From contig JAFAQB010000329.1 in NCBI GenBank assembly GCA_019246625.1, positions 1-39,583 on the forward strand: 39,583 nt of DNA. Reading direction: 5' to 3'. The number at the start of each line of letters is the position of its first letter. Within the stretch, counting starts at the first letter, position 1. Below are positions 1 to 39,583 of this stretch, in pieces. Below the pieces are notes generated by a model, which made no database searches, was not told the origin of the DNA, and saw only the letters and a program-made list of their open reading frames with translations. The translations under genes were made by a program, and so were the position numbers. This DNA comes from Nitrososphaeraceae archaeon. Lineage in GTDB: Archaea; Thermoproteota; Nitrososphaeria; Nitrososphaerales; Nitrososphaeraceae.

Positions 1-149
1 AAGTGTAAGAAAGTAGTACTAACAAATAATTTTCTTCCTTTATTTTCATCTGCATTTTATTGGTTTTCACTTGTTTGCATACAGGCCACTAGATCAATAA
101 ACTTTACATATACAATACCATAATATACTTCTTTTATATTTTTAAAAAG

Positions 150-1225
150 TTAAAGCTTTATGTAAAATGCTAACTCAACCTTCCTGTATCGATTTTCAAT
201 TATCTGTTGGAATTTGCTTTCTATCTCTTCTTGCTTCTTTGTTAAAGCTTAATCTGCATGTCTTTTTCATGTAACTTTCCATTAATGAATATACTCATTA
301 TCTTTGCTTTTTCTTTTAATTCTGTAACCTGTTTTTGTTCTCGATTTATAGATTAAAACATGAGATACTTTCCATTCATGGCCATTCGTGGCACTTTTCA
401 CCATGCTTAAGTGGTCCACAAATTCCTCGTTCAAGTGCTCGTTTCAATAATGTTTACCACATGTTAAGAGTATCTTTGGATTAGTTGCAGGGATCATTTA
501 TACCATAATTCATATTTGTAGTTTGTCATAAATCAGGTACTCCAGATTCTCCAATTATCTTTTCTCCATAAGAAGCACGAAAATCCATCCATTCCTTTAG
601 TGAGTTATAGGCTTCAAACGTAATGAAAGTGCAATATTCTTATGTGTCCTGCACAAACACGGAACTTGGCAGAAACAATTTTTTCCCATTCCCTTCAGTT
701 AGCGGAATAACATGCTTCCACTAAAAATCCAGCACCTATCGAATACCAGAGAAAACATTATGCAAACAATTAGCTTGATTTCCTATCTGGATATTCAATT
801 AGTTTACGAATTTCTTCTACCTATTGTCGGTGCTCTATCATTTGCTTTCCTTTGATAAACCTCTTGTTATTTTTCTTCCATCGATATTTAAATCAGTACT
901 ATCACAAAAGTTTTTCAATGTTTTACAAATTCTCTCAAAGTAACAATAGTTATTTTTTATTATTTGCTTTTTTCTGAAAACTACAAAATGTATTATCTAA
1001 TTTAATATCCAGATAAGTCAATTTAATACCTTTTTTCTTTTTCTTTGACCTCAAGTGAATAAAATCTAAGAACTTCTTAACTTCCTTTCATAATATTTTC
1101 GAGTTGTTCAAACTAATAGAATATTTGATTATAGTATATGGTCTTATCTGTTCTTCTGGTTCTTGCTTTAGTATTAGTGTATTTGCTGCAATAGAAGCAG
1201 TTGTTGTATTAGATTTGATCTTCAA
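150..1225 (-). pseudogene. Decayed tyrosine recombinase (integrase) of thaumarchaeal type
   Basis: Read leftward through several frameshifts and stops, this stretch gives in order an N-terminal segment (SNTTTASIAANT), EEIRKLIEYPDR, a remnant of the first catalytic arginine box (FSGIR), LKEWMDFRASYGEKI, RALERG..GPLKHGEKCHEW, and a coiled-coil tail (INGKLHEKDMQ, LTKKQEEIESKFQQIIENRY). The order matches my recollection of thaumarchaeal phage/plasmid-type integrases. These cut and rejoin DNA at tRNA attachment sites during integration of mobile elements. The RHxR region after HEW is not recoverable and no frame stays open, so the gene is dead. It lies just beyond the 3' end of the tRNA-Pro gene, as expected for an element that integrated there. 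Exact ends are approximate; the terminal TAA is at 150-152. Confidence 0.72.
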
Positions 1226-1273
1226 CTTTAACGTAATATATCGAGCGGTGCCTAAGAAAACGACAGATTGACA

Positions 1274-1367
1274 TGGGGCCAGTGGGATTTGAACCCACGA
1301 CCGCCAGCGCCCCAGGCTTATACCTCTTTATGGGATGGTATCCTAGACCAAGCTAGACGATAGCCCC
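1274..1367 (-). tRNA. tRNA-Pro (anticodon GGG) with an 18-nt intron
   Basis: The reverse complement folds as a tRNA. The acceptor stem is GGGGCTA/TGGCCCC with discriminator A, the D arm pairs GTCT with GGAT, and the T arm is GTGGG-TTCAAAT-CCCAC. Read straight through, the anticodon stem does not pair. Removing 18 nt (1318-1335) restores a perfect stem CCAGC/GCTGG around the loop CTGGGGC, with T33 and anticodon GGG. The 3' CCA is not encoded, as is common in archaea. The spliced length is 76 nt. Confidence 0.9.
1318..1335 (-). other. Non-canonical tRNA intron (between positions 29 and 30)
   Basis: The 18-nt insert TCCCATAAAGAGGTATAA sits in the 5' strand of the anticodon stem rather than at the usual 37/38 site. 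The precursor can form a bulge-helix-bulge. The outer helix is CTAGG/CCTGG, the central 4-bp helix is ATAC/GTAT, and the 3-nt bulges are CAT and AAG; cutting each after its second base gives exactly the exons needed for a correct stem. The inner helix is weak, so this is a relaxed BHB substrate for the archaeal splicing endonuclease. Confidence 0.8.
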
Positions 1368-1393
1368 TCCAACAATCAAATTGGAATTACCTC

Positions 1394-1400
1394 TTTTAAA
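1394..1400 (-). promoter_or_regulatory. Probable TATA box of tRNA-Pro
   Basis: TTTAAAA on the minus strand, centred about 30 bp upstream of the tRNA 5' end, which is the usual spacing of an archaeal box A. Confidence 0.45.
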
Positions 1401-1749
1401 CGTACAGTGATTGTTAGCATATACATTGTGTAATTATCAATATATCAACTTATATATTCAAGCGATTGTTATATGGCTCCTTTAACTTAGTCAAGTTTTG
1501 AAATAACATATATATCTAAAGCTGAGTATGTCTAATAGTTTTATGGATATTCTAAAACATTAAGGTATGTCCATCTTTAATTGCATTATATATGTCCCTA
1601 CTTGTATTCTAATTCTAGGGACTATAGATTTGCAAAGTCACGAATTTAGAATCAATTATGAGATCAGAAAAAATGAACATTTATAGCTTAGCTTAGCTGT
1701 TTGGAAACGATGCACTATAAAGATACTCAGCACCAACAGAAACATTTGT
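1401..1749. other. Gene-free AT-rich stretch
   Basis: No open frame with coding character and no RNA fold that I recognise. It lies between the tRNA promoter and the transposase remnant and may be degraded mobile DNA. Confidence 0.5.
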
Positions 1750-2175
1750 AACAGGAAAACGAAAGATCAAGAAGTATTCGTTGACGAAGCTTTGAAGATA
1801 AATGGTTAAGATTATTGTTGGTTATAGTCAGATTATTATAAACCAGTTTAATGTCTGTCTATTTACTACTTCCATTTATTAAAGAAAAGAACCATCTTTG
1901 TATACTATCAGTTCTTTTTGAACAGAGTAGAACTAAATTTGAAAGCAAGTATACCTATACTGACAGAGCATATTGATATAATGATGATACATGTAATTGA
2001 TTAAGTTTCATGTAAGCATATCATCTACGAAACAAATCTCGAATATTATGGAGAGGTTTATTCAGCAAATCAAATATATGATTGATTGAATGTTTTGATG
2101 AGAACTCTAAAATCAACAAATGTGATAGACAGCATGTTGGTAACTGGTTAAGGATGTTTCTCATAGATGTGCATA
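1750..2175 (+). pseudogene. Decayed DDE transposase (archaeal IS6-like)
   Basis: Pieces of a DDE transposase can be read in shifting frames: VDEALKING followed by a broken YWLW-type segment, then KKRTIFVYYQFF, then MERFIQQIK around the expected catalytic glutamate, then KCDRQHVGNWLRMFL. The order fits archaeal IS6-like transposases as I recall them, with the first Asp in VDEAL and the Glu in MERFIQ. Several stops and frame changes interrupt it, so it is inactive. I could not find the element's ends. The subfamily assignment is tentative. Confidence 0.55.
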
Positions 2176-2330
2176 GAACTAGACAGATCCCGAGTTCACA
2201 ATTACCTAATAAAATGTACTTAGTTCAGGTCTGCACAGAATAGAATCTATAGAAGCAGTTCGTAATTTCTATGGTATAGAGTATAAAAAAAGTTATAATA
2301 GCATACAAAAGAAGAAGCAGTAAGGTTCAC

Positions 2331-2468
2331 TTACTTACCTATCTTAAACATCTTTGTCCCACATATGGAACAAATTCCTTGGGTTGCAGGCTTTCCGTTT
2401 TTCATTGTAACCTTTTTCTCATCTTTCATTGATCTTTTTGACTTGCATTTAACACAATATGCTTCCAT
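2331..2468 (-). CDS. 45-aa zinc-ribbon protein (DUF5679-like)
   Basis: This short gene encodes 45 residues with two CxxC knuckles, YCVKC near the N terminus (C5, C8) and ICSIC near the C terminus (C33, C36), separated by a basic linker containing VTMKNGKPATQG. That pattern matches the small DUF5679 zinc-ribbon family, common in archaea and bacteria and of unknown function. The four cysteines probably bind one zinc. An AT-rich TTTTATA element lies about 45 bp upstream of the ATG, so it probably has its own promoter. It stands alone between mobile-element debris and a second zinc-finger gene. Confidence 0.82.
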   Translation of the reverse strand: MEAYCVKCKSKRSMKDEKKVTMKNGKPATQGICSICGTKMFKIGK

Positions 2469-2716
2469 GGCAATGCAAGTAGTTAAGCAGAATAAAAAGA
2501 GCAGGGTATAAAATGATTGTCATAAAGCCTAGAGAGACTTCTCCTTAAATAACTGGATACGATGAGCGTTTGTACGATTTAGAATATCATAATAAAATTC
2601 CTTGCATTAAATTAATCAAATATCACCAGGTACAACCTGATCAACATAATACTTAATCTCACTATATACATTCTGGCTAATCAATGCTTTATGTCTACAT
2701 AATATTGTTTGTCACT

Positions 2717-2845
2717 TTACTTTTGTTCAATAGCAAAAGTAGTATTACTATGAACGTTTTTTATATGATTTTTTAATTCCCCCATACTTCCCCCAACATC
2801 GGCATTACACGATGGGCACCTCCATTTTACTCCAGTAATTCCCAT
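2717..2845 (-). CDS. 42-aa C2H2 zinc-finger mini-protein
   Basis: The ATG frame encodes 42 residues that are essentially one zinc finger: WRCPSCNADV supplies the cysteine pair (C10, C13) and LKNHIKNVH the histidine pair (H27, H32), a C-X2-C-X13-H-X4-H spacing close to classic C2H2. An in-frame stop lies a few codons upstream, so the ATG is the natural start. A DNA- or protein-binding role is an inference; archaeal single-finger proteins are mostly uncharacterised. It may be a lone transcript, since its nearest neighbour glyA starts 138 bp away in the opposite direction. Confidence 0.6.
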   Translation of the reverse strand: MGITGVKWRCPSCNADVGGSMGELKNHIKNVHSNTTFAIEQK

Positions 2846-2982
2846 GTGTAAACTTTGACTACATCACATATACAAGTTACGTTTTATAATCTATAGGATG
2901 CTTTTTATAAAAACGCATGCTCAACTATTATAAATTATGGGATATTTTAAATTAGGAAGAGCAGTGCAAGTTATGTATCTAA

Positions 2983-4323
2983 ATGAGTACAAAAGCATTG
3001 CATGATAAAGTCTTAAGATTGATGAAAGAACATCATGACTGGTTTAATAAATCAATTCCTCTTATTGCCAGCGAAAATATTCCGAGCCCAGCAGTAAGAG
3101 AAGCAATAATATCAGACTTTGGTAATAGATACGCAGAAGGATGGCCGGGGGATAGAGTTTATGCTGGTTGCACTTACATTGATCAAGTAGAGATAATTTG
3201 CAATGATTTAGCAAAAAAAGTTTTCAGAGCCGAATTTGCTGATTGCAGGGCCACATCTGGTGTGGTTGCAAACCTTGCAATTTATGCTGCGTTTTCTAAC
3301 CCAGGTGATTACATGATGGCTGCCTCTATTCCTAGTGGAGGGCATATTTCGCATGGAAAGAAGGAACACTCTGGCACTGCAGGTCTTGTCCATGGATTGA
3401 ACATTGAACACTATCCTTTTTCAAAGGAAGAGATGACAATAGACGTTGATGCTACAAAAAGAAAGATTGAGGAAATGATCCGCAATGGCAAAGTACCAAA
3501 GATAGGAATGTTTGGAGGAAGTTTATTTCTTTTTCCACACCCTGTAAAGGAACTGTCGAATTTTATGCATGACCATGGCATGTACGTTAACTATGATGGA
3601 GCCCACGTTGCTGGACTTATAGCTGGTGGAGAATTTCAAGATCCATTAAAGGAAGGAGCAGATTCCATGACCATGAGCTCACACAAAACCCTCTGGGGAC
3701 CGCAGGGTGGGATTATTGTATCATTCGAAAAACGTGCAGACGCAATCAAGAAAGCAATCTTTCCTGGTAACACTAGCAGTCATCATCTACATCATGTTGC
3801 TGGAAAGGCTATTGCATTAGCAGAATCATTAGAATTTGGAAAAGATTATGCAAAGCAAGTAATCAAAAATGCAAAGGAGCTTGCGGGAGCTTTGGTAGAA
3901 TATGGTTTTAGAGTGCTAGGTGAAAAGCGTGGATATACTGCATCACATCAGATTGCAGTAGACGTTTCAAAATTTGGTGATGGCGGTAGTGTTGAAAAAA
4001 ATCTAGAGAAGGCTAATATAATTTTGAATAGGCAGTTACTGCCAGGAGACATCAAAGCAGGACGACATTATATGCATCCAAGTGGAGTAAGAATTGGAGT
4101 TCCTGAGACAACGAGATTAGGAATGAAGGAAGGTGAGATGAAAGAGATTGCCAATTTTATAAAGCGCGTGGTTGTCAATATGCAAGATCCCAACATTGTC
4201 GCAAAAGATGTTGCTGATTTCAGAAAACAATTCCAAAAAGTTCAGTATACATTTGATAACACATTGGGTGCATACGAGTATATCAATCTGGTGGGTACGA
4301 ATCAGATTTATAATGAACAGTAA
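2983..4323 (+). CDS. glyA: Serine hydroxymethyltransferase
   Basis: A 446-residue PLP enzyme that interconverts serine and glycine while transferring a one-carbon unit to a pterin carrier (tetrahydrofolate or an archaeal analogue), in the cytoplasm. The fold-type I signatures are visible: ASEN near 29-32, DGAHVAGL at 205-212 with the PLP-contacting Asp and His, and the Schiff-base lysine in SSHKTLWGPQGG (K235). GNTSSHHLHH near 260-270 fits the substrate and cofactor loop. Length is normal for archaeal SHMT. A TATA-like ATTTTAAATTA lies about 30-40 bp upstream of the ATG. The gene is monocistronic and faces away from the zinc-finger gene on its left. Confidence 0.96.
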   Translation: MSTKALHDKVLRLMKEHHDWFNKSIPLIASENIPSPAVREAIISDFGNRYAEGWPGDRVYAGCTYIDQVEIICNDLAKKVFRAEFADCRATSGVVANLAIYAAFSNPGDYMMAASIPSGGHISHGKKEHSGTAGLVHGLNIEHYPFSKEEMTIDVDATKRKIEEMIRNGKVPKIGMFGGSLFLFPHPVKELSNFMHDHGMYVNYDGAHVAGLIAGGEFQDPLKEGADSMTMSSHKTLWGPQGGIIVSFEKRADAIKKAIFPGNTSSHHLHHVAGKAIALAESLEFGKDYAKQVIKNAKELAGALVEYGFRVLGEKRGYTASHQIAVDVSKFGDGGSVEKNLEKANIILNRQLLPGDIKAGRHYMHPSGVRIGVPETTRLGMKEGEMKEIANFIKRVVVNMQDPNIVAKDVADFRKQFQKVQYTFDNTLGAYEYINLVGTNQIYNEQ

Positions 4324-4430
4324 AGAATGTTTAGCGTTGATATAGATTTATTTTTCTATTGCGGCTTAAGATCTGACTTATTTTCAAATGATCGATATAA
4401 ATTGATATTTCTGTACGAAATTGCCGTTGA

Positions 4431-7400
4431 TTAACCCATAAATTCTATAAGACTAGATTGTTCTTTCTTTCGCTCCTTGAAGATTAATTTCAATTCCATT
4501 ATTAAAGATTCAACTCTGCTGCGCAGATAATCATTAACTTTGAATTGGTTGCACATATTTGTTGCAATACCAATATATTTTTCAACTGAACCCCTGGTAA
4601 CTGTTTGCAAAAGTTCATTTTCACATCCTAAGCACTTGCCTATAATTGGCATTCTGCGATACTTTTCTCCACATCTGCCGCATCTAAAAGCTTGTGAAGA
4701 ATATGAACGCATATTGCCCATAATATCTGGTAAAATATGTGTAACGAGCACCATTGATACCACCTCATCAGGATCTACTGCATTGATCAGTTTTGCGATA
4801 GCTATCTGCATCTCCAATTTTTCATCCATAGTATTGAGTCTAGAATATGCACTTCTCTGACCATTGGTTGTTATCAGACCAGTAGGGTGTGTAAAGGCAT
4901 AATCAAAAAATTGATTTTCACTTCCAATCCTATTTCTAATAGTTTCTATTTGGTCAGATAACTCTCCAGCTTTGGACTGTTTCCAGGTTGATTCATAAAA
5001 TTCTAGTGGATAAACTGGAACGACATCAACATTATGGGCTTGTCTTTGTACTTCATAGGGCAATACTAGCGGCTGGATTAGTAGAGGTGCATCCATAAGT
5101 CCGCCAATTTTATCAGGCAAGAAGTCGTACGAGAAGTTTAAGAAGGCATCCATAAGTAGAATTAGAGAATCTGCATCGCCATCACAATCTCTGCGTTTTG
5201 CAGAGTGCCAAACAGGTGATGCCAGACAGACCTGTGAATCTGTAAAACCTATGATTCTTCCTATAATACCTACAGAGGTATGTGGCGCTAACCCGACTAC
5301 CATATGTCCCACAAGGTCTTTTTCAGAAGATGCATTATAGAAAGGCTCAAGCCGATATAATTTTACAAGTTCTTCATCAATAAATTTGGCTACATTAAGT
5401 AAATGTTTAGCAGCTTCTAAGGGTATTATTATATCCTGCATTAACAGTTCTACTAACTGATCAGGTAAAGTTAGATCCATACCAAGATAATCTTCATTAT
5501 AGCCTAATTCTCTTAATCTTTCTATACTAGCCATAGTCCATTTTGGTTTAAAATGGGTCAACGGTTCATTTGTTGCGTCAAATCGAATAGTCCCATCCTT
5601 GAAAGTAAAAAGGCTATATTTTTGTCTCAGAACTCCTTTTTCTAGCGGCTCGGCTGCCCTGTCCTTGCTCATAAGAGTCTGGACGCCCTTAAGTGGTTCA
5701 GTTGCTTTGATGTCAAGTTTCCGTTGTACTTCTTCAAGTACTGTATTTAATGGATAGCTAATGGGAGAGTAAGTTTTACCTTGTTTACCACATCTATAGC
5801 ATTGGCTGTTTTTGATATCGGCAATCTCCTCTCTACAAATTATACATAAATTGCGTAGAGGAGTAGGACAACTACAATTATGGCACTGTATTCCAATAGA
5901 AGGGAGTTTGCAATTATTACAAAATCTATTTGCAAGTTCAGTGTAGAATGATTCATCCTTTGCCGCCTTTAAAATATCACGAGTTGCACCACCTCTAGAG
6001 CCAATAGGAAATAATACATGAACTGGTGGTTTCATTTTACGTTCTGCAGCCTTTTCGGGACGCCCAACTCTTACTGCGATCGAAGAGGCAAACTTTGGCT
6101 TAACTTCAATACCTGATGTTTTTGAAATAAACCCTATAACATCTTTTTTATTAATACTCTCAACAGTTAGAGTTGAGAATGACGTCGTTGCTTCTGCTGC
6201 TGGTTCAAACAACAACTTGGCTAGAGAAAATATCTGATCAATATTATCAATAACAATAACCTTGTTTCCATTTTTTACTGAATGAATGACTCCTAGTCGC
6301 TCCAAGATATCTTTTAACTTCGGGTCATCATTAGGTAAACTAATGGAAGAAGAGGTGTAATTATAATCTTCAACAACAGTATTCTGTTGATAGTATATTT
6401 CTTGCTTAGCGAATTTTTCTTTCAATAGTAAAACTTCATCTATAGTGATAGAATCCCAATAGAATGAATATTTTGGATAAAGTGGAATATTTAACCATTT
6501 GCTAATTGCAAAGGCTTCATCAATTGTTGGAACTGTTGCGAAATGTTCCTTTGATAACTGCATTAGCCTTTCTTTGGTCATTTTTTCAGTCAGATCAATT
6601 GATGAAAATGATGGCAATGTTAATAATTTCGCCTTCAATTCTAAAGTCCAAATTTCCTCTACATAACTAGATGGCAGCAGTTGAGCATTATTTTCAAGGA
6701 AATCACCATAACTTATTAGCATATCACCAAGATAAAGTATTTTTTCAATTCTAGGCCGCATCATTATAGCGTGTTCTATTGTAGTTATTTGCATCACACT
6801 GCCATTGTCAAGCCTAACAATAGGAGGTTCGATAGAATCTACAAGTGCTATGGTTGATGCTTTTCCGGGCACATCCATTTTAATTTGAGTCCCAACTACA
6901 ATGGCATCGCTTAATAATACAGGTACAGCTGGATGGATTCCAACAGTTGCGAAACCAGTATTATAACATCTACCATACCTTAACCGGAAGCCTCCAATTC
7001 TCTTTGCCATAGAAAGTACAGGTCTACCAGTAATCACTTCAGACATTCTGTGGTGTACCGCATCGTCATCACCTGTCTGAATTGCTCCCTTAAGGTTCTT
7101 GAGCCAATCCCAGCCATCCAATTTTAATGCTTCGACAAGGTTAACCAACTTTCTACTTCTACCTATAAGCCCGTCATTCATTACTCTTAAAGCACCACCA
7201 CGCACTCTATCGGTAGGGATTCTCTTCATTCCTCGATGACCGACAACTTCTACTGGATCAGTGTCTACACCATTAAGCTCCACGGGCAAACTGACTATAC
7301 ATTTAACTACATCCTCATCTAATACTTTGAACTGAAAATTTCCGACTTCACGTTCATAAATTCTGAGCTCTTCAATGAATCTTCCGGTCTCATCATCATA

Positions 7401-7961
7401 CGAGTTTGCAATGTATTTTTCTACGCCAGCAATTTTTCTTGCGTGGTCTGCTATTAACATAGTAAGCGCAGCCTCAGTTCCTCCCGCGGATCTTATAGGG
7501 CCAGCAAAAGATATCGAAAGATACTGGCTGCCATCAGAGTTATTCTTTAATTGGACGTCAGCAATTCCCTGCAAAGGGGCAACTGTTACACCTTCTGTAA
7601 CAACGGCTAGGCTAACACGAACGGCATTATTCAACCTAGTTTGGAGATCACCAATGCCATATTCTCCTATTGCAATCTCCTCAGCAATTTTAAGTGCAGC
7701 CTTTTCCTTGGTTGTATGCGAAAGTAAAGAACGCAACCTGTTTGCAATGTCAATATTGTGCATTTTTGCAACTCTGTCTGCCAGGTCATAAGCAATCTTT
7801 GTTTCTACAATATCAGAAACATCTAATCCTTTTTTACGTGCCTTTGTAGCTACCTCAAATGCTTGTTGTACATTTTTTAAAATACATTGCTGATAATTCA
7901 AATAATATTGTGGCATATGAATATTTTTCAAAAGAATTTCAGCATCATCTGTCACTTTCAT
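4431..7961 (-). CDS. polC: DNA polymerase D large subunit (DP2)
   Basis: The 1176-residue catalytic subunit of the archaeal replicative polymerase PolD, which extends primers at the fork. The double-psi-barrel active site is seen as RRDCDGDADS near residue 927, carrying the metal-binding aspartates. A cysteine-rich zinc module spans about 673-735 (CNNC, CHNC, CIIC, CYRC), and a second zinc site near 1093-1115 has CGRC and CLGC. The extreme C terminus QSSLIEFMG resembles a PCNA-binding PIP box. No intein is present, unlike several euryarchaeal homologues. The gene starts 9 bp after the stop of GGGP synthase, so the two are almost certainly co-transcribed. Its partner DP1 lies about 4 kb away beyond the origin. 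Confidence 0.97.
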   Translation of the reverse strand: MKVTDDAEILLKNIHMPQYYLNYQQCILKNVQQAFEVATKARKKGLDVSDIVETKIAYDLADRVAKMHNIDIANRLRSLLSHTTKEKAALKIAEEIAIGEYGIGDLQTRLNNAVRVSLAVVTEGVTVAPLQGIADVQLKNNSDGSQYLSISFAGPIRSAGGTEAALTMLIADHARKIAGVEKYIANSYDDETGRFIEELRIYEREVGNFQFKVLDEDVVKCIVSLPVELNGVDTDPVEVVGHRGMKRIPTDRVRGGALRVMNDGLIGRSRKLVNLVEALKLDGWDWLKNLKGAIQTGDDDAVHHRMSEVITGRPVLSMAKRIGGFRLRYGRCYNTGFATVGIHPAVPVLLSDAIVVGTQIKMDVPGKASTIALVDSIEPPIVRLDNGSVMQITTIEHAIMMRPRIEKILYLGDMLISYGDFLENNAQLLPSSYVEEIWTLELKAKLLTLPSFSSIDLTEKMTKERLMQLSKEHFATVPTIDEAFAISKWLNIPLYPKYSFYWDSITIDEVLLLKEKFAKQEIYYQQNTVVEDYNYTSSSISLPNDDPKLKDILERLGVIHSVKNGNKVIVIDNIDQIFSLAKLLFEPAAEATTSFSTLTVESINKKDVIGFISKTSGIEVKPKFASSIAVRVGRPEKAAERKMKPPVHVLFPIGSRGGATRDILKAAKDESFYTELANRFCNNCKLPSIGIQCHNCSCPTPLRNLCIICREEIADIKNSQCYRCGKQGKTYSPISYPLNTVLEEVQRKLDIKATEPLKGVQTLMSKDRAAEPLEKGVLRQKYSLFTFKDGTIRFDATNEPLTHFKPKWTMASIERLRELGYNEDYLGMDLTLPDQLVELLMQDIIIPLEAAKHLLNVAKFIDEELVKLYRLEPFYNASSEKDLVGHMVVGLAPHTSVGIIGRIIGFTDSQVCLASPVWHSAKRRDCDGDADSLILLMDAFLNFSYDFLPDKIGGLMDAPLLIQPLVLPYEVQRQAHNVDVVPVYPLEFYESTWKQSKAGELSDQIETIRNRIGSENQFFDYAFTHPTGLITTNGQRSAYSRLNTMDEKLEMQIAIAKLINAVDPDEVVSMVLVTHILPDIMGNMRSYSSQAFRCGRCGEKYRRMPIIGKCLGCENELLQTVTRGSVEKYIGIATNMCNQFKVNDYLRSRVESLIMELKLIFKERKKEQSSLIEFMG

Positions 7962-7970
7962 TTGCTTCCA

Positions 7971-8711
7971 TCATCTCCTTATAGAGGTGATAATTGAAGA
8001 AAATATACTTTCCCAGTTCTTATCTTTCTCAATAATTGTACCAATTACAATGATGTCTGCACCTGCTTTAGCTATTTCTTTTGCAGTTTCCGGTGTTCGA
8101 ATTCCGCCACCAATAATAAGGATTCCTTCATAATGTTTCCTTACAGACGCCACCATTTGTGGTGAGATATTCTGATTGGCACCCGAACCCGCCTCAAGAT
8201 ACAAAAATCTCATGCCAAGATACTGCGCTGCTAGAGAATACATAATGGCAATTCCTGATTTATTGAAAGGGATTCCGCGAGCATGACCTATAAACCATGC
8301 GGTAGTACCTTCACCTATAATTAAGTAACCAGTAGGTAATGGTTCGATCTTATGTTTCTTTACAGCAAGAGCTCCCAATGCTTGAGCTTCAGTAATAAAG
8401 TAAGGACTTTCTGAGTTAAGCAAAGAGCTAAACAAAATAGCGTCTGCTTTAGGAGACACTCCAGTAACATTGCCAGGAAACAATATCACAGGAATGCTGA
8501 CTTGTGACTTGATACTTGAGACTACCTCCATGAGCTCGAGTTGATCAACCGTAGAAGATCCGCCTACCAAAATTGCAGAAGCCCCTATTTTCTCAGCCTT
8601 CTTGGCAATGCAGGCTGCCTCAGAAGAATTTTCAGTATCTACAAGAGGAAAGCATAATGTTCCATGTTTTTTAATCTCCTTATGAATATAATCCTCTACA
8701 TTATCCCACAT
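7971..8711 (-). CDS. Geranylgeranylglyceryl phosphate synthase
   Basis: A 246-residue TIM-barrel prenyltransferase that joins geranylgeranyl diphosphate to sn-glycerol-1-phosphate, the first committed step of archaeal ether-lipid synthesis. Family signatures are present: GGSSTVD near 50-56, PVILFPGN near 74-81, YLEAGSGA near 171-178, and the phosphate-binding GGGIRTPE near 201-208 followed by GADIIVIGT. Length is typical. It is first in a two-gene leftward unit with the PolD large subunit, so membrane-lipid and replication genes share a transcript. Group I versus group II enzyme cannot be decided by eye. Confidence 0.93.
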   Translation of the reverse strand: MWDNVEDYIHKEIKKHGTLCFPLVDTENSSEAACIAKKAEKIGASAILVGGSSTVDQLELMEVVSSIKSQVSIPVILFPGNVTGVSPKADAILFSSLLNSESPYFITEAQALGALAVKKHKIEPLPTGYLIIGEGTTAWFIGHARGIPFNKSGIAIMYSLAAQYLGMRFLYLEAGSGANQNISPQMVASVRKHYEGILIIGGGIRTPETAKEIAKAGADIIVIGTIIEKDKNWESIFSSIITSIRR

Positions 8712-8847
8712 GTCGCTTCCAAGATCTCAATAGCTGTATACATAATTGTTATCAATGATTCCACGTTCTTTAACTATGTTTCTACAAAAAATTTACCATC
8801 TATATCATAATATTTTTATTCGTTGATATACAGATCAGTATAGCTTC

Positions 8848-9219
8848 ATGAGTAATTATGAATCATATTTTAACATTATTCATAGAGAAATTATTGCAAA
8901 TTCTTTATTTACTGAGAGGCAGATAGATATTATTTATAATCGATTGTCTCATCAAACTGTTCCTAAAAATATAAGCCGTGGTGCATATCACAGACAGTTA
9001 AAGCAGTGCCGGAACAAAATCGTTGGTGTTCTTTATAGTATATTGCTACTGAAATCTATTGGAGCTATCGACCAGCAAACACTTTCTATTCTTGGAACAA
9101 TGTGCGATCAACTGGCCGTGATGTTAGATATAGTGAATAGTGATATTTCTCCTAATAAGGTTACAGATAACGTGATGTCTACTGTAAATGGCATTCTAAA
9201 GAAAATGTGTAAGGTGTAA
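8848..9219 (+). CDS. Conserved thaumarchaeal hypothetical, all-helical
   Basis: I do not recognise a named family. The 123 residues look entirely alpha-helical. A basic central part (SRGAYHRQLKQCRNK) followed by hydrophobic helices could be a helix-turn-helix or a dimerisation bundle. No cysteine pairs, signal peptide or membrane segment are obvious. It is the first gene transcribed rightward toward the origin and is followed 50 bp later by the membrane-anchored winged-helix gene, so the pair probably forms an operon. Position between PolD and the origin suggests, but does not show, a role linked to replication or its regulation. Confidence 0.75.
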   Translation: MSNYESYFNIIHREIIANSLFTERQIDIIYNRLSHQTVPKNISRGAYHRQLKQCRNKIVGVLYSILLLKSIGAIDQQTLSILGTMCDQLAVMLDIVNSDISPNKVTDNVMSTVNGILKKMCKV

Positions 9220-9269
9220 ACTTATCTTTCTCTATAGGAATAAATCACGGTATCGTTCTACATCACGAT

Positions 9270-9980
9270 ATGATGATAAGTATTGGGTTTTATAATTGGA
9301 ACTTAGTGATGTCAATTATAGGATCTTTTGCTATCGGTGCTCTTAGTATGATGATGTACAATAAACTAAGATTGTATACTAAAGCATTGAATTCCCAGAC
9401 TAACGAAAATATCATCGAAGCGATTATTTCAGAGTATTCGGCTCGGTTAAAGGGTTTTGAGAAGACAGTTATGGATATGGTTATGAGAATAGACATTATG
9501 GAATTATGGATACTACGTCAACATCCATCACCGATTCCCTCTAAGCGTGATATAAATCCAGAATCCCTAAGCTCGACGTCACATCACCAATCACATGATC
9601 AAGAGAAATTCTTGATGCTCAGTAGGTCTACTGCATCGCCCACACAAGACTCATCAAAGCCAATAGTTGACAAAGATAATCTAACCACTATACAAAATGT
9701 CACTACAGATCATATCTTAAAATTACTGATCGAGAGACCCAGGACTTCGAGAGAAATACAATATACTATTGGGAGAACAAGGGAACATACATCACGTCTT
9801 ATGAAAAGACTTTATCAAACAAACCTTGTAAGTAGAGAAAGCGGTAGCAAACCCTTCAAATACACTATTACGGATGCAGGCCTTCTAAGACTGAATACAC
9901 ATCAGCAGGCAAATTACAAGGATCCTCGAATTGCTGTTGACTCATATTCTTCTGGCTCCCAATTACAGACTGCTGCCTAG
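9270..9980 (+). CDS. Membrane-anchored winged-helix protein beside the origin
   Basis: This 236-residue protein has three visible parts. An N-terminal hydrophobic segment at about 10-30 (LVMSIIGSFAIGALSMMMY) looks like a membrane anchor. A helical, probably coiled-coil stretch follows at about 38-80 and then a polar Ser/Thr/Pro-rich linker. A C-terminal winged helix occupies about 145-210: DHILKLLIERPRTSREIQ, the helix-turn-helix GRTREHTSRLMKRLYQ, and a wing ending in YTITDAGLLRL. The C-terminal domain resembles MarR/ArsR-type regulators. A DNA-binding domain on a membrane tether next to the origin could act in transcription, sensing or origin positioning; I cannot choose among these. ATG codons at 9270 and 9273 are both possible starts. 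Confidence 0.8.
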   Translation: MMISIGFYNWNLVMSIIGSFAIGALSMMMYNKLRLYTKALNSQTNENIIEAIISEYSARLKGFEKTVMDMVMRIDIMELWILRQHPSPIPSKRDINPESLSSTSHHQSHDQEKFLMLSRSTASPTQDSSKPIVDKDNLTTIQNVTTDHILKLLIERPRTSREIQYTIGRTREHTSRLMKRLYQTNLVSRESGSKPFKYTITDAGLLRLNTHQQANYKDPRIAVDSYSSGSQLQTAA

Positions 9981-10440
9981 TTATTGTATATACCCATTCA
10001 TTCCTTTTTTGGTTCTAATAAGTCTATCTCTTTGAGAGTATCCCGACAAATAAGAAGTTATGCTTAGTTGGATAGGTTCGTCATAGATCTTCAAATATTT
10101 GAGATATTTGAAGAAGTGAAATTGACAGACTGAAATTTGTCCTAAGCAAACCCCATATTTTGGAACCAGAGACCAAGGTATTATTATTTTGCTTAATTTC
10201 TACTTCTGCGGTTCCCGTTGTTGAGTAGATGTCATTACCAATGTGTAGATATTACCCTGTATTATTGATATTATTAGATTTTTGCCCTCTTAGTTCAAGC
10301 AGTTCCGTTAATTCAAAGATCTCTTTTTTCATCTTTTGACATACTACGTTCTAATGAAAGGTTATACTTGCGACCTTCAGTGTCTTCGTCCTATCTTTAT
10401 CTTTTACCTACGCTCAATTTGAGTATCTTTCTACTTTTGC
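9981..10440. other. Gene-free region left of the origin core
   Basis: About 460 bp with no credible gene on either strand. It includes a perfect hairpin at 10089-10113 and several pyrimidine-rich tracts. Together with the repeat-rich core to its right it makes the largest non-coding interval without pseudogenes in the window. Confidence 0.6.
10089..10113. repeat. Perfect 10-bp inverted repeat (hairpin)
   Basis: CTTCAAATAT and ATATTTGAAG flank the 5-bp spacer TTGAG. It lies 109 bp after the stop of the winged-helix gene. It could be a terminator, a regulator binding site or an origin-associated structure. Confidence 0.6.
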
Positions 10441-10594
10441 GATTAGTGTTAACATATTAACACTTAACACTGCTACTAACTTTATTGATAATAAGATACT
10501 TAGCTTTTGTTAACATCAAATGAGAGAGTTCATATAGTCTTAACAACTTTGCATTGTTAACATACCATCTCTATTTCAATAGAGGCATTTTTAT

Positions 10595-10614
10595 TCCAGT
10601 GGAAATGTAGGGGT
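10595..10614 (+). promoter_or_regulatory. Origin recognition box 1 (ORB)
   Basis: TCCAGTGGAAATGTAGGGGT has the two hallmarks of archaeal ORBs: a TCCAnnGGAAA inverted half-site and a downstream G-string. It is identical over 20 bp to the element at 10655. Confidence 0.85.
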
Positions 10615-10654
10615 CTAATATCGCTTGTTAACAATGTTAATGATTAGTTAACAG

Positions 10655-10674
10655 TCCAGTGGAAATGTAGGGGT
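10655..10674 (+). promoter_or_regulatory. Origin recognition box 2 (ORB)
   Basis: Identical 20-bp copy of the element at 10595, same orientation, start-to-start spacing exactly 60 bp. That is near six helical turns, so two Orc1 molecules would load on the same DNA face. A GTTAACA box abuts its left edge. Confidence 0.85.
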
Positions 10675-10754
10675 TCTATTTCTTCCTCTTTTCTATATTA
10701 CCATCAAATTTGTTAACAAATTGTTAATAACCAAATATACTCATCCAACGCTCG

Positions 10755-10774
10755 GCCCCACAGTTTCGTTTGGA
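10755..10774 (-). promoter_or_regulatory. Inverted ORB-like element
   Basis: On the minus strand TCCAAACGAAACTGTGGGGC matches the ORB at 13 of 20 positions, including TCCA, the GAAA core and the GGGG string. It faces the two direct ORBs across an AT-rich tract. Confidence 0.6.
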
Positions 10775-10893
10775 ATTGCTACTCGTAAGTCAATATTTGA
10801 TATTTAAAAATTTTATACGATAATCAATACTTATTGATTTTAATGTTTAAAAACAATTTGTTAACATCTTGTTAACATAAAAGTATACCATGC

Positions 10894-10913
10894 TGGATAG
10901 GAAAGATAGGGGT
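10894..10913 (+). promoter_or_regulatory. Degenerate ORB in the orc1 promoter
   Basis: TGGATAGGAAAGATAGGGGT matches the ORB at 14 of 20 positions, keeping GGAAA and AGGGGT. It lies 33 bp before the orc1 start codon, where bound Orc1 could repress its own gene. Confidence 0.55.
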
Positions 10914-10946
10914 GTGGAGTGATCCACTTATTAAGAGTGATTTGAG

Positions 10947-12164
10947 TTGAGTGATGATTTGCTTGACAATATTTTTGAAAAAGCTGCTGCTGGAAAAACA
11001 CTGGTCAAAAATCGCCGGACATTGACAATAGACTACGTACCTGAAAAGCTTCCATTTAGAGATGAGGAGACTAAAACAATTGCACAGGCATTATCTATAG
11101 TTTTAAGGAAAGCACGACCGTCTAATCTTTTATTATTTGGTAAGCCCGGCACCGGAAAAACAGCAGTGGCTAAAAACGTAATTGAACGCTTACACAAAAA
11201 GGCCCGTGAACTTGGGATAGAAGTAATAGTACCATTTGTTAATACAAAAACTGCAAATACCGCCTACAAAGTCCTTTATGAAATTGCTAAGGATATGGGC
11301 ATTAATAAAGGAGAAAAAAAATTACAGGTACATTTTACTGGGCTGTCTATGGGCGAAGCTACAGATAGAATTCTTGATTTCATTCAAAAGAAAAAGTTTT
11401 ACGTTATTTTAGTAATGGATGAAATTGATTCGCTAGTTGATAAAAATGGTGATGATATCTTATATAATTTTACTAGGGCAAATGAGCGAATCTCCGAAGG
11501 AGGCTTTATCAGCTTAATTGGGATATCTAACAGCCTTACGTTTAAAGATAAACTTGATCCTCGTGTTCGAAGCAGCTTAAGTGAAGAAGAAATGGTGTTT
11601 AATCCATATACAATAGAACAATTACAGAAGATCCTATCAGATAGAGCTAAGCTTGCGTTTAATGATGAGGTAGTATCTGATGCGGCAATAAATCTATGTG
11701 CGGCAATGGCTGGAAAGGAAAATGGTGATGCAAGGAGAGCAATTGATTTATTAAGAGTCGCCGCCGAAATTGCTGAGAGGGAAAGAGTTTCTAAAGTCGA
11801 AGAAAAACACATCAGATTAGCTCAAGAAAAAATTGAAAAGGATACAAATTATGAAGTTCTAAAAAATTCTACTGCCCATACTAAGCTAGTGATATTGGCG
11901 ATAATTAAATCAAAGAATGGGAATACTGGCGAAGTATATGAAACTTATTCATCGTTATGTTCACTCAGTGAGCAAGAACCACTTACACAACGTCGTATAA
12001 CACAAATAATAAGTGAACTTGATCAACTCGGTCTGATAACAAGCAATGTAGTGAGTCAGGGGCGATATGGTAGATCACAGAGAATCAAAATTACAGTTCC
12101 AACTTTAACTATTAAAGAAGCATTAAAAGATGATCCAATCCTTTTGCATTATATTGATAATTGA
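10947..12164 (+). CDS. cdc6: Orc1/Cdc6 replication initiator
   Basis: A 405-residue AAA+ ATPase that binds ORB elements and recruits the MCM helicase. Walker A is GKPGTGKT at 65-72, Walker B ends in VMDEID near 156-161, sensor 1 is in IGISNS, and sensor 2 is in GDARRAIDLLR. A C-terminal winged helix for DNA recognition follows from about 310 (QRRITQIISELDQLGLI, SQGRYGRSQRI). The start used is TTG at 10947 (then AGT GAT GAT); no in-frame ATG lies nearby and homologues begin close to this point. The last 16 bp overlap the convergent PolD small-subunit gene. An ORB-like site immediately upstream suggests autoregulation. Confidence 0.96.
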   Translation: MSDDLLDNIFEKAAAGKTLVKNRRTLTIDYVPEKLPFRDEETKTIAQALSIVLRKARPSNLLLFGKPGTGKTAVAKNVIERLHKKARELGIEVIVPFVNTKTANTAYKVLYEIAKDMGINKGEKKLQVHFTGLSMGEATDRILDFIQKKKFYVILVMDEIDSLVDKNGDDILYNFTRANERISEGGFISLIGISNSLTFKDKLDPRVRSSLSEEEMVFNPYTIEQLQKILSDRAKLAFNDEVVSDAAINLCAAMAGKENGDARRAIDLLRVAAEIAERERVSKVEEKHIRLAQEKIEKDTNYEVLKNSTAHTKLVILAIIKSKNGNTGEVYETYSSLCSLSEQEPLTQRRITQIISELDQLGLITSNVVSQGRYGRSQRIKITVPTLTIKEALKDDPILLHYIDN

Positions 12165-13693
12165 TTGAAATCCAGCTGAAATGGCTGAAGGGTAGTCAAG
12201 TTAATTAGAATTGCTATTCCGGGAGTTGGTACAATACCCATAGTCTGTTGAAATTTAGTTTGTGCCTGCCATGCACCTGAATTAACCACTAATGTTCCAC
12301 GATAATTTTCAACATCTATGATATGAACGTGTCCTGAATGGAATATGTCTGGGATCTCAGTAATTACCATCATATCTTCCTGCTCTGGTGCTATAGGTGT
12401 ACGTTGTCCATATATTGGCGACAAATGCCGGGCTTTGAGCAATACTTTCATTGCCTCTGCTGGCTTTGAATAACTTAGACCTGGAGCCGTGGCAATAATA
12501 TCATCTAAACTCTGACCATGATACATCAATACTTTTACACCGTTTAATTCTACTAAGCTAGGGTTTCCAAGCATTGTAAAGTTTCCAAAAGAGTATAATT
12601 TATCAAAATCCTTTTTTGGTAGCGATGGTTGAGGTAGAGCCCTTCTTCCCAGGTCATGGTTACCAGGAATTATAAAGACCTTGATATGCATAGGAATTTT
12701 AGCAAGCAAATCCATAACATGCATCATCTGCCTAGTGGTATTGATTTCAAGTAATTCCTTATCTTGATTAGGAAATATGCCTGTTCCATCAATTAAATCC
12801 CCTCCGATACACATAAATCTGATCTTATTTACAATTTCATCATCGGTTGATGAAAGCCAATTTAAAAATCTAATAAATTCAGCTTCCATGAAATATCTAC
12901 TACCAACATGAAGATCAGAAATTAAAACTGCGTAAGATTCATGTTTTGATCTATTTGGGAGATGATCAGGAATATCAGGTGAAACTAGATTCTTTATAAT
13001 GAAACCTTGAATTCCCTTCATATTACGCTCAACTTCTAACATGACCATTTGGTCAAGAGGAATCATAGAAGCTTGTTTCTTTAATTCTTCAGTATTGGCA
13101 AGAGCGCTCAATGTTCCGCTATAATCATCAATTATCATCTCTAATCCATTCTTTCTTGAATGCTTGGACATTAGCAAACCAGCTACTATAGAAGAATTCG
13201 TAATCGAGTTCCCTTTAACATAATGCGATTTACCTTTCTTTGCATCATTTACACTCTGTTTTATAGAAGCAATTTTTGTAATTCGCTTACTCTCTGGGCG
13301 TAATGCTAATATATGAAGTGACTTTTCAAACCTACTACGAAAAAGTGCAGTATAACCATCAATACCTTCTCCAGTGTTAACATTTGGAGTTGGATCTAAA
13401 ATTACTTTATGAAAATTCCGTTCAGAAAAAGAAGAGACAGTAGATGTCTCGGTGCCATTGACGTTAATTATATCAACATCAAATTTGTTTTCTGGATTGA
13501 TATGGATCTTGATATCCTCCACTACAATAAGAGAATTTTCCTTTTGTTTGATTTTCCTTTTGATAATGTCTTGTATAATTTTTAAAATGTTAGTATCAAG
13601 ACCCTTCAGCATTGAAAAAGCGTCAGGATGAACTTGATAACCCATGCTAGTAGCATAGGAAAGGGCGTTAGAAATTTCTCTCTGCAAAGCCAA
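12149..13693 (-). CDS. polB: DNA polymerase D small subunit (DP1), proofreading nuclease
   Basis: The 514-residue DP1 subunit carries the Mre11-like 3'-5' exonuclease of PolD and holds the catalytic DP2. All calcineurin-type phosphoesterase motifs are present: ISDLHVG near 260, GGDLIDG near 300, PGNHDLGRR near 346, YHGQS near 395 and SGHVHIID near 454. The metal ligands therefore look intact and proofreading should be active. The N-terminal ~200 residues, with a polar linker, are the variable region used for partner binding. The gene converges on orc1/cdc6 with a 16-bp overlap of the 3' ends. The order oriC-cdc6-DP1 with DP2 close by recalls the Pyrococcus replication cluster. Confidence 0.96.
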   Translation of the reverse strand: MALQREISNALSYATSMGYQVHPDAFSMLKGLDTNILKIIQDIIKRKIKQKENSLIVVEDIKIHINPENKFDVDIINVNGTETSTVSSFSERNFHKVILDPTPNVNTGEGIDGYTALFRSRFEKSLHILALRPESKRITKIASIKQSVNDAKKGKSHYVKGNSITNSSIVAGLLMSKHSRKNGLEMIIDDYSGTLSALANTEELKKQASMIPLDQMVMLEVERNMKGIQGFIIKNLVSPDIPDHLPNRSKHESYAVLISDLHVGSRYFMEAEFIRFLNWLSSTDDEIVNKIRFMCIGGDLIDGTGIFPNQDKELLEINTTRQMMHVMDLLAKIPMHIKVFIIPGNHDLGRRALPQPSLPKKDFDKLYSFGNFTMLGNPSLVELNGVKVLMYHGQSLDDIIATAPGLSYSKPAEAMKVLLKARHLSPIYGQRTPIAPEQEDMMVITEIPDIFHSGHVHIIDVENYRGTLVVNSGAWQAQTKFQQTMGIVPTPGIAILINLTTLQPFQLDFNQLSI

Positions 13694-13786
13694 GATGATG
13701 ATTATTTTCCTTTGTAGATATCATATTTAATTACATTTCTGTTATGGACAAAATTATTATAGAATATAAATTTAATAATTGATGCA

Positions 13787-14311
13787 TTGCATTTTAATAT
13801 CAAAGGACGCCTTCTGTATTTGGCATTTGGCGCAGTTGCATTTCTAATTGCATACTCTGCTGGTGCAGCGATTAGTATGAGCAAGAAAGAAGCAGAAGAT
13901 CTAAAAGGCCAATTCGCTAAACAAATTGTAGGTATTGATCAAAATGGAATTTTTGTCAACAATGTCAAAGTTGCACTCGGAATGTTTATACCAGCAATAG
14001 GTGTAGGAATAGGAATATTTTCTGGTTTTTCAACAGGTATGGTATTCAGTGCAATGGCAGAAACCTCTCCTTTTCTTAGTCATATTCCACCTCTAGTAAT
14101 ATTGCTCACACCATTTGGAATTATGGAAGTTTTTGCTTACGGCCTAGCTATTTCTAGAAGTGGTATGCTTATTTACCAACTTGCAAAGAAAAAACCACGG
14201 AAAGAATATGTTATTCATACTCTTGTAGAGGTCGGAATCGTTGTTGTAGTCTTGTTTGCCGGGGCTGTAATTGAATGGCAGTTAATACAACAATTTAGTA
14301 AGCACTACTAA
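13787..14311 (+). CDS. SpoIIM-family membrane protein
   Basis: A 174-residue integral membrane protein with about four hydrophobic segments: around 7-29, 62-88 (FIPAIGVGIGIFSGFSTG), 101-125 and 147-165. The glycine-rich second helix and the TPFGIMEVFAYGLAIS segment are typical of the SpoIIM (stage II sporulation protein M) superfamily, which is widespread in archaea and of unclear role there. The start is TTG at 13787; an ATG five bases upstream is in another frame. It is divergent from DP1 with only 93 bp between the starts, so the promoters are close together. Confidence 0.8.
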   Translation: MHFNIKGRLLYLAFGAVAFLIAYSAGAAISMSKKEAEDLKGQFAKQIVGIDQNGIFVNNVKVALGMFIPAIGVGIGIFSGFSTGMVFSAMAETSPFLSHIPPLVILLTPFGIMEVFAYGLAISRSGMLIYQLAKKKPRKEYVIHTLVEVGIVVVVLFAGAVIEWQLIQQFSKHY

Positions 14312-14393
14312 TTCACCTGCTATATCCAAAGTGTGTTGCTATTATTAACTACACCTTGAGAATACTTTAATAATTTGAAAGGATTATTTTACC

Positions 14394-14675
14394 ATGCATG
14401 AATCGTTTAAGAATGAATCACTGCTCTTTCATTATAGAGGGCTATGGCCTGGTACCAAACAACCAGTTGCAACCAAGGTTGCCGTCTACACTCCTGATTA
14501 TGAAGACTATTTTTACACAACTGTAGAATTTGTAAACGTTTGGTTACAAAATTTACATGTGGAATATGTTAATAACAAAAACTGTCATCTTAATAACGAC
14601 CAAATACTTGCTTTAACCTTGGAATGCATTAAGAGCAAGAAGAATCTTAAAACTCGGAAGAAAGTGGATTTATAA
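14394..14675 (+). CDS. 93-aa hypothetical protein
   Basis: Not recognised. The product is soluble and mixed alpha/beta, with an aromatic-rich N-terminal half (FHYRGLWPGTK, YTPDYEDYFYTTVEF) and a lysine-rich C-terminal tail. No cysteines that could bind a metal, no signal peptide and no repeats are visible. The codon pattern and a clean ATG argue that it is real. It follows the SpoIIM-like gene by 82 bp in the same direction and could share its transcript. Confidence 0.6.
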   Translation: MHESFKNESLLFHYRGLWPGTKQPVATKVAVYTPDYEDYFYTTVEFVNVWLQNLHVEYVNNKNCHLNNDQILALTLECIKSKKNLKTRKKVDL

Positions 14676-15033
14676 AATAATATTACTCGGAAAGAGTATT
14701 CGGATTAGCAAAATCGATATTCTATGATAGACATATTGATGATATTCTTAATATATTTCTCTTCTTAATCAGCCAATTATCTTAATTTGTATTAGTTTCT
14801 CAATTATATTTAGATACAACATTTACAATAATCTTTATGGTGTTTTGATCATCAGTAATGCTTTATTATTATTATAAACTTTTGCCGCTGATTATACGGC
14901 TATTATCGTCTTACAAATTTTTGACTATGCCGTAGACATAATTGGAAGATATGCTAACATTAAAAGATTTGCAATTTTCATATAATGTTGTCCAACTAGA
15001 TGTAATTTCTACTGCTACTGCCTTGACTTATAA
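14676..15033. other. Gene-free AT-rich stretch between convergent genes
   Basis: No coding frame or RNA that I can support. T-rich runs near 14755-14830 could end transcription of the rightward gene. Confidence 0.5.
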
Positions 15034-15528
15034 TTATTTATTTGTTTCTAGCTTAGCTTTAACAAGGTTAATAAGAGGAGTCCAATCCACGTGCTGGAAT
15101 TCAATTGGATCTTTTGCGGGATACTTTACCCAGCCTTTAACAATTGAAAACTTATAGACTTTTAATTTATCGCCAAGATTAACCTTGACTTTTAGTAATG
15201 TAGCCCATCGTTTTATTTCTGAGGTAACATCTAAAATCTGGCTAAACGGAAATTCAAGATTTTCATCTGATTTATTAAGATCATCTTCTAAATCCTTCGC
15301 TTTATATCCTTCCAAAGGTCGGAACACATTTTCGCCTTCTCTAAATCTGTTAAATTGTCTTAAAGAGTGCACTTCATGTATTCGATAAGACATATTTGTT
15401 TTTGTAATGAAAGCGATACGTCTATCAGTAACAGCTAGCATGCCTTCCTTACCTCTTTTCATAAAACCTTCTTCTCCACCCCATACCCAGACTAGATGGA
15501 CCCTAATCTCCTCGTTCCATTCTATCAA
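15034..15528 (-). CDS. PH-like (GRAM-type) hypothetical protein
   Basis: A 164-residue soluble protein. The segment EGMLAVTDRRIAFITKT near 29-45 is the beta-strand signature of PH-like/GRAM folds ('xLxLTxxRIxF'), and the rest continues as alternating charged strands, ending with a helix after VDWTPLINLVKAKLE. No catalytic motif is seen. A role in binding lipid or a protein partner is an inference from the fold. It is a single gene, convergent with the 93-aa hypothetical and divergent from the phosphatase on the right. Confidence 0.65.
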   Translation of the reverse strand: MIEWNEEIRVHLVWVWGGEEGFMKRGKEGMLAVTDRRIAFITKTNMSYRIHEVHSLRQFNRFREGENVFRPLEGYKAKDLEDDLNKSDENLEFPFSQILDVTSEIKRWATLLKVKVNLGDKLKVYKFSIVKGWVKYPAKDPIEFQHVDWTPLINLVKAKLETNK

Positions 15529-15657
15529 TATACTTTATACACCATTATGTATAATTAAAAACTTAAGTCAACAGAAGCCTACAATATTTTTGATATGTTG
15601 TTGAATATATGTATATTAATATATTGTGTACTGCAATTTTATTAACTGAGTGATATC

Positions 15658-16179
15658 ATGACCAAAATTGGTAATACTTATCGCTGGTTCTATGGACGTA
15701 TGGTAAACAGGCCCACAAATTTCAGCTGGGTTATTGAAGGCAAACTTGCTGGAAGTGGCATGCCTGTAAGTTATGCACAATTCCTATGGGTAATGGCACA
15801 TGGTGTCAAAGCTATAGTTACTGTAAGAGAAGTGCCATTACCGTCAAAATGGTTTTTTAATCATAATGGTGCTAGTATTGATTATTTCCATTTAAGAGTG
15901 GAAGATTACAGTGCTCCTTCTCTTGAAGAGATGGATAATACAATTGATTATATCGAACAACAAATATCTAATAAAAAACCAGTTATGGTTCACTGTGCGG
16001 CAGGTAGAGGAAGAACAGGAACAATATTAGCTGCATACCTCATCAAAAAAGAGAATTTGATAGCTAATCAAGCCATCGAGGAAATAAGGAAGATGCGTCC
16101 TGGATCTATTCAATCAGATCGGCAAGAAACGGCTCTTTATATGTATGAAAAATATATTAAAAATAAAACAAAGAATTAG
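15658..16179 (+). CDS. Dual-specificity (tyrosine) protein phosphatase
   Basis: A 173-residue cysteine phosphatase that removes phosphate from tyrosine or serine/threonine residues, or from another phosphoester. The P-loop VHCAAGRGRTG holds the nucleophile C113 and phosphate-binding R119, and the likely general acid D83 is in LRVEDYSAPS, about 30 residues earlier as usual. IREVP-like strands at 53-60 and RPGSIQSDRQE near 150-160 complete the fold and include the conserved glutamine loop. It is close to the size of minimal archaeal DUSPs, with no extra domain. It is transcribed alone from an AT-rich promoter region that includes the near-palindrome TATATGTATATTAATATA. Confidence 0.9.
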   Translation: MTKIGNTYRWFYGRMVNRPTNFSWVIEGKLAGSGMPVSYAQFLWVMAHGVKAIVTVREVPLPSKWFFNHNGASIDYFHLRVEDYSAPSLEEMDNTIDYIEQQISNKKPVMVHCAAGRGRTGTILAAYLIKKENLIANQAIEEIRKMRPGSIQSDRQETALYMYEKYIKNKTKN

Positions 16180-16624
16180 ACTTCAATTTTATGGTTGGAA
16201 ATTCATCCCTGGATATATTTACATGTAAAGGATAGGAGAGAGTGGACAATTTAAGTTTACATAAGAATATATATTCATACTTGTTGCTGACGAGTATAAA
16301 ATTTTAGATCTGTTGCTTTGGCTATTGCCATTATATAGAGGATATATAATACTATAATATTGATTACGACGTCAGGAAGGTCTCGGTAGCTCCAAAAGAG
16401 AAAGATGTCAGTTATAGTTAATGATGAATCATTGGATTCTCCCAACAACCCTTTCAAAATTGTCAAAATGCCTTGAATATCCGTTAATGCGACTTGACTA
16501 TAAATTCCTCATTAAAATAAAGATTTTAGAATCAAATAAGTTTCATTATACTTCATTTACTCTGCCGCACTTAAATACTATAATGTTTACTTTCTAATTC
16601 AAAAGTCATAAAATAGATGTTATG
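16180..16624. other. Intergenic stretch with one possible membrane micro-ORF
   Basis: Apart from the possible small membrane protein at 16275-16466 I see no gene. The stretch separates the convergent phosphatase and cbiD genes. Confidence 0.45.
16275..16466 (-). CDS. Possible 63-aa single-pass membrane protein
   Basis: An ATG frame of 63 residues with one strongly hydrophobic segment (VVINIIVLYILYIMAIAKA, about 33-51) and a short basic C-terminal tail. Nothing identifies a family, and AT-rich DNA easily yields such hydrophobic frames, so this is tentative. It sits alone between two convergent genes. Confidence 0.3.
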   Translation of the reverse strand: MTILKGLLGESNDSSLTITDIFLFWSYRDLPDVVINIIVLYILYIMAIAKATDLKFYTRQQQV

Positions 16625-17815
16625 CTACTTCCCATCATATCGGCCGCATACCTTGCCGTCAAAATCGAACATAATTACCTCTAATTTTAGTTCGCCCTTA
16701 GAATATTCATACATCCACTCATACACTCTCTTGCATAATATATCAAAAAATCCAGAAATGTTATTTTTATTTATTATTTCTGAAACATGTCTAGCAGTAT
16801 TTGCTCTTTTTATTTCTTCTAGTACTCTTAAAGGAGAATTGCATTCTGAGGCAACCACTGCCATAAATTCCATATTGATATGTGAACCTTTGACATGAGT
16901 TTGCTTAATTCCCATCGCCATTTTTGTTATTTTTCCGATGAATCCTGCTATTATGGCCTTATGAATCTTTTTATTGACACATTGCTTTATAGCATAACCA
17001 ACAAAATCACCCATTTGGACAAATGAGTGATCGGGCAGTGATATTCCAAATAGATCTTTAGCAAAATCTTCGCTCCGTCCACCAGTAGTAAGCACAACTG
17101 TATCTGTGCCCATTGCAACTGCTACGTCAAGACTCTGTCTGATTGATGCCGCAAATGATGCAGTAGAATACGGCAAAACAATTCCAGTAGTGCCAAGTAT
17201 TGAAATGCCACCGATTATGCCTAGTCTAGAATTATCAGTCTTTTTTGTAAGTTCTTCTCCAGCTGGAACCCAAATAACTACACTGACGCCTCGATATTTC
17301 AATTGTTCAATAGCCACCTCTCTGACAGCTTGTTCTATCATTTTTATAGGCACCGGGTTGATTGCAGCTTTACCAATTTCTAAACCTAGGCCTGGTTTTG
17401 TTACTCGGCCAACTCCCATACCACCATCTATTACAATCTTGCCGGTTTGAGTAGTAAATGAAACAGTAGAACAAATCTCAGCACCATGAGTTATATCAGG
17501 ATCATCACCAGCATTTTTGATAACTGCAGATGTAGAAGAATTACTTCTTTCAATTTTTGTCCATGCAACTTTTAACTCAGCCGTTTTTTCTTTTGGTAGG
17601 GAAACAATAATGCTATCAACCGCCTTACCTGAAATTAAAGCCAAAAGTGCTGCCTTTGTTGCAGCAGTTGCAGAAGTACCTGTGGTGTATCCTGTTTTTA
17701 GTATGCCTCTTCTTTTCTTTTCTTCAATATCGGCAGGAAGTTCTTGTTCCTGCTCAGCCACCTTTAGTTCTTGTTCTTTATCCTCCACATCATTGCTTTC
17801 TTCATAGATCATCAA
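16625..17815 (-). CDS. cbiD: Cobalt-precorrin-5B C1-methyltransferase (CbiD)
   Basis: A 396-residue cobalamin-pathway enzyme that transfers methyl from SAM to C-1 of cobalt-precorrin-5B in the anaerobic corrin route. The family hallmark TGYTTGTSATAATKAAL begins at residue 41. DGGMGVGRVTKPGLGLEIGK near 134-153 and the glycine-rich GISILGTTGIV near 205-215 follow as in CbiD. The first ~35 residues are an unusual acidic, Glu-rich extension (EEKKRR at its end) absent from typical homologues; a start further in is possible but no better start is evident. Thaumarchaeota make cobalamin, so the gene fits. The SAM-producing metK lies 1.1 kb away on the same strand. Confidence 0.94.
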   Translation of the reverse strand: MMIYEESNDVEDKEQELKVAEQEQELPADIEEKKRRGILKTGYTTGTSATAATKAALLALISGKAVDSIIVSLPKEKTAELKVAWTKIERSNSSTSAVIKNAGDDPDITHGAEICSTVSFTTQTGKIVIDGGMGVGRVTKPGLGLEIGKAAINPVPIKMIEQAVREVAIEQLKYRGVSVVIWVPAGEELTKKTDNSRLGIIGGISILGTTGIVLPYSTASFAASIRQSLDVAVAMGTDTVVLTTGGRSEDFAKDLFGISLPDHSFVQMGDFVGYAIKQCVNKKIHKAIIAGFIGKITKMAMGIKQTHVKGSHINMEFMAVVASECNSPLRVLEEIKRANTARHVSEIINKNNISGFFDILCKRVYEWMYEYSKGELKLEVIMFDFDGKVCGRYDGK

Positions 17816-18065
17816 ATACAGCTCCGTATTGCAATAATAATGTCATAATTTATTACAACGATATTATAGCTTCTGTCACGAAATAAAGCTATTATTTGCA
17901 ATATATATAGCAACCTTGGCCAGCTCCTCGTGTCTACTACTTCTTTTTCGTTGAATAATTATGCTGCTAATGTTCTAATGTTGCCAAGAGCAAGAATATG
18001 CATTCAAATATTCCTCCCGTCACACTCCATTTAATTTAATAGCATAAATAGTTAGAACTACTGAT

Positions 18066-18947
18066 ATGTCGTCTGCAGAAGTTGCAGCTAAAGTAGTTAA
18101 GAGCTTGGAACGTGAAGACTATAAATTGCTCAAAGTTTTTGCTTCAGGTCTCAAGCAACATGAATCACTTACTAAAGATGAGATAAGGTCCTATTCAAAA
18201 ATGCATGAGAATGTTGTTAACTTCCGAATTAGTCGATTGCATAATATGAAGCTTATTGGAAGAAATGAAAGAGGATATTCTTTACTTATGACGGGCCTCG
18301 ATGCAATTGCATTAAGAATACTTGCTGACGATGACATCATCATTGGAGTAGGAAAGCCTATTGGTATTGGTAAAGAATCAGATGTATTTGAAGCTATTGC
18401 GCACACAAAAGATGAACGTATACTTAAATTCTTTCGAATTGGTAGAATTAGTTTCAGAGAAGCAAGGCGAAAAAGAACATTTACTAGTAACCATAGTACT
18501 CATCATTGGTTGCTGATTAACATAGATGCAGCCAAGAAAGAATATGACACACTTAATCAATTAATTTATACAGGAATAAGAATTCCGATATTATATTATC
18601 GTGCCATGCATTGTATTGTCATGAATAGAATAGATGGACTTAGACTTGCAGATATTAAAGAACTTGAAGCGCCAAAAATAACTTTACAGAATATTCTGCA
18701 TGATATAAGAATAGCTTATAAACATAATGTAATTAACTGTGACCTGAGCGAATACAATGTATTAGTAGATAGCGGGAATAATACATGGATTATCGACTGG
18801 CCGCAGGCTGTGTCAAGAAGACATCCTAATGCAGATGATCTAATAAAAAGAGATGTCTATAATATAGTAAAATTCTTTAACCGGAGGTTTGGTTTAAGAA
18901 AAGATGTAAATGAAGCTATAGGTGAAGTTATGGCTATATCTACCTAA
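18066..18947 (+). CDS. rio2: RIO2 family serine kinase
   Basis: A 293-residue atypical kinase/ATPase needed for maturation of the small ribosomal subunit. The N-terminal winged helix characteristic of RIO2 covers about 1-85. The flexible glycine loop is [11 protein letters not shown] at 100-110, with the ATP-binding lysine in ILKFF (K121). The catalytic loop is [12 protein letters not shown] with D226 and N231, and the metal-binding Asp is in WIIDWPQ (D244). All key residues are intact. The C-terminal end is short, as in archaea. It converges on metK with an 8-bp overlap of the coding ends. Confidence 0.95.
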
Positions 18948-20085
18948 GTAATGAAGAAACCTTATCTATCTTTTCCCATGTAAATGAGGGTTCACTTCTA
19001 CCGAAATGACCATATGCTGCAGTTTTTTTGTAGATTGGTCTTTTTAAATCAAGCATTTTAATAATTCCTGCTGGCCTCATATCGAAGCTTTTTCCTACTT
19101 TCTCTTCAATTGTTTCCTCGACTACCTTACCTGTCCCAAATGTGTCCACCATTATAGATACAGGCTCTGCTACGCCGATAGCATATGCAATTTGTACTTC
19201 GCATTTGTCTGCCAATCCTGCTGCAACAATATTCTTGGCTACATATCTAGCCATATAACATGCAGACCTATCTACTTTTGACGGATCCTTTCCAGAAAAA
19301 GCGCCGCCACCATGTCTTCCCATGCCTCCATAAGTATCTGCAATAATTTTTCTGCCAGTTAGACCAGTATCACCTGGTGGTCCACCAATTACAAATCTGC
19401 CAGTAGGATTAACAAGGAATTTGGTTTTATCATTTATCCAGTCATTACAAACTGGTTTTATCACATTATCAATAATTTCATCTCTCAGTTGACTTAAACT
19501 TATATCGGGTGTATGTTGTGTGGAGATTACAACTGTGTCAATTCCTTTTGGTTTACAATCTTCATATATAACAGATACTTGTGACTTACCATCTGGCCGA
19601 ACCCAGCTTAATTCTTTTTTCTTTCTCACCTCTGATAATTTCATAGTTAGTTTGTGAGCCATCGTAATTGGCAATGGCATTAACTCATGTGTTTCATTTG
19701 TTGCATATCCAAACATGAGACCTTGGTCTCCTGCTCCCTGTTCTTTGTTACTTTTAGGAGTAACACCTATTGAAATGTCAGGACTTTGTTCATGTAATGA
19801 TACCAATACAGAACAGCTGTTAAAATCAAATCCATATTCTGGTTTATCATAGCCTATTTCCCAAATAGTATCACGGACAAGTTTTTGCACATCCACTTTT
19901 CCTTTCGAAGTGACTTCGCCAGCAACAAATACAATACCTGTAGTTGTCATGGATTCTACTGCGATACGTGATTCAGGATCTTGCCTAAGGAATTCATCCA
20001 AGATTGAATCTGAGATCTGGTCGCACATTTTGTCCGGATGACCTTCGGTAACGCTTTCCGAGGTGAATAGAAATCTTCTAACCAT
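18940..20085 (-). CDS. metK: S-adenosylmethionine synthetase, bacterial/eukaryotic type
   Basis: A 381-residue methionine adenosyltransferase that makes SAM from ATP and methionine. The sequence is of the bacterial/eukaryotic MetK family: [19 protein letters not shown] at the N terminus, [12 protein letters not shown] near 117-128, the P-loop [15 protein letters not shown] near 260-275 and YGHFGR near the end. Many archaea instead use the divergent archaeal MAT (COG1812). The gene lies 50 bp after the LSm gene on the same strand and is probably co-transcribed with it. SAM feeds methyltransferases such as CbiD nearby. Confidence 0.96.
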
Positions 20086-20135
20086 TTTTCGTCTACCATT
20101 ATCACCACACGCGTCAGTTACACCCTTAATTGTTA

Positions 20136-20393
20136 TTAGAACTCTTTTTCTAGCCTTATAAAGAGCACGTTATTACCTCTAATTACCACTTTGCCATAAT
20201 TTGCTATAACATCTGCTCCATTAAACTCTTCGGCATCGACAAGAATCAAATTCATATAAGAATCAACATTATTCATTCTACCACGGTATTCAATTTCACT
20301 CTTCAATCTCACTGCAACCTTTCTATTTAGTGAGCGCTGTAGTGTAGACAAAGGTCGTTTTGGTTGTTGCTGTGATGACGTTGAAGATGACAA
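20136..20393 (-). CDS. Sm-like archaeal protein (LSm)
   Basis: An 85-residue RNA-binding protein that should form a six- or seven-membered ring. After a Ser/Gln-rich leader (1-16), the Sm1 motif runs over [15 protein letters not shown] and [15 protein letters not shown], and Sm2 is [12 protein letters not shown]. The DxxMN-type core is present as DSYMN, which lines the uridine-binding pocket. The Ser/Gln leader is an addition to the minimal Sm fold, and a start further in (no ATG there) is unlikely. It precedes metK by 50 bp on the same strand. Confidence 0.93.
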
Positions 20394-20663
20394 CTCAATT
20401 AATCACTTTGCAATTCAAAGCAACATGGCTACAATAAAAAGGTTCCTTTGTCATTAATGGCACTGTTAACTTAACTGCTTTCACATCCTAAATTAGTAAA
20501 TTCTTCAGTGTTGAATTTGATGACAGATGCATAAATATAAAAAGAATTAATCATTTGTTATATGTTGTAGGTTGCTGGTCTAATTCTTATCATTTCTTGT
20601 ATGTAGTAAATGTAACGGCCTTAACAACATATGAATTTATTCAAGTGTTTATTATTATAGCTA

Positions 20664-21389
20664 TTGACAGCAATTATACACACAGGTTCCATGTCAATTG
20701 ATCGTCTTCTTGGAGGTGGAATCCGCAGCGGCATGGTTACCGATATTTTCGGTCAGAGTGGAGCAGGCAAATCGCAATTGTGTTTTATGCTGTGTGCCAA
20801 TTATGCTAAATATTCTAGACAAGAAGATACAATATTGTTTATTGATACAGTGGGAACTTTTAGACCCGAAAGAATTTCTGAAATTGCAGGAACTAAGAAA
20901 AGTAATAATATTCTCAATAAAATTATATTTGTTAGAGCTCTTTCAACAGCCGACCAGATAAATGCAATAAAGAGAATTCCTGATATCAATGCACGACTGA
21001 CAATAATTGATACAGCGACATCATTGTTTTCTGATGAATTTACAGGTGTCTCAAGACATATGGCATTGAGGAAATATCTTCACAGATTGTCTCTTGCGGC
21101 TATTAATTTTGATTGTGCTACAGTAATAACAAACATGATTAGAACTGTTCCAATCAGAACAACAATAATAGATCAAGGTGGAGGACATGATATTACAATA
21201 ACAAAAACAATAACTAATTCATTTCAACAGCGTGAATTCATGGAAACTTCAGTTTCAATTTATACACATATGAAATTAAAACTCGAAGTTATTAGTTTGG
21301 AAAAATCACTGTTTAGAGCAAGTTTGATTCAACCTCTACGAAAAAGGCATGCACTCTTTACTATAACTTCCAAAGGTATTGGAGATTAA
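20664..21389 (+). CDS. RadB/RecA-superfamily ATPase
   Basis: A 241-residue RecA-fold ATPase, shorter than RadA and lacking RadA's N-terminal HhH domain, so a RadB-like recombinase paralogue is most likely. Walker A is GQSGAGKS at 30-37 and Walker B is LTIIDTA at about 112-118. TGSMSIDRLLGGGIRSG at the start is the typical RadA/RadB lead-in to the P-loop. Such proteins assist recombinational repair by acting on RadA filaments. The start used is TTG at 20664. In place of the usual C-terminal RadB features it ends in a basic stretch (RKRHALF). It faces away from the LSm-metK unit and borders mobile-element debris on its right. Confidence 0.85.
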   Translation: MTAIIHTGSMSIDRLLGGGIRSGMVTDIFGQSGAGKSQLCFMLCANYAKYSRQEDTILFIDTVGTFRPERISEIAGTKKSNNILNKIIFVRALSTADQINAIKRIPDINARLTIIDTATSLFSDEFTGVSRHMALRKYLHRLSLAAINFDCATVITNMIRTVPIRTTIIDQGGGHDITITKTITNSFQQREFMETSVSIYTHMKLKLEVISLEKSLFRASLIQPLRKRHALFTITSKGIGD

Positions 21390-21698
21390 TAATTACCTAT
21401 GCAATTACACTACAAATTCGGATCTAGATTTATAAATTGAGTAAACTCGTGTTATATTTAGAACAAATGGTCGAATATTAAAATTAATTAATCTTCAGTC
21501 TTTTAACATGTAAGGATATATAATATGTTAAGCATTCTTTGACTTTAGAAATTATACTATTATTGTTATTTATTATTATATTATTATCCATCAACTTTCA
21601 TAGTAATCATGTCATGTTCTATCGAGAATAAAGCTACGCAGACTTGCTACAATGTTCGATACTCAGGAATATAGAATACATCAGTTCTTCATCTCTTA
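21390..21698. other. Gene-free AT-rich stretch
   Basis: No gene or RNA seen. It contains a TTATTATTAT run around 21559-21588 and ends at the left edge of the IS5-type element. Confidence 0.5.
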
Positions 21699-22592
21699 GA
21701 GCCTATCTCAAAAATAGTAGATAGACATATAGCTTGAGAAGTTCTTCTTTCTATATAGCTGTGAATAATGAGGACAAAACATCTTCCAGCAATTAGAAAA
21801 ATTCCAGATGAATTATGGGATGAGATCAAGCTACTAATACTTCCACCAGAGAAAGCAAATAATAACACTATAGGACGTCCTCCTGCTATTCCATTTAGAA
21901 AAGTACTAGATGGTATTGTGTACATTTTAAGAACAGGATGTCAATGGAAGATGTTGCCAAAAGAATATGGTTCTGGTTCCATATGTCATAGGAGGTTTCA
22001 ACAATGGATATTAACAAAAGTATTCCAAAGATTATGGGTTAAATTACTGGAACTATATGATGATCTTAGAGGTATTACATGGTACTGGCAATCGCTTGAT
22101 AGCGTAGCTGTGAAAGCGCCTTTAGAGTGGAAATGACAGGTCCTAATCCTACAGACAGAGGCAAACTTGGAACAAACAAAGCGTCATCTATTAGTAGATC
22201 AAAAAGGTATTCCATTATCGCTTACTATAACAGGCTCAAATATACATGACATGAAGGCTGCTGCAGTAGAAACACTGGAAAGAACAATAGTTGAAAGACC
22301 TTTAAAGTATCAGAATTTGTGTCTTGATAAAGGATACGACTTTCCAGAAATAGAAAGAGAATCCATCAAAAGAAGAAGATACATCCCGCATATTCGTCAT
22401 AGAGGTGTCAAAGAAGAATTGATAAAGATAGGATATGAAACTAAGAGATGGGTCGTAGAAAGAACAAACTCTTGGCACAACAGATTCAGAAAGTTACTAG
22501 TAAGATATGAAAAGAAATCAGAGAACTATCTTTCACTACTGTATTTAGCTTGCTGTATTATTATCTACAGAAGGATAGTTTTGGGATACCCA
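21699..22592 (+). mobile_element. Decayed IS5-type insertion sequence
   Basis: The left end GAGCCTATCTCAAAA (21699-21713) and the reverse complement of the right end (ATGGGTATCCCAAAA, 22578-22592) agree at 10 of 15 positions, strongest over TATCnCAAAA. This looks like eroded terminal inverted repeats about 0.9 kb apart that enclose an IS5-family transposase. No clear target duplication is left. Confidence 0.65.
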
Positions 22593-22625
22593 TGTGAACT
22601 ACTCTTAAATGTTTCTGATTTCTGA
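21768..22625 (+). pseudogene. IS5-family transposase, frameshifted
   Basis: Two frames carry one DDE transposase. The first (21768-22136) has LWDEIKLLI, RTGCQWKMLPKEYG and the first catalytic Asp in SLDSVAVKAP. The second (22167-22625) has KRHLLVDQKGIPLSLTITGSN, the second Asp in CLDKGYDFPE and the Glu in RWVVERTNSW. Between them the expected linker (MTGPNPTDRGKLGT) is readable only in a third frame. At least two indels are therefore needed to restore the gene, one apparently a duplicated AACA near 22172, so this is decay and not programmed frameshifting. The natural stop, which such elements place within the right inverted repeat (GGATAG), has become GGATAC, and the frame runs out past the element. 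Confidence 0.85.
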
Positions 22626-22772
22626 TTACATATTGCAGCTCTGTGTATCTCTAATAGGAGTACAGATAATTACCCATTCGAGGCTTCTCCTCATTACCCG
22701 TCTATATCCATTGTTAAGGGAATCCACAGTTAGGCTCACGAGACTTTTTTTCTCAATCCGAAAAATGTGGTA

Positions 22773-23795
22773 TTATCCCTTAACTATGATTGGTACTTTC
22801 TTTTTTTGTTTCATAACACAACAAATAATTCTTAGTAACTTGGATGCAGCAGCAACAGCTGCCTTTGAATTGCCTTTGCTTTTAGCCAACCTTGAATAGA
22901 ATTGTGATATACTGCTATTCTTGTTAGTTCTGATATGTACATGAACACATTCCAACATTATCCATCGCAGATATTTACTTCCTCTTTTGGTTATACTGCC
23001 ATGATAGGTTATTATTCCACCAGAGCTATGTGTTGATGGTATCAATCCAGAATATGAACATAAATGATGAGAATCAGGAAATCTGTTGATATCTCCAATT
23101 TCGCTTACTATAAGTAAAGCCGAATAATAACCAATGCTTGGAATTGTCATCAGAAGGCTGGCTGGCCATTTCATCTTCTTTAGCCAGTGTTACTATCTCT
23201 TTGGACAGAATCTTTATCTCGCTATCTAATGACTCAATTAAATGCAGATATCAATTTATTCGGTAATCATTTAATGTTCTGAGTTCCTCATTATATAGAT
23301 GTGTAAATGATGAGTACTGCTTACTGGATATTTGAATACTTTTCATAATAAGTACAATACTATGAATCTTGTTCTTTAGTTTGGTTCTCATTCTACTAAC
23401 CAAGGCAGCCCTGTGTCGAACAAGCTCACGAAGGTCCATTATTCTTCTATCCGGTACGTAGCACTCTGCTATGTAACCTCCACGTAAGAGGTTAGCCAGT
23501 TTTTTCACAGCATCCAGTTTATCTGTCTTTATCTTTGCAGATGCAATAGCCCTTGTCTTGATAGGATTAGATAATACCACATTAAGATGCTTTTTTTCTG
23601 ATAGATAGTTGTATATATTATACCACACACGTGAAGATTCCATCACTATACGGGTCTTTTCATTATTGAGATTATCAAAAAATTCTCCCACCTGCTTAAG
23701 ATTGTTGTCTATCTTTGAATTTTCTAATACCTTTCCTTTTCATTCATCACGGCTATTTGCAGATAGTTTTTGTGTAGATCCATTCCTACAAACAT
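22773..23795 (-). pseudogene. IS110-family transposase, multiply disrupted
   Basis: A leftward DEDD transposase of the IS110/IS1111 family, which in intact elements cuts DNA under the guidance of an element-encoded bridge RNA. The N-terminal part starts at ATG 23795 with MFVGMDLHKNYLQIAV (first catalytic Asp) and then loses one base near 23735. The next frame has RIVMESS (Glu), IKTDKLDA (two Asp) and RELVRHRAALVSRMRTKLK. A stop follows DYRIN, and another frameshift occurs near 23160. The last frame holds the C-terminal domain: TIPSIGYYSALLIVSEIGD, YSGLIPSTHSSGG and GSITKRGSKYLRW. Three or more lesions make it non-functional. It lies about 180 bp from the IS5-type remnant. Confidence 0.88.
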
Positions 23796-24115
23796 AGATA
23801 TATTATCGTCTAGCTTGGATTTGGGTAAACTGTTCACATATGGTTAGGCTCTTAGTCGAAAGAGTAACCACATTTCAGTCCGACATCAAGAATTGTGAAA
23901 ATATAGAACAGGGAAAGTTCATTCAGATCTATTGTCTACAATGCACATAAACTGACAAATCTTGTTATAACGATATTATTCTATAAGAATTTATATAATG
24001 TTTAAATGTTTAACTTTAATTTTAATACGTTTTAGAGCGTATAGATTGGAACTAAACTTGTTAATTAGGCGTAGAAAAATGAGTCAAAGACCACAAGACA
24101 AAGTAACAATTGCGA
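23796..24115. other. Non-coding DNA upstream of the IS110 transposase
   Basis: No gene that I can support. In IS110-group elements the non-coding end upstream of the transposase encodes the bridge RNA, so the first ~180 bp (23796-23980) may hold a relic of one. A motif GTTAGGCTC occurs here (about 23843) and again beyond the other end of the transposase (about 22731). Confidence 0.35.
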
Positions 24116-24517
24116 TTAGTAGTCATTCTTTTGTCTGTCTTTGTTTATTTGGTTCTTCTTTGTATATTCATCCAATATATCTTGAGGTGTCATTTTAAGC
24201 TCTATTGATGCATCAACTATGAAATGCCATAGGTCGATCAGTTCCTCCTTTGCTTGTTGCTCATTAAACTCTACTGCCTTCTTCCACCATTTCCAATTTG
24301 TTAATCTTTGCAATTCCACTGCTTCATGGATTATAGCAGTACAGAGCACAGATAGTCTTTCCTCCTTTGATAGAAAAAGAAATCTCTTTGAATATTGTGA
24401 GTCAAAAGGTTGCGAATACGTCATGATAGTCTGATGCAACTCTTTTTGTTTTTGAAAAATAGTTTTTAGTACATCTTCTCTGTTATTATTGGTATTATTA
24501 GACGGACTAGACACCAT
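24116..24517 (-). CDS. dUTPase-like all-alpha NTP pyrophosphatase
   Basis: A 133-residue helical protein of the dimeric dUTPase/MazG-like superfamily (dUTPase_2 type), which hydrolyses dUTP or a similar nucleotide to the monophosphate and keeps uracil out of DNA. The metal-binding motifs are visible: IIHEAVELQRLTNW near 62-75 (ExxE) and AKEELIDLWHFIVD near 88-101 (EExxD/H). The C-terminal KNQINKDRQKNDY matches the family's KNxxNxxRQ phosphate-binding tail. The first ~15 residues are a polar Asn/Ser leader. It lies to the right of the IS110 debris and is transcribed toward it. Phage and mobile elements often carry this family, but nothing here shows recent transfer. Confidence 0.85.
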   Translation of the reverse strand: MVSSPSNNTNNNREDVLKTIFQKQKELHQTIMTYSQPFDSQYSKRFLFLSKEERLSVLCTAIIHEAVELQRLTNWKWWKKAVEFNEQQAKEELIDLWHFIVDASIELKMTPQDILDEYTKKNQINKDRQKNDY

Positions 24518-24634
24518 CGCTCCTCAGTCCTGCTGTGAATTTACCCTTATCCATTTGTTCTCTATGTTTAATATTATTATCAAATGATGTGTGAAGATTA
24601 AATAACAGATAGATGAAGTTTATATCTATAACTT

Positions 24635-24874
24635 GTGGAGGCTTCTTTAGCCATCAAAATAGCAAAATATGGAGAAAAAGAAGTTATGAATGAACGAGAA
24701 GAAGCAAAAAGAAGATTACTCGAAGACCCAGATGTCTCTAAAGATACTCTGGAATTCATGCTATCATTACCGGAAGAACGAAAAATACCCAAAGTCACCG
24801 AATTAGAAACAGTATATGCAACACCAGAACAACAAGAAGAAATGGAAATACTATTAAGAAAAAATAAGAAGTAA
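24635..24874 (+). CDS. 79-aa charged hypothetical protein
   Basis: Not recognised as a named family. It is a highly charged, mostly helical protein (EKEVMNEREEAKRRLLEDP, then SKDTLEFMLSLPEERK and PEQQEEMEILLRKNKK). The start used is GTG at 24635, preceded at about 15 bp by TTTATATCTATA, which would suit a nearly leaderless transcript. It is divergent from the dUTPase gene with 117 bp between starts. No motif for enzyme activity or metal binding is visible. Confidence 0.6.
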   Translation: MEASLAIKIAKYGEKEVMNEREEAKRRLLEDPDVSKDTLEFMLSLPEERKIPKVTELETVYATPEQQEEMEILLRKNKK

Positions 24875-25247
24875 AATAACTTGCTATCATAGGCTGCATA
24901 TGTATGTATATAGTGAGCACTAACACCCTCTTGACAGGTCTAAAACTGGTAAACCAGCCTATCCACACAAATCAGTATGAGCATAGTCGCCAGAATTGGC
25001 TATTGCGGGAGACCAGCACAATTCTCTATTCTCCTACTGAAGAAAAGAGAGAGGATAGAAGTACGCCATAAGTCTTGTGGTTGTAACAATAACAAACAAA
25101 GACAAAAACATACCAGGGTTTCATTACTTCGTATCCCATATTGACTCCTCTTCTTCTACTTCTGTTGTAGTCGCTATGGTGGCGTCATTCAACGAATATT
25201 TCCGGCGGTGGTCAAACCCTGTCTTTGTTGGAGATTAATAGCTGATA
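24875..25247. other. Gene-free stretch
   Basis: About 370 bp without a coding frame that I can support. A few GC-richer patches (near 24945-25015 and 25180-25230) stand out from the AT-rich surroundings and may be remnants of lost genes. Confidence 0.45.
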
Positions 25248-25421
25248 ATGAATGATGATACGTCTGGTGAAGATATAGATCTTCCAAAGGATGAAGAGTA
25301 CAGTACTCCTTCTTATCCTCCAAAGGAGTGTGATGCCTCAGGTAAAGATACTATAGCACTTGATCTTGGCGAAACCTTGCAAAATGAGCTGATTGTTACA
25401 TCATTTACAGTAAATAAATAA
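25248..25421 (+). CDS. Possible 57-aa acidic protein
   Basis: A short ATG frame encoding a very acidic peptide (NDDTSGEDIDLPKDEEYSTP, later GETLQNELIVTSF). It has no family that I recognise and may be the start of a truncated gene, because the surrounding DNA is full of fragments. Its base composition is a little higher in GC than the flanking DNA, which weakly supports past coding. Confidence 0.3.
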   Translation: MNDDTSGEDIDLPKDEEYSTPSYPPKECDASGKDTIALDLGETLQNELIVTSFTVNK

Positions 25422-25593
25422 AAAATCACAATGCATTGTAGTTAGATTGACTCATAAATATGAGCAAAAGACAATAGTGTCGATAGTTTACAACAACTGG
25501 ATAAAACAATCGACTCATTTCCTACTCGTGCTGAGGAAAAGTGAGTTGATAATAAGCATATTTTAATGCTAACAGATGAGCTTGATAAGAACT

Positions 25594-25834
25594 ACTACGA
25601 AACCATACTTGAACATATTTTAAACAATCACGAGGAGCATGCCTTATTGTTTGAATGGTTTTTGGTTTTCATCTTGTATTATTACTCTTATCTTTTGTAG
25701 TCGCAATACATACATACATTATTTGTGTAATTTAATTTTTGGATTTTTAGTCGGGTTGTAAGGAATTGCTGTGATTGTATTAGAAATGTATTAGAAAAAT
25801 CGATGTTAACCAATTGTTAACATACCCACATAGT
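25594..25834 (+). repeat. Long inverted repeat, copy A (about 241 bp)
   Basis: The segment from ACTACGAAACC to CACATAGT recurs in reverse complement at 34941-35184, with only scattered substitutions and 1-bp indels. Its left 107 bp form the end of an ATG frame (25566-25700, 44 aa) ending NNHEEHALLFEWFLVFILYY and shared with copy B. The right part is non-coding and ends in paired GTTAAC boxes (ATGTTAACCAATTGTTAACAT). It may be a miniature element or the shared end of a larger lost element. Confidence 0.85.
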
Positions 25835-25949
25835 CCAAGACCTAGTTTGGATAGAACTATTATTATAGGATTGAAAGGTGTACTCTTTGATCTCTTTACT
25901 ATTGAAAACCCAAATTTGTTACAGAGAGGCTACATTATACCTTAGAGTA

Positions 25950-26345
25950 TTCTGATATTCTACAACAGGATTCTCAGTTTACAGCAAAGTAGGAAGAGGA
26001 ACAGGAGAGGAGGATGATGGCGATCTTCATTTTACTCTAACACTAGAAAAACAATATGAAAAATATTCAAATTCGGCAGACCCCACATGTACACCTTCAC
26101 ATGATTTACCAAACCCTTGTCATAATATAATAGTAGAAGTCATATGTCATAAACAACCCAGTACAAGTTACATAACGCAATGGGGAGATTACTGTAAAGG
26201 CGTACGCAGTGAATTTTCAGGGATGCCTTCTCAGGGTGCTAAATTATCTGTTAGCGGTAGATGGGTCACGGATATGGATAGGGGTATGCCTAAACCTCAT
26301 GCTCCTTGGAATGAAATTCATCCTGCTTTTGCCATTCATTCATAA
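25950..26345 (+). pseudogene. 3' fragment of a DUF-type gene (WNEIHP family)
   Basis: An open frame from just after a TGA near 25953 to TAA at 26345 encodes a clearly protein-like segment of about 120 residues: EEDDGDLHFTLTLE, IIVEVICHKQP, SYITQWGDYCKGV, LSVSGRWVTDMDRG and KPHAPWNEIHPAF. The order resembles a family of archaeal and bacterial extracellular or hypothetical proteins ending in WNEIHP, as I recall. No ATG, GTG or TTG precedes the conserved part, and the N-terminal half and any signal peptide are missing, so this is a 5'-truncated remnant. It lies beside the long inverted repeat and points at the malic enzyme. Confidence 0.6.
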
Positions 26346-26499
26346 GATTCCATATTAGGGAAGTTTTTGCATCTACCAACAACATAGCTTCATTTTTCTT
26401 TTATTGCTGCGACCGGAAGATCTGCCTGATGGCTCTAGTTCTGTATCTTTTGGCTGCGTATTGTTAGTGACCATTAGAATCAGTATCTCATTCCTTCTA

Positions 26500-28161
26500 C
26501 TAGTGTATGAAAGCTGTGTACTCTGGTTTATAGAGCATTGCTCTGAGCCAAGCACTGATGTCCTTTGGCTGTGAATTTACTCGTGCTAGACTGTGTTCAA
26601 AAACAAGCTCGACTACACGTTCGGCAGTATGCACCTCAGTATCCAAAACGTTGCTTTGAGGTGGGAATAACATGCCCATCTTAAGCTGCTTGTCAGTCAC
26701 TTGATCAGCAGTCGCCTTTGCAGCTTCAATGAACATTTCATCAGTTACAAACTTTGGGCAAGTAGCATAAATCGCGAGTCCAACTGCAGGATACACGTAG
26801 AAGTTGTTTGCCTGTCCGGGAAGAAAAGTATCACTATTATAATATACTGGAGGAAATTGCACACCTGCTGCGTAAACAGCCTTGCCACCAGACCATCTAT
26901 ATGCTTCTTCCGGTGTGCATTCAGCATGTTCTGTTGGATTCGACAGAGCGAATATAATTGGTCGCTCATTCAATCTAGACATGGTCTCGACCACAGCTTG
27001 GGTAAACGCCTTACCTATAGTACTTACACCAATCAGAATACTGGGCTTGATTGAGTCAACTGCCGCGACCAGATCGTCAGTTGGAGTGTGATTATGAGAG
27101 TATACTTTCTGTTCATGTATTAGGTCTTTACGCGTATTCTCAAGTAAGCCGTTCACATCAAACATCCATATGCGGCTTCTAGCTTGGTCGTCAGATAGAC
27201 CTTCGAGCTTCATTGCCGATCGGATCATATCAGCAATGCCAATACCAGCCGACCCAGCACCTAAGAAAAGAACACGCTGATCTTTAAGACTCTCGCCAGT
27301 TATACGCATAGCGTTCTCCAGTCCAGCAACCGTTACGCTGCCAGTGCCTTGAATATCATCATTAAAGCAGCATACTTTGTCTCGATAGCGGGATAGGTAG
27401 TGAAGAGCTTCTGTACCTTTCCAGTCCTCAAAATGGATACAGCAGTTTGGAAAGGATTCTTGGACTGCCTGCACAAACTCATCTACAAATGGCTCTGTTT
27501 CTTGTATATTGGGACGAGTTTGGCGTAACCCTAGATACAGAGGATCGTTTAGCAATTCGCGATTGTTCGTGCCAAAATCAAGCAGGAGTGGTAAAAGTCC
27601 TTGTGGTGGGACACCTGCGCAGGCAGTATACAGTTGTAGCTTTCCAATAGGTATGCCCATACCGTTCGCACCAAGATCACCTAGCCCGAGAATACGACCT
27701 CCAGAAGTCGCACAAATAACACGCACATCCTTCTCAGGCCAGTTCTTGAGGATCTCATGGACACGTCCTTTTTGATTCATCGATATGTACATTCCATGCG
27801 GCCGACGGTATATGTGTCCAAACTTTAGGCAAGCCTCACCGACAGTTGGATCGTAAAGTATTGGCAGGAAATATGCAGGATCAGACATCACCACATGGTA
27901 AAAAAGAGTCTGGTTTGAATCAAAGAGCTGGATCAGGAAAATGTAACGTTCAAGGTCAGTTGGCTTTTGACCCAATTGCTGGAGGATACGTCGCTCCTGC
28001 TGGTCTATATTCTCAACTGAAGGTGGCAGAAGACCCTCAAGACCAAAGGCAGCACGTTCAGCATCTGTAAAGGCTGTACCTTTGTTTAGTGTTGATGTTT
28101 CGAGAAGTTTTGTTCCCCTCTCGTGAGCAGAAACTGAATTAGCCACACCATGAGTAGACAA
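26500..28161 (-). CDS. Malic enzyme (oxaloacetate-decarboxylating malate dehydrogenase), large type
   Basis: A 553-residue enzyme that oxidatively decarboxylates malate to pyruvate with NAD or NADP. It is the ~60-kDa bacterial/eukaryotic form, not the ~45-kDa form usual in archaea. Visible motifs are RPHGMYISMNQKGR near 120, GRILGLGDLGANGMGIPIGK near 155-175, the metal-binding FEDWKGTEA and CCFNDDIQGTGSVTVAG near 262-280, the dinucleotide fold FLGAGSAGIGIADM near 306-320, and ALSNPTEHAECTPEEA near 420. The usual TDG before RILGLGD reads TSG here. GC is visibly higher than in neighbouring genes, suggesting horizontal acquisition. It stands alone, bracketed by gene fragments. Confidence 0.93.
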   Translation of the reverse strand: MSTHGVANSVSAHERGTKLLETSTLNKGTAFTDAERAAFGLEGLLPPSVENIDQQERRILQQLGQKPTDLERYIFLIQLFDSNQTLFYHVVMSDPAYFLPILYDPTVGEACLKFGHIYRRPHGMYISMNQKGRVHEILKNWPEKDVRVICATSGGRILGLGDLGANGMGIPIGKLQLYTACAGVPPQGLLPLLLDFGTNNRELLNDPLYLGLRQTRPNIQETEPFVDEFVQAVQESFPNCCIHFEDWKGTEALHYLSRYRDKVCCFNDDIQGTGSVTVAGLENAMRITGESLKDQRVLFLGAGSAGIGIADMIRSAMKLEGLSDDQARSRIWMFDVNGLLENTRKDLIHEQKVYSHNHTPTDDLVAAVDSIKPSILIGVSTIGKAFTQAVVETMSRLNERPIIFALSNPTEHAECTPEEAYRWSGGKAVYAAGVQFPPVYYNSDTFLPGQANNFYVYPAVGLAIYATCPKFVTDEMFIEAAKATADQVTDKQLKMGMLFPPQSNVLDTEVHTAERVVELVFEHSLARVNSQPKDISAWLRAMLYKPEYTAFIH

Positions 28162-28212
28162 TATATATTTTATATTGACAAGAGAATTACTTAAATTATA
28201 CTTTCACAGCTG

Positions 28213-28620
28213 CTACCATGCCAAAGGTAATGCCTTTAGATACCCATTGACACCAACTGCAGCATGTGGTGTTCCATATTGGTCCACAAATAACTCTCGA
28301 CAGTTTTGTTTGGCTATCTCTAGCGCCTTGTGAGCTTGAGGAATATTTGGTTCAGAACCATTCTTTGTTTGTTTATTTTGTGCTATTTGATGATTGTTTG
28401 GATGATTGTTTGGGAGATTTTCTGCAAGGAATCTCTCTTCGTCTTCAGTTGGTTTATCTGTATCTCTTTTTTCTCTGCATTGTGTTATTGACTTGTCTTC
28501 TTCTGTTCTTTCTTCTTCTTATCTATTGGACAACGATGCTCACTTGAGATCCCACTTAAGTCTCCATTGTCTTGTCTTTCGTATTCTTCTTCCTCTCTGT
28601 TGGTGGGGGCGTTATTGTTA
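28213..28620 (-). pseudogene. Fragment of a mobile-element replication protein (primase/helicase type)
   Basis: Two leftward frames join into one coding-like remnant. The first reads NAPTNREEEEYERQDNGDLS, SGISSEHRC and ends at a stop. The second continues RDTDKPTEDEERFLAENL, then SEPNIPQAHKALEIAKQNC, CRELFVDQYGTPHAAVGVNG and stops at 28213. From memory, the ALEIAKQN..LFVDQYG..HAAV pattern occurs near the start of large primase/helicase-type proteins of thaumarchaeal plasmids and integrated elements. A frameshift lies near 28470 and the catalytic domains are absent, so only an N-terminal piece survives. Its presence just upstream of the malic enzyme marks past mobile DNA here. Confidence 0.55.
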
Positions 28621-28907
28621 GGCTTATTGTTATTTTAAAACATGTTTCTAATTACTGGATGAATGCATTTTGGTTCCTGTACAGATACACTTGACACATT
28701 AGATGCAGATTGCTTTATTAGAAAGCCAATAGAAAATAAAGAGCTAATGTGCGGTAAATAAAATAGTAAATTAGCAATAATAATCCACTATACATCATGA
28801 ACTTTGCTTTCACTCGTTTAATAAAATAATATGTTGTAGTTGGCTTTGTATAAAACTCCCCTGTATCCAAAGAGGAGCGTATCTTGCCAAACATGTCTTG
28901 TTACCAA
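28621..28907. other. Gene-free AT-rich stretch
   Basis: Nothing coding seen. It separates the replication-protein fragment from the end of the exosome superoperon and should contain the operon's terminator; T-rich runs lie on the minus strand near 28735-28790. Confidence 0.4.
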
Positions 28908-29300
28908 TTACCCGTTTTTGGGTCTTTGTACAGAACTAGTAGAAGCACCTTGTGCTCCTCTAATCATTTGGTTAATTTTATTTTCAACCTCCTTTAGGTT
29001 ATCTTTTACTCTTGTTTCTTGTTTTGAAAGAACCATTACTCTAGTATTTGACAGTTCTTTCTTTTCTTCAAGTTCCTTTATAACATCTTCTCTCTTCGAT
29101 TTAATCAATAATGGACCAGCACTTTTATATACTGTCTCTTCAGTCCCTGTCTTCTTTATCTCTTCTAGAGCCCTATCAGTTTCAACAACTTCTAGCTCTA
29201 CTTGTTGTTTTTGCATCATGATCGCTTGTAAATTCTGTTGGAGCTGTTGTAACCGTGCTACTTGCTCTCTAAGCCATGGTGGAAGTTCTTGCTCACTCAT
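28908..29300 (-). CDS. pfdB: Prefoldin beta subunit
   Basis: A cytosolic chaperone subunit that forms the alpha2beta4 jellyfish-shaped prefoldin and hands unfolded proteins to the thermosome. The sequence is a coiled-coil hairpin: helix 1 from LPPWLREQVARLQQLQQN to EVVETDRALEEIKK, a beta-hairpin around ETVYKSAGPLLIKSKRED, then helix 2 to about 125. The start is placed at ATG 29300 (MSEQELPPW); an upstream ATG at 29333 would add 11 residues not expected in the family. It is the last gene of the leftward superoperon, 45 bp after the Pcc1 gene, a place it holds in many archaea. Confidence 0.92.
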   Translation of the reverse strand: MSEQELPPWLREQVARLQQLQQNLQAIMMQKQQVELEVVETDRALEEIKKTGTEETVYKSAGPLLIKSKREDVIKELEEKKELSNTRVMVLSKQETRVKDNLKEVENKINQMIRGAQGASTSSVQRPKNG

Positions 29301-29345
29301 ATTAATACAATGTCCCATATAAGCCACCAGCATAAAATCATACCG

Positions 29346-29612
29346 TTAACTTGCTATACATTTGTAGGAAACATTGATCAATCGTAAATATGAATTGATC
29401 ATCGCACGTAAACTTGCTATATTGTCAGCCTCAATCTCTATAAATAAATTATTGACATGAACAGAAATTCTTGTAGCTTCTGAATCAGAAGAAACCTTTG
29501 TGTCAGGATTTAATGCAGAATAAATAGATTTCGCGATGAGGGTGGATTTATGGGCTCGTGCTTTAAAGGAAATTTGTATTCTAGCTCTGTAGTTTTTCGA
29601 TATTGATATCAT
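29346..29612 (-). CDS. pcc1: KEOPS complex subunit Pcc1
   Basis: Small subunit of KEOPS, which makes the universal t6A37 modification of ANN-decoding tRNAs; Pcc1 dimerises and bridges Kae1. From the ATG at 29612 the protein has 88 residues, with the family pattern IQISFKARAHKSTLIAKSIYSALNPD and then VHVNNLFIEIEADNIASLRAMINSYLRL, giving the beta-alpha-beta-beta-alpha fold. A farther ATG at 29678 is less likely because it lies deep inside L37Ae. The start overlaps the end of the L37Ae gene by 32 bp, as expected for translational coupling. Pcc1 is often placed with exosome genes in archaea. Confidence 0.85.
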   Translation of the reverse strand: MISISKNYRARIQISFKARAHKSTLIAKSIYSALNPDTKVSSDSEATRISVHVNNLFIEIEADNIASLRAMINSYLRLINVSYKCIAS

Positions 29613-29820
29613 AAGCCCCAGCTGCAACTTTGTATTTGCATTTTGGGCAATACCATATACCTGAAGCGATTCTATCAAATCGCAGAGAACCGCATAACGG
29701 GCAACGTCGCTTTTGTTTTAGTGTGCGGTATACCATCCCATACCTCTTGCGTACAGTAGCTCCAAATTTAACACCTAAACCTTTGAGTCCTCTAGGACCC
29801 TGTTTCTTTCTACTAACCAG
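29581..29820 (-). CDS. rpl37ae: Ribosomal protein L37Ae (eL43)
   Basis: A 79-residue zinc-ribbon protein of the large ribosomal subunit. The body is unmistakable: GPRGLKGLGVKFGATVRKRY, then RRCPLCGS with C40/C43 and WYCPKCKYKVAAGAY with C58/C61. No ATG, GTG or TTG exists at the expected start; the frame is open only back to a TAA just before AGG AGT TGC. CTG at 29820, followed by GTTAGTAGAAAG, is the best placed candidate. An AGGAG motif about ten bases upstream supports initiation there. The first in-frame ATG is at residue 29 and would delete half the fold. The gene overlaps the Rrp42 stop by 8 bp, so coupled translation is likely. Gene certain, start uncertain. Confidence 0.85.
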   Translation of the reverse strand: MVSRKKQGPRGLKGLGVKFGATVRKRYGMVYRTLKQKRRCPLCGSLRFDRIASGIWYCPKCKYKVAAGAYDINIEKLQS

Positions 29821-30637
29821 TCTTAGGCAACTCCTTTAATTTGGTTCGTATTTCCTCTCCTTTAATCCTTGCTATCTCAGCCGCTTTTTTTATTTGTTCA
29901 ATAGTAAAAGCACCCGTTGATCCCTTCTGTATCGCAGTATAATGCCCGTTTGAATTTGTGGCTATGGTAATTCTGGCATCCATACATGCCTCTTCTTCAG
30001 CTGTAGGATCTAAAATCACTACATCGCCAATCCTTACCGTTGTAATCGAGATTGGTATAGTAGTGATTGGCGGGTCTTGACTGTTTCCAGTATCAACTAC
30101 CCTTCCATCTTGTATTTCAAAAATGGGAAGTTTGCTACTAATTAATGCTGAAACTACAGCATATGATGTCGCATCGAACAGGTTACCATCTGTATTGATG
30201 ATGCTACAATCGACAAATATTGTATAGACGATCTTTCCTGGAACTAAAACTAATTTATCAAGGTCTATCATACTCGATTCTCTAATGCCCCTGTCTACTA
30301 CTCTTGCTAATTCTACTGTTTCTTCATCTGGAGGACCAGGTTCAATATAGGGCGATGCAGTGGGCAATACTTCAGCAGACAATATTAATGCGCCCTTGTT
30401 TTCGAGTCCTTCAAATGGCTCGCCTGTCTCGACCTTTACCCCAGCAACAACTTCTGAATTCCCTAATTTTACTTTTGCAGAGCCGTTTGCTTTCTTTATA
30501 ATATCTTGTTCAATTTCAATCAGTCTTGTCTCATTTAGATTTCTTCCGTCAAGCCTCTTTCCCTTTGAAATTGCATCCCACATTTGCTGTTTGCGCAAAT
30601 GTTCGACTATTATTGTTGAACGTTTTGATGAGCTCAT
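29813..30637 (-). CDS. rrp42: Exosome complex subunit Rrp42
   Basis: The non-catalytic RNase PH-fold subunit (274 residues) of the archaeal exosome hexamer, which pairs with Rrp41 to build the RNA-degrading ring. Family features include KGKRLDGRNLNETRLIEIEQ near 20-42, AKVKLGNSEVVAGVKVETGEP near 53-73, PGPPDEETVELARVVDRGIRES near 97-118 and VILDPTAEEEACMDARITIA near 207-226. The phosphorolytic residues of Rrp41 are absent, as expected. Its ATG overlaps the Rrp41 stop by 4 bp (ATGA), so the two are translationally coupled. A possible Shine-Dalgarno for the next gene lies near its own 3' end. Confidence 0.96.
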   Translation of the reverse strand: MSSSKRSTIIVEHLRKQQMWDAISKGKRLDGRNLNETRLIEIEQDIIKKANGSAKVKLGNSEVVAGVKVETGEPFEGLENKGALILSAEVLPTASPYIEPGPPDEETVELARVVDRGIRESSMIDLDKLVLVPGKIVYTIFVDCSIINTDGNLFDATSYAVVSALISSKLPIFEIQDGRVVDTGNSQDPPITTIPISITTVRIGDVVILDPTAEEEACMDARITIATNSNGHYTAIQKGSTGAFTIEQIKKAAEIARIKGEEIRTKLKELPKTG

Positions 30638-31374
30638 TGTTCTTCCTTCAACTCGGTTTCGTTACCAAAGTACTTTTGCATTAATGCCTGTCTTTGAATT
30701 TCATAAACCATATTGCAACCACCTATTGCCTTGTCTAGGCATTCGTTGAACTGTTCTGGAGTTAATATGCCATCAAGTTGTAATAATGTTACTTGTTCAA
30801 GATGCGGCATGTAGGCAACTGGCATATCTGCTCCGCCCTCCTTGTCTTCTGTATCATTAATGTCGAGAACAATTTTATTATCTATTTTACCTGCGGCGCA
30901 TGCTGATACAATGTCACGCATATTGATTCCAGCATCAGCTAACGCTACAGATGCAGCTGTAATGCCAGCACATCTTGAACCACCATCTGCTTGCAATACC
31001 TCGACAAATAGGTCTATTGCAGCACGTGGATAATCTTCTAATATTAAAGCAGGTTCTAGTGATTCTCTCATCACTTTTGAAATTTCAACTTCTCTTCTTG
31101 AAGGAGCAGGGTTCTTACGTGTATCGGTAGAGAATGGAGACATATGATATCTACATCTTAAAATGCATCGATCTGGAAGTGCCATATGTTTTGGATGGAC
31201 TTCTCTAGGACCATAGACAGCTGCAACAATTTTGTTTCTACCAAACTCTATAAATGCGGAGCCGTCAGCATTTTTTACCACTCCTACAGTTATCTTGATT
31301 TGTCTTAGCTCATCTGCAGTCCGACCATCAGTTCGTCTTCCACTTCCATTAATGAGGTTCTTTGCTTGGCTCAT
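30634..31374 (-). CDS. rrp41: Exosome catalytic subunit Rrp41
   Basis: The active RNase PH-like phosphorolytic subunit (246 residues), which degrades RNA 3'-5' with phosphate and can add heteropolymeric tails in reverse. Seen: GRRTDGRTADELRQIKITVG at the N terminus, RCRYHMSPFSTDTRKNPAPS with substrate-binding basic residues, ADGGSRCAGITAASVALADAG near 128-148, and the catalytic aspartate region KIVLDINDTEDKEGGADMPV near 167-186. Length matches archaeal Rrp41. It overlaps both neighbours by 4 bp (stop/start ATGA), which locks Rrp4-Rrp41-Rrp42 stoichiometry into one message. Confidence 0.97.
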   Translation of the reverse strand: MSQAKNLINGSGRRTDGRTADELRQIKITVGVVKNADGSAFIEFGRNKIVAAVYGPREVHPKHMALPDRCILRCRYHMSPFSTDTRKNPAPSRREVEISKVMRESLEPALILEDYPRAAIDLFVEVLQADGGSRCAGITAASVALADAGINMRDIVSACAAGKIDNKIVLDINDTEDKEGGADMPVAYMPHLEQVTLLQLDGILTPEQFNECLDKAIGGCNMVYEIQRQALMQKYFGNETELKEEQ

Positions 31375-32156
31375 ATTTTTTCGCCTTCTATCTCTTCTTC
31401 TACTTCTTCTATGGTAGATTGAATCTCATCCTTTTGGTTATTCGGTCTTTGGATAATGGTGCTTCCTTCAGTTTGTGGAGAATCTGGTACGTTCAACAAA
31501 GCTTTAACCCTTTGTGTTAGATTCGCTGTATGGGCTTCTTCTTCAACCATCCTAATTGCTCTTGTTGCTAGCTTTATTCCATCTAAATTTCTTCCCATAG
31601 CAACAACAATTCCATTTTGACCAATTAGAATTCTTGTTTGCGTTGCCTGCTCAATTGTTTGTATCATAGAACCACGCTTTCCAATAAGTCTCGGAACTCG
31701 AGTTGCAGAAATTTTTAACAATTCACCATGCGGTATCTTACCTAAATCTTTGTCCTGAATTGTTAGCATTGGATCTCTGGTCCTATCAAACGCGATAATT
31801 CTTGCAGCAATTAAATCCCCTATTGCTAATTGCTTACCCATGTCATCTCTAGCTGGAGAAAAATCTCTTCCAAATACATCTTGTGCAGGTAAATGGGCAG
31901 AGAAGCAAGAGTTAACATCTACTTCCCAAGACAGCGAAGAATGATCGATAATCTTTCCTATTACAATATCGCTTACTCGAGGAATATAAACGCCTGACAG
32001 TGGTATAACTTTGACACCGTCTCTTCCAGTCTCTGCAATTCCAATTCTCGTGGCAATAATAGAATTGCCTGCTTTAATTACATTCATTAGAGGTCTAAAA
32101 TTCCCCTCAATAACCTTATCACCAGGAACTACATACTTTCTTTTAATTTCTTGCAT
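31371..32156 (-). CDS. rrp4: Exosome RNA-binding cap subunit Rrp4
   Basis: A 261-residue cap protein that sits on the Rrp41/Rrp42 ring and funnels RNA in. Domains in order: an N-terminal domain with RKYVVPGDKVIEG near 5-17, an S1 domain with SDIVIGKIIDHSSLSWEVDV near 61-80, and a KH domain with PRLIGKRGSMIQTIEQATQT near 154-173 carrying the GxxG-type loop. The C-terminal ~40 residues are an acidic tail rich in Glu (EEVEEEIEG), longer than in minimal homologues. The gene probably starts the exosome unit and overlaps Rrp41 by 4 bp. A 263-bp gap separates it from SBDS upstream. Confidence 0.96.
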   Translation of the reverse strand: MQEIKRKYVVPGDKVIEGNFRPLMNVIKAGNSIIATRIGIAETGRDGVKVIPLSGVYIPRVSDIVIGKIIDHSSLSWEVDVNSCFSAHLPAQDVFGRDFSPARDDMGKQLAIGDLIAARIIAFDRTRDPMLTIQDKDLGKIPHGELLKISATRVPRLIGKRGSMIQTIEQATQTRILIGQNGIVVAMGRNLDGIKLATRAIRMVEEEAHTANLTQRVKALLNVPDSPQTEGSTIIQRPNNQKDEIQSTIEEVEEEIEGEKI

Positions 32157-32419
32157 ATTATTAACAATTCACCTCTAATGCAAAAGTCTTATTATACAAA
32201 ATACTTCTTTTCATCTTTTCTCTACTGTTTGGTGAGTAAGATCAGCCTTATATTTTAAGTGTTAAAAAGAAAGTATCCTTGGAGCAGACCTTGTATTATT
32301 GTATATTAGGAAACTTAATTCAATGTTTGATTCATAATGTGAGCCAGAATTCTTTGTTATCTCTATTAGCAACAGCAGCCGTATAGTGCTGATTTGACAT
32401 AGTCACAAAAGGCAATCTT

Positions 32420-33109
32420 TTATCCCTCTATTACATGTGCCGAACCTTTTGTTGCAGATCCTATCCTATCAAGCAAGGCGCCTTTCATCCCAGCATTTAT
32501 TTCTAACGTAACTCTTAGAGAACCATCTGCAAGCCATTGTTCACCATTAAAATTACCAGTCGTCTTCAATATATTATAGGATTGCGCAGAAAATTGTGGC
32601 GGAACAGTTATGGTTAATCTTAAGGTCTCTGATTTTAGAGGTAAAATCTTTCTAAGTGAATCAATTATGACCTTGACTTGATCTTCGGGTCTTTTGAAAG
32701 GGTCGATAACAACTCTTGCTTCGTTTATTGCACTTTCAATTCGCAAAGGCGGATGTGGGATATGCGTTTTGGGATCTATAAAACTTTTATTAATATATTG
32801 AATGATTTGTTTTTTCTTTTCCTCCACCATTTTTCTACGTTGGTCAGTAGTCAAATTAAGTTCACCCCGAGAAAGGATTTGTTTGGCGACTTCTGTCGAG
32901 TCTGTTGTCTTGAAATATTTTACTAATTTTTCACTAGCTGCCCTTGAACCTTTATTAGCATCGGAATAAATTTCCTCAGAAATTAATACGTTTGATAAAT
33001 CTGTTCTTTTGCCAAGTTTGTATTCTAAGGCTGGGTCGGGTTTCACTAAAATTTCAAACTTATTGTTATCTAGATTTAGACGAACAATAGTAAATTTAGT
33101 ATCCGCCAT
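32420..33109 (-). CDS. sdo1: Ribosome maturation protein SBDS (Sdo1)
   Basis: The 229-residue archaeal orthologue of the Shwachman-Bodian-Diamond protein, which helps release the anti-association factor aIF6 from the 50S subunit. Domain I holds FEILVKPDPALEYKLGKRTD and SEEIYSDANKGSRAASEKL; domain II has GELNLTTDQRRKMVEEKKKQ and HIPHPPLRIESAINEAR; domain III is the ferredoxin-like end with LRLTITVPPQFSAQSYNILK. It is normal in length. It is upstream of the exosome genes on the same strand, a linkage conserved in many archaea, though the 263-bp gap suggests Rrp4 may have its own promoter. Confidence 0.96.
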   Translation of the reverse strand: MADTKFTIVRLNLDNNKFEILVKPDPALEYKLGKRTDLSNVLISEEIYSDANKGSRAASEKLVKYFKTTDSTEVAKQILSRGELNLTTDQRRKMVEEKKKQIIQYINKSFIDPKTHIPHPPLRIESAINEARVVIDPFKRPEDQVKVIIDSLRKILPLKSETLRLTITVPPQFSAQSYNILKTTGNFNGEQWLADGSLRVTLEINAGMKGALLDRIGSATKGSAHVIEG

Positions 33110-33149
33110 TAGACTGTAGAATAGATCTCATATACAATATATATGCATG

Positions 33150-33272
33150 TTATTGCTTAAATTTCAGAACTTTTCTTAATTTATGGTGAGTTAATGATTC
33201 ATGAAGGTTAGCAGTTTCAGATGATTCAAAATATAATTCACATCTAAAGCATTTCCAAACTCTATCATCCAT
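33150..33272 (-). CDS. 40-aa C2H2 zinc-finger mini-protein
   Basis: A complete ATG frame of 40 residues that is nearly all zinc finger. VWKCFRCELYF gives C8 and C11 and the segment ANLHESLTHH gives H24 and H29, a C-X2-C-X12-H-X4-H spacing that fits classic C2H2, with a basic tail. It resembles the gene at 2717-2845 in design but not in detail. It lies 40 bp upstream of the SBDS start on the same strand, so it may be the first gene of the superoperon transcript. Its function is unknown; RNA or DNA binding is an inference. Confidence 0.65.
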   Translation of the reverse strand: MDDRVWKCFRCELYFESSETANLHESLTHHKLRKVLKFKQ

Positions 33273-33451
33273 TTAAGCTAGAGTTAATCTGTCTTTGAAT
33301 ATTTATATTTAGTTGCTCTTAATCATTTGCATTTGCAGTTACAGTGATTAAATCATGATATAGCAGCTTCAGGAATATTTAGAAATTTTACGCTTATTGG
33401 ATATTATACTTCTGTTTGCTAATTGTTATATTCGCTTGTAAGCTAAGAATA

Positions 33452-34222
33452 TTATATAAAATACCCACTATATCTTGCTACACCAATCATTCTACCACTT
33501 TCATTATCTCTTAAAACAATAGAGCTTTTTGGAACGAAGCCATCTGGCTTAACAAGATAAGGTGTATTATAGATTCTGGTTAAGATATATTCATAGCGCC
33601 ATAAAAGGTATTTCTCTTGTTCGTTCATTAAGGTCTTGAGAGGCACATTGGGTTCAGTATAACCGCCAGTAAGCTGCACGTTATCGTACCATTCTTGATA
33701 GTCGGCCCATAACGAATGCGAAGGTTTAGGCCTGTTTTTGACATAAAGTAGCGTAGGCTTGTATGCAATTATCATGCTTAGGACAACCATTGCAATCCCG
33801 AGAAAGAAGTAACCTTCAGTAGCCATTGAGATAATTTGTTGATCAATTAATACTCTTATTCCCTTGAAGTAGCCTTCGGCAGGTAGAGTCAGTGCATAAG
33901 ATGGGATAACAATGCCACCATATACCAAAACAATACCAAGACTACATATAACTATAGGTATTAAGCCCCTCCAGATTACTGAAAGAGATATGAAAGAGAT
34001 TAGTATGATAGTGACAATCTGAATGATCCTTATAGGAATTGAATTTAGTGAGATTTGGATTGTGATAGTAAAAAGGTGAAGAAAAAACAGAAGTATAATA
34101 CTGATAATGCTCAATGTTATTATTGTAGATCTATTTTTTTGAAACCATTGTTGGGTAATCGTGTACCATCTATATCTTTTATGGTAATCATCATTATTTG
34201 TTGAAGGAAGTCTTGGTTCCAA
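33452..34222 (-). CDS. Multi-pass membrane protein of unknown function
   Basis: Not recognised. The 256 residues begin with a basic cytosolic-looking stretch and then show about four hydrophobic segments near 33-55, 63-82, 88-110 and 137-155. A soluble C-terminal domain of about 95 residues follows, rich in Trp/Tyr (LWADYQEWYDN, YLLWRYEYILTRIYN) and ending in GRMIGVARYSGYFI. No enzyme motif, cysteine cluster or signal cleavage site is seen. It is transcribed alone, with zinc-finger/SBDS downstream and an empty region upstream. Confidence 0.7.
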   Translation of the reverse strand: MEPRLPSTNNDDYHKRYRWYTITQQWFQKNRSTIITLSIISIILLFFLHLFTITIQISLNSIPIRIIQIVTIILISFISLSVIWRGLIPIVICSLGIVLVYGGIVIPSYALTLPAEGYFKGIRVLIDQQIISMATEGYFFLGIAMVVLSMIIAYKPTLLYVKNRPKPSHSLWADYQEWYDNVQLTGGYTEPNVPLKTLMNEQEKYLLWRYEYILTRIYNTPYLVKPDGFVPKSSIVLRDNESGRMIGVARYSGYFI

Positions 34223-34940
34223 TATACTAGCATTACACTACTGCAGACATTAATCTTTCTTCAACATAAGTAAGTATAACTAAAACCATGGTAATTTATT
34301 AACATATCTGGTCATTGTTACGAACAACAGCGCGGCAAACATTATGAACACCAGTAGTCACAGTAAACATGAAAACTTGATCAGTCACGTATTTTACAAA
34401 TAATCGACAAAGTTATCTTTTTACTGCCCTGTTTAAGTTCATATGCTTGGATTCGTTAAATACAAATAGCATATAAATAATGACAAATGCTGTTCGAGAT
34501 TCGATAAACCCCAAAGAGAATCAAGGTGCGACATATCACAGGTAGCTTTAAGCAAACTGTTGATCAAACTTCGTATAGGTTAAGAAAGGCGGCGCTTTGA
34601 ACAAAAAAGAGATACAAATTACTCAAAATATTGGTTAATTCCATACAGAATATGCTTAAATATAAATTTAAATTGTAACAATCAACCATACATGATAATT
34701 ACATTTGAGCCATGAGGAAAGGCCAGATAATTATTGCTATTTATTGCTCAACAACATACGGATAGCTCTGTTCATTTAGCAAAGTAAATGCCACCACGTT
34801 AGCACCAAATGAATTGATGGGCAGCGCTCTATCTGAGCCCTACTTTCAAGGATAGGGAGTCTATGAGATATCTCAATTAAATTGAATTACCAAAGATTCT
34901 CTGTACCAATATTAATTGATTCTAAAGCCTCTACGTAATC
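34223..34940. other. Gene-free 700-bp stretch
   Basis: No coding frame has protein character on either strand. One patch on the minus strand (34826-34838) reads GCTCAGATAGAGC, a perfect 4-bp hairpin that looks like a tRNA D arm, but no T arm or acceptor stem follows. The rest is AT-rich and unassigned. Confidence 0.5.
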
Positions 34941-35184
34941 ACTATGTGGATATGTTAACAATTGGTTAACATCGATTTTTCTAATACATTTCTAATACAA
35001 TCACAGCAATTGCCTTACAACCCGACTAAAAAATCCAAAAATTAAATTATACAAAATAATGTATGTATGTATTGGGACTACAAAAGATAAGAATAATAAT
35101 ACAAGATGTAAACCAAAAACCATTCAAACAATAAGGCATGCTCCTCGTGATTGTTTAAAATATGTTCAAGTATGGTTTCGTAGT
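34941..35184 (-). repeat. Long inverted repeat, copy B (about 244 bp)
   Basis: Reverse-complement partner of 25594-25834. The minus-strand frame shared with copy A (ending HALLFEWFLVYILYY, stop TAG) is kept open, with one synonymous change and one Phe-to-Tyr change. Beyond the stop the two copies differ by several substitutions and 1-bp indels. The outer end carries the same paired GTTAAC boxes. The remaining DNA to the next gene (35185-35320) shows no gene. Confidence 0.85.
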
Positions 35185-35320
35185 CATACGGATATAAACA
35201 TAGGAAATATACTTGTCAAAATGGGCTGGCTTTATACAAGTACGGGTGCATTAATTTATAATGTCAAAGCCCTGATATCTAAAATATTTCACTATGATTG
35301 ATGTAAAATATATAGGTTCA

Positions 35321-35345
35321 GTAAATAAAAACAAAAAAGAGGAAA
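35321..35345 (-). terminator. T-rich terminator after amt
   Basis: On the minus strand, just past the amt stop codon, successive T runs (AAATTTCC, CTCTTTTTTG, TTTTTATTTAC) form the oligo-T pattern at which archaeal RNA polymerase stops. Confidence 0.55.
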
Positions 35346-35351
35346 TTTTTT

Positions 35352-36836
35352 CTACTCAGTGACGTATGCTCTTTCTCCATGCTGAGTCAAATCAAGCCCA
35401 ATTTCCTCTTCTTTTGGAGTAACTCTTATTCCCTGCGGCCATACCATATCCATGACCTTGATTATTACTGCTGTGATACCCATTGCCCATGCTAGGGAAG
35501 CAAATGCTCCTATTGCATTATTCACAAATTGCTGTGGGTTTCCAAATGCAAGTCCATTTGCTGAAGGAGTATAGTATTTTTGGGCAAATGTTCCGGTCAA
35601 TAGTGCACCTACCAGACCTCCTACACCATGTACTCCCCATGTATCAAGTGCATCGTCCCATTTGCGTCTACTCTTAAACATCACCGCACCATAGCAAAAG
35701 ACGGAAGCAGCAATACCAATGATAATCGAAGACATTGGAGATACGAATCCTGATGCTGGAGTAATGGCTACTAAACCAGCCACTGCACCAGATGCTGCAC
35801 CTATTGTAGAAGCTCGTCCTGTATGTGCCCATGAGATCAATGCCCAAGTTACTGCTGCCATTGCTGTTGCAACCTGGGTTGCAACAAACGCGCTTGTTGC
35901 ATTTGATCGAGCTGCACCTGCAGAGCCAGCATTGAAACCAAACCACCCTACCCAAAGCAATGCTGCTCCAAGAACTATAAGCGATATATTGTGCGGTTCC
36001 ATTGGTACCTTTCCATATCCAAGCCTGCGTCCAATCATTAAAGCTATAACCAGTCCTGACCAACCTGACGTGATATGGATTACAGTTCCACCTGCAAAGT
36101 CAAGAGATGGAAGTGCACCAGTCCACCCAACATGTGTTCCGCCAGATCCAAGTGACCATGTCCAGTGAGCGCAGAAGTCGTAGACAAATGTTGCCCACAA
36201 CACAATAAAAATAACAAATGCGCTAAATTTCATTCTCTCTGCTAATGCAGCGACAATCAGGGCAGGTGTGATAATGGCGAACATCATTTGAAATGCCATA
36301 TATGTCATATGAGGAATTGTAGGACCACCTAATCCTCCATACACATCAGATGGTACGTCATGAAGCACACCTCTTAGACCAACCCAGTCAAATGTACCTA
36401 TAAACCCATTGCCAGTGGCATCTGGTCCAAATGCAAGACTGTATCCCCATAATACCCATTGTATACCAATTATCCCTGTAGTTATGAAAACCATGTGGAG
36501 TGTGTTTACTGCATTCTTTTGTCTTGAAAGACCGCTGTAAAAAATTGCCAAACCCCCGGGAGTCATCATTAGTACAAGTGCTGCAGATGTCAACATCCAT
36601 GCGTTATCACCTGTATCTATTGGACATGGCGTGAGATAGCCAGTGGTTTTATTGACTAAGAGATTTCCCTTACTATCTTTCTTAAAGCAACTCCATTTAG
36701 CAGCAGGATCGTCTTTTGTATAATTATTAGGGCCAGCGGCAAGTGCATTAGATAAGAAACTAAACGAAAGCAAGACTGTCAAGAGAACAGCCAGGCCCAA
36801 AATAAGAATTCCTCTTGATGGTTGAAACATTATCAA
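35352..36836 (-). CDS. amt: Ammonium transporter (Amt family)
   Basis: A 494-residue channel-type transporter of the cytoplasmic membrane that takes up ammonium, the energy and nitrogen source of ammonia oxidisers. A cleavable signal peptide is likely (LAVLLTVLLSFSFLSNALAA, about 14-34). Eleven membrane helices follow. The key residues are present: the recruiting Asp and first pore His in DFAGGTVIHITSG, and the second pore His in TWGVHGVGGLVGALL. The loop after the signal peptide (about 35-75, with a Cys pair) is a short extracytoplasmic insertion. Its promoter is immediately upstream, and no GlnK gene adjoins it here. Confidence 0.97.
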   Translation of the reverse strand: MIMFQPSRGILILGLAVLLTVLLSFSFLSNALAAGPNNYTKDDPAAKWSCFKKDSKGNLLVNKTTGYLTPCPIDTGDNAWMLTSAALVLMMTPGGLAIFYSGLSRQKNAVNTLHMVFITTGIIGIQWVLWGYSLAFGPDATGNGFIGTFDWVGLRGVLHDVPSDVYGGLGGPTIPHMTYMAFQMMFAIITPALIVAALAERMKFSAFVIFIVLWATFVYDFCAHWTWSLGSGGTHVGWTGALPSLDFAGGTVIHITSGWSGLVIALMIGRRLGYGKVPMEPHNISLIVLGAALLWVGWFGFNAGSAGAARSNATSAFVATQVATAMAAVTWALISWAHTGRASTIGAASGAVAGLVAITPASGFVSPMSSIIIGIAASVFCYGAVMFKSRRKWDDALDTWGVHGVGGLVGALLTGTFAQKYYTPSANGLAFGNPQQFVNNAIGAFASLAWAMGITAVIIKVMDMVWPQGIRVTPKEEEIGLDLTQHGERAYVTE

Positions 36837-36851
36837 ACTTTCTTCGGGAGG

Positions 36852-36866
36852 AAATATAAAAAATAT
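36852..36866 (-). promoter_or_regulatory. TATA box of amt
   Basis: TATTTTTTATATTTC on the minus strand, about 16-30 bp before the ATG. This spacing implies a leaderless or very short-leader mRNA, as is common for highly expressed thaumarchaeal genes. The next ~150 bp are extremely AT-rich. Confidence 0.5.
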
Positions 36867-37095
36867 TATAAGTTACTAGAATTTAATTATGATATATTAT
36901 AAAATTATACATATTAAAATAATATGTATTTATATATACTATACATAATTAATCTTGTACACTCATTAAGATATAAAACATAAAACATATTATGATAATC
37001 TATTACAATAGGTTAATATAAATATGAAATATTTCTTAGAGCACTAAAATGAAAGTTTTACGATTTTCGGTAGATTTTTAAGGTGCAATAGGCAG

Positions 37096-37770
37096 ATGTT
37101 CTACGAATTAACGTTGACTTCTCCTTCCATTGATATTCTTCAAAGAGAAGATGAAAGAATTATTATTCGATTTGGCAATGTCCCTAGGCAATATGTTAAT
37201 GCTATTAGACGGCTGTCGATAAGTGAAATTCCAACTTTAGCTATAGATGATGTTGTTATATTAGAGAATTCGTCTGTCATGCATGATGAAGCAATTGCTC
37301 ACAGACTAGGACTCATCCCTTTAAGAACAGATCTTGATAGATTTGTAATGCCACGTGATTGCGATTGTAAAAGTACCTTAGGATGCTCAAAATGTAGGGT
37401 ATTACTCGTATTAGATTCTGAGGCAACAGAAAAAACTAAAGTTGTGACTTCTGGAGAGATTTTGTCTGAAGACGAATTTGTAAAGCCGGTTAATAAAGAC
37501 ATTCCAATTATTGTTCTTGCTCCAAGTCAGAAGCTAAAATTTGAAGCTTATGCAAGGTTTGGTGTTGGAAAGGATCACGCAAAATGGCAACCCACCTCGG
37601 CAGCCATTGTTAAAGACGGAAAGGATGAAAATGAATCCATTCTCGTTATTGAAACAAATGGCGCACTAACAGCTGAAGAAGTAGTAATGGCAGCTATTGA
37701 AAAAATAAATTCAAAAACAAAGAATTTTAATCATACTGTTCAATCGCTTAAAATACCAACGAATGTGTAG
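37096..37770 (+). CDS. rpoD: RNA polymerase subunit D (Rpo3)
   Basis: A 224-residue subunit, the counterpart of bacterial alpha and eukaryotic Rpb3, that dimerises with subunit L to begin polymerase assembly. The alpha-like signature is NVPRQYVNAIRRLSISEIPTL's counterpart at 28-48. C89, C91, C97 and C100 (CDC..CSKC) form a Zn loop as in Rpb3. The ferredoxin-like 4Fe-4S domain found in many archaeal Rpo3 proteins is absent: the region from 150 to the end runs straight into the dimerisation helices. It begins a rightward operon with ribosomal genes L18e, L13 and S9, the classic archaeal order. Confidence 0.96.
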   Translation: MFYELTLTSPSIDILQREDERIIIRFGNVPRQYVNAIRRLSISEIPTLAIDDVVILENSSVMHDEAIAHRLGLIPLRTDLDRFVMPRDCDCKSTLGCSKCRVLLVLDSEATEKTKVVTSGEILSEDEFVKPVNKDIPIIVLAPSQKLKFEAYARFGVGKDHAKWQPTSAAIVKDGKDENESILVIETNGALTAEEVVMAAIEKINSKTKNFNHTVQSLKIPTNV

Positions 37771-37815
37771 GTACGTTTATTTGGGGATTTGGAATAACAG
37801 ACAAAATAGATCGAT

Positions 37816-38166
37816 TTGTTTACTAATGTTTTATTGGATAACGCAATTTGGACAGTCCGCAGAGCTTTTAAAAGGAGTAAGGCTCCAATATGGCGTTCTT
37901 TGGAAGATGAGCTTTTAGCTCCTAGATCTAATAGAAGAGAGGTTAATGTAAGTAAATTGGAAAACGTTACTAAAAATGACGAAGTAATTATTGTTCCAGG
38001 TAAGCTGTTAGGTGCCGGAGCTATTGGACACAGATTGACAGTTTGTGCTTTTTCAATTTCTGAAGTAGCTACAAAGAAAATAATGGGCTCGGGTGGAAGG
38101 ATTATTACACTTGATGACTTAATAGAGAGCCATCCTGATGGTAAGGGTGTGCATATAATTGGTTAA
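37816..38166 (+). CDS. rpl18e: Ribosomal protein L18e (eL18)
   Basis: A 116-residue protein of the large subunit, related to bacterial L15. Typical segments are RRAFKRSKAPIWRSLEDELL near 15-34, SNRREVNVSKLENVTKNDE near 39-57, VPGKLLGAGAIGHRLTVCAF near 62-81, and GSGGRIITLDDL near 92-103. The start used is TTG at 37816, 45 bp after rpoD; the first in-frame ATG lies near the C-terminal end, so TTG is required. The 3' end overlaps the L13 start by 8 bp, consistent with coupled translation. Confidence 0.95.
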   Translation: MFTNVLLDNAIWTVRRAFKRSKAPIWRSLEDELLAPRSNRREVNVSKLENVTKNDEVIIVPGKLLGAGAIGHRLTVCAFSISEVATKKIMGSGGRIITLDDLIESHPDGKGVHIIG

Positions 38167-38617
38167 ACAGGAATTGAAATCACAAAAACAACCAGTATTA
38201 GTTGACGCAACAAATTGTATTGTTGGTCGGATGTGTTCGCAAATTTCAAAACTATTACTCCAGGGAAACAGGGTTACTATTGTAAATTCCGAGAAATCTA
38301 TGCTATCTGGAAACAGATACAAGACAATAGCACTTTACAAAGAGCATCTTGAAATCAACTCAGTCACAAACCCTATTCACGGTCCATTTCATCCTAGAAG
38401 ACCAGATACAATACTAACTAAGATAGTCAGAGGAATGTTACCAAAAAGGAAGACAAGCGGTATAGAAGCTTTTAAACGATTAAGAGTATATATAGGCACT
38501 CCGGATGATCTAAAGAATACTAAGGCAGAATCTTTTGATTATTCTAAGATTACAAAGCCTGCATCATACTACATTACACTCGGTGATATAGCAAAACAAA
38601 TTGGATGGAAAGGGTAA
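38159..38617 (+). CDS. rpl13: Ribosomal protein L13 (uL13)
   Basis: A 152-residue protein that binds 23S rRNA early in large-subunit assembly. Family motifs are VLVDATNCIVGRMCSQISKL near 13-32, NSEKSMLSGNRYK near 43-55, GPFHPRRPDTILTKIVRGML near 75-94 and KRKTSGIEAFKRLRVYIGTP near 97-116. The start is TTG at 38159 inside the end of L18e. It is third in the rpoD operon. Confidence 0.95.
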   Translation: MVKQELKSQKQPVLVDATNCIVGRMCSQISKLLLQGNRVTIVNSEKSMLSGNRYKTIALYKEHLEINSVTNPIHGPFHPRRPDTILTKIVRGMLPKRKTSGIEAFKRLRVYIGTPDDLKNTKAESFDYSKITKPASYYITLGDIAKQIGWKG

Positions 38618-38624
38618 AAAATGT

Positions 38625-39068
38625 ATGAATAAAGTCGATCTTTATCCAGGTCAAAGAAAAAGATGCCGAGCTGTAGCAACAATTTCCAAAGGGAACGGCA
38701 AGGTAAGGATAAATAATATCCCAGTAGAAGTATTAAAACCAGAAGCAGTCAAGGAATTGATATTGATACCACTTACCGTAGTAGGAGAATTAAGAAACAG
38801 GGTAGATATCAATGTCCAAGTAGAGGGCGGGGGAGTTATGGGACAGGCATTTGCTAGCGCAGTTGCAATTTCTAGGGCTCTAACAGGTGAAGGAAAAGGA
38901 GGGAGAGATCCAAGGGATCATCCATTATCAAAGACTATGCGTGAAGAAGTTCGAGAAAAAATCTCTGACTTTGACAGACACCTTCTAGCAGGTGATCCTA
39001 GACAGATCGAATCGAAGAAATTTGGTGGACCTGGAGCCAGGCGCAGAAAACAGAAATCATATCGCTAG
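38625..39068 (+). CDS. rps9: Ribosomal protein S9 (uS9)
   Basis: A small-subunit protein whose C-terminal tail reaches the P-site tRNA. From ATG 38625 it has 147 residues: GQRKRCRAVATISKGNGKVR at the N terminus, VEGGGVMGQAFASAVAISRA in the core, and the basic tail FGGPGARRRKQKSYR ending in the conserved KR/YR. An in-frame TTG at 38601 would add 8 residues (DGKGKKC) overlapping L13; the ATG looks more natural. It closes the rpoD-L18e-L13-S9 operon. The rpoN gene that often follows S9 in other archaea is not present here. Confidence 0.94.
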   Translation: MNKVDLYPGQRKRCRAVATISKGNGKVRINNIPVEVLKPEAVKELILIPLTVVGELRNRVDINVQVEGGGVMGQAFASAVAISRALTGEGKGGRDPRDHPLSKTMREEVREKISDFDRHLLAGDPRQIESKKFGGPGARRRKQKSYR

Positions 39069-39174
39069 TATCAATTTTTCTACTTTTATACAGTAAATAC
39101 GAGTTTTACAAGAACAGTTTAGATGTCCATATTCCATTTAATCAGGTAGAGAAACTTTCGATTACATAAGACAG

Positions 39175-39351
39175 TTAATTGTTTTTTATGGTGGTTTGAT
39201 GCTGAGAAGAAAGGTAGTATTCTGCCAATTTTTTTCCATAGCATTTTCCACACAAATCACCAGGAATATTCCATTGAAACATTGCCTTATATCTGAAATT
39301 AATAATGCCATTTTCACAAAGGACACATTTTAAACCCTTGATTCTGCTCAC
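39175..39351 (-). CDS. 58-aa protein with two CxxC zinc knuckles
   Basis: A short frame starting with GTG at 39351 encodes 58 residues with LKCVLCENG (C9, C12) and DLCGKCYGKK (C34, C37), enough to bind one zinc in a rubredoxin-like or treble-clef site. The rest is basic and aromatic (FRYKAMFQWNIPG). I do not know the family. It converges on the rps9 operon and is divergent from the truncated gene at the window end, with 86 bp between starts. Confidence 0.6.
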   Translation of the reverse strand: MSRIKGLKCVLCENGIINFRYKAMFQWNIPGDLCGKCYGKKLAEYYLSSQHQTTIKNN

Positions 39352-39437
39352 TAGTTACCTTGGAAGATTCGTCAAAATAAAAGTTGCGATACTAAAAGAA
39401 ATTAATATGGGATTGACAAGTTAAAATGTAACATAAC

Positions 39438-39583
39438 ATGGCTTCAGTTGGAAAAGTTGCGCTTTTAGTGATCCTTGTTCTAGGGGCAGTTACTGGTATT
39501 ATGTTTTACTACTTAGCTGCAATGTTCACCCCGCAGCCAGGGATAGTGGTTTCATTATATCGAAAAGATCTTCCGTCTGTAAG
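39438..39583 (+). CDS. N-terminal part of a membrane-anchored or secreted protein
   Basis: The frame opens at ATG 39438 and is cut by the end of the window after about 48 codons. The visible part is a hydrophobic helix (VALLVILVLGAVTGIMFYYL, about 7-26) following MASVGK, then FTPQPGIVVSLYRKDLPSV. A signal anchor followed by an extracytoplasmic beta domain is likely. The family cannot be named from this fragment. Confidence 0.7.
   Translation, partial: MASVGKVALLVILVLGAVTGIMFYYLAAMFTPQPGIVVSLYRKDLPSV

Follow-up and report, generated by a model that had tools for sequence, protein, structure and literature searches.

The window analysed in this study, that is, the whole 39,583-nt stretch of DNA from a soil ammonia-oxidising Nitrososphaeraceae archaeon (GCA_019246625.1, contig JAFAQB010000329.1, positions 1-39,583, forward strand), carries an orc1/cdc6 gene at 10947-12164 (+). 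The gene begins with a TTG codon and encodes a 405-aa protein that scores 375.8 bits against TIGR02928 (cut-off, 181.3). The closest solved relatives of this protein are Aeropyrum Orc1 (2v1u) and Sulfolobus Orc1-1 (2qby_A), to which it aligns over nearly its full length. The conserved neighbours of orc1 include the genes for the small subunit (DP1) of DNA polymerase D (PolD; 12149-13693, -) and for a PcrB/GGGP synthase family protein (7971-8711, -). The PolD large subunit (DP2; 4431-7961, -) was named from its translation, and its homologues occupy the corresponding position in relatives. Between the PcrB gene and orc1 lie a gene for a 236-aa protein (9270-9980, +), hereafter the flanking gene, and the decayed remnant of OrfX (9967-10397, -), a small winged-helix protein that is intact here in many relatives. 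Elsewhere in the window, transposase-like open frames that are apparently broken are present at 21768-22625 (+) and 22773-23691 (-), comprising, by reading only, an IS5-like pair and an IS110-like pair.

The block between the OrfX remnant and orc1 contains four ORBs. The earlier note had placed this block directly upstream of orc1/cdc6 and had claimed for it two identical 20-bp ORBs, an inverted ORB-like element facing them and AT-rich tracts, all of which were recovered. ORB1 (10595-10614, +) is an exact match to TCCAGTGGAAATGTAGGGGT and is kept in the family; ORB2 (10655-10674, +) has the same sequence and starts exactly 60 bp downstream. ORB3 (TCCAAACGAAACTGTGGGG, 10756-10774, -) is the inverted element. 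A mini-ORB, ORB4 (TGGATAGGAAAGATAGGGGT / GGAAAGATAGGGGT, 10894-10913, +), lies approximately 33 bp ahead of the orc1 start and is kept in relatives. Neither this box nor the TGTTAA/TTAACA array at 10447-10877 described below appeared in the earlier note. A single position separates the window ORB from the common archaeal ORB of Ori-Finder 2, TCCA[CG]T[TG]GAAA[TC][GA]AAGGGGT (PMC4164010). Beyond ORB1 and ORB2, no copy of TCCAGTGGAAATGTAGGGGT with up to three mismatches was found in the window, nor was any found in 100 shuffles. In the whole 3.96 Mb assembly, the loose ORB pattern TCCANNNGAAANNNNGGGG matched only four times, three of them at the 10595-10774 locus, and its reversed control pattern gave no match. 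A+T content reaches 83% at 10821-10880, compared with 64% for the window as a whole, and AT-rich DNA (up to 83% A+T) lies between both sets of inverted boxes, ORB2(+)/ORB3(-) and ORB3(-)/ORB4(+). The interval between ORB3 and ORB4 (10775-10893) is a candidate for both an unwinding element and the orc1 promoter, and it includes a TATA-like candidate promoter, TTGATT-N5-GTTTAAAA, at 10834-10852.

Comparison of the interval among relatives, as had been proposed, showed that the ORB layout is kept across the family and in other families of the class. Orc1 relatives are present in 68 of 70 family genomes. Among the 47 Nitrososphaeraceae loci in which both first ORBs could be scored, the ORB1-ORB2 spacing is 60 bp in four, 61 bp in 32, 62 bp in ten and 63 bp in one; the proposed 60-bp phasing is therefore exact in the window and relaxes to 60-63 bp, most often 61 bp, in relatives. 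The inverted ORB3 core is present in 45 of the 47 loci, and most loci also have an ORB4-type box downstream. An ORB pair at the same spacing was also found in families f2 (taken to be Nitrosopumilaceae), f6, f7, f10 and f11 of the class; a search by pattern gave no ORB for the f3 or f5 loci. Elsewhere in the phylum, outside the class, this neighbourhood frequently has an inverted ORB pair approximately 150-230 bp apart instead. Since spacing of the 60-bp type recurs in the 47 family loci and in other families, the layout is, as judged by sequence comparison, real and old, and not special to the window. It is also less new than had been hoped. One genome (G019) has two orc1-plus-origin loci of different types (L019 and L035), with 84% and 73% identity to the window Orc1 and one ORB pair apiece; this assembly is possibly mixed.

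Sulfolobus oriC1 and the origins of Aeropyrum and Pyrococcus (oriC) likewise have ORBs with a G-string, inverted ORBs around AT-rich DNA and an adjacent orc1/cdc6 gene. Pyrococcus oriC also lies near the PolD genes, as the window origin does. What sets the window locus apart from these three systems is a pair of direct ORBs ahead of the inverted one (60 bp apart in the window, 60-63 bp in the family) and an interleaved TGTTAAC array; f2 genomes have both the pair and the array. ORB repeats precede cdc6 in Nitrosopumilus maritimus and at the predicted Nitrosocaldus origin, as they do in the window (PMC5333045, PMC5797428): a table gives a single origin for N. maritimus (PMC5333045), and 'ORB repeats' are placed before the cdc gene in Nitrosocaldus (PMC5797428). 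The position of these published origins at a cdc6/ORB locus supports the presence of an origin here. The earlier reading of the block as an origin is thus backed by the ORB match, the inverted ORBs around AT-rich DNA, the orc1/PolD neighbours and the conservation in family and class, and the locus is well supported by comparison as a putative Orc1-type origin of chromosome replication, probably the main origin. By analogy with the Sulfolobus and Aeropyrum systems, Orc1 from the adjacent gene would bind ORB1-ORB2, the inverted ORB3 and the mini-ORB4, and would load MCM at the AT-rich DNA between the boxes; origin activity in vivo and all protein binding at the locus are predictions.

It is very unlikely that the block serves only to regulate orc1, with the gene under the control of Orc1 and a second repressor and the start of replication at another place. 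In keeping with such a role, the final two elements of the array, like ORB4, are less than 90 bp from the orc1 start and beside the TATA-like box, and the sampled nucleotide skew gives no clean switch. GC and AT skew were calculated for 40 sampled 20-kb stretches from each of two complete family genomes (G043 and G009). In G043, an origin sited at orc1 explained 19% of the sampled GC-skew variance (rank 17 of 127 positions) and 6% of the AT-skew variance; in G009, the values were 1% (rank 155 of 172 positions) and 36%. No clean skew switch was seen in the sampled stretches of either genome, an outcome that counts neither for nor against the origin. However, four ORBs and 13 array elements spread over 470 bp are too much for a promoter, ORBs of such form are nearly absent elsewhere in the genome, and in Nitrosopumilus and Nitrosocaldus the origin is accepted to lie at the orc1/ORB locus.

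The array consists of 13 TGTTAA/TTAACA elements at 10447-10877, starting at 10447, 10457, 10464, 10508, 10540, 10555, 10626, 10635, 10648, 10711, 10722, 10859 and 10870, of which seven are the palindromic TGTTAACA. When 510-bp origin regions were compared with dinucleotide shuffles, TGTTAA/TTAACA was the top enriched hexamer in the origins of 15 family genomes (165 observed versus 15.4 expected), ahead of every ORB word, and it was also enriched in those of nine f2 genomes (99 versus 7.1); the palindromic TGTTAACA counts twice as a hexamer, alike in data and shuffles. For the GTTAAC palindrome, the corresponding numbers are 57 versus 3.1 and 45 versus 1.4. In most loci, each interval of the origin holds array elements, which occur left of ORB1 in all 47 family loci, between ORB1 and ORB2 in 41 of 47, between ORB2 and ORB3 in 41 of 45, and between ORB3 and ORB4 in 39 of 39. 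At the G043 origin there are 10 hexamers per 500 bp (maximum of 4 in the sampled 760 kb), and at the G009 origin 8 (maximum of 6 in the sampled 800 kb).

Close pairs of GTTAAC are scarce genome-wide: most f1 and f2 relatives that were searched have two to seven per genome and, with few exceptions, one to three of the pairs in a genome lie at the origin. Genome G128 has 20 such pairs, mostly in one tandem repeat, and the genome that contains the window departs from the pattern with 41, many of them within a dispersed repeat. Families f1, f2 and f5 have a strong array, f3 has the array as well, f11 and f13 have a weaker one, and f4, f6, f7, f9 and f10 have none. The array is strong in the main ammonia-oxidiser families and weak or absent elsewhere. 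A locus from another class (L226) has seven array elements in 500 bp. In the searchable literature, no account of either the TGTTAAC array or the flanking gene was found, and searchable full texts, which exclude most subscription papers, held nothing relevant on GTTAAC/TTAACA in archaeal origins. The array is the more novel part of the locus, and the ORB part is an ordinary archaeal origin.

Ammonia-oxidising archaea are very abundant organisms. To our knowledge, their origins have hardly been dissected. In two major families, the enrichment of the array exceeds that of the ORB words, and the array, together with an origin-linked membrane winged-helix gene, offers a testable lead on origin control or anchoring. 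That gene is the flanking gene, which is present in 59 of 70 family genomes, usually as a single copy, and lies approximately 0.5-1.3 kb from orc1 in the family loci read. Of 151 genomes sampled from the phylum, 80 have it. Outside the class, Orc1 was encoded in the same 5-9 kb piece as the flanking gene in 10 of the 20 pieces examined, mostly with OrfX and ORBs in between. The flanking gene is ancient, and its position next to the origin is retained in much of the phylum. Moreover, the neighbourhood of PolD large subunit, PcrB, flanking gene, OrfX, ORBs, Orc1 and PolD small subunit occurs in whole or in part outside the class (L215, L218, L226, L225, L228 and others), and the order from PolD through PcrB, the flanking gene, OrfX and the ORBs to Orc1 is a phylum-level origin cluster.

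The flanking protein comprises an N-terminal hydrophobic helix, a coiled coil, a disordered linker and a C-terminal winged helix, and the hydrophobic segment is present in nearly all homologues read, suggesting a role at the membrane. Its structure model has one long helix (residues 6-84), the disordered linker and a winged helix mostly with pLDDT >90. All sixteen columns that are invariant among 20 family members fall within residues 145-204, which form the winged helix. Pfam gave just weak winged-helix matches, below cut-off, for this protein and OrfX, and fold searches returned generic winged helices. Among the matches listed, the best geometric match of the flanking winged helix was AspA (PDB 4rs8), with a target TM-score of 0.78-0.80 and an rmsd of 1.5 over 74 columns; identity is 16% and E is 6e-4, many other winged helices score alike, and winged helices are common. 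The likeness of the modelled domain to AspA is suggestive only. AspA, a centromere-binding winged-helix protein of plasmid pNOB8, comes from a parBA cassette, whereas the flanking gene has no such cassette and neighbours the orc1, PolD and PcrB genes. AspA binds a palindrome and spreads (PMC5120986).

The locus is likely best explained as an Orc1-type origin combined with an array for a second protein other than Orc1. The array itself is presumably the binding array of that second protein, which would act with Orc1 at initiation, sequestration or anchoring. In Sulfolobus, ucm, recognized by UBP, is likewise a second conserved origin motif besides the ORBs, and the array might play a comparable role. 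The two differ in sequence, and there is one ucm site versus 13 array elements; no match to the ucm core with up to two mismatches was found at 9825-12224, a region that includes the origin (10440-10947). UBP is described as a recent acquisition, with ubp limited to Sulfolobales and Desulfurococcales (PMC12141716). Among the linked genes, the likeliest array binder is the membrane-anchored winged-helix protein encoded by the flanking gene, an assignment that we make only tentatively and that is open to doubt; bound to the array, this protein would keep the origin at the membrane or regulate it there. It is rather unlikely that the whole chain holds, such that ammonia-oxidising archaea have a centromere- or tether-like TGTTAAC array in their oriC, to which the membrane-anchored winged-helix protein of the adjacent gene binds, and the origin is thereby held at the membrane and controlled.

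It is quite possible, without being probable, that the array is bound instead by an unlinked abundant nucleoid protein of ammonia-oxidising archaea, a functional counterpart of Sulfolobus UBP, and that the flanking winged-helix gene serves the origin in some other way. The flanking gene is also present in families without the array at the origin, with a similar recognition helix there, so that the array may belong to an unlinked UBP-like protein; the array is strong mainly in only a few families (f1, f2 and f5, with f3 in addition), and the flanking gene is older and wider. UBP binds more than 300 chromosomal sites (PMC12141716), and a second GTTAAC cluster lies outside the origin. A reading of the TGTTAA repeats as a sequence for DNA unwinding or Orc1/MCM loading, to which no dedicated protein binds, is unlikely. 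The repeats are AT-rich and interleaved with the ORBs, and a spacing of 8 or 10-12 bp is frequent among the half-sites; however, an exact 8-bp palindrome is kept and not just A+T richness, the enrichment was measured against shuffles of equal dinucleotide content, and some families have ORBs but no array. GATC in E. coli oriC is known for methylation-dependent sequestration. A similar function for GTTAAC as a DNA methylation site, with the array acting through sequestration, would fit a palindromic 6-bp site clustered at the origin, but is very improbable, as conservation reaches past the 6-bp palindrome to non-palindromic TGTTAA half-sites.

The second GTTAAC cluster of the window's own genome consists of six palindromes in approximately 150 bp of non-coding DNA (C305:2351-2496; L203 1351-1500), with no replication genes near it. 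It may be another target of the array-binding protein or a feature of a mobile element. The genome also has a second Orc1 gene (C224), with no ORB and no array at its own locus; the second Orc1 was rejected as a required array binder because several complete f2 genomes with one orc1 retain the array. Autoregulation of the flanking gene is unsupported, as no consistent array lies upstream of the gene itself.

OrfX was likewise rejected as a required array binder, being decayed in the window, where the array is full. In most families, an intact OrfX (approximately 134 aa, minus strand) separates the flanking gene from the origin, and the structure model of an intact relative contains a winged helix. 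In the window, its remnants are 70% identical at 10328-10387 and 54% identical at 10002-10097, with stops between, and the assembly holds no other copy. Since neither the window nor the g4, g6 or g12 loci that were read show an intact OrfX, a single loss in the branch comprising them is probable. In addition, a 123-aa protein without a Pfam match is encoded at 8848-9219 (+), and its relatives precede the flanking gene outside the class too (for example, in L219 and L225), making it a third conserved origin-linked gene.
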